A DNA stretch of 41,013 nucleotides from positions 1 through 41,013 of IMG/VR virus record IMGVR_UViG_3300006919_000123, one strand, 5' to 3'. Position 1 is the stretch's first letter. Every line of letters begins with the position of its first letter. Origin of the DNA: a virus. The notes beneath the pieces were generated by a model that made no database searches, was not told where the DNA came from, and saw only the letters and a list, made by a program, of their open reading frames with translations. Below, piece after piece: positions 1-41,013 of the stretch. A program made the position numbers and the translations under genes.

Positions 1-729
1 CGCACACTAGCAGGCTGGGCTATACCTGACGGCTGGATCGTTTGTTTCACCGGCAACCGTACCTCTGACAAGTCAGGTGCTACCCGTATGCTCTCGCACT
101 TGCTCAACAGGTGCGCGGTGTTTGAGCTTCAGTTTGATGTCAAGGGCTGGGCTGATTGGGCCGCTGACAATGGCGTCAACCCGCTGGCGATTGACTGCGC
201 GATGGCCTACGCCGACGAGGATTTTTTCGCCGACTGCGTCCCCACTGAGGATGGCCCATTTTGCACCCCGCGTTCACTGGTGCGCGCCGCTCAACACCTG
301 ACGGCATTCACAGACTCGGCTGAGTTTGACGGTATCGACATCCCGTATTATGTCGGGGCATTACTCGCCGCTAACATTGGCGAGCGCGCCGCTGGGATGC
401 TGACCCGCCACATTGCGATGGCTGATTTGGTGCCGACTGCGGCTGAGATATTCGCCGACCCGACTGGCGCCAGCGTCCCCGACGCAACGGGCTATCAACT
501 GCTCGCCGCCAACCGCGCCATCAACGCCGCGCACGATGCCGATACCGGCGAGGCGGCACTCGCCTACATTACCCGCCTGCGTCCCGACTTGCAGGTGTCG
601 CTGGGTTCCAAACTGCTCCGCGCCTCAGCGCGCAACGGCTGGGTGCTCACATCGAGTGTCGCTGTCGCGTTCATTCAGAAATTCCACGATCTTTTACCAC
701 TGGCACAAACCGCCGGTATGGAGTTGTAG
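1..729 (+). CDS. AAA+ ATPase, MoxR/CobS-like, C-terminal part (5' truncated)
   Basis: The frame is open from the first base, so this is the 3' end of a gene that starts outside the window. The visible 242 residues begin in the AAA+ core. The string CFTGNRTSDKSG fits a sensor-1 region, LSHLLNRC fits the arginine-finger segment, and the TPRSLVRAAQHL stretch near residue 100 fits sensor 2. Walker A and B must lie upstream. MoxR/CobS-type ATPases remodel protein complexes together with a VWA-domain partner, and such a partner follows 2 bases downstream, so the two probably act as a unit. Family assignment rests on this pattern and the neighbour; the target is unknown. Confidence 0.75.
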   Translation, partial: RTLAGWAIPDGWIVCFTGNRTSDKSGATRMLSHLLNRCAVFELQFDVKGWADWAADNGVNPLAIDCAMAYADEDFFADCVPTEDGPFCTPRSLVRAAQHLTAFTDSAEFDGIDIPYYVGALLAANIGERAAGMLTRHIAMADLVPTAAEIFADPTGASVPDATGYQLLAANRAINAAHDADTGEAALAYITRLRPDLQVSLGSKLLRASARNGWVLTSSVAVAFIQKFHDLLPLAQTAGMEL

Positions 730-731
730 TC

Positions 732-2138
732 ATGCGAGCTAAAGAGCTATTCACCGCAACCGATGATCTCACCACCTCGCGCCGCTTCATTGCGGCGCTG
801 ATCATCCTGCAAGCGAAAGCCCCCGTTCACTACAGTGTGCTACTCGCCACTAAGGTGATCTGGACTCATGCGATCCCAACTGCCGCCACTGACGGCGTCT
901 ACGTTTACATCAACCCTGACTTCTTTCGCGGGTTGGCGTCAGACTCACAGCGTGCATTCTTAATGTTTCACGAGGTGTCACACATCATCCTGCGGCATCC
1001 CCAGCGCGCCAAGGTGTATCAGGATCGCGGGTTCTTCCGCGTTGGCGTTCCGTTCGATCACGCCATTTACAACCGCACCGCCGACTGGATCATCAACTCG
1101 GACGGCATTGCGGCAGGGCTGGAGCCTATCCCGCAGGGATGCTACTCCGACAAATACGGGCGCGATGACCTTGTCGATTCGGTTTACGCCGAGGTGTATC
1201 AAAAGCAGGATGACGATGCCGACGATGACGATGACATCAAAGACGATCCCGCCCCCGATTCCGACGATAGCGATCAGTCTGGCGGCGACTCCGCTCCTGA
1301 CTCAGACGATCAATCCAGTACTGCTGACGAGTCAGACGCAAGCGACGACTCCGGCAAGCCATCCGACCTACCTGACGCGGAGGGCCACGATCACCACCTG
1401 ACGCCCGAGTATGAGGGCACCGACGATGAGCAGGCAGACGCCGCGCAGGCAGACGAGCACGATGTCCGCTCATCAGTCGATGACGGCATCGATCAGATGT
1501 CCGCTGACGGGCGCGACCCTGCACGACTCCCCGAGTCTATACGCGAGGGTTCGCACCGACACCGCCCCAGCAATGCATCCGACACCGATTGGCGTGCAGA
1601 GCTTGCTGATCGGTTCAACCGCGCAGGCGCTGGCGGTCAGGTCACATGGTCTCGCATCCACCGCCGACGATTCGCCACACTGGGTGTGATCAGCCCCACG
1701 TCGATTGGGCAGATTGGCCGCGTATCGCTTGTTATTGACATCTCGGCATCAGTCAGCCGCGACATGCTCAACCGATTCATGACTGAGTCTGCGTCTCTGA
1801 TCGACACGCTTCAGCCGCGTGACGGTGTTGTTGTTGTCTGGACTAATCACAGCTTCCACAGTGCTGACGAGGTCTATTCCGGTGCAGAGCTTCTCGACCT
1901 TGAGGTGCCATGCGGGGGCGGCACTTACATGACCGCTGGTGTCGAGTACCTTGAGGCGAACGGTCTGGAATCTGATCTGGTTATCGTGTTCACCGATGGC
2001 GAGATGTATGACTCCGACTGGGTTTCTCTGGCCGAGCGTGACAATCTGGTTGTCGTGCTCGACAGCGAGCCGGTGCCCTACATTCAGCGGAACATCACCG
2101 CGTCGGGCGCTGACACCATCGTCGCTCAGGCGGCATAA
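732..2138 (+). CDS. VWA-domain protein with N-terminal HExxH metallopeptidase-like domain (DUF2201-like)
   Basis: This 468-residue protein has three parts. The N-terminal domain carries a zincin motif, HEVSH, at residues 80-84, as in the putative metallopeptidase domain of DUF2201 proteins. Residues about 155-265 are a very acidic Asp/Ser-rich linker, like that of CobT-type proteins. The C-terminal part is a VWA-like domain with a MIDAS motif, DISAS, at residues 336-340, and later FTDGEMYDSDW. It starts 2 bases after the AAA+ ATPase gene. VWA proteins paired with MoxR-type ATPases act as adaptors or chaperone partners. Whether the HExxH site is catalytic here is not known. The gene is followed by a strong terminator. 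Confidence 0.85.
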   Translation: MRAKELFTATDDLTTSRRFIAALIILQAKAPVHYSVLLATKVIWTHAIPTAATDGVYVYINPDFFRGLASDSQRAFLMFHEVSHIILRHPQRAKVYQDRGFFRVGVPFDHAIYNRTADWIINSDGIAAGLEPIPQGCYSDKYGRDDLVDSVYAEVYQKQDDDADDDDDIKDDPAPDSDDSDQSGGDSAPDSDDQSSTADESDASDDSGKPSDLPDAEGHDHHLTPEYEGTDDEQADAAQADEHDVRSSVDDGIDQMSADGRDPARLPESIREGSHRHRPSNASDTDWRAELADRFNRAGAGGQVTWSRIHRRRFATLGVISPTSIGQIGRVSLVIDISASVSRDMLNRFMTESASLIDTLQPRDGVVVVWTNHSFHSADEVYSGAELLDLEVPCGGGTYMTAGVEYLEANGLESDLVIVFTDGEMYDSDWVSLAERDNLVVVLDSEPVPYIQRNITASGADTIVAQAA

Positions 2139-2143
2139 CCCAC

Positions 2144-2168
2144 GGGGGCCACGCGCCCCCTTATTTTT
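2144..2168 (+). terminator. Rho-independent terminator after the AAA+/VWA pair
   Basis: A six-base-pair GC stem (GGGGGC at 2144-2149 with GCCCCC at 2155-2160) and a five-base loop are followed by TTATTTTT. It sits 5 bases after the VWA gene stop and should end the upstream transcript. Confidence 0.85.
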
Positions 2169-2177
2169 AACAAGTTA
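2154..2177 (+). repeat. 24-base direct repeat, copy 1
   Basis: The right arm and T-tract of the terminator plus the following AACAAGTTA recur exactly at 2369-2392. This copy ends in the leader of the 55-residue ORF. Confidence 0.85.
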
Positions 2178-2188
2178 GGAGACATCAC

Positions 2189-2356
2189 ATGAAGGAGCGC
2201 ACTGAGATTTTGGGCGAAGAAGAATGGGAGCGGGTTTTTGTTCAGATCAGGCATGATCTGGAAATGGGGCTTTTCCAAGACTTGTTTTCAATGCTGGATC
2301 AAGTGCCCCCGCGCATACTAATCGGATACCTGAGAGAAGGAGATGCAGATGCATAA
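2189..2356 (+). CDS. Small acidic hypothetical protein (55 aa)
   Basis: An ORF of 55 codons with an ATG at 2189 and a TAGGAGA ribosome-binding site 7-12 bases upstream. The product is acidic, with a predicted amphipathic middle (MKERTEILGEEEWERVF at its start) and no recognisable domain. It lies between the terminator and the second copy of a 24-base direct repeat, so the gene is bracketed by the repeat. The good ribosome-binding site and sensible composition support it. Its function is unknown. Confidence 0.6.
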   Translation: MKERTEILGEEEWERVFVQIRHDLEMGLFQDLFSMLDQVPPRILIGYLREGDADA

Positions 2357-2368
2357 ACCAGTGCCATT

Positions 2369-2392
2369 CGCCCCCTTATTTTTAACAAGTTA
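2369..2392 (+). repeat. 24-base direct repeat, copy 2
   Basis: This is an exact copy of 2154-2177. The left arm of the terminator stem is missing here, so it cannot fold as the first copy does. Confidence 0.85.
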
Positions 2393-2420
2393 TGTATAGG
2401 CAAAAAAACCCCACCGCAAA

Positions 2421-2456
2421 CCCCCATGTTTCAGACAGTACCGACTGGGGGATTTT
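2421..2456 (+). terminator. Possible terminator-like hairpin
   Basis: CCCCC at 2421-2425 can pair with GGGGG at 2447-2451. An inner CAGT/ACTG stem has the loop ACCG, and ATTTTT follows. A bulge of about ten bases on the left makes it weaker than the 2144 terminator. It would insulate the downstream early promoter. Confidence 0.45.
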
Positions 2457-2480
2457 TATGATAGTTGTCCCCGTTTATTT

Positions 2481-2530
2481 GATAGAAAAATAAAAAGGGT
2501 TGTTATTTTCTTTTCTATCGATAAACTAAA
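2481..2530 (+). promoter_or_regulatory. Candidate early promoter with overlapping inverted repeat
   Basis: The stretch 2457-2555 is AT-rich and has no gene. GATAGAAAA (2481-2489) is the exact reverse complement of TTTTCTATC (2511-2519), with 21 bases between. A sigma-70-like pair, TTGTTA (2500-2505) and TAAACT (2522-2527) spaced by 16 bases, lies across the right arm. The first gene of the small-gene train starts at 2556. The promoter reading is inference; the inverted repeat is directly visible. Confidence 0.45.
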
Positions 2531-2555
2531 TACGTCTAACTGTAGGAGTGAAGAC

Positions 2556-2822
2556 ATGAAATTATGTAACGAGTGTTTACGAGTTAATGCGCATCATCCC
2601 CATTGCCCCGAGGCCGAGGATGATTCCCCCCAGACCTTTACAATCTGGCAATCAGGGAAGACCTCGGATTTGCGAGTGGAAACCGAAGGCGAGATGCGTC
2701 AGGCCGCAAGAATTCTAGGTTTTGATGCGAAGGTTGTAATTTCCGAGGGAGAGGCTGACATCGTCAAGGATGGGATCGTCTTGGGTGGCTGTTATGTCAA
2801 CGAGGAGTCAGGCTATGAGTGA
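2556..2822 (+). CDS. Small protein with putative zinc-binding N-terminus (88 aa)
   Basis: This is the first gene after the candidate promoter, with TAGGAG 7 bases before the ATG. The first 20 residues hold CNEC, then HPHC, a possible CxxC...HxxC zinc-binding knuckle. The rest looks like a small alpha/beta fold and no known family was recognised. It overlaps the next gene by 8 bases, which suggests translational coupling. Position and size fit an early regulatory or host-takeover protein, but that is inference. Confidence 0.7.
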   Translation: MKLCNECLRVNAHHPHCPEAEDDSPQTFTIWQSGKTSDLRVETEGEMRQAARILGFDAKVVISEGEADIVKDGIVLGGCYVNEESGYE

Positions 2823-3132
2823 TGTTCTTGATTTTAATGGCCGTAAAGCCGCTGAGCTTTTAAAACGGAAGGCCGAGTCAGAGGAAGAGTTTAGGACTCA
2901 ACAGCGCCTAGCAAATGATGTGGGCGTCAATGCGGCACTAGACATGTTTGAGTCTCTCGGAGAGCACGACGTGGACCAAACGGATGCAGGCGTCACTGGA
3001 GCTATGTCTGGCGTGCTCTATACCGTCCTGCGGTTTGTGCTCGATTTCTCCGCAGATGCAGATAAGGCTCGACAGTACGTGAACGCCGCAATGGATGTTG
3101 CTATAGAAAACTACGAAAAGGGGGAGTTATGA
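2815..3132 (+). CDS. Hypothetical alpha-helical protein (105 aa)
   Basis: The ATG at 2815 is preferred over an in-frame ATG at 2770 because CGAGGAG lies 7 bases before it and the overlap with the preceding gene shrinks to 8 bases. The product starts MSDVLDFNGRKAAELLKRKA, with a charged helical first third (EESEEEF-type composition). No signal peptide or membrane segment is seen and no family is recognised. It ends in an ATGA overlap with the next gene, so it is part of one polycistron. Confidence 0.7.
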   Translation: MSDVLDFNGRKAAELLKRKAESEEEFRTQQRLANDVGVNAALDMFESLGEHDVDQTDAGVTGAMSGVLYTVLRFVLDFSADADKARQYVNAAMDVAIENYEKGEL

Positions 3133-3347
3133 ATCAGCAAGACAGAATTCTCGACTACTTGAGAGCAGGCAACACCCTGACAAGACTCAACGCATGGTCT
3201 CAGCTTGGAGTACTGGAGGCACCTGCTCGCATATCAGAGTTGCGCGCTATGGGCCACTACATCAGAACCAAGATGGTCACCGTCAAAAATCGGTACGGCG
3301 ATAAAGTAAGCATTGCCGAGTGGACGATGGGAGGCATCAATGGATAA
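3129..3347 (+). CDS. Helix-turn-helix protein (HTH_39-like, 72 aa)
   Basis: The product starts MNQQDRILDYLRAGNTLT and continues with APARISELRAMGHYI, the pattern of the small phage helix-turn-helix family HTH_39, in which the helix before 'ISELR' is the recognition helix. The length is typical. It starts inside the stop of the previous gene (ATGA). It probably binds DNA and regulates the phage or host, but the target site is not known. The near-palindrome GATAAC-TT-GTTATC at 3343-3356, at this gene's 3' end, could be tested as a site. Confidence 0.75.
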   Translation: MNQQDRILDYLRAGNTLTRLNAWSQLGVLEAPARISELRAMGHYIRTKMVTVKNRYGDKVSIAEWTMGGING

Positions 3348-3513
3348 CTTGTTATCAGTTTGGTTGGGGGCGCTTACGCTCCTGATCATTTTAATCGTGA
3401 CGGGAAGCGGAGACTACGAAGAAGCAGTCGCCGCCGAGCGCCACTACTGTGAAATGGTTGCAAGCAAGGTTTGGCCTGCTTACGACCAGAACATCAACTG
3501 CAATAAGGAGTAG
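3340..3513 (+). CDS. Small membrane protein (57 aa)
   Basis: The ATG at 3340 has GGGAGG 5 bases upstream and is preferred over one at 3313. The product has one strong hydrophobic segment, residues about 4-22 (LLSVWLGALTLLIILIVTG), followed by a charged tail with two cysteines. It probably sits in the inner membrane with the tail on one side. It overlaps the HTH gene by 8 bases. No family was recognised; small membrane proteins are common in early phage operons. Confidence 0.65.
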   Translation: MDNLLSVWLGALTLLIILIVTGSGDYEEAVAAERHYCEMVASKVWPAYDQNINCNKE

Positions 3514-3517
3514 TATT

Positions 3518-3910
3518 ATGGACTATAAATACCCAGAGCAAATTAAAACAAGGCGTCGGTTTTGGACTGAGCAAGAGGACAACATTTTGGCTCACGGCAT
3601 CAGGACTAAAAAGTCTTACAAGCAGATCAGCAAGCTGGTCAACAGGTCCGAGGCCGCATGCACTCAGAGGGCTTTTTACTTGAGGGAGAGCTTCAGCAAA
3701 AACAATGCGATCGCCCGAAAAGTGAGCGTTGAGCCAAAGCCGGTCCCCGCAAAGCCAAAAGCACCAGAGGTGCCAGACCTAATGCTAGACCGAGTGCTCA
3801 ACGCAGAGCGCACGATCCAGCAGATACCAACTTTAACTTTAATATCTGGTGCCAGTGCGATAATCTCATTTACAACGATGATGATTGTCATCCTTGCGGT
3901 GTACGCATGA
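3518..3910 (+). CDS. SANT/Myb-like DNA-binding protein with C-terminal membrane segment (130 aa)
   Basis: The ATG at 3518 has AAGGAG 7 bases upstream. Residues about 12-50 (RRFWTEQEDNIL then SYKQISKLVNRSEAACTQRA) fit a Myb/SANT-like helix-turn-helix. A basic, proline-rich linker follows. The last 25 residues are hydrophobic (ISFTTMMIVILAVYA), so this may be a membrane-tethered DNA-binding protein, an unusual combination. The stop overlaps the next ATG by four bases. The SANT call rests on motif similarity only. Confidence 0.7.
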   Translation: MDYKYPEQIKTRRRFWTEQEDNILAHGIRTKKSYKQISKLVNRSEAACTQRAFYLRESFSKNNAIARKVSVEPKPVPAKPKAPEVPDLMLDRVLNAERTIQQIPTLTLISGASAIISFTTMMIVILAVYA

Positions 3911-4191
3911 GCTGTAGCTATTGCGATATGGACGGCGGGGTTCACTCCCCCGCTTGCCCAGCAATCTACGAGTCAATCGATTTTTGCGGAGTGGGAAAGT
4001 GCGCCGACCTTGAGGCTGGCGCTTACTCTAGATTTCTTAGACGCAAGGGGATTATGAATGGACGACCCAGACGACTACCGGATAGCGGTGCAAGCGGCGA
4101 TGCAAATGGCCGAAAGATTCGGCGAGGATGTGGCGATAATGCGCGACATGTCGGTTTTGTTGCTAAGGGAGGCAGAATCGCCATCCATTGA
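3907..4191 (+). CDS. Cys-rich small ORF, possibly extended by a frameshift (94 aa)
   Basis: It begins at an ATGA overlap. The first 50 residues contain CSYCDMDGGVHSPAC and two later cysteines, a plausible zinc-binding segment echoing the CNEC...HPHC of the first gene of this train. After about residue 50 the composition turns basic and low in hydrophobics, and the frame overlaps the next gene by 134 bases. The second half is probably read in the wrong frame, either after an indel or because of overlapping genes. The N-terminal half is credible and the C-terminal half doubtful. Confidence 0.4.
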   Translation: MSCSYCDMDGGVHSPACPAIYESIDFCGVGKCADLEAGAYSRFLRRKGIMNGRPRRLPDSGASGDANGRKIRRGCGDNARHVGFVAKGGRIAIH

Positions 4192-4246
4192 AATTATTAG
4201 GTGTCCAGCGGCTTTGCGCAGGAAGAAAAACAAAATTTTAGGTTAG
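4058..4246 (+). CDS. Hypothetical helical protein (62 aa)
   Basis: The ATG at 4058 has a strong ribosome-binding site, AAGGGG, about 7 bases upstream. The product (start MDDPDDYRIAVQAAMQMAER) has normal amphipathic-helix composition. It is the last rightward gene before the convergent junction. The product ends in a basic tail. No family was recognised. Confidence 0.6.
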   Translation: MDDPDDYRIAVQAAMQMAERFGEDVAIMRDMSVLLLREAESPSIEIIRCPAALRRKKNKILG

Positions 4247-4266
4247 TCCCACACTCCTAACGGCGA

Positions 4267-4334
4267 GCGGTGGCGTCGGCAAAGTGTCTTGTCAGGGGCT
4301 AACTTGATTGATATGACAAGACGCTATCCACCGC
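4267..4334. other. Long imperfect hairpin at the convergent junction
   Basis: Two stacked stems can form. An outer stem of 7 pairs joins GCGGTGG (4267-4273) to CCACCGC (4328-4334). An inner stem of 12 pairs (one G-T) joins 4283-4294 to 4314-4325, with a 19-base loop and a 9/2-base internal bulge. No T-tract follows on either strand, so it is not a canonical intrinsic terminator. The rest of the 4247-4334 gap shows nothing else. It lies exactly where two transcripts meet. Confidence 0.6.
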
Positions 4335-4457
4335 CTACCCAAACATCCAAAACGAAAGCGCGCCGACAGCAGTCGCCGACAGCAAAAAACCCACGATCAA
4401 CCCCATCATCACCCACGCCGCACCTACCAAGAGCGGTCCCGTCAGATCACTTCCCAT
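4335..4457 (-). CDS. Small membrane protein (40 aa)
   Basis: A leftward ORF starting at the ATG at 4457 (an in-frame ATG at 4463 is an alternative), with GGGGG a few bases upstream. The product has one transmembrane helix of about 25 residues (LLVGAAWVMMGLIVGFLLSA) with a short charged N-terminus. It follows the nuclease gene on the same strand by 31 bases. The stop abuts the hairpin at 4267-4334. A codon sense check is impossible at this size, so confidence is moderate. Confidence 0.45.
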   Translation of the reverse strand: MGSDLTGPLLVGAAWVMMGLIVGFLLSATAVGALSFWMFG

Positions 4458-4488
4458 CCTCATCCCCCTTCAGTATCTCAACCGCACC

Positions 4489-4947
4489 TCACTCCCAGCA
4501 GGACTTTAAGTACCCAAGAAGATCGGTCATTGGCCTGAGTTCTCTGTACTTCATCTTCCCCGCGTCAGCGTGCTCTTCAAAAGGGCCATCCTTATCTCCC
4601 TTCCGCACCCTCTGGCAATCTCGCCAAAAATCGACCTTACCAATCCACCCCATTGCTGTTGGCCTGTCATCTGTAACACTGTAAAAAACATAAACATGGC
4701 ACTCGTATAGCTCTTGATCGCAGGTAACATGCGCATCCTGAAAATGAAATGGCGGCACATTTCTCTTTTTGGCCTTCACGTCAATGCCAACCATGCGGCC
4801 AGATATATCCATTACCGAGAAATCATACGGACCCTTATCACAAGCAGACCATGCATGCTGTACACTGCTGGCAATCAAGAATCGCGAAAACTCCATTTCA
4901 GCAAGAGTGCCTACATGCTGGCCCTCGCCGTTTTCGCAAATCGTCAT
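4489..4947 (-). CDS. PD-(D/E)XK-like nuclease (putative)
   Basis: The ATG at 4947 is chosen because the longer option (5007) uses TTG and overlaps the DUF3310 gene by 47 bases. The 152-residue product carries GTLAEMEFSRFL near the N-terminus, then GPYDFSVMD, then VGIDVKAKK. This order (Glu in helix 1, Asp in a beta-hairpin, D-x-K) fits the core of PD-(D/E)XK nucleases of the restriction-endonuclease or resolvase type. It sits downstream of DUF3310 and primase-helicase genes, which fits DNA processing. The catalytic reading is inference from motifs; the exact subfamily is unknown. Confidence 0.6.
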   Translation of the reverse strand: MTICENGEGQHVGTLAEMEFSRFLIASSVQHAWSACDKGPYDFSVMDISGRMVGIDVKAKKRNVPPFHFQDAHVTCDQELYECHVYVFYSVTDDRPTAMGWIGKVDFWRDCQRVRKGDKDGPFEEHADAGKMKYRELRPMTDLLGYLKSCWE

Positions 4948-4960
4948 GCGGTTAAAGCGT

Positions 4961-5182
4961 TTACCCGTTCCCAGACTTTTCACATTCAAACTCCAGCAGT
5001 AAATCAATGTAATGTTTTGCCTTTAACAAGTCAGCAGTACCGTCCTTGTCTCGCCACCGTGTAACGTACTTAATCACAGCATGCTCGCAGACCCCCAACT
5101 CATTCTGCAAGGCATACTCTAGCGGTTGGATCTTCAGCCGTTTGTAATGATCCCCTCCGACTTGATCGTCAAAACTACTCAC
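4961..5182 (-). CDS. DUF3310 family protein (73 aa)
   Basis: The product (start MSSFDDQVGGDHYKRLKIQP) has the DUF3310 pattern: DQVGGDHYK, then LEYALQNELGVCEHAVIKYVTRWRDK, then DLLKAKHYIDLLLE. These small proteins are widespread in phages, often beside nucleotide metabolism and replication genes; their function is unsettled. The start is GTG at 5182, within the stop of the upstream gene. It lies 13 bases before the nuclease start, so the two are probably co-translated. Confidence 0.85.
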   Translation of the reverse strand: MSSFDDQVGGDHYKRLKIQPLEYALQNELGVCEHAVIKYVTRWRDKDGTADLLKAKHYIDLLLEFECEKSGNG

Positions 5183-5714
5183 CCCTCAGTCTCCTAAGCG
5201 GGTTCCTGCCGCCAGCCAACCGCCTCTCTGACAGCCAATCCAGCCCTTGTTTGAAGGCGCTCATCTTCTTGAGGTCACCCGACACATCCCAGTTGTGAAG
5301 CACCACCTCTTCTATTAAATATCTGTGATACTCGCCATACCTCTGGCCAACGAGGTCAAGCGTGCGCCCGTACCTCATCAGAGTTTCGTTGGCCATCGAA
5401 TCCTTGGCCCTCTCACCAGAGGACGGCTCAAAATTCAAAGCCTTGGTGAACATGCCTGCCTGAGCCGCCTGAGACATAACGTACTCGGCGGCTTGATGTT
5501 GAGATAGTGAGAGCAAGCCGTCCATTAGGTATCGATCAACAAGACACTGGTCCATCACCTTGGCCCGAGGCATGTTACCGCCCTCGACCATTACCGAGTG
5601 GCGCTGGTATATTTCCTTCGTCCCGAGGTCTGTGTGTGACTTGTCAGACGTAGTGGGATTCCCCGGACGGCTCCGGGGGTGGCCCTTTGTGTGTAACATG
5701 TTATCAGAACTCAT
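5175..5714 (-). CDS. Hypothetical protein downstream of primase-helicase (179 aa)
   Basis: The ATG at 5714 is chosen because GGGAGG lies 6 bases upstream and it overlaps the helicase stop by 11 bases (ATGAGTTCTGA); a longer frame reaches 5804 without a good site. The first 50 residues are polar and probably disordered. The rest is predicted helical, with a basic C-terminus (RRLAGGRNPLRRLRGE). The position right after the primase-helicase suggests a replication accessory protein, but nothing in the sequence shows which. Confidence 0.7.
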   Translation of the reverse strand: MSSDNMLHTKGHPRSRPGNPTTSDKSHTDLGTKEIYQRHSVMVEGGNMPRAKVMDQCLVDRYLMDGLLSLSQHQAAEYVMSQAAQAGMFTKALNFEPSSGERAKDSMANETLMRYGRTLDLVGQRYGEYHRYLIEEVVLHNWDVSGDLKKMSAFKQGLDWLSERRLAGGRNPLRRLRGE

Positions 5715-7437
5715 CAAAGTCCTCCCAATTCCGGCTAACTCCCTTGATTGTGCTGACCTCTGCTGGCGGAACGTACTCCCTGTATCTTCCACTTGCCAAG
5801 TCATATGTAAGGCACGCAGTCCCCTGTTGGCCGGTCCACTTGAATCTGGACTTCCAGCAATGTATTTCGACGCAGTCCTCTGCGCGGTGAACGGTGATTC
5901 CCAGATCGGCTTTAGCGAACCACGCCGCCGAACCCGAAATATTCATCCCCTTGGGTACTGCGTAGGTTCCGTCTTCTCGGGGGTACATCTTCTGGGGGTG
6001 GGCGACAAACCAAACGTGGATACCGTGGGCCTTGGCAAAAGCGGTGATTCGACTCAGCATCTGGCTAATGCTGTTGTGCTCTTCGGACCCCACCTGCTCA
6101 ATGTAGTTATAGGGATCAATGACGAGACCCCGCACACCCAGACGCATCACAGCCTGCTTGGTCCGCTCAATAACGCTGTCAATCGTGCTCATCCCCCCGT
6201 CTTTCGACTCCAGAAAGACAAAGTGGTCGTTAATAAACTCAACGGACTCCTCTAACTCTTGCTCGGTCATCCTCGGACCCAGTCCATCATAGAATCCCTT
6301 CCCTGACACCTTCTCTGCAAGCTTCGCAATATGCATGTGGGGCGGGTTCTCAAACGAACACACCGCGAACTTCCACGACTCCCGTTGCGCCAGATTGATC
6401 ATAATCTGATCAATAAACTCAGACTTACCGGAGCTGGGCATGCCGGTCACAATCGACAACTGCCCCTCGGCAACCGTGAACAACTCATCGATAGCGTGGT
6501 AGCCGGTGCTTGCTCCTCTGCCGTGCCCGTTGGCGTATATATCTTTGATATCGTTGATGTATTCAGATGCGCCGTACACACCAGACAATGGAACTGGCTC
6601 CGGAGCGTCAAAAATCCGTCGCGTCTCCTCTGCGCCTAACTTGTCAACAGCATCGTTTGCATCCTTCGTGCCTTCGGGGAACTTTACCCGCCAGCACTTA
6701 GCCCTGCCCACGCGACGGGCAATTTCCTCTGCCAGCGCCTCGCCTGCCTGATCGTTGTCAGTCGCTAAAATAATCCGCTTGACCTGCTCCAGACGGTCAC
6801 GCTCCTCCCAGATATAGCTGAACTTGTTGTCCTCTTCTGGCGACACGCGGTTCTGACTGACCTTGGCGGGGGCGCCATTCGGGCATGAGACTGCTTTGAT
6901 CCCCACGCTTGCCAGCGCAATGACATCACACTCGCCCTCGACGATGGTCAGGTCTTCTTCATCTACCCCAATGTGCTCTATGCCGTAAAAAGTTTTTGGT
7001 GCGCCATCGCAAGTGAACCCCTTGCCCTCGACAGACCTCCACTTAATCGCAGTGGGGTTTTCACGCGGACCATAAATAAATCCCACCGCTTGCTTTTGTT
7101 CGCCAGCAAACCATTTTTCGCCTGTGGTCATTGCTGGTAACCCCTCAAGACTATCTAGTGGCACATTGCGCTCGCCGAAAAAGTCGTGAATGAGTTGGAC
7201 GTTATAGTTTAGTTGTGTCGGTATCTTGACTACCTTCTCCATATAAGCCTCGTAGAATTTTTTGCGCCGCACAGCACCAGACAATCCACAGTGATGGCAG
7301 TGGTATAGGGTGCCGTCGGGCTTGATTGTAATTGAGAGTGTTTTTTGGTTTTTTTTCTTTCGTTGGTCGCCGCAATCGGGACATTTGACACGGGAGTCCC
7401 TGTTATGGCCCAGAACGTACTCTTCTAGTGCATCCAT
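5704..7437 (-). CDS. Bifunctional DNA primase-helicase, T7 gp4-like
   Basis: A 577-residue protein close to T7 gp4 in length and layout. Zinc ribbon: C19-x2-C22 and C47-x2-C50. TOPRIM primase core: VEGECD around residues 166-171 with the catalytic Glu, DNDQAGE at 227-233, and KDANDAV at 258-264. RecA/DnaB-like helicase: Walker A GMPSSGKS at 332-339, followed by a GLVIDPYNYIEQ Walker B region. It unwinds the fork and primes the lagging strand in the cytoplasm. It is the first gene left of the palindromic control region, whose leftward promoter probably drives it and the four genes behind it. Confidence 0.95.
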   Translation of the reverse strand: MDALEEYVLGHNRDSRVKCPDCGDQRKKKNQKTLSITIKPDGTLYHCHHCGLSGAVRRKKFYEAYMEKVVKIPTQLNYNVQLIHDFFGERNVPLDSLEGLPAMTTGEKWFAGEQKQAVGFIYGPRENPTAIKWRSVEGKGFTCDGAPKTFYGIEHIGVDEEDLTIVEGECDVIALASVGIKAVSCPNGAPAKVSQNRVSPEEDNKFSYIWEERDRLEQVKRIILATDNDQAGEALAEEIARRVGRAKCWRVKFPEGTKDANDAVDKLGAEETRRIFDAPEPVPLSGVYGASEYINDIKDIYANGHGRGASTGYHAIDELFTVAEGQLSIVTGMPSSGKSEFIDQIMINLAQRESWKFAVCSFENPPHMHIAKLAEKVSGKGFYDGLGPRMTEQELEESVEFINDHFVFLESKDGGMSTIDSVIERTKQAVMRLGVRGLVIDPYNYIEQVGSEEHNSISQMLSRITAFAKAHGIHVWFVAHPQKMYPREDGTYAVPKGMNISGSAAWFAKADLGITVHRAEDCVEIHCWKSRFKWTGQQGTACLTYDLASGRYREYVPPAEVSTIKGVSRNWEDFDEF

Positions 7438-7474
7438 AATAGTTGCCTATCCCTATTTTTTATGATATTGATAG

Positions 7475-7566
7475 ACCCTAGTACTGTCCTAGTCTAGAAA
7501 GTACCCAGCTTAGATCATTACTATATATAAAATTAGTAATGTTCTAGACTAGAACAGTCCTAGTGT
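7475..7566. promoter_or_regulatory. Extended CTAG-rich palindrome in the primase-helicase control region
   Basis: The 174-base gap 7438-7611 has no gene. Two arms, 7475-7499 and 7542-7566, are inverted copies with 22 of 25 positions paired, centred between 7520 and 7521. Six CTAG tetramers sit at 7478, 7489, 7494, 7544, 7549 and 7560 in mirror spacing (11, 5, then 5, 11). Inside the right arm is a perfect odd palindrome, GTTCTAG-A-CTAGAAC (7541-7555). The centre is AT-rich (TATATATAAAATTA). It could be a paired operator, a replication origin, or both; the promoter is not resolved. Confidence 0.7.
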
Positions 7567-7587
7567 TAGAACCTCCTAAGAGTCTAC

Positions 7588-7613
7588 GCCCCCGCCCATC
7601 GGGGGCTTTTTTT
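7588..7613 (+). terminator. Rightward intrinsic terminator inside a leftward operon
   Basis: GCCCCCG (7588-7594) pairs perfectly with CGGGGGC (7600-7606) around a 5-base loop. Seven Ts follow on the plus strand only. The genes on both sides run leftward, so it would stop a rightward transcript starting in 7438-7587. It overlaps the end of the next leftward gene. Confidence 0.75.
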
Positions 7614-7863
7614 AGGAGCATGCCGTCAGCTCTTCCATGATCATTTTTCCTACGACTTTCTGCTCCGTTTTACTTAGCAACAACATTTCATCTAGGGCGT
7701 CTTGCAGTCCATCCGGAAAACCGGCTATGCCGCAGTGCGCCAAAAACGCAGGGGATTGAAGGTACTTGACGGCGTCCTCTTTTTCAGTCGGCGCAGTGCC
7801 AACCAAGTCACGAATGGCTTGGAATATAACCTTGCTGTAAACCGTCTTATAGATACCGGACAC
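7612..7863 (-). CDS. Hypothetical helical protein (83 aa)
   Basis: The product (start MSGIYKTVYSKVIFQAIRDL) is predicted mostly helical and contains no recognised motif. It overlaps the RusA gene by 17 bases at its start, so the two are co-transcribed. Its stop lies in the T-tract of the rightward terminator. It may assist the resolvase or be unrelated; the sequence does not say. Confidence 0.65.
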   Translation of the reverse strand: MSGIYKTVYSKVIFQAIRDLVGTAPTEKEDAVKYLQSPAFLAHCGIAGFPDGLQDALDEMLLLSKTEQKVVGKMIMEELTACS

Positions 7864-8206
7864 TTATCTCTGCTCTCGGGTCTTCTTTATCGACCCCTCC
7901 CCAAATGATGTGCTTCTCTTTTACCTGCCTGTCATTTTTGTAAATCGGACCCTGCATACAATCTAGTATGAGGGACTCATCAAGATCAGGCCGTCTGCTA
8001 GCATAAAATATTACGATGCGTACCGCTACATCTTTCTCAACCGGAGGGTCAATTGCCTTGCATTGCTTTGCAAAAGACTTGACATAGTCCAGTGCTTTTT
8101 GTGATTTGATGAACAGCGGGCGACCAGTCTTACTCTTAACAAGTCTACGGCTATTTGCTTTGCTACACGGCTCACCGTGAATGATCATGCTGACAATGTT
8201 TGACAT
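7847..8206 (-). CDS. rusA: RusA-family Holliday junction resolvase
   Basis: The 119-residue length is typical for RusA. After an early PCSKANSRRLV segment comes RRPDLDESLILDCMQG, with the clustered acidic residues that bind metal in RusA, then YKNDRQV and a final GVDKEDPRAEISVRYL, matching the family's end pattern. RusA homodimers cut four-way junctions in the cytoplasm. The gene is divergent from the recombination operon starting at 8257, with only 50 bases between them. Promoters for both sides must lie there or within flanking genes; none is clear. Confidence 0.9.
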   Translation of the reverse strand: MSNIVSMIIHGEPCSKANSRRLVKSKTGRPLFIKSQKALDYVKSFAKQCKAIDPPVEKDVAVRIVIFYASRRPDLDESLILDCMQGPIYKNDRQVKEKHIIWGGVDKEDPRAEISVRYL

Positions 8207-8256
8207 TTGACTGTTCCCCAGATTATCATTGCGACTGGTTAATAAGAGGTCCAGTC

Positions 8257-8511
8257 ATGAGCAAGATGGGACGTTACGTTTATCAACTACAAGAGCAAGA
8301 GGAAAACCCCAATGTCGAAAAGCAGTATGATCAGAATCGAAAAGGACATTCCGATACCGCAACGCACCCGCTTACCAGACTTACCATTTCATGTTATGGA
8401 GGTCAACGAGTCTTTTCTCGCCCCCGTCTCGCACGAAGAAGCGCGACTTGTCCAAGCCTTGCGCCAACGAGTGGTGCGATTCCAAAAGCAACATCCACCG
8501 AAAAAGTTTAG
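8257..8511 (+). CDS. Small ORF, N-terminus credible, overlaps next gene (84 aa)
   Basis: The ATG at 8257 has AAGAGG 7 bases upstream. The first 30 residues (start MSKMGRYVYQLQEQEENP) look like a small phage protein of the 'MGRYV...QEQEE' style. From about residue 31 the composition becomes low in structure-forming residues, and the frame overlaps the next gene by 200 bases. Either the real product is short and its stop was lost, or the second half is non-native. It may act as a translated leader for the operon. Confidence 0.35.
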   Translation: MSKMGRYVYQLQEQEENPNVEKQYDQNRKGHSDTATHPLTRLTISCYGGQRVFSRPRLARRSATCPSLAPTSGAIPKATSTEKV

Positions 8512-8557
8512 CGTGGTGCGCGACGGCGACAAGATGCGGGTATTTAGAATCCAGTGA
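8312..8557 (+). CDS. Small conserved phage protein, recombination operon leader (81 aa)
   Basis: The product (start MSKSSMIRIEKDIPIPQRTR) shows the pattern of a small phage family: IEKDIPIP, then LPFHVMEVNESFLAPV, then a helix and a final MRVFRI strand, suggesting a compact alpha/beta fold. AGGA lies 5-8 bases before the ATG. It overlaps the RecB-like nuclease by four bases (GTGA). The biochemical role of this family is unknown; the position suggests a recombination or replication link. Confidence 0.7.
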   Translation: MSKSSMIRIEKDIPIPQRTRLPDLPFHVMEVNESFLAPVSHEEARLVQALRQRVVRFQKQHPPKKFSVVRDGDKMRVFRIQ

Positions 8558-9414
8558 GGATAACCAACCACACAAACCTACCGGAGCCTGTTTATCAGGC
8601 GCTCACTCACAGCGACTATAGCCGTGGGAACAGCAACCGATCTGTGACTCAACTGATTGACTCTCCGCGTGTTCGCATTCTCAAGACTGAGCATGACAAC
8701 CTCATTCAAGAGGACGCATCAGACATGGTCTGGTCCGTGCTTGGCACCGCAGTTCACAACATGTTTGAACAACACCAGCCAGACGGCCACATCGTCGAGG
8801 AGCGGCTGTTCGCAGAAGTGGACAACTGGGTCATCAGTGGCGCCGTTGATCTGCAACGATCCGAGGAAGACGGCACAGTCACCCTTCTCGACTATAAGTG
8901 TACGTCGGTCTGGTCGGTCATTTACGGCAAAAAGGAATGGGACAGGCAGTTAAACTTCTACGCTTGGCTGGTGGAGCAAAATGGCGAGACCAAGGTATCT
9001 GCGCTGAGTATCGTGGCGGTACTGCGCGACTGGCAACGCAACAGGTCTGGCGAAAAGAATTACCCACAGGCGCCGATTGTCATCGTAGATATACCGCTTT
9101 GGAGTCGACAAGACAGGGATAGCTATGTGCGAGAGCGGGTCCGCCTGCACGATGAGGCAGAGTTTCTCAGACTGACGGGCGAGCCACTGCCGCTTTGCTC
9201 TGACGATGAGAGATGGAAAAAGCCAGACACTTTCGCCGTGAAAAAAGAAGGAAACAAAAGGGCTTTGAGGGTGCTCGATTCAATGCAACACGCCGAGGAA
9301 TACATGGGTGAAAAGGAGGGGCTGGCTATTGAGGTTAGAGAGGGTCGGTACACCAGATGCGAGGATAACTGGTGCCGCGTTGCCGAATGGTGCGATCAAT
9401 GGAGGTCCGGATGA
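8554..9414 (+). CDS. PD-(D/E)XK exonuclease, RecB/Cas4-like
   Basis: The start is GTG at 8554, overlapping the previous stop. The 286-residue product has the RecB-nuclease order: GTAVHNMFE near residue 65-75, EERLFAEVDNWVISGAVDL with the metal-binding Asp near 100, and LLDYKCTS with D-x-K near 115, then a QLNFYAWL helix (the Q-x(2)-Y motif). Three C-terminal cysteines (RCEDNWCRVAEWC) recall Cas4/AddB iron-sulphur clusters, but the N-terminal fourth cysteine is not evident. It probably resects DNA ends for the annealing protein encoded next but one downstream. Confidence 0.85.
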   Translation: MRITNHTNLPEPVYQALTHSDYSRGNSNRSVTQLIDSPRVRILKTEHDNLIQEDASDMVWSVLGTAVHNMFEQHQPDGHIVEERLFAEVDNWVISGAVDLQRSEEDGTVTLLDYKCTSVWSVIYGKKEWDRQLNFYAWLVEQNGETKVSALSIVAVLRDWQRNRSGEKNYPQAPIVIVDIPLWSRQDRDSYVRERVRLHDEAEFLRLTGEPLPLCSDDERWKKPDTFAVKKEGNKRALRVLDSMQHAEEYMGEKEGLAIEVREGRYTRCEDNWCRVAEWCDQWRSG

Positions 9415-9632
9415 TTCAGCAAGACCCTGATTTTTATCTCAAGGTTCTTGGGATGATGCAACACTCTAAAAACAAGTTACAGATAATGGTTCACGGCAAC
9501 ACGCTGGCGTTTTACTTGAACGATAAGCATGTTGGCAATCTGGGAGCCGCTGAGTTTTACAAAATGAAACCAAGGGAAGTTTGGACAACACTAGGAGTAA
9601 GCGATGAGCACAAAAAAAACAACCTCCTCTGA
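9411..9632 (+). CDS. Hypothetical protein (73 aa)
   Basis: The ATG at 9411 has GGAGG 5 bases upstream and overlaps the exonuclease stop (ATGA); an upstream in-frame ATG at 9372 is less likely. The product has helical first and last parts around a short beta-like centre (LQIMVHGNTLAFYLNDKHV). No family was recognised. It lies between the exonuclease and the annealing protein, and overlaps the latter by 29 bases. Confidence 0.65.
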   Translation: MIQQDPDFYLKVLGMMQHSKNKLQIMVHGNTLAFYLNDKHVGNLGAAEFYKMKPREVWTTLGVSDEHKKNNLL

Positions 9633-10362
9633 GCCGACGTATCAGTCGGTATGGGAGACGCTGTCAAAGGTCGATTGCAACGACCAAAAGAAAAGCAAGA
9701 ACGGTTTGAGCTATCTGTCTTGGGCTTGGGCTTGGGGCATTCTGATGGAGCATTATCCTGACGCCACTTACGAATTCTTTGATGAGCAACGCGATGCGCA
9801 GGGTTACTGTGAGGTCTGGTGCCGAGTCAAGATTGGCGAGCTAGAAAGGATCATGTGGTTGCCCGTGATGAATTATAAGAACGAGGCCATGCAGAACCCC
9901 GATATTCGCAAGGTTTCGGATACCCGCATGCGGTGCCTGACCAAGTGTATCGGGATGTTTGGTCTCGGCCACTACATCTACGCTGGCGAAGACCTGCCGC
10001 CAGATGACGATTCTCAGGCTGAGCAGAAGCAGGAGAAGAAGCCTGAGCCGAAAGAGGCAAAGGCACCCGTCAAGAAAAAGGAGCCTGTCGCGACGGTAAC
10101 GCCAATCAAAAAAGAGGAGGAGCCAGCGGAAAACCATATCGGCTCCAAGGAAGAGGCTGATAACGTGCTGGGCTTTATGATGAGTACTGCTGACACGTTT
10201 GCAACAGGCACAGAGCAGGACTTGATCGACTTTTGGAAGCAGAACAAGCAGGTCATAGACTTGCTCGATGAAAACTACAACGAGCATTACGAGCAACTGA
10301 AGGGTCACTTCACTGCTCTGCGGCAAAAACTAAAGACCCAAAAGGAGGGAACCAATGAGTAA
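9604..10362 (+). CDS. Single-strand annealing protein, DUF1071/Sak3-type
   Basis: AGGAG lies 6 bases before the ATG. The N-terminal 150 residues carry the DUF1071 pattern: YQSVWETLSKVDCND, then GLSYLSWAWAWGIL, then RIMWLPVMNYKNEA, then DTRMRCLTKCIGMFGLGHYIY. DUF1071 proteins are recognised as phage annealing recombinases of the Sak3 type. Residues about 140-175 are a Lys/Glu/Pro linker, and the last 80 form a helical tail. It anneals single strands produced by the upstream exonuclease. The next gene encodes a protein with an SSB-like tip, completing a phage recombination set. Confidence 0.85.
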   Translation: MSTKKTTSSEPTYQSVWETLSKVDCNDQKKSKNGLSYLSWAWAWGILMEHYPDATYEFFDEQRDAQGYCEVWCRVKIGELERIMWLPVMNYKNEAMQNPDIRKVSDTRMRCLTKCIGMFGLGHYIYAGEDLPPDDDSQAEQKQEKKPEPKEAKAPVKKKEPVATVTPIKKEEEPAENHIGSKEEADNVLGFMMSTADTFATGTEQDLIDFWKQNKQVIDLLDENYNEHYEQLKGHFTALRQKLKTQKEGTNE

Positions 10363-10666
10363 TTATCACAAGACCGATGGCGGTCTCTGGCCCAACAAGG
10401 ACAAGAAATCTCAGAATCATCCAGACAAGACTGGCAGGGTCAAGGTGACCCGAGAGCAGATTAAGGGTCTTATCGCTATGGCAAAAAAGGGTGAGGAACC
10501 GGTGCTAAAGCTGGCCGCGTGGGACCGAAAGGCACAGGATACTGGCGCGCCCTATCAGTATGTTACCGGCGAGGTGTACTGGGACGGAGAGGAAAGTGCC
10601 GCCCCCGCGCCGCCACCTGTGAAGCTTGAGCCGGTCCCCATGTTTGAGGATGATATTCCGTTTTGA
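10355..10666 (+). CDS. Small protein with SSB-type acidic tip (103 aa)
   Basis: AAGGAGGG precedes the ATG by 6 bases. The product has a basic N-terminus, a middle of possible beta character (GQ-like VTREQIKGLIAMAKKG, YQYVTGEVYWDG), a proline-rich linker (APAPPPVKLEPVP), and ends in MFEDDIPF. That end closely matches the C-terminal tip of bacterial SSB (DDDIPF), which docks repair proteins. It probably is a small phage SSB-like or recombination mediator protein. Whether the body is a true OB fold cannot be told by eye. Confidence 0.7.
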   Translation: MSNYHKTDGGLWPNKDKKSQNHPDKTGRVKVTREQIKGLIAMAKKGEEPVLKLAAWDRKAQDTGAPYQYVTGEVYWDGEESAAPAPPPVKLEPVPMFEDDIPF

Positions 10667-10986
10667 TTAGATCAAAGAAATTGCTTGCTGGGGCCAAGGA
10701 CCAGTCTTGCGTAAACTGCGGTGCCTCCGATGGCACCGTGGTTGCCGCGCACTATACTGGCATGAGGTCGCAAAGATTCGGAAAAGGAACGGGTCACAAG
10801 CCTCACGACCTATGCGTGGCCGATCTTTGCCAGAAGTGTCATTACCACTTTGACGTGGCATCCGACAAATCCTCGTTTGATAAAAAAATTGATCTCAGCG
10901 AGCAGTTTTTATTCCTGATAATTCAGACGCTAATTAGGCGTGTCTCTCAAGATATTATCGATATCAAAGGGCACTCCAACGACTAA
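10663..10986 (+). CDS. YbcO/DUF1364-like HNH nuclease
   Basis: The start is TTG at 10663, overlapping the stop of the previous gene. The 107-residue product carries CVNCGASDGTVVAAHYTG, then GKGTGHKPHDLCVADLCQKCHYHFD, the zinc-site and histidine pattern of lambda-type YbcO nucleases (a small HNH-like fold). These cut DNA in the nin-type recombination regions of lambdoid phages. Its place beside annealing protein and NinB-like genes fits. The catalytic His assignment is by pattern only. Confidence 0.8.
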   Translation: MIRSKKLLAGAKDQSCVNCGASDGTVVAAHYTGMRSQRFGKGTGHKPHDLCVADLCQKCHYHFDVASDKSSFDKKIDLSEQFLFLIIQTLIRRVSQDIIDIKGHSND

Positions 10987-10996
10987 GGAGAGAGTA

Positions 10997-11422
10997 ATGC
11001 AGTTAAACATACCGCGAACCAAGTCGATTCAACTGATGAATGTTTTTCAGTACTTGTCTTCAGCATTTCCCGACGCGGTTAAAGACCTCATTGACACTAA
11101 CAGGCAGGCACCTTATGGGGTCACCATCGAAATTAAACCTCTCCGCGCCCAGCGAACTAGGCCGCAGGAGAATTATTATCGCAAGCATTGCGCTGAGTTT
11201 GCGCGGTTCTGCGGAATGACTCCGGACGAAATGCATGAAGAGATGCTGTGTCAGTGTTACGGGTCTACCGAGCACGCAACCAAGTTTGGATTACGCCGCA
11301 GGCCAGCAAAGAGATCGGGGGGTGCGTCTCGGGGTGACTATTCAGAGCTTATAGAAACGCTGTGCCGCATTGCCGCAGAGGTGGGGTATTACGTCCCGCC
11401 AGCAGAAGAGGATAGGGCGTGA
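10997..11422 (+). CDS. NinB-like recombination protein (141 aa)
   Basis: The ATG at 10997 has AAGGAG 6 bases upstream and is preferred over 10940. The product (start MQLNIPRTKSIQLMNVFQYL) contains RTRPQENYYRKHCAEFARFCG, which resembles the 'R-x-x-Q-N-x-Y' signature of NinB/Orf proteins, a family of recombination mediators that bind single-stranded DNA. Downstream RRRPAKRSGGASRGDYSELIE is basic and probably contacts DNA. It is encoded right after a YbcO-like gene, as in nin regions. The family call is probable rather than certain. Confidence 0.6.
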   Translation: MQLNIPRTKSIQLMNVFQYLSSAFPDAVKDLIDTNRQAPYGVTIEIKPLRAQRTRPQENYYRKHCAEFARFCGMTPDEMHEEMLCQCYGSTEHATKFGLRRRPAKRSGGASRGDYSELIETLCRIAAEVGYYVPPAEEDRA

Positions 11423-11625
11423 CTGGAATTAAAATAGAACTGGAGGGTGAGATGGCTGAGCAGGCTATTAGTGCAATATTTGAGAAGCTGGGGGAGTTAG
11501 ATCAGGCGATTTCGACAATCACAGACATATCCAACATGAACGCGGATAGTCTGGATCTCATTGAGGCGTCGATTGAGGACTTGAAGAAGGCTCAGAATAA
11601 ACTGGCAGAGATGGGTGGCTTGTGA
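11419..11625 (+). CDS. Small coiled-coil protein (68 aa)
   Basis: The start is GTG at 11419, overlapping the previous stop (GTGA). The product (start MTGIKIELEGEMAEQAISAI) has regular heptads from about residue 10 to 64 with no proline, so a coiled coil is likely. It is acidic. It may be a partner subunit in the recombination operon, but there is no direct evidence. It overlaps the next small ORF by 4 bases. Confidence 0.6.
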   Translation: MTGIKIELEGEMAEQAISAIFEKLGELDQAISTITDISNMNADSLDLIEASIEDLKKAQNKLAEMGGL

Positions 11626-11792
11626 GGCACTGCTACAGCTGCAACAGGTCCGGTGTCCCAATATCTAATGCACTCTGCGATGAATGCAAGAAGCGGTTAC
11701 AGCCGTCAGGCGTGCCAGAGTATGTATGGGCGCTGTTTGTTGTTATTGCCATGTCGATAGCGGCTATGTATCTGCCTGAAGTTAGTGGATGA
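11622..11792 (+). CDS. Small zinc-ribbon membrane protein (56 aa)
   Basis: The start is GTG at 11622, inside the stop of the previous gene. The first 25 residues hold two cysteine pairs, CYSC and CDEC, a treble-clef-like zinc ribbon. Residues about 35-52 are hydrophobic (VWALFVVIAMSIAAMYL), one transmembrane helix. It is the last gene of the recombination operon. Its end overlaps the convergent leftward gene by 11 bases. The clear motif and the coupled start argue that it is real despite its size. Confidence 0.55.
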   Translation: MRHCYSCNRSGVPISNALCDECKKRLQPSGVPEYVWALFVVIAMSIAAMYLPEVSG

Positions 11793-12057
11793 CCTCGCTT
11801 CCATCGTCATCCACACCCAGCTCGTACAGACACGCAAGATGAACTGCTGACGCCATCATCCCTACATCTAGGGCCGTGGCGCCATCACTACATTCAAACG
11901 AAATACTGCCGTCCTTCATGCGATACATAATGACCGCGCTGTACAGATCAGACGCAAAGCCGCCGTCATCAGAAGTTAAACGCTCCACAAAAGACTCAGC
12001 CATTTCCTGAGCAGACTCCCACGCCATAGGGCGCTTAAACTCAATTATCTTTGTCAT
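11782..12057 (-). CDS. Hypothetical protein (91 aa)
   Basis: The product (start MTKIIEFKRPMAWESAQEMA) looks like a compact alpha/beta fold, with an acidic C-terminus (VDDDGSEVIH). It overlaps the phosphoesterase gene by 17 bases, so it is translated from the end of the same leftward transcript. No family was recognised. It is the last gene of the long leftward late block and its end overlaps the end of the rightward operon. Confidence 0.6.
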   Translation of the reverse strand: MTKIIEFKRPMAWESAQEMAESFVERLTSDDGGFASDLYSAVIMYRMKDGSISFECSDGATALDVGMMASAVHLACLYELGVDDDGSEVIH

Positions 12058-13204
12058 GTCTCGGCCTCACGGTAACGCGGTGGACTTCACCCTCTGACTT
12101 GTCGTATGTAATAACCTTTGCGCCGCGCTGACTAACGTAGCCATTTGAACTACTGTAATTATCTCTTGCCGCGAGCGTTGGGTGCTGTTCGATTGTAGCC
12201 CCTGCGTCATCAAGCAGTCTTTCATGGTGGAGGTGACCGCAGTGAATGTAGGCGTGGGTAGAGGCGCCCCACATCTTTCTAAAGCGAGGCTCTGACGCAA
12301 ACAGCTTTTGCAGTTGAGCCATCTTCATCTTATGGCCGTGATGAAATCCCAGCATAATATCGCCGTGTTGGTAGGCGTAATACGGGAACTCGTTATCTAT
12401 AACCTCAACCCGAGGCTCGTCCTCAAAACGGTGCTTGATGAACTTTCTCATCCACACGCTGGACGCTAGGTCGTGGTTACCCTCTGCCTGAACAACCACC
12501 ACCTTGCCAAACCTTTTTAGCATTAGATGAACTGCCTCGGTCATCACGCTGATGCTAAGCTCAACAAGTTTTGAGTAACGGTCGTCCCCGGTAAGGTGGT
12601 GCCCGGCTGTGGGCGTAACCTGAACAAGTCCGTCCCAGTGGAGAAAGTCTCCGAGCTGGTTAAGGATTCCTGTCCCTGACTTCGGACTTGCATTTAACAT
12701 GTCATTAATAGAGTTTAAAAACACGTTACGAGCTATCTTTAAGTCCCAGTCTTCACCGTCGCTGTCCTTCCAAGCCTTCATCCCAAGATGAAAATCGGTG
12801 ATAGTAAGGAGGGAGGCTAGGTTCTCGTCGATTTGTTTTGGGGACTTGGCTGGTTTGAACTTAGGCAATGCCGTGGCGGCATTCTCTACCGCTTCAAGGA
12901 GGGCTTCTGCCCTGCGCTCTTCGTCCGTCGCTGACTTGACCCACTGTCCGGTGGGCTTGCCGTCTTCGTTGTAGTAGGTGGATATGCCCTTGACTTTGTA
13001 ACCTTCTGGCACAACATGCGTCATGTCGTGATCTGGGCTGTATCCCCGCTTGAGTGCGTTGATTTTTATGCGCTCAAGCATCTTGTAGACGTTACGCTCG
13101 GATATGCCTAGTCGCTTTGCCGCCTCTCGCTTTGTCATGCCGCCGTCTACAAGAGACGCGACTTCTGCCTGAGATTCACTCTCGGCAAACTTCCCCAGAT
13201 TCAT
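12041..13204 (-). CDS. HTH-metallophosphoesterase fusion
   Basis: The first 50 residues form a helix-turn-helix (MTKREAAKRLGISERNVYKML). From residue about 133 a calcineurin-like phosphoesterase follows with all core motifs: DFH (D137, H139), GDFLHW (D186), EGNHD (N243, H244), GFHHGHK (H291) and CGHLHH (323-327). Such fusions are widespread in tailed phages. The substrate is unknown; a nuclease or phosphodiesterase role on nucleic acid is plausible from the DNA-binding head. It lies 12 bases downstream of the giant protein gene. Confidence 0.9.
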   Translation of the reverse strand: MNLGKFAESESQAEVASLVDGGMTKREAAKRLGISERNVYKMLERIKINALKRGYSPDHDMTHVVPEGYKVKGISTYYNEDGKPTGQWVKSATDEERRAEALLEAVENAATALPKFKPAKSPKQIDENLASLLTITDFHLGMKAWKDSDGEDWDLKIARNVFLNSINDMLNASPKSGTGILNQLGDFLHWDGLVQVTPTAGHHLTGDDRYSKLVELSISVMTEAVHLMLKRFGKVVVVQAEGNHDLASSVWMRKFIKHRFEDEPRVEVIDNEFPYYAYQHGDIMLGFHHGHKMKMAQLQKLFASEPRFRKMWGASTHAYIHCGHLHHERLLDDAGATIEQHPTLAARDNYSSSNGYVSQRGAKVITYDKSEGEVHRVTVRPRHDKDN

Positions 13205-13216
13205 ATTTTGTCCCCG

Positions 13217-16200
13217 CTAAAATGTGGTCTCAATGAACGGCAGGTCTGCCACTTCCTTTAATCTTGGCATTACCTTTAGGTATTCGTTTAATTGAGCGTC
13301 AAGATCATCAATTATCTGTCTTTTTTGATCTGGATCCATGTCGGCGTTAATGACTTGTCTTTTTTGATTCCTGACCTTATCCAGCTTTCTTTTGACGGAG
13401 TAGACAGGTTCTTTTAATGCTACTAAATGCCGTCGAGACGCAATGTAAGCGTTTAGGTCATCCACTCTGCCGTCTTTTTTCAGCCGGTTCATTGTGTTGA
13501 TCACGGTTGATACTTCATTGTAGAGCGGATACGCATCTTCTTTAAGGCCAGAGCCTTCCTTCTGCCCAAAGAACCGGCGCCACAAGGGGAACTCGTACAT
13601 GCTTTTTGATGGCGGTAAGGGAGATCCCTCACCCTGCACAAACTCTGTTTTAAGCCCCCGATCCGCAAGGTTTAGAACATAGCCGCCAATGGTGCCGGTA
13701 TAACCAAACATAACGTGGTCTACTTTCATCGGACTAATGTTCAGTGCCTGCCCAATATACTTGCCCATCTCTGTCGTGCCAGCAGAGTCCTGTAACCCGC
13801 CAGTGACTTTCTGGTCGATGTAAAACGGAACGATTGGCCTTCCAGTAAAGAAGTTATGATTAAGACTGGCCTCCACAATCGGAGCAATAGCCTGAGCGCC
13901 AAGCGGGTTGATTTCTAGCGTAGACACCACACCGCGAGTAATTGTTTCTCGTACCTCGGGGGCAGTTTTCTCTCCAAGCGTTGCCGCCATAATCGTTTCA
14001 GGGACGGTCTTAAACAGAAGGCCAACCTCAAACGGGATGGGAATGCGGACAGGCACGCCAGCAGGGGTCGGGAGGAGCCAGTTGTTATCTCGTACCTCGT
14101 CTGACTGCTCTTTGTACTGGTCGTCGTCACTGACCAGCATGTAGTAGATAGCAGACAGGCCGGACAGTAATAATCCCCGAGTAGCAAACTTCTGGAATGT
14201 TTTGCCGCGAGGATTTTTTACTGCTGAATAGTTACCTCCAGCGGCTCGCACAAAAACATCCAAACCTTGGAACCTAGCATTCAAGAATGGTATCGCCGCA
14301 GTAATGACGCGAGCCAGCGGGTGTGCGCCTCGCCTAGAGAAGTTAATGACCTCCATTGCTTGAAACGCGGCCTCGGCTTCGTTGCCCGTTCTGGCAAGGA
14401 CATCGTTGTAAACGGCGTTTCTGGTTGCGGCGTCAGATAGGGTGGTGGCGTCGCCAGCCCACCGCCAAACAGTAGAGAACATCTGAAGAGGACCACCACG
14501 GCCTCCGTCAGGGCCAATCCCCCTGCGTCTTGACTCCTCGGTAAAGAACTCAACTATGTTGTCTGGGTCTCTGGAGTAGTCATAGCCACCGACTACGCCA
14601 ACGCGCTCAAGGCGATTCATGCCGTCCCCAATACCTTTGAAGCTGTCCAATATAGGAACAAAGTTTGAGCCTGACGTTACAAACGTGGAGAATGTGTCTC
14701 GCATCAAGTTAGCAATCATAAAACCGGGGTCTCGCGTAACCGTTTCACGCAAGATCATGCTTGGAAAGCCCAAAACCTTGGTTAACACGTCAGTGACAGC
14801 GCCCCCGCCCAGCGTCTCCATAGAGCTGTAGATTAGATTGTCATCAATCTGGAACTGAACTGCCTTTCCGTTAACCTTGAACTTTATCCCATCGGCCAGC
14901 TTTGGCTTTGTGGCAACCTGACGGGCCAGCCCCAGAGATTGCATGTCACGGGCTATTCTTTGTTGCGCCACGTTGCGCATGCCCATTTCAATAGCCGCGC
15001 TAAGGTTCAGGGAGACGGACTCAATCAGGCCCACATCCACCGCCTTTTCGCTACCTTTGTACTCCTTGAAGCTGGACAAATGCGTCAAGTCTCCGAACAC
15101 ACCTGACGCAACCTTGGGCACATTCTTGTCCCCTTGCGCCTGACGGTAAAAAGGAACGTAGGACGATGCCTTCCACTCTTCGGCGGTCTGGTCATTGAGG
15201 ATGCCGGTGTTTTTCAGGAACTCAATGGTCTTGTCGTTATATGCCTGCCATACGTCATGCCATTCTTTAACGGGGTTGTATCCATTGACATCCGTTAAAG
15301 CGTCGATCTCCTGAAGGATTGCGTCTCTGCTTTGCGCATCTACGGGGTTTGGTAGTCCCTTGCTATCAAGGTACTTTCCCCGCTCAATCATGGCGTATGA
15401 CTGCGCCAGTTTTCGCAAGTCCCCTACATCCTTGTTGTAGATCAAGGACATTACCTCTATCAACCCCCTGTACTGTCTCCCGCCATAAGAGAAGTTTACG
15501 ACCTTGGTCAGTCCGTTTTCGTACACGGGAACCCCATCCTTCACGGCAGAGGCCAGAATGCCTTTTGCTCGGTCAGCAAACAGCACAGCGGCTATGGCGC
15601 TAGAGTCGGCTTCCAACTCACGCAACATGGGGTTCTTCTGATAATACTTCTCCAGCCCCGCATGCCTATTGATTGCGAGCTGTTTGAACTTGGTGAGCAT
15701 AGTCCCGATCGGGCCGGTATCCGTGGCGCCCATGAACACTTTGCCATTGGCTTCTTCGCGGGCTGGCCCTCTTGTTAACTTGTCAATAGCAGACTGAGCC
15801 GCCGGGGAGCGTGCTGGCTCGTCATACAGTTGCTCATCTGCGGGGAGTGCCGCCTCTGGGTTTCGGCCAATATACTGCGCCTCTGGAGACGCCTTCACGC
15901 TAAAGCGGGGCGGTCCCTGAGTCTTGTCTATTGCTTCAATGTTTTGCTGAACCGCCTGCTCTATCTTGGCTGGGTCTACTTGGCGGGCTGATCGGTCCTC
16001 TAGCTGTTCTGTTGCCGAAAGGTCGCTATCAAGGCGTCCAGCCCCGCGTCTATCTGAGCCTCCGACATCTGCACCGAGTCGAACTCCATCTGGTCCTCGC
16101 TCTGCGCGGCGCCGAACCCGATCCTTGGCTCGCTCAATTCGACTTCGGTCAACTCCGATCTTGGTGAGGTATTTTTCTGTTGAGGTTGCATAGTCTTGTC

Positions 16201-19200
16201 TAACATGTCGTAGATTAACCCCGAGTGATTTGTATAAATCTTGCTCAGGATACCATATCAAGGCTTGGAATGCCGCCGGTTCAATCGATACGCCCGTGGC
16301 CTCCTCAAACTTCTTGATCGCCCTGTATGTGATATCCCTAAGTTGATTTCTGTGGGTGCCATTCATTGGCACATCATTGGTGCCGTCTAACAGCTTGATT
16401 AGGTTCTCGGCGGCAAGAGTTTGTTCGCTCTTCTCGCGTTTGCCAGACTTGAACTCGGCAGAATACTTTCTGTAATCGCTTTCGTGTTTGCTCTTTATCT
16501 CTCTGGCTTGGCGCTCAATAGCATCCTTGAGCACCCGCTTTCTCCCAACGGCAGTCGCAACTCGCTTATAGGCGTTGTCGAGTTTAGTCTTCGACGTGCC
16601 CATCAGCGTTCCCGACAGACGACCCATCGTGCGCATAAACCACATGTCCATTGTGACAGGGCTGAAGTCGCCACGCAGGTTGGTGTAAAACCCGTTTCCA
16701 ATCTTGGGTCCGAATATGGCCGAACCGTACACCGTGTTTTCAGCAAGCTCACCGGTATCTGCCTGCTTGCCCAGTAATGCTCTGCTGGCCTTGTTGAGGT
16801 CTTTTACCAAGAACTCCGTGCGCAAGAACTGCTCAATCTCTACAGGCGTCATCTTCTCCAGTAGCTTGTTAGCCTTCTTGAAGTTGGACTCCATTGACTT
16901 CTTCTTGTCGCCCTTGCCCTCTATCTTGAACTTGCCGTTCTTTTTGTAATAGTTGTACGCCTGCTCTGCAAAGGCAAGATTGTCTGGCACGGCTAGGTTC
17001 TGAGATGTTATGGCTAGTGACATCAAGAACGTCGCCCGAGAGCCTGCGTCTGTCTTGATCTCTGGGTGAACCTCGGCAAGCATTTCTATTGTCTTGTCGA
17101 TGGTCTCGTCGTACCACTCTACGGCGCTCTCTTGGTTGCCGTATTCAAAGATGGCTTCTTTTGCGAGATCATCGGCAATGGCCTCTCGGTCTGCCTCTCT
17201 GGCGACGTTTCGCGGGACGCCCCCAAGGCGCTCCAGTGTTCTTCGCTGTAGATATCCTGCAACAGCCTTCTTGCCCTTTAGTTTTGGAGGCTGTTCTGCG
17301 CCAGATACAACGTCAACAATGTCAACAGGCACGTCGGCGGGGGAACGGTCTAAGAGGTCTTCGTCGGCATCTGGTGGCCCGATCAGATCCTCATCGACAT
17401 CTGGCTGGTCGATCAGCTCTTGAGGCTTTCTCTCTGACGTGTCAGCAACAACTCCGGTCCCAATTATGCCTCTCTCTGGGACTGTTCCGTCGCCACTGCG
17501 CTCTGTCTGGTAGAGCGTTCGTATCTCACCGCGCTCTCTGGCCCCTATCTCGCCCGTCTCTAATCGGCGCAAGAAGTCGCTAAAGTTGCTTGCCTCGACG
17601 CCACGGGTAAAGCCGATCATCTGCTTAAAGAAGTCCATGATACGGCGCATGATTGTTCTTGGCTTGCCGCCTATCTTTATAGCGTTGCCGCGATCATCGA
17701 TCAGCTTGCCCTGATAGCCGTACTTAATCAGCTCCGCAATGGCTTCTTCCATCTGCTTGACGGGATTAAGATTCGGGTAGGCTCTCGCGGCGTATGTTAC
17801 AAAACTTTCGCTAGGGTCATAGTCGGTGGAGTTGCTGGGCCTGTATCTCCTTGCCGCCCGCTCTAAAAGCTCAAGCTCTTCCTGAGTAATTAAGTCCAGC
17901 GAGCGTAAAGCGTGGATTGTTTCGTGATTAAACGTGCCAAGTATCGCTGTTTCTAATTCCGCATCTGTGGCGTTGGGTCCGATCTCATTTAGTATTCTGT
18001 CAAAACTGACCTGAAGAATCTTTTCAGTAGGATTGTACGCGCCTCTAGCCATTTCTCCGCGAGTGTTATCGACAAAGACAATGTTTCCTTCTGCATCAAC
18101 TTCGGCTCCCCTGACTCTATCAACGAGCCTTGCCGTCACGTCCCCAGAAAGCCCAATCGCCGAAAGTCGCTTCGCAATAGCCTTCGCCATTGCCTGACGA
18201 CGTTGATCTGGAGCCGGTAGCGCCAGTATCTGTGACTCTTCAACAGCAACAGACTGGGCCGGGGTGGCAATTTCTTTTGCTTTTTTTACCACCTTTTCGT
18301 ATGTAGCCGGTTTTATCTCAAGGCCGCGCAACTCAAATGCCGCTCTAGGGATGTCCGATCCCTGCTCACGCAAGTGCTCCACCGCAAGCTGAAGCTGTGC
18401 CGCTGAATATGGCTTGATGTCAAAGACGGGGATCTTGGTGGGCTTATTGAAGCGGGGAGCCTGCCGTAGCTTGAAGTAAAGCAACTGGCGCTCTTCTTTG
18501 GTGAGATCATTGATTGACTGGTCTCGGCGTAACTTTCTGCCGGTGTAACGCTGGGCTATCTGCCTCATCTCCGGAGACCGATAGTCCATATCTATGTTTT
18601 TGGCCTCAAGGAGCTGGTTAAACTTGTCTCTACTAAGCTCCTCTGCGCCAAACAGGTCCGCACTACTGACAAATGAGCCGCCTTTACGCTGGTTGACAAA
18701 GGCCGCGTAGTTCATTGCGTCCTGCATGCTGGTAAACTTAATCCTACTGGGAGCGCGCTTACCCGCACTGCGAGCCGCCTCTTTCTCTTGGGCGGTTGCT
18801 GGTCTGGAGTTTATCGTTCCGGTCGATGCGCCGTCTCGGTCTATACTGATCATTGGCACGCCGTCTTTCTGCGTTGCCCGTAAAGTGTCTACATCGGAAG
18901 CGCCAGACTCAAACTCAGCCAGTCGCCCGACATTGTCACCAATAACCTTTCGGACCTCCGAAAGAGAGAACCGATCTGTTTCTGGCAGACCCTTTTTAAG
19001 TCGCGCCGCATTCAGTCTTTGAGATGCAGACATATCCTTCAACTTAACGCCAGCGTCTATGGCTTGCTGGGCTGTTAAGTCGTCCGCAAAGCCCTCTTCG
19101 GTGGTCGTTCCGGCGGCATAGTCTACTGCTGACTTGTTGTATGTATTCCTGTCTACACCAAGTACTTGTCGTCCCAGCATAAGCAAGGACTGCCGTTGAT

Positions 19201-20686
19201 CGCCGTCAACCTCTAGCCCTGACTCGTCAATAGCAAGCTGATTGTTCTGCTCTATCGTTTGCTCTAAAACCTGCTCATTTAAAGCGGCGGCAAGTTGCGC
19301 GGCTTCAACTGGGTCTGCGTATTCTGGACCGTACCTGTTGCCTTGGCTGTCGGTAACAAAACCAGTATCGCCATATCCGGTCACTGGCTCGGCGGGCAAA
19401 CCGGCTTCTCTGGCCTCCATTGCCCTTCGCAGGTCAGCTTGCGCACTTTCTGTATTAGACGAAAACGTCTCGTACACTGGAAAACTGGGACCAAGGCGTC
19501 GCGCAATCTCTATGGCTGTCGCCTTGTAGGGGTTGCCACCGGCAGGTCTTTGCTCCACCACAGGAATGCCATCTGGGCCTGTAGTTGTAAAAGGCACAGT
19601 AGCAGGCTCGACGTTAATGACATCGATCTCTGCCTCTGGGGCCACCTGCCCTTGTGCCGCCTTCTGATCGGACCTTGCCTCTCTGCGAGCCTGAGCCTCA
19701 GCCTCTTCTTTTTCCCTAAGTTCTCTTTCGCCCTGAAGGGACGCCTGATCTAGCGCCGACTTGCGTCTTCCTGATGCGTAGTTCACAACAAGGTCTGCGG
19801 CGGCACCAACTGCGCCACCAATAGTGAGATCATCCCACGCGGACTCGCCAACCTGAGTGTTGGGGTCGTACAGTCCGCGAGCGGTAAAGTCCTGTAATAG
19901 TCCTGCGGTGACTTCCTGCACGCCCTCTACGCCGCCTGTCTTGGCCGCGCTGGTCAGTCTAGGCATAATGGACTTGGCTAGGGATTGACCGGCAACTTCC
20001 TTTGGCAGACCCCTGAACAATCGTTCAACGGGCGCTAACTCAGTCAAGCCAATGGCTCCACCGATAGAAATAGCCGCATCCTCGGTCTCGGGGCTGACCT
20101 CTATGCCTTGGGCGCGGGCCTGAGCGATTCTCTGTGACTGGTCACCAGCACCAGCGCCTACGGCCAGTGTGCCTGCCCCGCCAAGCTGGGCGGCTGTCAT
20201 CGCCTTGCCGGTTAGCCCTGCGGCTTTTCCGATCAGGCCGGGGCCAAGGAAGGTAAAGAATGAACCAAGACCCTCACCAAACTTGGTGCCGAATGAGTCT
20301 TGATATCGTTGATCAACGCCCAAGGCGCTTTCGTTGATGGCCTCTCGGCCCTGACGCGCAAGGTTCAGAAGATAGTCTTCGTCCTCGTCGTCTATAGCAT
20401 CTTCTAGACCGACCGCATTTAGACCGGCATCGGCAAGCTGAAACAAACCCTCGCCGGTAGATATCAGGCTGTTGGCAACCCCGCGTGGAACACCTTTCAG
20501 CGTCTCACCTAGAGTGCCTAGCACTGTGGTTTCTTCTCGGTCACCCAAGAACTGAATGACATCGCCAGCGGTGTAGCCTTGCGAAAACGCGGAATCTAAG
20601 TCAAAGTTGTTTTTTTTGGACAAAAAAAGCGCGATATCCCCTTCGGTATAGCCCGCTTCGATTGCCTTTTGTATGTCTAAAGCCAC
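13217..20686 (-). CDS. Giant polyvalent protein with zincin domain (2,489 aa), likely ejected internal virion protein
   Basis: The start is GTG at 20686, with TAGGAG 9 bases upstream. Order of parts: two short 'GYTxGD...FL' repeats (residues 8-50), a Gly/Ala-rich hydrophobic region (about 60-290), a disordered charged linker, a zincin with HETIH at 921-925 and downstream EEAIAE near 980, a helical domain at about 1160-1500 with the GFYTNLRGDFSPVTMD segment, and a C-terminal LPD38-like region (about 1975-2489, with ITRGVVSTLEINPLG and PLWRRFFGQKEG). Large polyvalent proteins of this type are packaged and injected, acting on the host early. The peptidase target is unknown. Confidence 0.85.
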   Translation of the reverse strand: MALDIQKAIEAGYTEGDIALFLSKKNNFDLDSAFSQGYTAGDVIQFLGDREETTVLGTLGETLKGVPRGVANSLISTGEGLFQLADAGLNAVGLEDAIDDEDEDYLLNLARQGREAINESALGVDQRYQDSFGTKFGEGLGSFFTFLGPGLIGKAAGLTGKAMTAAQLGGAGTLAVGAGAGDQSQRIAQARAQGIEVSPETEDAAISIGGAIGLTELAPVERLFRGLPKEVAGQSLAKSIMPRLTSAAKTGGVEGVQEVTAGLLQDFTARGLYDPNTQVGESAWDDLTIGGAVGAAADLVVNYASGRRKSALDQASLQGERELREKEEAEAQARREARSDQKAAQGQVAPEAEIDVINVEPATVPFTTTGPDGIPVVEQRPAGGNPYKATAIEIARRLGPSFPVYETFSSNTESAQADLRRAMEAREAGLPAEPVTGYGDTGFVTDSQGNRYGPEYADPVEAAQLAAALNEQVLEQTIEQNNQLAIDESGLEVDGDQRQSLLMLGRQVLGVDRNTYNKSAVDYAAGTTTEEGFADDLTAQQAIDAGVKLKDMSASQRLNAARLKKGLPETDRFSLSEVRKVIGDNVGRLAEFESGASDVDTLRATQKDGVPMISIDRDGASTGTINSRPATAQEKEAARSAGKRAPSRIKFTSMQDAMNYAAFVNQRKGGSFVSSADLFGAEELSRDKFNQLLEAKNIDMDYRSPEMRQIAQRYTGRKLRRDQSINDLTKEERQLLYFKLRQAPRFNKPTKIPVFDIKPYSAAQLQLAVEHLREQGSDIPRAAFELRGLEIKPATYEKVVKKAKEIATPAQSVAVEESQILALPAPDQRRQAMAKAIAKRLSAIGLSGDVTARLVDRVRGAEVDAEGNIVFVDNTRGEMARGAYNPTEKILQVSFDRILNEIGPNATDAELETAILGTFNHETIHALRSLDLITQEELELLERAARRYRPSNSTDYDPSESFVTYAARAYPNLNPVKQMEEAIAELIKYGYQGKLIDDRGNAIKIGGKPRTIMRRIMDFFKQMIGFTRGVEASNFSDFLRRLETGEIGARERGEIRTLYQTERSGDGTVPERGIIGTGVVADTSERKPQELIDQPDVDEDLIGPPDADEDLLDRSPADVPVDIVDVVSGAEQPPKLKGKKAVAGYLQRRTLERLGGVPRNVAREADREAIADDLAKEAIFEYGNQESAVEWYDETIDKTIEMLAEVHPEIKTDAGSRATFLMSLAITSQNLAVPDNLAFAEQAYNYYKKNGKFKIEGKGDKKKSMESNFKKANKLLEKMTPVEIEQFLRTEFLVKDLNKASRALLGKQADTGELAENTVYGSAIFGPKIGNGFYTNLRGDFSPVTMDMWFMRTMGRLSGTLMGTSKTKLDNAYKRVATAVGRKRVLKDAIERQAREIKSKHESDYRKYSAEFKSGKREKSEQTLAAENLIKLLDGTNDVPMNGTHRNQLRDITYRAIKKFEEATGVSIEPAAFQALIWYPEQDLYKSLGVNLRHVRQDYATSTEKYLTKIGVDRSRIERAKDRVRRRAERGPDGVRLGADVGGSDRRGAGRLDSDLSATEQLEDRSARQVDPAKIEQAVQQNIEAIDKTQGPPRFSVKASPEAQYIGRNPEAALPADEQLYDEPARSPAAQSAIDKLTRGPAREEANGKVFMGATDTGPIGTMLTKFKQLAINRHAGLEKYYQKNPMLRELEADSSAIAAVLFADRAKGILASAVKDGVPVYENGLTKVVNFSYGGRQYRGLIEVMSLIYNKDVGDLRKLAQSYAMIERGKYLDSKGLPNPVDAQSRDAILQEIDALTDVNGYNPVKEWHDVWQAYNDKTIEFLKNTGILNDQTAEEWKASSYVPFYRQAQGDKNVPKVASGVFGDLTHLSSFKEYKGSEKAVDVGLIESVSLNLSAAIEMGMRNVAQQRIARDMQSLGLARQVATKPKLADGIKFKVNGKAVQFQIDDNLIYSSMETLGGGAVTDVLTKVLGFPSMILRETVTRDPGFMIANLMRDTFSTFVTSGSNFVPILDSFKGIGDGMNRLERVGVVGGYDYSRDPDNIVEFFTEESRRRGIGPDGGRGGPLQMFSTVWRWAGDATTLSDAATRNAVYNDVLARTGNEAEAAFQAMEVINFSRRGAHPLARVITAAIPFLNARFQGLDVFVRAAGGNYSAVKNPRGKTFQKFATRGLLLSGLSAIYYMLVSDDDQYKEQSDEVRDNNWLLPTPAGVPVRIPIPFEVGLLFKTVPETIMAATLGEKTAPEVRETITRGVVSTLEINPLGAQAIAPIVEASLNHNFFTGRPIVPFYIDQKVTGGLQDSAGTTEMGKYIGQALNISPMKVDHVMFGYTGTIGGYVLNLADRGLKTEFVQGEGSPLPPSKSMYEFPLWRRFFGQKEGSGLKEDAYPLYNEVSTVINTMNRLKKDGRVDDLNAYIASRRHLVALKEPVYSVKRKLDKVRNQKRQVINADMDPDQKRQIIDDLDAQLNEYLKVMPRLKEVADLPFIETTF

Positions 20687-20697
20687 TGATTAGGCTC

Positions 20698-22695
20698 CTA
20701 CTTTAAGAGGGATGCTAAGGCGTTAACGTCCTTTCCTGAAAGTCCGCTAGTCACCGCTGGTGCCGACATGTCTAGCCCCATCGTCTGGTAAAGCAAGTCT
20801 TCTAGAGCCTTAAAACGCACCTTTTCTGAGTCCGTCATTTCAAACGAGTCCTCTCGCAAGCTTGCCACTTGCTCGGATAGCGCCCTGAGCAGTGCGCGCT
20901 GGCTTGTCGCATCGCTAACATTAATCGTTGCGTCTATCTTCCGCTCCAACTGCTTCAACTGCTTGCCAAACTGAGACTCGTCAACATCCATCTTACGCTC
21001 AAAGCGATCAGCCTCTTCGCCCCTGCGGATATCCTCACGACCCGCTTGATACTCAGCCAGACGGCTCCTCGCATCTAGCGCCCTTGCGTCAGCAGTACCC
21101 TTCATGGCGGCAGTGCCTGCGGCGGCAAGCCCTTTCGCTACGTCACCAGACGCAACTCCAGCGCCAATCTGTATCATTGCGTTGGATAGAGCCTGTTGCT
21201 TGCTTTCTGCTATGAGGTCTGAGAAGTCAAGAGCAGGCATTGGCGTGTCTTTTCCGCCTCTAGTTAGACCGTCAAGTATGCCAGACAGGTCTTGTCTTTT
21301 GGGGTTAACGGTGACCTCCTCTAGCCCTGTCAAGGCGTCCACTGCCTTCGTTGTTCCGAATGGGTTGGATACCGGCCCTGTGGGGCCAATCCCCAGCTCT
21401 CTGCTCGACTGGGCAATATCTATGATCTTGTTGCTTCTGTCTTGAGGTCCGGGTGTTCCTGCGAGGGCTGTCACGGCCTCCGTGAGCATGGTAGGCTCTC
21501 CCTTACCCCCGAGGATCGCGTCCTCTGGGAGATTCATGAGGCGCATGTCCTGATTGCCTCCAGCGGCCCGTCTATCTGCCATCCTCTGGTTTATTCCAGA
21601 CAAAAAGTCCCCCGCCTGCTCACGGTTTTGCTCCAGACCAGCAACAACCGATGGGGCAGAGAATGGGTTTCTACCGATTCTGGCGGGCTGGCTTTGGACT
21701 TCCGCACTGCCTGCCGCTTGTACACGCGCATCTCCGCCGCCAACCGGCGCAATACCTAAATCATCAGAAGCGGAGCTGGCAAAGATGCCTCTGATGCCGG
21801 TGTCAGGCATCGCGTACTCATCTACCACCTGCCGGGCAAGCGCAGACGCGGCAGGCTCTAGCATTCTGTCGTCTTCTGGCTTGGACTTATATGCGTCAAA
21901 CAGGCCAAGGGCGTCCGCCGCACGCACCACCATTGGGCCTTTGTACAAGTCAGAACCGCCAGCCAGCTTAGGCATCATGCGCATAGGAGCCGCTTCGGAC
22001 ACAGCCTCTCGGTCTGCGGCAGTCATCCCGCGAACCGGCTCCATACCTGCGCCTTCGCCTTCCACCACGGCCCTTGCATAGCTTAACGCCGCATCCCTAG
22101 AGCTACCATCCATGCCAGAAATCTCTCCGAGAACATCGGCGTAGGCAATCTCCCCGGTCCCAACTTTAGCCAGCAAGGCGTCCATCATTTGCTGAAGGGG
22201 CTGTCCGCTAGGCATTATTCTCTGCAACTGGTTCGGAAACTGCCCCCCACCCACCATCTGCACTATCCCGCCCTGAGCCATACCCATCGGGGGCATAGCC
22301 GGTGGTGCAGACGCTATACCGCCCATAGGCATGGGAGGCATGCCGCCTTGAGGCATAGGTGGCTTAGGAGCCTGTGGGGGAGCCATAGGGGGCATTCCTT
22401 GTGGGGGCATACCACCCATAGGGGGTGCGCCCATAGGAGCCATAGCGGCCTGCTGAGGGGCCATTTGAGGGGGCATCATGCTAGCAATGCCGCCCATCGC
22501 CTCTGACAGTATCTGATCTTTGACTGTGCCCTGATTCTGCTGTTGCTCTTCATGCCGCTTGCGCATATCAGTGCGCCGCTTGATCTCAGAAATCACCAAG
22601 AACTGAGGAACCTGACCGCTTGGGGCCGACGCCTCTTCCATCAGGGCTTGATCTGGAAGCCCCTTGATGATGTCCTCTTGCTCAAGAATGTTCAT
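20698..22695 (-). CDS. Large disordered structural protein (665 aa)
   Basis: Residues about 60-150 are rich in Met, Pro, Gly and Gln with MGG/MPPM/PPQ runs, then Gly-rich segments. The middle contains several predicted coil segments. The last 110 residues are a charged coiled-coil-like region (RREEADRFERKMDVDESQ style). No enzyme motif was found. It is translated just before the giant polyvalent protein, with 11 bases between, and probably is a virion or injection-associated protein. That role is inference from position. Confidence 0.65.
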   Translation of the reverse strand: MNILEQEDIIKGLPDQALMEEASAPSGQVPQFLVISEIKRRTDMRKRHEEQQQNQGTVKDQILSEAMGGIASMMPPQMAPQQAAMAPMGAPPMGGMPPQGMPPMAPPQAPKPPMPQGGMPPMPMGGIASAPPAMPPMGMAQGGIVQMVGGGQFPNQLQRIMPSGQPLQQMMDALLAKVGTGEIAYADVLGEISGMDGSSRDAALSYARAVVEGEGAGMEPVRGMTAADREAVSEAAPMRMMPKLAGGSDLYKGPMVVRAADALGLFDAYKSKPEDDRMLEPAASALARQVVDEYAMPDTGIRGIFASSASDDLGIAPVGGGDARVQAAGSAEVQSQPARIGRNPFSAPSVVAGLEQNREQAGDFLSGINQRMADRRAAGGNQDMRLMNLPEDAILGGKGEPTMLTEAVTALAGTPGPQDRSNKIIDIAQSSRELGIGPTGPVSNPFGTTKAVDALTGLEEVTVNPKRQDLSGILDGLTRGGKDTPMPALDFSDLIAESKQQALSNAMIQIGAGVASGDVAKGLAAAGTAAMKGTADARALDARSRLAEYQAGREDIRRGEEADRFERKMDVDESQFGKQLKQLERKIDATINVSDATSQRALLRALSEQVASLREDSFEMTDSEKVRFKALEDLLYQTMGLDMSAPAVTSGLSGKDVNALASLLK

Positions 22696-22705
22696 CAGCT
22701 AATCC

Positions 22706-23851
22706 CTATCGAAATGCGTTGTACAGGCCGACACCTGCAATGCCAGACCCCAACAACTGCTGAGTCATGGACGGGGTGATACCGTATGATTGTGATATTT
22801 GTCCGGGCGCAATTGGGACGCCCTGCATCATGGAGCTGTAGAACGCCAGATTTTCTCTCGGATACGCCTGTTGCCGCAGGAAGTCCGCGTAACCAATGTC
22901 CAAGCCGCGTTGCAAAAGCTCTCTTTCGATCTGGCCTGATGTCTGCATGGAGCGAAGCCGTTCCAGCTCCATCTGCTGTCTCTGTCCAGTGAAGTCGCCA
23001 AGCATTCCAGCCGCCGCGAGCCTCTGTTGGTCCCCGCCCATAAGCTGAGAGTATGCGGTCTGCCCAAGCTGTGCCGCTCTCTGGGCTTGTCCGTAGTTCA
23101 TTTCCACGGCGTTAGCCCGAGCTTGTTCTTCTGCTATCCGGCCAGCCTGCTCAATCCTGACTGCGTCCAGCCCCATTGCCGCCGCCTGCTGTCTCGCCTG
23201 CTCTCCAAACTGGAAAGCGCCCGTGGCCGCGCCAAACGCCTGTTGTAGCCCGGCGCCCTGAATGTCGCTTATCTGCTTTTGCAGGTTTCGATCTCTTTCT
23301 GACTGCATGATTGCTTCGCGATATCCACCTAAGCTACCAGTGCCAGCCGCCTGAAGACCCAGTTGCTGTCCGGATATCTCCGACTGGCGACGCGCCTCGC
23401 CAATCATGGGATTTGTAACGAGTGACGTGTAGGGATTCATGTACCTCTGCATCAGCCCTGCGTTTGTCGCATACTGCGGGTCGTATCCGCTAAACACGTT
23501 GCGCTGTTGAAAGGCGCTCCCATAATGCGGCATTTCTTGCGCCCGCTTAGTCACCTCAAGCATCGTACCGGCATAGGGATTGCCCAAGCCTATCTGCCCA
23601 GCTATGTCCCCAGCCGCCTGCAACTCTTGGGGGGTTCCAGACACCCCAAGCTGATTCATACTGCTCATTGCAGTCTGCTCTGCTGGCGTAAAATATTTTA
23701 ATCGCGAGCCGCCATAAGGCTGGTACGGAACCGCGCTTTCATAGCCTGTTCTGGCTAATAGGTCACGGTAGTATGGTTCTGCATAGTCTGGCAGATTCGT
23801 TTGAGTTACTGTTGATTCGGTTGGTCCACTAGATCCGCCGCCGCCACACAT
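22706..23851 (-). CDS. Tail/injection-associated structural protein (381 aa)
   Basis: AAGGAG lies 7 bases before the ATG. The product starts MCGGGGSSGPTESTVTQTNL and then NLPDYAEPYYRDLLARTGYES, a start seen in a family of marine phage structural proteins. The remainder is rich in Gln, Ala and Gly with helical repeats (QQLGLQAAGTGSLGG, ARQQAAAMGLDAVRIE). It lacks membrane segments and enzyme motifs. It lies between the GNAT gene pair and the 665-residue protein and probably belongs to the virion. Confidence 0.65.
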   Translation of the reverse strand: MCGGGGSSGPTESTVTQTNLPDYAEPYYRDLLARTGYESAVPYQPYGGSRLKYFTPAEQTAMSSMNQLGVSGTPQELQAAGDIAGQIGLGNPYAGTMLEVTKRAQEMPHYGSAFQQRNVFSGYDPQYATNAGLMQRYMNPYTSLVTNPMIGEARRQSEISGQQLGLQAAGTGSLGGYREAIMQSERDRNLQKQISDIQGAGLQQAFGAATGAFQFGEQARQQAAAMGLDAVRIEQAGRIAEEQARANAVEMNYGQAQRAAQLGQTAYSQLMGGDQQRLAAAGMLGDFTGQRQQMELERLRSMQTSGQIERELLQRGLDIGYADFLRQQAYPRENLAFYSSMMQGVPIAPGQISQSYGITPSMTQQLLGSGIAGVGLYNAFR

Positions 23852-24319
23852 TTAAAGCTCCTTACGAGCGCAATATCCAAATCGCTCATATCCAGTTTTG
23901 TCAAAAATACTCTCTAGCGTCTTGCCGGGGACGCCCGAGCCAATGGTGTACTTAACCTCCATCGCTCCCTTTTCTCTGGCCCAACTCTCAAACGCATCAA
24001 TCACTGCGGTTGTCGCCTCCCTTGTGTGCTGTCTCATCTCTGGGTCAAGCGCAAATCCGTACTCTAGAGCGTCGTCTCCGTCGAATAAAGGATTGGAAAA
24101 TAAGCCACCAAGAAAAGCACCTCTGCCTGTACCTGACTCATCGTCAACAACCAATCCTAAGTTTTGATCCAGCTCTATTACATTAAAGATAGTCATTGGC
24201 AGTTTTTCTGCGCTAAGCGCTCGGTTTGCATATTTAGAAACACCCAGATACATGGACAGCAATTTGGCGACCAAGGGAGCGTCTTTGTGCTCCATTAAAC
24301 GCAAGGTAAACGCGCTCAC
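23852..24319 (-). CDS. GNAT-like acetyltransferase (155 aa)
   Basis: The start is the GTG at 24319, which overlaps the preceding gene's stop (GTGA); a longer ATG at 24382 runs far into that gene. The product has the GNAT layout: MSAFTLRLMEHKDAPLVAKLL, then GLVVDDESGTGRGAFLGGLFS in the acetyl-CoA strand region, a LDPEMRQHTREATTAVIDAFE helix, and a final KTGYERFGYCARKEL strand. The Q/R-x-x-G-x-G/A loop is weak (EMRQHTRE), so activity is uncertain. It probably acts on protein or a small molecule. Confidence 0.65.
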   Translation of the reverse strand: MSAFTLRLMEHKDAPLVAKLLSMYLGVSKYANRALSAEKLPMTIFNVIELDQNLGLVVDDESGTGRGAFLGGLFSNPLFDGDDALEYGFALDPEMRQHTREATTAVIDAFESWAREKGAMEVKYTIGSGVPGKTLESIFDKTGYERFGYCARKEL

Positions 24320-24729
24320 ACTATCTCCTTTTCGTAGAAAATAGACGACTTTACAAAGCCGTCCTCTTTTAGCCACTTCCAAAATCCAAAGCGTGCAACC
24401 CCTTCAAGGCCGTCGCACCCCGCGTCCTTTGCGTACCGGTCAAGGCAATTCAGCATATCGCCATACCAAGCGTCAAAGTTCTCTCCACCCAAGAAGTGCA
24501 TGGACAGCATGGTTTTTGCTGGATATCGCGTCACCTCCGTAGTTATAGCGCCCCACGCCTGCTCATCATCAAAGGCAATCCACAACTGGGTATTTCCTGC
24601 CGTTACTGCCGCACACAGATGCTCCATTGACCACCGGCCATTGCACCGCTCTATTGCTGGCTCTAAATAGTGCCGGACCTGATTCCATGCCGATGTAGCG
24701 TGCTCAATTGGGACCAGACTGATATTCAC
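24316..24729 (-). CDS. GNAT-like protein (137 aa)
   Basis: The product (start MNISLVPIEHATSAWNQVRH) matches the pattern of small phage GNAT-like proteins: RWSMEHLCAAVTAGNTQLWIAFDDEQAWGAITTEVTRYP, then MHFLGGENFDAWYGDML, then CDGLEGVARFGFWKWLKEDGF. The beta-strand with 'QLWIAF' and 'WGAITTEV' and the C-terminal 'FGFWKWLKEDGF' fit the fold. It overlaps the downstream GNAT gene by four bases and the upstream 1,168-residue gene by four. A pair of coupled GNAT genes in a virion block is unusual. Confidence 0.6.
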   Translation of the reverse strand: MNISLVPIEHATSAWNQVRHYLEPAIERCNGRWSMEHLCAAVTAGNTQLWIAFDDEQAWGAITTEVTRYPAKTMLSMHFLGGENFDAWYGDMLNCLDRYAKDAGCDGLEGVARFGFWKWLKEDGFVKSSIFYEKEIV

Positions 24730-27700
24730 GCAGGCATAATCCCGTTCGCGTCAATAGAAGGAGCTTGCTTGGTCGTGCCGCCGCGAGCCATCCTGACTCT
24801 CTCCATCATCTGATCCAGCTCCTTAGCCCCGGCATCAGAGCTTCCGTCGCCTAATCCTGACACGACATCAGCAGGGACAATAAACTCTCCCGGTGAGACT
24901 GCGACAGGCTGTTGATCTCCAATCATGCCGGGAACTGCGTCATCCATGCCGCTACCGTTGCCACGAATCATGCCTTCTGTTTGAGCTTGGGGCTGTGAAG
25001 AGCGGAGAAGCATATTGCGAAGTTGCTGGAACATCTCTGGGCCGTATTTTTTGACAAACATGTCAACAACAGCGTCTGCATTCTCAATGCGCCCCAGAAC
25101 CGCATCCTTTATCATGTTGAACTCCTCCTCCGTAGGCATGGAGGCAGAGAACTCAGTTGGCACATTTGCTATGCCGCCAGCGATAACCTCCGCGTTACCT
25201 ACCGGTGTTCTAAGAGGCACGGTTCCCCCGCCCGACATGCCGCTATTAAAGCCGTATGTTGGAATATCCTTAACGGTATAGGAGACGACGCTGTTATCCG
25301 ACGGATCGACGAAGTATTGCTCATTACCAACTCTAATGAAGCCATTTCCCGTAGTGCCCGCATTTAGCCCTGCTCCACGCTCCCTTTCATCGGCGGTGTA
25401 AAGGTCTGGGTTGATGCCGTAAGGCATTTTCCCTTGGTCTCGCGCTCCCTCTATGTTTTCATAAAACGCATTCTGCTCCGCCTGCGACATCTCATCACTT
25501 ACGCCCTCGTACAGCCTCCCGGTGTCGGGGTTGTAGACCATCTGGCCGCCGTACCTAGTAGGTTGAGACGCTATCACATCATTCAGGTCTGACGCAGAAA
25601 CGGATTGCTTAGAACCCATTAAGACATCCACCCCAAGCAGTAGGTTGCGACGGCGGTGCAAGAACTCATCGATATCCCTGTAGTTAGCGGGCGACAGGTA
25701 GCCGTCCTCGTCGGGTGTTGGGTCTATGTCCATTGGCTTTGATCCGGACTCTCCCGCCATCCACTTGTCGATGTCTGTGTATATAAAGACCCCTTCAGGT
25801 CTGGTCCTATCTGGCGGCGTAATCGTGCCATTTTGAATGCCTGCGGCGTAGTTCTGGCCTTCCTCAGACCCCATAATCTCCTCGGCAATCTGCTTGAGAG
25901 TTCTGTTTGCGCCCTCGCCCCCAAACCTGCTGTTTTCGATCAATTGGTCTGAGTAATAATCAAGACCGCTCTTATCTGGCTCTCTACCCAAGTAGCGGTA
26001 AAACAAGTCCCTGATCACAAGATCGGATCTTTCGCTCTGACCGGCCTGCTCTTGACCAGACAGGCCGGGAATTTCGTCTCCGCCGTACACATCTATGCCG
26101 CTTATGTCTATCATTCTCGTGATGTAGTCGTTAAGCTCGCTCCCGCTCAGGGCCGTTAGTGGGTTGCCGTAGCCGCCATAGTTGGTGTCGGGCGTTATCT
26201 GGCAGACACCGTTCTCGTCTATCGTTCCGTCCTTGCCATCAACGGTACATGGGTCTCCCGGATTGGGGTTGGTGCCATCGACTAGCTGACAAATTCCGTT
26301 ATCGTCCGTTATTCCCGGAGAGCCATCTGGCATAGTGCATGGCTGGCCTCCAAGCGGAGGGGTTTGTGGTATGTGGCAAACGCCCGAGTTGTTTATAACT
26401 CCCGGATCGCCGTTTGGCATCTCACAAGGATCTCCCGGCTGTACGTCGTCAATTGGCTCGACAGGGTCTACGGGTTCGACTTCTTCTGGCGTATAGCCCC
26501 CGAGCGTGGTGTAGTAGTCCTTGATCTGCTGTAAGTAGTCCTCTCGGTTTATAATTGGGTCAAAGTACTCGCCCGTGGAGTCAATTTTCTGACTGGTTGG
26601 CCTGTATGAGCGATCAGGGGTAATTGGCCTGCTTGCATCCTCTTGATAATAAGAGAACTCAGGCTCAAATCCCGTCATGTAATCGCGGGGGGCGCTAACT
26701 GGCTCCTTGCCTCGCAAGTTTGCCTGAACCTGCACAGGGTCTAAGCCCCCGTACCCCGTATTCACGCCTCCAGCGTATGACCCAAAAGGACTTCCCGTAA
26801 GAAGACCAGCTACGTTGGTTACGTCTGGATTGGTTGAGTTGAGGGCTATTCCCGTTGTTGCGCCCTGTTGTATAAGTGGCATAACAGAGCGGATGTACTC
26901 TTTACTGGAGTCTGCAAAACCCGTAGTAGCCAGCCACTCTTCGGTGCCGGGGAATGCGCTGCTTGCAAAATACTTGCCGTTGGCAACATCGTTCCCTTGG
27001 TTCTTCGACTCACCAAACCACTTCTGAAACCAATTATATGTCGGCTGATCCACCAGCCCAGCGCCCTTGAGCGCCTGTAGTGCCTGCTGATTCGTGGACC
27101 CCTCTTCAATAAACAGGGTGCCTGCCTCGGTCTCGGCGGCGGCGGCCTCTTCTTCTATTGCGGTGGCGTTGGCGGCGTTAAGGTTGTTGTAATACCCCTC
27201 CAGCGTCATCTGGTCTTCGGAGCCAAGAACCCCTTGGTTCCCAGCCATTGCGAGTACCTTGGCCTCTTCATCGCTGGGAACTATTCCGCCTTCGTTCATG
27301 CCGGGAATAGAGGGAAGCGGCGTGTTGCGGCTCATCATGGACCGGTACGGACTGTATCCGGGCTGTAGTCCGGGCTGTGCCATTGCGTAGGCGCCTTGCA
27401 GGTCGTCATACGCCTGCATTCTCTTGCCCTCTGACTCTTCTCTCATGGCCGCTTGCTGACGCTCAAAGTCCTGCTGGGTCTGCATCTGCTGTGACATGCC
27501 CTCGGCTGTCATAGCGCCTACAAGCTGTCCGCTGGTGCCGAGCGCCCCTATCCCCTTATTGACTGCGGTTTCGGCCCCGCCAAATAACTGCTGACTTATT
27601 GTAGGATCTGCTGGCGTTGCCGCCGCCGGGGCTGTGGATGCAACCGCTCGGCTCGTCTGCTCAAGCTGTGAGGCTATGCTATCCGGTCCAGCCCCTATAG

Positions 27701-28232
27701 AGGCCAATCCTTGATTGGCGGCGCCTAGTTGCTGGGTTACCCCCTGCATGGTGCCCGCAGGGTCAATAAGGCCCGGATCGATGCCAGAGAGGTCTCCAAG
27801 CGGCAATTGCGCCGTAGCGTCAGTCAGGTCTAGCGTGCCCCTTACAGCATCTGCCGTATCAACTCCGGTGGTTGCTACATCCGCCGCCGCATCCACACCA
27901 GTAAATGCCTCGCCAATGCCCGCTGTAAGGCCGGAGGTGAGGCCAGCCAGCAATCCTCGCTTGATATCACCCGTTACTGCCGCTGTGCCGATCCCGCTCA
28001 GGGCCGCTGTGCCCAGTGTCCCCAGCTTCAGAGCGCCACCAAGCGCGCCAAACAACAAAGGCAGGAACGCCTCTGGCTGTCCCGTGACTGGGTTTGTGGT
28101 CAGCTTACCGCCGGGAACCAAGGACGCAATTCCAGCCACCTCAATGGGGTTCATGTGCACCAGCATGGTATCGCCGTAGCGCCCATGTTGCGCCATTTGG
28201 TCCATCATCGGTTTCGCTGGATATCGATTCAT
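24726..28232 (-). CDS. Large structural protein with DUF4214 and Cys-repeat segments (1,168 aa)
   Basis: Layout: a Gly/Ala-rich N-terminal part with a hydrophobic helix (residues 50-100), a Gln-rich coiled region, then at about 597-685 three to four repeats with a CxxxxxG...NGxC pattern (for example CTMPDGSPGITDDNGIC). A DUF4214-like segment lies at about 735-790 (RDLFYRYLGREPDKSGLDYY). The tail ends VSPGEFIVPADVVSGLGDG, a sequence style common in marine phage virion proteins. DUF4214 is found in surface adhesins. It is probably a large virion-associated fibre or internal protein. Confidence 0.75.
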   Translation of the reverse strand: MNRYPAKPMMDQMAQHGRYGDTMLVHMNPIEVAGIASLVPGGKLTTNPVTGQPEAFLPLLFGALGGALKLGTLGTAALSGIGTAAVTGDIKRGLLAGLTSGLTAGIGEAFTGVDAAADVATTGVDTADAVRGTLDLTDATAQLPLGDLSGIDPGLIDPAGTMQGVTQQLGAANQGLASIGAGPDSIASQLEQTSRAVASTAPAAATPADPTISQQLFGGAETAVNKGIGALGTSGQLVGAMTAEGMSQQMQTQQDFERQQAAMREESEGKRMQAYDDLQGAYAMAQPGLQPGYSPYRSMMSRNTPLPSIPGMNEGGIVPSDEEAKVLAMAGNQGVLGSEDQMTLEGYYNNLNAANATAIEEEAAAAETEAGTLFIEEGSTNQQALQALKGAGLVDQPTYNWFQKWFGESKNQGNDVANGKYFASSAFPGTEEWLATTGFADSSKEYIRSVMPLIQQGATTGIALNSTNPDVTNVAGLLTGSPFGSYAGGVNTGYGGLDPVQVQANLRGKEPVSAPRDYMTGFEPEFSYYQEDASRPITPDRSYRPTSQKIDSTGEYFDPIINREDYLQQIKDYYTTLGGYTPEEVEPVDPVEPIDDVQPGDPCEMPNGDPGVINNSGVCHIPQTPPLGGQPCTMPDGSPGITDDNGICQLVDGTNPNPGDPCTVDGKDGTIDENGVCQITPDTNYGGYGNPLTALSGSELNDYITRMIDISGIDVYGGDEIPGLSGQEQAGQSERSDLVIRDLFYRYLGREPDKSGLDYYSDQLIENSRFGGEGANRTLKQIAEEIMGSEEGQNYAAGIQNGTITPPDRTRPEGVFIYTDIDKWMAGESGSKPMDIDPTPDEDGYLSPANYRDIDEFLHRRRNLLLGVDVLMGSKQSVSASDLNDVIASQPTRYGGQMVYNPDTGRLYEGVSDEMSQAEQNAFYENIEGARDQGKMPYGINPDLYTADERERGAGLNAGTTGNGFIRVGNEQYFVDPSDNSVVSYTVKDIPTYGFNSGMSGGGTVPLRTPVGNAEVIAGGIANVPTEFSASMPTEEEFNMIKDAVLGRIENADAVVDMFVKKYGPEMFQQLRNMLLRSSQPQAQTEGMIRGNGSGMDDAVPGMIGDQQPVAVSPGEFIVPADVVSGLGDGSSDAGAKELDQMMERVRMARGGTTKQAPSIDANGIMPA

Positions 28233-28561
28233 TAGCTAGTCTCTACGCCAAACATGTTAAAGCTAAGGCCAGTGTTGCTTGCGTACACTTTAACCACATC
28301 GCTTTGATTGAGTGTCAGTCCTAGTACAGCCGAAAATGTATCCGTTGCCGCAACTGACTTGTCATAATAAATAAACTGCTTATTGTCTGCTCCAGCGCCC
28401 GCCACATGAATACTTAACCTGAATGTCAGCGCCCCAGAAGTCCTATTGCACACGTTAAACGAGCTAACAGTTGTCTGGTTTAAATTTGGTACTGTATACA
28501 GTGTCGTGGTGGTCGTTGCCGCCGGAGCCAACTGGCCTAAAACCTTGATTACATCAGCCAT
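28232..28561 (-). CDS. Small beta-rich virion protein (109 aa)
   Basis: The product (start MADVIKVLGQLAPAATTTTT) is beta-rich and low in charge, with LYTVPNLNQTTVSSFNVCNRTSG near residues 21-42 and LSIHVAGAGADNKQFIYYDK further on, in the style of small phage beta-sandwich decoration or tail proteins. It shares this look with the 124-residue protein at 39102. Its start overlaps the preceding 65-residue gene by 8 bases. The function is inferred from composition and position only. Confidence 0.6.
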   Translation of the reverse strand: MADVIKVLGQLAPAATTTTTLYTVPNLNQTTVSSFNVCNRTSGALTFRLSIHVAGAGADNKQFIYYDKSVAATDTFSAVLGLTLNQSDVVKVYASNTGLSFNMFGVETS

Positions 28562-28751
28562 TACTCGCCCCCATCAGCAAAAACTGAAATCGTCTTAGTG
28601 CTAAAGAGGAGGTTTTGTTTGTCTTGTTGGTGTTGCCCTCTACAGTGCTGGATATGTCCTGCAAGGATTGCTCTATGGTTCTACGGGCAACCTGCTCATT
28701 CTGTTGCTCGTACTCCTTGTTGGCTACTGGGAGCGTTGTATATCTAGACAT
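28554..28751 (-). CDS. Small helical virion-associated protein (65 aa)
   Basis: The product (start MSRYTTLPVANKEYEQQNEQ) is helical and polar, with the EYEQQNEQVARRTIEQSLQDI pattern typical of short phage linker proteins encoded beside tail proteins. It starts at the stop base of the 618-residue gene and overlaps the next gene by 8 bases. No enzymatic motif. Confidence 0.55.
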   Translation of the reverse strand: MSRYTTLPVANKEYEQQNEQVARRTIEQSLQDISSTVEGNTNKTNKTSSLALRRFQFLLMGASNG

Positions 28752-30607
28752 TAGCGTTTACCGTCCGTTCTGATGTCAAATCGCAAGTCTCCCAAGGTCC
28801 AGCCATAATCAGCGCCATCAGTGTTAATTTTTATGATGATCTCTCTGGATCGCGCCCGTAAATGATACTGTCCAGTTGTGCTATTGATCTGCGCTGTGGC
28901 AAGAACTGTTTCGGTATTCAGGGGAAAGTCCTTACCTCTGACCTCCAGAGACAAGTCTACGGCGGCTGTTGTGCCCCGGAATGTAAAGTCCGGTATCACT
29001 CTCCTTACAGCCATAAACGACTCACCGTCGCCCAAGCCTATTCCTCCAGAGGCCACGAATGCATTTAAAGGCTCTCCGTCCGCGCTATGCCCAAACTCAT
29101 GCGTGTAAAGGTAGTTGTTGTTCACGTTAACCACATCGTTTGACGCCGCAACCGGATGCTCCTTGGTGGGTGCGTGGATATAGGCTCCGCGATCTAGCGT
29201 TCCAATAGACCAATTATCCTCCAAGTAGTTGTAGGTAACGTAATTGGTAATATCCGCACTGGCGTTACCAACCGGGTAGTACCATGTTACCTCAGAATCG
29301 TCAGGATTAGTCGTTGCGTATATCTTAAATCTCTGGTCGAACTGTAGATTTGAAAACACATAGTCCAGAACCGAGCATGGCAGACGCTGTACCGCGCCTC
29401 GATACACATAAAACCCTTCCCGATCCATAAAAAAGACTGCATCAGCCGCCGCAATACCTGCTTTTGGCGATATGATGCTGACGTTCTCGGCTACCGGAGA
29501 AAATGAGTAAATAAACGGAGCGCCAATAAACCGCATGGCCTGAATGCCCACGTCCGTAAACACCAAGATTTCTTGTCTTGTTTTAATTGCGCCGACAATA
29601 GTTGTGCCGGTAGACAAAACCTGCCCGCCAGAGCTGTTGGTTGATGTTGGCGTCCAATCCGCAACGCTTTCTTGGTCAGACCACCTAATCAACAACGGAT
29701 CGATGTTTGCGGATCCCAGCGGGTTGCAACCAAAGCAGATAACATGTCGGTCAATATCCGAGACCATAACCTGTAGCGCCGCAGTTGGGGTGTTTGTCGC
29801 GCCGCCCAAAGATGATAGCGGTACAGCTCGCGTCGAAATGCCAGAGCTTTCATCCCAGAAGTACACGCCGCCAGCCCTTGGGTTGAATATTAGGTCATCG
29901 GCAAAAGCATCTTGGCTGTACAGGCGAAGCTGGTTTGACACTGTCAAAGCGACAGACTCGCCCCACGCGGGATCGCCCCAGCCACCTACGCCCCAGCCGG
30001 TGCTGTCTACATAAAAGTTAGTGCCGGTGTTGATTTGATAGGCACCAACCACAGACCCACCGCCATTTCCCGTGTCACTGGCATTGGCCGTGATCGTGGC
30101 ATCGGCGCTGTCTTTCGCTGTGATGTTGTACGAGTTTGCGTTTACAACTAAGTCTACTTGATATTCGTGATTTAGCACTGCGGCTGTCACATTACCGCCT
30201 AGCGAAGCGGCGCCGGAAAAGGTAACAAAGTCTCCTTCTACCGCACCGTGACCAGTGTCGCTGACAACCAGCGTGGAGGATCCATTGCTGGCCGCAAAGG
30301 TCACATCTCCGGCGCTTGTTGTCTCTCTGAGTGGGGTCACGTCAGCAATAATGCCCCCCGACTCCACATAGAATTTTAAGTTTGTCCCGACCCCGAGGTA
30401 CTTGTTGCCATCAGCAGATCCCCAGTCAAAAAGAGATCGGGCAACGCCTTGGATAGCCGTGCCGATGTACTTTGTCCATCCACCGATAGTTTCTACGCGG
30501 CCCTTGCGAAAGCGAACCTTGTCTCCGTCAAACCATCCGGAGTCGGCGCTGTACTCTGTACCTTCCTTGTTAATGCCCGGACTAAAAGCAATCTTGGTTA
30601 GCGCCAC
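28751..30607 (-). CDS. Tail or head-tail structural protein (618 aa)
   Basis: The product opens MALTKIAFSPGINKEGTEYS, then DSGWFDGDKVRFRKGRVETIGGW, a start shared by a family of phage virion proteins, some compared with the P22 gp10 tail-stabilising protein. It is beta-rich throughout and includes a GHGAVEGDFVTFSGAASLGG segment (residues about 115-135) that recurs in phage beta-sandwich inserts. No enzyme motif is seen. It lies between the endolysin and the small virion genes. The gp10-like role is a possibility, not established here. Confidence 0.7.
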   Translation of the reverse strand: MALTKIAFSPGINKEGTEYSADSGWFDGDKVRFRKGRVETIGGWTKYIGTAIQGVARSLFDWGSADGNKYLGVGTNLKFYVESGGIIADVTPLRETTSAGDVTFAASNGSSTLVVSDTGHGAVEGDFVTFSGAASLGGNVTAAVLNHEYQVDLVVNANSYNITAKDSADATITANASDTGNGGGSVVGAYQINTGTNFYVDSTGWGVGGWGDPAWGESVALTVSNQLRLYSQDAFADDLIFNPRAGGVYFWDESSGISTRAVPLSSLGGATNTPTAALQVMVSDIDRHVICFGCNPLGSANIDPLLIRWSDQESVADWTPTSTNSSGGQVLSTGTTIVGAIKTRQEILVFTDVGIQAMRFIGAPFIYSFSPVAENVSIISPKAGIAAADAVFFMDREGFYVYRGAVQRLPCSVLDYVFSNLQFDQRFKIYATTNPDDSEVTWYYPVGNASADITNYVTYNYLEDNWSIGTLDRGAYIHAPTKEHPVAASNDVVNVNNNYLYTHEFGHSADGEPLNAFVASGGIGLGDGESFMAVRRVIPDFTFRGTTAAVDLSLEVRGKDFPLNTETVLATAQINSTTGQYHLRARSREIIIKINTDGADYGWTLGDLRFDIRTDGKR

Positions 30608-30616
30608 AACTGCTCC

Positions 30617-30967
30617 TCAGTATACCCACATAGTTGGCGTGGAGTTTCTCTTGTCTATATGCACAAATGTCTTTGCCACCCCGATACCGTTAAAGCCCAT
30701 CTCAATGGCCTTCCAGACGATTATCATCCGTTCGTGGCCGTTTCTGACTCGTATATCGGAAGCAATCCCATAGGCGTGCATTCCCGGCTTGTCTTTTTTT
30801 GACTCTATGCTATGACTGGGGGCGCGATACCCAGATGTAATAATAAATGGAAAGCCACACGCCTCACGCAAGTTGTCTAGATCCTTTATGAAATCAAGGT
30901 CCATTTTGTTCTCGCCAGTCTCCTGACAGTCAAAGTCAGACAAACTGAAATACTTAAACTCGCTCAC
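30617..30967 (-). CDS. Endolysin, peptidase M15-like (116 aa)
   Basis: The product has the M15 zinc-peptidase motif set: SGYRAPSHS near residues 44-52, HAYGIASD (His-x6-Asp) near 66-73, and FVHIDKR near the end, where the terminal His binds zinc. This family cuts D-Ala-containing cross-links in peptidoglycan. It has no signal peptide, so it must rely on a holin. Its gene follows the holin-like gene at 30964 with a four-base overlap, forming a lysis cassette with the 3TM holin at 31314. Confidence 0.85.
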   Translation of the reverse strand: MSEFKYFSLSDFDCQETGENKMDLDFIKDLDNLREACGFPFIITSGYRAPSHSIESKKDKPGMHAYGIASDIRVRNGHERMIIVWKAIEMGFNGIGVAKTFVHIDKRNSTPTMWVY

Positions 30968-31167
30968 TCTTTTCTTCCAGAGCCAAGGAACAGGCCAAAA
31001 GACCCAGTCAGCGCCCCCGTCATTACGCTAACCAGAGCCGCCTGCTCTGGATTTGGGTCTGGCAGATCCATAAACCACTCAACAACCCGGTAAGTCATTA
31101 TTATCATTACAAACATGACCAGTCGCGGCAGTATTCGCCAGCGATCTATTGACTCTGGAGAGATCAC
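30964..31167 (-). CDS. Holin-like or lysis-associated membrane protein (67 aa)
   Basis: The GTG at 31167 is preferred because it overlaps the stop of the 48-residue gene (GTGA); the alternative ATG at 31272 gives a start in a different frame from that gene and a cysteine-rich oddity (CFCCSYEHC). The 67-residue product has two hydrophobic segments (ILPRLVMFVMIIMTYRVVEW and ALVSVMTGALTGSFGLFLGS), as in class II holins. It sits directly before the endolysin with a four-base overlap. Confidence 0.6.
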   Translation of the reverse strand: MISPESIDRWRILPRLVMFVMIIMTYRVVEWFMDLPDPNPEQAALVSVMTGALTGSFGLFLGSGRKE

Positions 31168-31310
31168 CCACACAGCACCCAAAATGAGATTAAGGCAATG
31201 TTCATAGCTACAGCAAAAACAAAAACCCAGCCAGCCTGCTCTTCTGTGAGATGCATCATTTTCGCCTTGCAAGCCTTGCCGACTGCTTTAACTCCGTCAG
31301 TTAAAATCAT
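31164..31310 (-). CDS. Small membrane protein in the lysis cassette (48 aa)
   Basis: It starts 3 bases after the holin gene stop (TAAGCGATG). The product (start MILTDGVKAVGKACKAKMMH) has a basic-polar N-terminus and one hydrophobic helix (GWVFVFAVAMNIALISFWVL) at its end. The stop overlaps the GTG of the next gene. The three genes thus form a chain of coupled small membrane ORFs between the 3TM holin and the endolysin. Antiholin or spanin roles are possible, but unproven. Confidence 0.55.
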   Translation of the reverse strand: MILTDGVKAVGKACKAKMMHLTEEQAGWVFVFAVAMNIALISFWVLCG

Positions 31311-31313
31311 CGC

Positions 31314-31715
31314 TTACTTTTCTCTCGCCACGTTTTTGGTTTTTTCAAACGTCCTTAAACCGCCCAGCCCTAGCATTCCCAAGAGGACCGTCAGTAGGCT
31401 TTCCATTTCAAACACAGGAAGGGGCGGGGTTTCTATTCCGGCGTATGCAGTAACAAACACAGTCAAGGGTTGGCCCAAGAAATGCCACGCCAAGGCAAGG
31501 CCGCAAGACCAGCCAACAAAAGGGCGCCAGCCAGCAACAAACATAGATTGATGCGCGGCTTCTGTCTTGTTTATCTCAATCTGCCCTTTTGCCAGCTCAT
31601 GAGCGTGTCGCTCTGACATAGTGGCTATTTCGTGGGCTAACCGATTGCGCTCATCCGCATCTGGGATGAACTTGTCCAGTAGCCCCGTCACGGGGGCTAT
31701 AAGAGACTCAAGCAT
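31314..31715 (-). CDS. 3TM holin-like protein (133 aa)
   Basis: The product starts MLESLIAPVTGLLDKFIPDA, then a charged coil (DERNRLAHEIATMSERHAHE), then AAHQSMFVAGWRPFVGWSCGLALAW, the signature of three-transmembrane holins of the gene-transfer-agent release type. Two further hydrophobic segments follow (FLGQPLTVFVTAY, LTVLLGMLGLGGL). It forms pores in the inner membrane that let the endolysin out. It is first in the lysis cassette, which ends with the M15 peptidase at 30617. Confidence 0.85.
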   Translation of the reverse strand: MLESLIAPVTGLLDKFIPDADERNRLAHEIATMSERHAHELAKGQIEINKTEAAHQSMFVAGWRPFVGWSCGLALAWHFLGQPLTVFVTAYAGIETPPLPVFEMESLLTVLLGMLGLGGLRTFEKTKNVAREK

Positions 31716-31724
31716 GCTGACTCC

Positions 31725-32696
31725 TTAGAAAGAGGAAACAGCTACGCGCTTCCAGCTATTGGTCGCAACGCAGACGTATAGGTAATTGCTGTCCCACGCT
31801 ATTTCGCCCTTAGTTCCAGACGCAGATGAACTTCCGGGGGTTTGAGAATTGTCAATCCTAATGTGATCGCCGGTACTTACTAGGGCAGAAAATGTTCCTG
31901 CCCCCGGAGTTCCAGAGCCAATATTGGTTCCGTCAATGTTCCCCGCGTTAATGTCTACCGTCGTCAGTGTCGAAGTTCCGCTAGCGGTAATGTTTGTAAA
32001 CGTCCCGGCGGCGGCTGAAGCGGCTCCTATAACCGTACCGTCAACGGATCCGCCGTTAATGTCCGCATTAGAAAAAGACGAGGCGCCTGTTGATGCTACG
32101 TTACCAGTAACATTTCCAGTCAGGTTCCCAGATACATTGCCGGTCACATTGCCGGTGACGTTGCCCGAGACAGCCCCGGTGACATTGCCTGCGACGTTAC
32201 CCGTTACGTTTCCAGTAAGGTTTGCCGTGACGTTTACAGCTACAAGGTCTGTAAACACCTGACTAACCACAGCTCCGCCGCCTGCCCCGTCAAACTTAAC
32301 AACAGCATCTTTTCCGTTGGCAAGCTCAAAGTCATTAGAAGCGTTGTATGTGCCCTGAAATATAATTAGCGAGCGCCCGCCGGTAAGGCTGTTTCTCACA
32401 AAACAGATTTTTTCTGCATTGTTGGGAGTAAGTTGTACATAAGCAGTCGCGCCAAGGTCTCCGCCGTCGCGGAAATCAATAAACTTATTGCGCCCGGTGG
32501 AGGACGCGCCGTCAGTGATTGGGAGTGCCGTGGGGGAGCCAGAAGACCCCGCCGACGCCAAAGTAATCGCGAGAATTCCGTTAACAGCTTCGTCAATAAG
32601 ATCAAAGTTTGTATTGGTTGTCGCGCCCCAAAGACCAGCCTGATCCCCTGTGGTAATTTTCTCAATGCCGAGATTGTCTGTGTATGTGCTAGTCAT
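31725..32696 (-). CDS. Tail fibre protein with tetrapeptide repeats (323 aa)
   Basis: The ATG at 32696 has AGGGAAG 5 bases upstream and removes a ten-residue N-terminus from the longer frame. The product opens MTSTYTDNLGIEKITTGDQ, then GLWGATTNTNFDLIDEAVNG, a common start of phage fibre proteins. The centre holds about 12 tetrapeptides of the N-[VL]-[TSA]-G type (residues about 155-202), likely a beta-roll shaft. The C-terminus (WDSNYLYVCVATNSWKRVAV) is a typical fibre tip. It probably contributes to receptor binding. Confidence 0.75.
   Translation of the reverse strand: MTSTYTDNLGIEKITTGDQAGLWGATTNTNFDLIDEAVNGILAITLASAGSSGSPTALPITDGASSTGRNKFIDFRDGGDLGATAYVQLTPNNAEKICFVRNSLTGGRSLIIFQGTYNASNDFELANGKDAVVKFDGAGGGAVVSQVFTDLVAVNVTANLTGNVTGNVAGNVTGAVSGNVTGNVTGNVSGNLTGNVTGNVASTGASSFSNADINGGSVDGTVIGAASAAAGTFTNITASGTSTLTTVDINAGNIDGTNIGSGTPGAGTFSALVSTGDHIRIDNSQTPGSSSASGTKGEIAWDSNYLYVCVATNSWKRVAVSSF
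32091..32234 (-). repeat. 12-base tandem repeat encoding N-V/L-T/S/A-G units
   Basis: About 12 imperfect 12-base units lie in the fibre gene at 31725, encoding NVTG-like tetrapeptides. Codon usage varies between units, so the repeat is maintained at protein level, with room for slippage. Confidence 0.7.
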
Positions 32697-32704
32697 TGTC
32701 TTCC

Positions 32705-33532
32705 CTATGCCGCAATTTCGACCCAATTCGGGTCTTGATTGACGATAATTTCATTCCAAGATACGACGGACGCACCAGATGTCTGACCATTAGCGGCTAC
32801 GCCCGTCAGGAATATCTTAATTTCTGCGTTCGGGGCAACAATCCCGACTTGGCCCTGAAGCCTCGGTGAACTAACGGCTACGTTGGGGCCAACGCCTTCA
32901 GTAATGGCAACGGTGCCCGCAGATCCTGTCGCGGCTACGCCTGTAACGCTAATATTGCCTGCGCCAACGACAGAAACACTGCCGACTCCACCAGTCGCGG
33001 TTACTCCAGTAACGCTGACGATAGCGCCTGCATTGACAGTAATACTGCCAACCGCTCCGGTGGCGCTGACGCCTGTGACAGAGGCAGAAACACCCGTAGT
33101 AACATCAATGGTGCTATTTACGTCATCAGCAAGGCCCGCAAAAGGCTCTTCTGAAAAAGACAGCCCGCCAAACAACGAGCCGCCAAGCTCCGCGTTATTA
33201 CCGCCGACAATGCCTGTAGCAGAAACGCCAGTTACACTAATGCCTGTCGGCAGTGATACTATTACAGACCCAACTGCGGCTGTAGATCCTAGGCCAGTAA
33301 CGCTAACAGACTCGTTAAATATAAGCGCGCCTACTGCACCGCTCGCCTGCAAACCTGTTACAGAAACGGCTCCCTGCGTACTAACAGATACAACAAAGGG
33401 GACGCTGTTTTCTGACGATAACGGGGCTTCAGCAAAAGCATTTTCTGTGATCGCGCCGCCGTTTTCCTCAACAGGATTGGGCAGTCCCGCCTTTGCTGAT
33501 ACGCCAGAAACACTAACAGAAACGTCGGCCAT
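32705..33532 (-). CDS. Repeat-rich beta-structured fibre/adhesin-like protein (275 aa)
   Basis: The product is built mainly from repeats of the pattern S-V-T-G-V-x-A-T-G-x-[VA]-G (for example ISVTGVSATGIVG, VSVTGVTATGGVG), each about 20-25 residues apart, giving a long beta-helix or stacked beta-sandwich. It ends NEIIVNQDPNWVEIAA, a close found in other phage fibre proteins. It stops 8 bases before the next fibre gene. Almost no charged catalytic residues are present. A fibre or baseplate role is inferred. Confidence 0.65.
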   Translation of the reverse strand: MADVSVSVSGVSAKAGLPNPVEENGGAITENAFAEAPLSSENSVPFVVSVSTQGAVSVTGLQASGAVGALIFNESVSVTGLGSTAAVGSVIVSLPTGISVTGVSATGIVGGNNAELGGSLFGGLSFSEEPFAGLADDVNSTIDVTTGVSASVTGVSATGAVGSITVNAGAIVSVTGVTATGGVGSVSVVGAGNISVTGVAATGSAGTVAITEGVGPNVAVSSPRLQGQVGIVAPNAEIKIFLTGVAANGQTSGASVVSWNEIIVNQDPNWVEIAA

Positions 33533-33535
33533 GAC

Positions 33536-33790
33536 TTACTGTTTATCCGCTTTTTGGTCTATCTTGGCCTCTATTTGATCTAGCTTTACAAAAAGCCGCT
33601 GAACGCCATTTTCAAACTCTTCACGCCGGATGTACTCGCCAGCCACTAGGACTTCAACGCGATTTACCTTTTCGATAATCATGTCGTCTGTTCTCTCAAG
33701 CATTCGCACAGAGTCCCATAGTGTTTTTAAAATCCATCCAACTACGCCGCCTGACACAGTTATGATTGTATTGATCATCCCTTGATCCAT
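33536..33790 (-). CDS. Membrane-anchored coiled-coil protein (84 aa)
   Basis: The product has a short hydrophobic N-terminus (INTIITVSGGVVGWILKTLW, residues about 6-25) and a long charged coiled coil (VNRVEVLVAGEYIRREEFENG, then LFVKLDQIEAKIDQKADK). This is the arrangement of XhlA-like or holin/spanin-like accessory proteins found beside phage tail genes. It may help lysis or anchor during assembly. It lies only 3 bases before the repeat-rich gene in the direction of transcription. Confidence 0.55.
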   Translation of the reverse strand: MDQGMINTIITVSGGVVGWILKTLWDSVRMLERTDDMIIEKVNRVEVLVAGEYIRREEFENGVQRLFVKLDQIEAKIDQKADKQ

Positions 33791-33816
33791 ATCTGCCTCC
33801 CGACGGCGCGGCTTGA

Positions 33817-34188
33817 TTATCCGTTCCAGCCGAAGTCAGCTTGATCGTAGACTCCGTCGTTGTTGATATCACACAGGCGCACCCACGTTTGCATGTCAAA
33901 CGAGTACAGAACAGTTGTGTCAAAGTTTAAGCACCATTCATGCGAGCCGACCTGATACCCCTCAGTCACGGGAGGCTGGTAGGTAGAGTCGCGCTGAATG
34001 CTGGGGTGGATTCTTCTAAAGTAAACACCGCCGTCCTGATACCCATTTTTTATGTAGACATCCGCAGGAGTAACAAAAACCCGCTCATGCTCCTTGACGG
34101 TGTATGTGGACCCGTCTGGGTAGTCAATGTATATCTGGGCTAAGGCCAAGGGTGATGCAAGTAAAGCCAAAAATAAAATTCTAAACAT
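33817..34188 (-). CDS. Secreted protein with EF-hand-like calcium loop (123 aa)
   Basis: The ATG at 34188 has AAGGAG 6 bases upstream; a longer frame to 34245 overlaps the neighbour. The product begins with a signal peptide (MFRILFLALLASPLALAQ, probable cut after ALA). The mature protein has two cysteines and ends LCDINNDGVYDQADFGWNG. The D-I-N-N-D-G...D loop is an EF-hand or dockerin-type calcium site. A phage-encoded exported protein in a tail block is uncommon. Confidence 0.65.
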   Translation of the reverse strand: MFRILFLALLASPLALAQIYIDYPDGSTYTVKEHERVFVTPADVYIKNGYQDGGVYFRRIHPSIQRDSTYQPPVTEGYQVGSHEWCLNFDTTVLYSFDMQTWVRLCDINNDGVYDQADFGWNG

Positions 34189-34198
34189 AGTACGCTCC

Positions 34199-34486
34199 TT
34201 AAAGTTGAGTAATGCCAGCCAACTTTTTGGCTCTTGCCAAATCATTTTCGTGGGCTGTCTGGCAATGATACTTCTGGAGCGGATAGAAAAGAAGGTCTAT
34301 TGCAAAACGAGCTTGACTCCAGCCCACCCGGTCTCGAAGTCTCCATGAGCGGCCACTAATCGACTCGTTTGCGTTGGTTCCCAGCAAAAAAGTGACGTTC
34401 ATCAGTTGAGATACCGCGTCTCCGACCCTGATTAAATAGTCAAGGATTAGCCACGCCCCAGAAGATTTATCCCTTGTCTGCTCCAT
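34199..34486 (-). CDS. Hypothetical phage protein (95 aa)
   Basis: The product (start MEQTRDKSSGAWLILDYLIR) contains NANESISGRSWRLRDRVGWSQARFAIDLLFYPLQKYHC, a stretch shared by small phage proteins of unknown function whose helix packing suggests a membrane-associated or structural role. The start overlaps the preceding stop (TAATG). It lies 10 bases before the secreted EF-hand-like gene. No enzymatic motif. Confidence 0.6.
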   Translation of the reverse strand: MEQTRDKSSGAWLILDYLIRVGDAVSQLMNVTFLLGTNANESISGRSWRLRDRVGWSQARFAIDLLFYPLQKYHCQTAHENDLARAKKLAGITQL

Positions 34487-34836
34487 TAGTCGGCATTAAG
34501 CTCGGTCAAGTCATCCCACACGCGAGTAGCATGAGCCGCCGCGTCAAAAGGCACTGTCGCGTCCAAATCATCTGGGTCTCGATCGACCCAGCCATTTGCG
34601 GTTGCTTGATCTGACAAATATGACTCTAAATCTGCCTGCGATGCAATCTCTTCAAGCGCCTCAGATATGTCTGCACCATCATCAGAGATGCCAATCATAA
34701 TCCAATCTTGTGGACTCGCTGTTCCGCTGTCTGAAACGGCATACATGCCGCCTGTGCCTTGTGATACACCAAATTTAAGAAACGTAGGAATAGTGCCTTC
34801 CGGCGTAAGGCGATATTTAACAACTTTATGCGGCAT
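34486..34836 (-). CDS. Hypothetical protein, possibly fibre-associated (116 aa)
   Basis: The ATG at 34836 follows a GTG three bases earlier. The product (start MPHKVVKYRLTPEGTIPTFL) has a beta-rich N-terminus with KFGVSQGTGGMYAVSDSGT and a strongly acidic C-terminal helical half (WVDRDPDDLDATVPFDAAAH). It overlaps the 282-residue gene by 11 bases. The composition fits a small tail chaperone or connector. No family was recognised. Confidence 0.6.
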   Translation of the reverse strand: MPHKVVKYRLTPEGTIPTFLKFGVSQGTGGMYAVSDSGTASPQDWIMIGISDDGADISEALEEIASQADLESYLSDQATANGWVDRDPDDLDATVPFDAAAHATRVWDDLTELNAD

Positions 34837-35674
34837 CACTAGCGTCCTTTAATAGCGGAGTGTTTGTTAATGAGGTTCTATCCATAATTTGAAACCCCCT
34901 GTTATCTGCAAACTCGGCTGGGCAATGCGTCCACTTTTCAGCACACTTTTCTAGCCATTGCACTGTATGATGATGCTCTGGCGCTGTGCCCTGTTTTATT
35001 AATTCGTTTTCCCACTGAAGGTATGCAAACACTTCTGCCTGCGCTTGTGCGGCGTTAATACCCAGATCGAATATGTAGATCAAATTACCTTCATCAATCA
35101 TGCCATTACGACTTCTAGCGGCATTTAGCGCCTGCTTCATGCAGGTCATAATGTGGTACCTGACCTCTTCCTCTTCGTAGTCTTCTTCAGTCAGGGTATC
35201 TTTGCCCAATTTCTTCATCAAAGAATCGTATTGATTGGTAAAAAAGTTAAGCTTTCGGATAGCCGCCTCTACATAACCCCTTGAGGATTCAGCTTTAGCT
35301 ATCAACTCGTCACGTCTAATTTCTAGTAGTTCGCGCTCAAGGTGATCTTCTTCCTGCGTGATCCTACGCTCAATCTTTTTTAGTTTGACCTCATCCTTTT
35401 TCATGCGGAAGTACCCTTCCTGCAACGCTGATTTGGTCTTTTCAATTTCAGCAAGGCTGTGCTTAACAGAACGGATTGGCGTAATGGCTGTCACATCTAG
35501 CGTCACGCTCATCATTTGCGAATGCGACTTGTAGAAGTTGCTGGACGCTTGAGCTATTGCAGGAGACTTTTCCTGTATGTTGGCCAGCATTGACTTGTAT
35601 TCTGGTTTTGCCGCAGGCAGGTGAATGTTAATGTCATGCGCGACTAGTTCTGTTTTTTCTTTTACTTTTAACAT
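34826..35674 (-). CDS. Coiled-coil protein (282 aa)
   Basis: The central region, residues about 65-165, is a long charged coiled coil (EIEKTKSALQEGYFRMKKDE, then RRITQEEDHLERELLEIRRD). The C-terminal third is helical with QALNAARSRNG and FAYLQWENELIKQG. It has no enzyme motif. It lies directly after the first propeller protein, sharing one base with its end, so it may be its assembly partner. That role is inference from position. Confidence 0.6.
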   Translation of the reverse strand: MLKVKEKTELVAHDINIHLPAAKPEYKSMLANIQEKSPAIAQASSNFYKSHSQMMSVTLDVTAITPIRSVKHSLAEIEKTKSALQEGYFRMKKDEVKLKKIERRITQEEDHLERELLEIRRDELIAKAESSRGYVEAAIRKLNFFTNQYDSLMKKLGKDTLTEEDYEEEEVRYHIMTCMKQALNAARSRNGMIDEGNLIYIFDLGINAAQAQAEVFAYLQWENELIKQGTAPEHHHTVQWLEKCAEKWTHCPAEFADNRGFQIMDRTSLTNTPLLKDASDAA

Positions 35675-36690
35675 TATTGAAGACCTCCGTGAGCGTTTGA
35701 TAAAGCACCCATTCCGTTTTCACCCGCCGTGTTTAAATCACCAAAATCGGAGGCATTTCCCGTTGTGTTTATTTCAATATACTCAATACGGGCACTGTTA
35801 CTCGCACCACCTGCTATAAGCATTCTTGTTGAACTTGCACAACCGCCTTGACCTTCGTTGCTTGCAAGTAGATCACCAAAATCAGTGGCATTGCCAGTAG
35901 ACGCTATAGTGACATATTCAATAACATTATTATCCATTCCTGCCGCTATAGCCCTTGTGCTGTTGGAAGCTCCTGCGCCAATTTTGCGGCTTCCTCCTGC
36001 ATCACCAAAATCTGTAGCATTGCCTGCGGAGGCTATTGTTATGTAATCAATTACATTTGAGGAGCCGCTTGTTAAAAAACGACCCATAAAAACGCCTCTT
36101 GTTGGGGAACAGCCGCCCCCTGATGGGCCACCTGCCGTAGTAAGATCACCAAAATCTGTAGCATTACCTGTTGAGGCTATGGTTACATAATCCATAACGT
36201 TAGAGTTTTCTGCTTGACCGGTTCCCGCATTTTCGCTATTGGCACCTGCCGATACTCCGCGAGTACTGCTAGCAACACCAAAACCAAGTTTTCTTGCAAC
36301 TGTCAAATCTCCAAAATCAGCTAAAGTACCACCCGCCGAAATTGTAAAATACTCTATGACATTTGAATACTGGTTACTGGCTGTTCCTGTTGTAAAGATA
36401 CCGCGAGTAGATGATGCAATACCTGATCGTGCCTTTTGCAAGCCCATATTGCCAAAATCGGAAGCATTGCCTAAAGTTCCTATTAACACCTTTTCTAAGT
36501 CCGAATTAGAAGAACCAGTATTAAAAAACGCTGTAGGCGGAAGATTTCCTGACGTGGGCCATAAACCGCCTCGCGTATACGCCTCTGCCTCTCCTAAAGA
36601 CCACACTCCACTAGCAGAACTAGTCTCATAGTTTGCGGTTGGCGCAACAGGAGCATCGCTAATAATGTTGCCTTGATAGCGTTTAGACAT
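35674..36690 (-). CDS. Kelch-like beta-propeller tail protein A (338 aa)
   Basis: After an N-terminal region that resembles other marine phage fibre starts (SASGVWSLGEAEAYTRGGLW), six units of about 45-50 residues follow. Each has a core of the type Y-[IV]-x-I-A-S-x-G-N-A-T-D-F-G-D and a later SSTRG[VI]F-G-G turn; in order: LIGTLGNASDFG, TISAGGTLADFG, TIASTGNATDFG, TIASAGNATDFG, TIASTGNATDFG, EINTTGNASDFG. A six- or seven-bladed propeller is likely. It ends SNAHGGLQ. It is probably a receptor-binding or adsorption protein. Confidence 0.8.
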   Translation of the reverse strand: MSKRYQGNIISDAPVAPTANYETSSASGVWSLGEAEAYTRGGLWPTSGNLPPTAFFNTGSSNSDLEKVLIGTLGNASDFGNMGLQKARSGIASSTRGIFTTGTASNQYSNVIEYFTISAGGTLADFGDLTVARKLGFGVASSTRGVSAGANSENAGTGQAENSNVMDYVTIASTGNATDFGDLTTAGGPSGGGCSPTRGVFMGRFLTSGSSNVIDYITIASAGNATDFGDAGGSRKIGAGASNSTRAIAAGMDNNVIEYVTIASTGNATDFGDLLASNEGQGGCASSTRMLIAGGASNSARIEYIEINTTGNASDFGDLNTAGENGMGALSNAHGGLQ

Positions 36691-37045
36691 TTATCTGCTC
36701 CCATGCTATCCCTTCTTCATTCCAAGCGTACATGTTATTGTCCGCAGGCATGGCAACGGGTGCCTCCCAGCGGCAACTAGTCTCGTTTAGCACCCAGCTA
36801 GCATAGGGCCGAGGCGCTATAAAAGCATCACGACTAGAATCAAAAGTGTGTCCTATCCCTGCAAAATTCTTTCGTATATTGCCGTTATAGCTTGTCTGTT
36901 TCCATGTGCCGCCAAGCAGTTCATTACAAAATGACGTGCCCAGCAACTCTTGCTCGCTTCCGGTGCTATCAAGGATTTGTGCGTTATTCACAACAACAAC
37001 CCTAGAAACCTCATTGCTTTCGTTTATTTCTGCAAAATGCGCCAT
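36683..37045 (-). CDS. Fibre-cluster protein (120 aa)
   Basis: The product (start MAHFAEINESNEVSRVVVVN) shows the pattern of a small family found in cyanophage and other marine phage fibre loci: 'VVVNNAQILDSTGSEQE', 'FCNELLGGTWKQTSYNG', 'IRKNFAGIGHTFDSSRDAFI' and 'PYASWVLNETSCRWEAP'. Known family members are of unknown function, often considered fibre-associated. It overlaps the propeller gene by 8 bases and shares one base with the Gly-rich fibre gene. Confidence 0.7.
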   Translation of the reverse strand: MAHFAEINESNEVSRVVVVNNAQILDSTGSEQELLGTSFCNELLGGTWKQTSYNGNIRKNFAGIGHTFDSSRDAFIAPRPYASWVLNETSCRWEAPVAMPADNNMYAWNEEGIAWEQINV

Positions 37046-37899
37046 CAGAACGTGATGCTCCCTGACCCAGTGAATGTATAAATATTGTAAGCGCCATCAG
37101 TTGTTAAGGTTGGAGATCCTGTTGTAGCAGATGCAGTGCTTCTAGTTCGGATAATGACAACACCGGATCCGCCAGCACCTCCTGTACCAGTATCCCAGCT
37201 TCCGCCGCCACCGCCGCCGGTATTCGCCGTGCCAGCAACTCCCGTCGCTCCAGCCGAAGGAGCGCCCGTTCCGCCACCGCCATTCCCGCCAACACCGGGG
37301 CCACTGGCATAACCACTTTGCAATCCGCCACCACCGCCACCAGCGTAGTAGACAGCAGATCCGGTAATCGAAGATTGAACGCCAATCCCCCCAGTGCCCG
37401 CCGTAGAGGCACCGCTGACACCGGCTCCGCCTGCCGCGCCAGCACCACCGCCGCCGCCTCCAACTCCAGAGGAGCTTACCGTATTACCGCCAGCGTTTCC
37501 TTGGCCAGAGGTAGCCGATCCGCCTGTGAGGCCAGATTGATAGTTAGCACCACCGCCTGATCCGCCAGCACCGGGGGCGTTTCCGCTGTAAGTTCCACCA
37601 GCACCGCCGCCAATCGAAGTCACCGTAGTTATTCCGGTTCCCGAAAGGACGCTATTAGAGCCGTTAGCTCCTGCCGATCCACCACCGCCAACAGTCACAG
37701 TATAGGTAGCGCCACTGGTCAAAGCCAGACCAGTTGCCGTTAAAAGGCCACCCGCTCCGCCGCCGCCTGCCGCATAGGTAGAGCCGCCGCCGCCCCCTCC
37801 CGCGACCACTAAATGGTCTATTACGGTAGACGACCCCGGCCAGACATAGGCATTTTGATATTGCGCAGAAGTTGACCAAATGCCTTGATAATTTGGCAT
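37045..37899 (-). CDS. Glycine-rich tail fibre or tip protein (284 aa)
   Basis: The start resembles that of the propeller proteins and other fibres (MPNYQGIWSTSAQYQNAYVW). After VIDHLVVAGGGGGG, most of the chain is runs of Gly with Ser, Ala and Thr between short beta strands, ending with GSPTLTTDGAYNIYTFTGSG. This matches glycine-rich fibre-tip or adhesin domains in which polyglycine-II helices pack into a sandwich. Receptor binding is the expected role; there is no catalytic motif. Confidence 0.75.
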   Translation of the reverse strand: MPNYQGIWSTSAQYQNAYVWPGSSTVIDHLVVAGGGGGGSTYAAGGGGAGGLLTATGLALTSGATYTVTVGGGGSAGANGSNSVLSGTGITTVTSIGGGAGGTYSGNAPGAGGSGGGANYQSGLTGGSATSGQGNAGGNTVSSSGVGGGGGGAGAAGGAGVSGASTAGTGGIGVQSSITGSAVYYAGGGGGGLQSGYASGPGVGGNGGGGTGAPSAGATGVAGTANTGGGGGGSWDTGTGGAGGSGVVIIRTRSTASATTGSPTLTTDGAYNIYTFTGSGSITF

Positions 37900-39089
37900 T
37901 AGGAAAGTCCTCCGTGGCTATTAGATGTGGTTTGAGTGGCTTGTGTTCTAGCCTGCGCCAAATCTCCAAAATCTGTGGCATTGCCAACGGAGGCTGTTGT
38001 TATGTAATCTATAACGTTAGTCCCTCCGTTACCTCCGCAAAAAACAGACCTAGTTGTTCCTGATGTGCCGCCTAATTCTTGGCGGGCAACAGTAAGGTCG
38101 CCAAAATCCGTAGCGTTACCAGTAGATGCGATCGTGACATACTGAATTACATTGCTACCTGAAGTGGTGCCCCCGGCAAATACAGCGCGTGTGGAACTGG
38201 CCGCACCCGCCGTTCGCCGCGTAGCTGTCAGCAAGTTACCAAAGTCCGTAGCATTGCCAGTAGAGGCAATAGTGACATAATCCATTACGTTTGATTTGTT
38301 AGCACTACCCTCGGTTCCGCCTGCACAAATCGCCCTTGTGGAGTTTGAGGTGGCTGTTGTTTGCGCTCTACCCTGAGTTAAGTTGCCAAAGTCTGCGGCA
38401 TTACCAAGAGAGGCGATAGTGACATACTGAATGTTGTTGGCGTAAACAGTACTCCCATCGTTATAAGTGCCACCAAAAAATAAACCTCTGGTAGAGCTAG
38501 ACGCACCGGCCACCCCACTGCCAACTGATTGGTTCATGTTGCCAAAATTTGCTGTTGTCCCGCCAGAAGACATAGTAAAGTAATCCATATCAATGCTAGT
38601 CGTATCACCGCCGCCAACAAGTCCCCTCGTTGCACTACTACAACATCCACCCATATATTCGGCAGAATAAAAATCCCCAAAGTCAGTAGCATTACCCGTA
38701 GACGTAATGGTAATGACATCTATCTGCTGAAGAGCGCCTGATTCGTAACCAGCAACAATAAACGCTAGCTCTGGGACAGCAGGTGTCACACTCCCACTCG
38801 CATCGCTGGGCGCTGAATATCCAAACGCATTGATTGCCCATACGTTAAACGTGTAGCTTGTTCCGTTTGACAGGCCCGTAACCGTTATCGGGGAGGATGT
38901 TCCAGACGCGCCATGTGCATTGGTGCCGTCTTGAACCCGAAAGCCAGTGATGGCCGACCCGCCAACATCAGAGGGCGCAGTAAACGATACAACTGCCTCG
39001 TCATCCCCCGGAGAACCCGAAACACCAGTAGGCGAGTCTGGAGCGTTTAGTCCGTCCTGACCAATAAAACCGCCTTCATTTGTGGCCAT
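37899..39089 (-). CDS. FN3 plus kelch-like beta-propeller tail protein B (396 aa)
   Basis: Residues about 16-104 are a fibronectin type III domain (PDSPTGVSGSPGDDEAVVSF, then GLSNGTSYTFNVWAINAFGYS). Six propeller-type units follow, in order TITSTGNATDFG, TMSSGGTTANFG, TIASLGNAADFG, TIASTGNATDFG, TIASTGNATDFG, TTASVGNATDFG, and the end SNSHGGLS parallels SNAHGGLQ of protein A. The two genes are paralogues separated by two other fibre genes. FN3 domains on phage tails often bind surface sugars. It is probably a second adsorption protein. Confidence 0.8.
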   Translation of the reverse strand: MATNEGGFIGQDGLNAPDSPTGVSGSPGDDEAVVSFTAPSDVGGSAITGFRVQDGTNAHGASGTSSPITVTGLSNGTSYTFNVWAINAFGYSAPSDASGSVTPAVPELAFIVAGYESGALQQIDVITITSTGNATDFGDFYSAEYMGGCCSSATRGLVGGGDTTSIDMDYFTMSSGGTTANFGNMNQSVGSGVAGASSSTRGLFFGGTYNDGSTVYANNIQYVTIASLGNAADFGNLTQGRAQTTATSNSTRAICAGGTEGSANKSNVMDYVTIASTGNATDFGNLLTATRRTAGAASSTRAVFAGGTTSGSNVIQYVTIASTGNATDFGDLTVARQELGGTSGTTRSVFCGGNGGTNVIDYITTASVGNATDFGDLAQARTQATQTTSNSHGGLS

Positions 39090-39101
39090 AAAAGGCTCCT
39101 A

Positions 39102-39476
39102 TTAGCTGATTTCTTCGTAGCTAACGAGAACTTCAAGGTCATTGGCAGTGCCAGCCGTAACCGAAATTGATCGATCTTCTTCAAGGTACATTGACGTATT
39201 TTTGTCTAGCACAACCAGTGACGCATCCGCTGGAACGGACACGGTAGCAACAAGAGAGTAGGCTGTGCCGCCAATGTCGTCTTGAGTGTGATAATCCACG
39301 GTAACATTGCAGGCGTTTGTGCCGTCAACATTAGCAACTTGAATCATGTTGATCTTGAAAACCTTGCCGCTGGATGCGGCATTGCTAACAAGCGCAGTCG
39401 CGTTCGTGTTAGATAGTGCTAGGTAAAAAGACTTACCTGTGATTGTACTGACATTGACAATGTTTGGTGCGGACAT
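39102..39476 (-). CDS. Beta-rich virion protein (124 aa)
   Basis: The product (start MSAPNIVNVSTITGKSFYLA) is beta-rich, with ALVSNAASSGKVFKINMIQVANVDGT near residues 28-53 and VPADASLVVLDKNTSMYLEE further on. It fits the beta-sandwich small tail or capsid-decoration proteins common in marine phages. It lies between the propeller protein and the 220-residue fibre gene. There is no active-site motif. The role is inferred from position and composition. Confidence 0.6.
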   Translation of the reverse strand: MSAPNIVNVSTITGKSFYLALSNTNATALVSNAASSGKVFKINMIQVANVDGTNACNVTVDYHTQDDIGGTAYSLVATVSVPADASLVVLDKNTSMYLEEDRSISVTAGTANDLEVLVSYEEIS

Positions 39477-39495
39477 TGGCTTATGACTCCTTTAA

Positions 39496-40158
39496 TTAAC
39501 CGAAAACAATGGCCATTGCGATGGCCTTTCCGGTAGAAATTCCTGCTGTTGAAAAACTAAGCTTCCCTGACCCGTCTGTTACCAAGGCTTGACCGCTTGA
39601 TCCATCTGCGTTGGGTAGCTCTAGGGTGTAAGTTGCAGTGGCGCTGTGCGGCGGTCCTTGCAAGGTTACGCCGTGACTGTTGCTTTCGCAGTTAAACCGA
39701 ATCTTACCTGCATTGTTATTGCCGTATAGCTCCACAAAACCCGTACCGTTAGGGAATAACTGAAGGTTGCCGTTAGTGTTGGTTGACTTAATTGCATTCG
39801 CATTAAGCTCAAGATTTTCAATAAGAACGGAGCCATCAGACTCTTCATACACGGACTTTTCAGCAGGGTAGGCAATAAATACTGACTTAGAACCCGCGCT
39901 AAAGTTCACGGCGGAACCGCTATTAGAGCTTTCCAGAACGGTAGTTCTTGTCAGAGTGTTTCCGCTACTGGCATACGTTCCCAAGCCGACCTCAAAGGCC
40001 GTGTTTGTCGTGTCAACGATTGCGTAGTAAGTAGTGTCTGCGTTAGACAAAACCGCCGAAAACGCTTGAAAGTTTGTCACAGCGCCGCCCAGCGATATAG
40101 CGCCCGTGCCCGTGGTGGTAGTGGTTTCTTTTACTCTGTCTTTAAGGACAAGTGCCAT
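39496..40158 (-). CDS. Tail fibre-associated protein (220 aa)
   Basis: The product (start MALVLKDRVKETTTTTGTGA) has the opening 'DRVKETTTTTGTGAISL' and 'AFSAVLSNADTTYYAIVDT' shared by a family of phage fibre proteins, then 'TRTTVLESSNSGSAVNFSAGSK', then a C-terminal beta region 'NGNLQLFPNGTGFVELYG'. These are typical of structural parts that bridge baseplate and fibre. No catalytic motif. It is likely part of the virion. Confidence 0.7.
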   Translation of the reverse strand: MALVLKDRVKETTTTTGTGAISLGGAVTNFQAFSAVLSNADTTYYAIVDTTNTAFEVGLGTYASSGNTLTRTTVLESSNSGSAVNFSAGSKSVFIAYPAEKSVYEESDGSVLIENLELNANAIKSTNTNGNLQLFPNGTGFVELYGNNNAGKIRFNCESNSHGVTLQGPPHSATATYTLELPNADGSSGQALVTDGSGKLSFSTAGISTGKAIAMAIVFG

Positions 40159-40187
40159 TGTCTCCTCCGATTAACTATGCTGGCCAA

Positions 40188-40634
40188 TCATGCAATCCGA
40201 ATAATAGCGTTAGAGGCATCAGCCGTTGGAAAGACGATGGTAAAGTCTCCCGAACTAGATGACTTGTCAGCTCCAAAATCCAAAACAAGCACTGTATCGG
40301 TCGTTGAAGTCGCGCCGCCGGTAGTTGTATTGTAAATTAAAGCGCCACGAGCCGTGATTGATGATGATCCAAAAGTCAGATCGGCAAAATCAGTTAGTGC
40401 CGTTGTTCCTGACGTGGTGGGGGTGACGTTGGTGAGCGCACCACCTCCAGCCGAGTACCCAGTGCCCGAGACTTCGTTGGAGGTCGTGTAGGCGGTTGTG
40501 GCCGCATTAAAACTGGCGCTGTTGGTGTACATTGCCAGCTTAAAGCTGTCGCCGCTAGAGGCAGTAAAGTTGTGTGAACCTACAAGCAATTCTTGCTTGA
40601 ATGATGTACACATGTAGTTTCCGCTAAAAGCCAT
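40188..40634 (-). CDS. Small virion structural protein (148 aa)
   Basis: The product (start MAFSGNYMCTSFKQELLVGS) has the pattern 'FKQELL-x-GSHNFTAS-x-GDSFKLAMYTNSAS', then 'EVSGTGYSAGGGALTNVTPT', then 'DFADLTFGSSSITARGALIYNTT', common to small phage structural proteins in fibre regions. It is beta-rich, uncharged and without enzymatic residues. It lies 2 bases after the end of the preceding 92-residue gene and is likely co-translated with it. Confidence 0.7.
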   Translation of the reverse strand: MAFSGNYMCTSFKQELLVGSHNFTASSGDSFKLAMYTNSASFNAATTAYTTSNEVSGTGYSAGGGALTNVTPTTSGTTALTDFADLTFGSSSITARGALIYNTTTGGATSTTDTVLVLDFGADKSSSSGDFTIVFPTADASNAIIRIA

Positions 40635-40635
40635 A

Positions 40636-40914
40636 TCAAAGTCTCCTGATGAGTTCGGCTAGGTCTTTTTGCCCCGCATCACACAGAGCGTTGTAAACAG
40701 TGGTTCGGTCGCTTTTTATGGCTTCCTTCATGTAATAGACAAGGAGCTTCCTAATGTCGGCTCTAAATGCCTCTGCCTGCGCCCGGACTTCTGGGGCGGC
40801 GCTTTCTGCTATTGAGACAATCTTATCTAGACATCTCTCAGCAATTTCTTCTGGGGTAAACCCTCTGTTGGACGTTGTTTGCACAAACACGTTCCCAACT
40901 GCGGCGTCAATCAT
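40636..40914 (-). CDS. Small helical phage protein (92 aa)
   Basis: The product (start MIDAAVGNVFVQTTSNRGFT) has GFTPEEIAERCLDKIVSIAES at residues about 18-38, then a helix and KEAIKSDRTTVYNALCDAGQ. This is the pattern of a small conserved phage protein usually encoded beside fibre genes. Its start overlaps the stop of the upstream truncated gene (ATGA). Function is unknown; it could be a connector or assembly factor. Confidence 0.65.
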   Translation of the reverse strand: MIDAAVGNVFVQTTSNRGFTPEEIAERCLDKIVSIAESAAPEVRAQAEAFRADIRKLLVYYMKEAIKSDRTTVYNALCDAGQKDLAELIRRL

Positions 40915-41013
40915 CCTCTAGGCTTCCTTACTTCTCCGGAGCGATAGCTGTCTGTGGTGCTATATCCCTCGCCCAACTGTTCTAACTTGCCGAGCGCCTC
41001 CATGTACCGTTGC
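40911..41013 (-). CDS. C-terminal end of a structural-region gene (5' truncated)
   Basis: A leftward frame is open through the right edge of the window and ends TGA at 40911-40913, overlapping the next ATG. The visible residues (QRYMEALGKLEQLGEGYSTT, then DSYRSGEVRKPRG) form a helical, charged tail. The family cannot be told from 33 residues. The coupled overlap and the direction place it upstream in the late operon. Confidence 0.5.
   Translation of the reverse strand, partial: QRYMEALGKLEQLGEGYSTTDSYRSGEVRKPRG

Follow-up and report, generated by a model that had tools for sequence, protein, structure and literature searches.

Matched arrays of CTAG-ended palindromes at the primase-helicase and terminase loci of a marine phage family are candidate initiator-binding sites

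Why should six CTAG tetramers be gathered, in seemingly symmetric order, directly upstream of a phage primase-helicase gene? The cluster lies in the IMG/VR virus record IMGVR_UViG_3300006919_000123, of which we analyzed positions 1 to 41,013 (hereafter the window). The first-pass annotation of this DNA had described the tetramers as standing at mirror spacings, and both their coordinates (7478, 7489, 7494, 7544, 7549 and 7560) and their spacings (11, 5, 50, 5 and 11) were reproduced here; none of 300 dinucleotide shuffles of the window placed six CTAGs within 86 bp, the largest shuffle count being five. The 25-nt arms at 7475–7499 and 7542–7566 do match at 22 of their 25 positions, as had been reported, against 19 matches for the best arm pair in 12 shuffles, and the odd palindrome GTTCTAG-A-CTAGAAC noted in the right arm is perfect; a search of the record for this palindrome returned no second copy. 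The CTAG pattern is real and goes beyond what chance would give. The accompanying statement that CTAG is rare was correct in direction but not in degree, the tetramer being only mildly depleted in the window (99 observed versus 128 expected from shuffles).

Comparison with the upstream regions of relatives revealed that each CTAG marks an end of a 15-bp palindromic unit. In the window, these units follow one another at spacings of 16, 16, 23 and 16 bp, such that an array spanning 7478–7563 has three units on the primase side and two on the other, with an AT-rich gap between them (Table 1). A consensus drawn from 74 distinct units reads CTAG-N-A-M-N-K-T-N-CTAG, with a 16-bp period; the inner A6 and T10 of the unit are conserved, and neither was used in defining the primase-side units. 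Because palindromic units stand in tandem, both the mirror-like appearance of the cluster and the palindrome at the junction of two units follow without any other cause. The symmetric CTAG spacing is thus present as first described, but an array of three plus two units is no true mirror. Judged from its sequence, the CTAG array is a tandem row of putative protein-binding palindromes.

Table 1. Features of the array and its surroundings in the window.
Feature	Position	Strand	Remark
Tail-anchored Myb/SANT-type protein	3518..3910	+	Lead candidate array binder; N-terminal Myb/SANT domain, C-terminal transmembrane segment
TOPRIM-DnaB primase-helicase, 577 aa	5704..7437	-	Directly downstream of array
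Promoter-like site (-35 AGGACA, 17 bp, -10 TATCAT)	7462..7490	-	Consensus match only
Palindromic unit CTAGTACTGTCCTAG (- strand CTAGGACAGTACTAG), primase-proximal	7478..7492		Conserved in relatives
Degenerate unit CTAGAAAGTACCCAG	7494..7508		16 bp from unit at 7478
Degenerate unit TTAGATCATTACTAT	7510..7524		16 bp from unit at 7494
AT-rich gap region, candidate DNA unwinding element	7510..7539		87% AT, top 30-mer of record
Unit TTAGTAATGTTCTAG	7533..7547		23-bp step from unit at 7510
Junction palindrome GTTCTAG-A-CTAGAAC	7541..7555		Two palindromic units side by side
Unit CTAGAACAGTCCTAG	7549..7563		Last of five units
83-aa protein, confident five-helix model	7612..7863	-	Between RusA and array; mean pLDDT 94.5
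RusA Holliday junction resolvase	7847..8206	-	Gene neighborhood of array
Exonuclease, Sak annealing protein and SSB-like protein	8554..10666	+	Recombination set next to array

A row of palindromes might also act through its own secondary structure, as a long hairpin or cruciform or as a structured leader RNA that serves as a switch. Compared with shuffles, both strands of the array give much stronger folds (z = -6.6 and -7.2), and hairpins of arbitrary sequence are found at the centers of some arrays (L071, L146 and L105); the strong folding of both strands, however, is explained by a unit consensus that is itself palindromic. When arms were re-paired between genomes, complementarity of the outer units was 0.742, as compared to 0.743 in the real arrays, and that of the inner units 0.610 as compared to 0.629 (p = 0.35), a test on 15 arrays that has modest power and in which signal is entirely absent. 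Arm-arm covariation no higher than the shared consensus gives argues against a selected hairpin or cruciform. Moreover, the numbers of units on the two sides of the gap are unequal, and an Rfam search of the array element gave no match. On the re-pairing control, the cruciform-based switch that had been put forward for this locus was rejected, and a role for secondary structure of any of these kinds appears highly improbable.

To follow the array in other genomes, relatives were collected via the primase-helicase and their upstream regions compared. An array is kept at the primase position in approximately 35 relatives with primases 71–100% identical, in every case where the region is covered; loss of the arms with retention of the flanking genes, which the first-pass annotation had named as the outcome that would count against it, was seen in none of the covered relatives with a primase at least 71% identical. 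More distant relatives mostly carry differently spelled arrays at the same place. No array was present in the primase intergenic region examined in G012 and G020, and no clear array of the CTAG-unit type was seen in the cultured phages HTVC023P, HTVC027P, DSL-LC04 and 023Pt_psg01 (TerL 52–58%). Among host genomes, the sole match was a 16-bp tandem repeat, CTAGCAAGCTACTAGA, on a Psittacicella hinzii contig (L104:5035-5105), which is alike in geometry and apparently unrelated.

Pattern scans, together with records that contain TerL, revealed a second array between TerS and TerL. Sites matching the strict pattern CTAGNANNNTNCTAG all fall at the primase or the TerS-TerL locus (29 of 29, with none elsewhere) in the window and in G001, G002, G004, G009, G010 and G042, and the reversed-pattern control gave none. 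Where both loci of these CTAG-type records are covered, they lie approximately 9.5–11.5 kb apart, for the most part near 10–11 kb. Matched pairs of arrays were found in these six genomes and in G016–G019. An unbiased window-pair scan recovered the same two loci as the best pair or among the leading pairs in eight genomes; counts of perfect palindromes by themselves are too weak to detect the arrays in every genome. The window, which begins inside a gene and has no match to TerL, spans one array, since the record is truncated before TerL; the partner is expected approximately 3 kb past its left end. The TerS-TerL copy occurs in more genomes than the primase copy, being present also in G012 and G020. 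In L136, L137, L138, L139, L140, L105 and L187, the TerL array begins approximately 40 bp past a conserved promoter-like block, TGTCAAGGGGGTATATTCTGTACAATCC. This block is more conserved than a plain promoter, and is kept in G011 despite loss of the CTAG motif there. A separate feature of this locus is that the TerL ORF of L102 (5686-7869) is apparently split by an intein-like insertion (CMTGDTPVLMANG..FIANGLVSHN), overlapped by an HNH-type ORF at 6381-6944.

Where the units are spelled differently, the spelling mostly changes at both loci together. Divergent genomes carry AGGAATATTCCT (G016), ATAACTAGTTAT (G017), ATACTAGTAT (G018), a TAAGGGACT-type repeat (G019) or, in G012, TAAGG-N5-CCTTA with a 16-bp period. 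Sharing of k-mers between primase and TerL regions is greater within than between genomes (permutation p = 5e-5, with none of 20,000 permutations reaching the observed value), a test that is inflated by relatedness because near relatives resemble one another. The clearest cases are G016, G017 and G019, each of which ranks its own partner locus first; G011 ranks its own partner third and offers no support for motif sharing, an ACGC-type motif read there by eye not having been confirmed. That the motifs of the two loci mostly match within a genome indicates that one trans-acting factor probably reads both, and a single such factor is the simplest account of these sequences. The reader of both arrays may be a host factor.

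The first-pass annotation had also remarked on an AT-rich center, and in the window the gap is indeed the most AT-rich 30-mer of the entire record. Gaps of seven other arrays rank first to third in AT-richness, whereas gap composition is unexceptional in G002 (primase), G011, G016, G018 and G042, and the center of the G019 TerL array is GC-rich. As a side observation, the centers of L071 and L146 (G019) hold perfect hairpins of unrelated sequence between similar arms (CTCTCTCTC/GAGAGAGAG and CCCCCC/GGGGGG).

The sequences around the array contain further signals. The promoter-like -35 element falls inside the primase-proximal unit, and relatives retain the primase-side -10 (TATCAY/TAGCAT). An inverted repeat, CTAYC..GRTAG, surrounds the ribosome-binding site of the primase gene at 7440-7475 on the minus strand; it is missing in L026-L028, its pairing sides co-vary in L006 (CTACTC/GAGTAG) and L025 (CCATC/GATGG), and it is possibly a translational operator or a second protein site. 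On the other side of the array, an intrinsic terminator on the plus strand (7588-7612; GCCCCCG..CGGGGGC followed by T7), opposite to the strand of the flanking genes, is retained next to the 83-aa gene by almost every close relative. It implies either that a short rightward transcript leaves the array region or that antisense transcription is blocked. Most relatives also conserve the 83-aa gene itself, in the interval from RusA to the primase.

Which protein might bind the arrays? The 83-aa protein was rejected as a candidate, as the RusA-to-array interval of G019, a genome with arrays, did not contain it and its model has no convincing PDB match; a LexA-type binder was likewise set aside, since the ORF with a LexA DNA-binding domain beside the L101 and L115 arrays is missing from 13 other records. 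The lead is the Myb/SANT protein, whose N-terminal part is similar in fold to Myb domains and to the DNA-binding domain of GcrA (Foldseek, with weak E-values). All CTAG-clade records that extend far enough downstream to cover its position encode it, and no other record searched does; L030 has two paralogues. Were this membrane-anchored protein to bind the arrays and position phage DNA, the arrays would be centromere- or tether-like sites, which we consider very unlikely: the apparently complete genome G042 (60.9 kb) has CTAG-N7-CTAG units at both loci and no Myb/SANT protein, contradicting its role as array binder, the protein was also not found in the fragment L087, and co-occurrence with the clade may be plain inheritance. 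A more elaborate proposal, which we consider improbable, is that the protein tethers both arrays to the membrane and thereby links the start of replication at the primase locus with either packaging or late transcription at the terminase locus, and that in other lineages the recognition code has been swapped at both loci together with the binder.

The first-pass annotation had suggested a paired operator or a replication origin, and both readings survive beside the replication gene. Its more specific version, a plus/minus-strand origin, gained no specific support; GC skew tracks gene direction. We tentatively favor the interpretation that the arrays are matched initiator-binding sites, that is, origins. 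By this mechanism, one phage-encoded dimeric DNA-binding protein would occupy both arrays and open the AT-rich gap, allowing the adjacent primase-helicase to load; a bound array copy may also stall forks, and so promote a switch to concatemer replication with the neighboring recombination proteins, as proposed for SPP1. Retention of the array upstream of the primase in close relatives, the confinement of all strict sites to two loci with motifs shared within genomes, the AT rank of the gap in the window and seven other arrays, and the proximity of a primase-helicase together with RusA, exonuclease, Sak and SSB-like proteins all speak for origins, as does the SPP1 precedent of two origins with an equivalent protein set. 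Searches of 14 records found neither an integrase nor an HTH_3 (CI-type) repressor above cut-off, a lack that also speaks for origins and that removes a lambda-type lysogeny operator from consideration. Against origins stand the absence of the initiator families Phage_rep_O and Phage_rep_org_N (PF04492 and PF09681; positive controls worked), the ordinary or GC-rich centers of the arrays listed above, the lack of a primase-side array in G012 and G020, the want of motif sharing in G011, and the position of TerL arrays just downstream of a promoter-like block, which would suit gene regulation equally well. With the model of a further initiator family, RepA_N (PF06970), the positive control itself gave no signal. 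DnaA-like boxes are no commoner than chance and absent near the array, so an origin built on DnaA boxes was discarded.

The main rival is that one phage regulator acts at both arrays as twin operators and controls the primase-helicase and TerL (late) operons in a coordinated way, giving a virulent phage its early/late switch. The overlap of the primase-proximal unit with a promoter-like -35 whose -10 is conserved, the conserved block preceding the TerL array, palindromic units of the kind used by dimeric regulators and the concerted motif change would all fit such a regulator, and we regard this as a credible but less probable explanation; simple promoter control would not need as many as five to six units flanking an AT-rich gap, both promoters are consensus matches only, and the missing CI-type repressor and integrase count against it. 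Iteron arrays can act as origin and operator both. Alternatively, TerS could recognize the arrays as a pac-like packaging signal, the primase copy being secondary. The TerS-TerL interval is the classic position of a packaging site and holds the more widespread copy, and a TerS (Terminase_2) was found in each array genome that allowed the check. A dimeric binder, however, would fit two-fold palindromic units better than a ring of TerS would, L101 and L102 keep CTAGGA-type units with TerS proteins that look quite unlike the one in G001, and a primase copy of equally conserved architecture is left unexplained, making packaging an unlikely function.

Known phage systems share several of these features, the closest analogue being SPP1. 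In phage lambda, the replication region has a single ori, inside gene O, where imperfect palindromic iterons stand in tandem beside an AT-rich stretch; the arrays resemble it in having tandem palindromes and, in some cases, an AT-rich stretch beside them, but occupy two loci in genomes where no Phage_rep_O homologue was found. Satellite phage P4 has two separate cis sites, ori1 and crr, with the same iterons and tied to a primase-helicase, the alpha protein, which carries an origin-binding domain; two cis sites and a primase-helicase recur here, whereas no origin-binding domain is visible in the 577-aa protein. In Bacillus phage SPP1, oriL and oriR lie approximately 13 kb apart, each with repeats and an AT-rich unwinding element (DUE), and both are bound by gp38; once forks stall at oriR, its resolvase, exonuclease, annealing protein and SSB are proposed to drive the theta-to-sigma switch that yields concatemers (PMC6316719). 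Like SPP1, the genomes described here have two repeat arrays approximately 10–13 kb apart, one in the replication region and one late, in some arrays an AT-rich element, a resolvase, exonuclease, annealing protein and SSB, and, we infer, one protein acting at both arrays. SPP1 differs in having direct repeats and in carrying oriL within its initiator gene, 38. Here, palindromic units occupy intergenic DNA, a gp38-type gene was not identified, and helicase and TOPRIM primase form one fused protein.

In the Corynebacterium prophage CGP3, an early-promoter repeat array at alpS is bound by AlpA, a phage DNA-binding adaptor that supports replication and has an actin-like partner (PMC4446434); it differs from the arrays here in its TTAAnnG motif and its concentration at one operon. 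Mycobacteriophage stoperators are repeated regulator sites that are asymmetric and spread across the genome (PMC9283540), whereas the sites described here have two-fold symmetry and occur at two loci only. One article on the closest cultured phages makes no mention of palindromes, of inverted repeats or of an origin (PMC9599517).

Two arrays read by one initiator are thus already known, from SPP1 and from P4; what is unusual here is the palindromic unit with a 16-bp period, the partner in the terminase leader, and the way in which the spelling shifts in concert within an uncultivated marine phage family that is apparently virulent. Together, these features point to a class of matched-array cis-elements, found in no annotation or paper searched, whose recognition sequence mostly changes in step at both loci. 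Under either the origin or the operator reading, the 15-bp unit is a directly testable DNA target for finding the binder. As operators, the arrays would mark an early/late switch; as origins, they would predict the start sites of replication in many metagenomic phage genomes and suggest that the two-origin plan of SPP1 recurs in unrelated marine phages.
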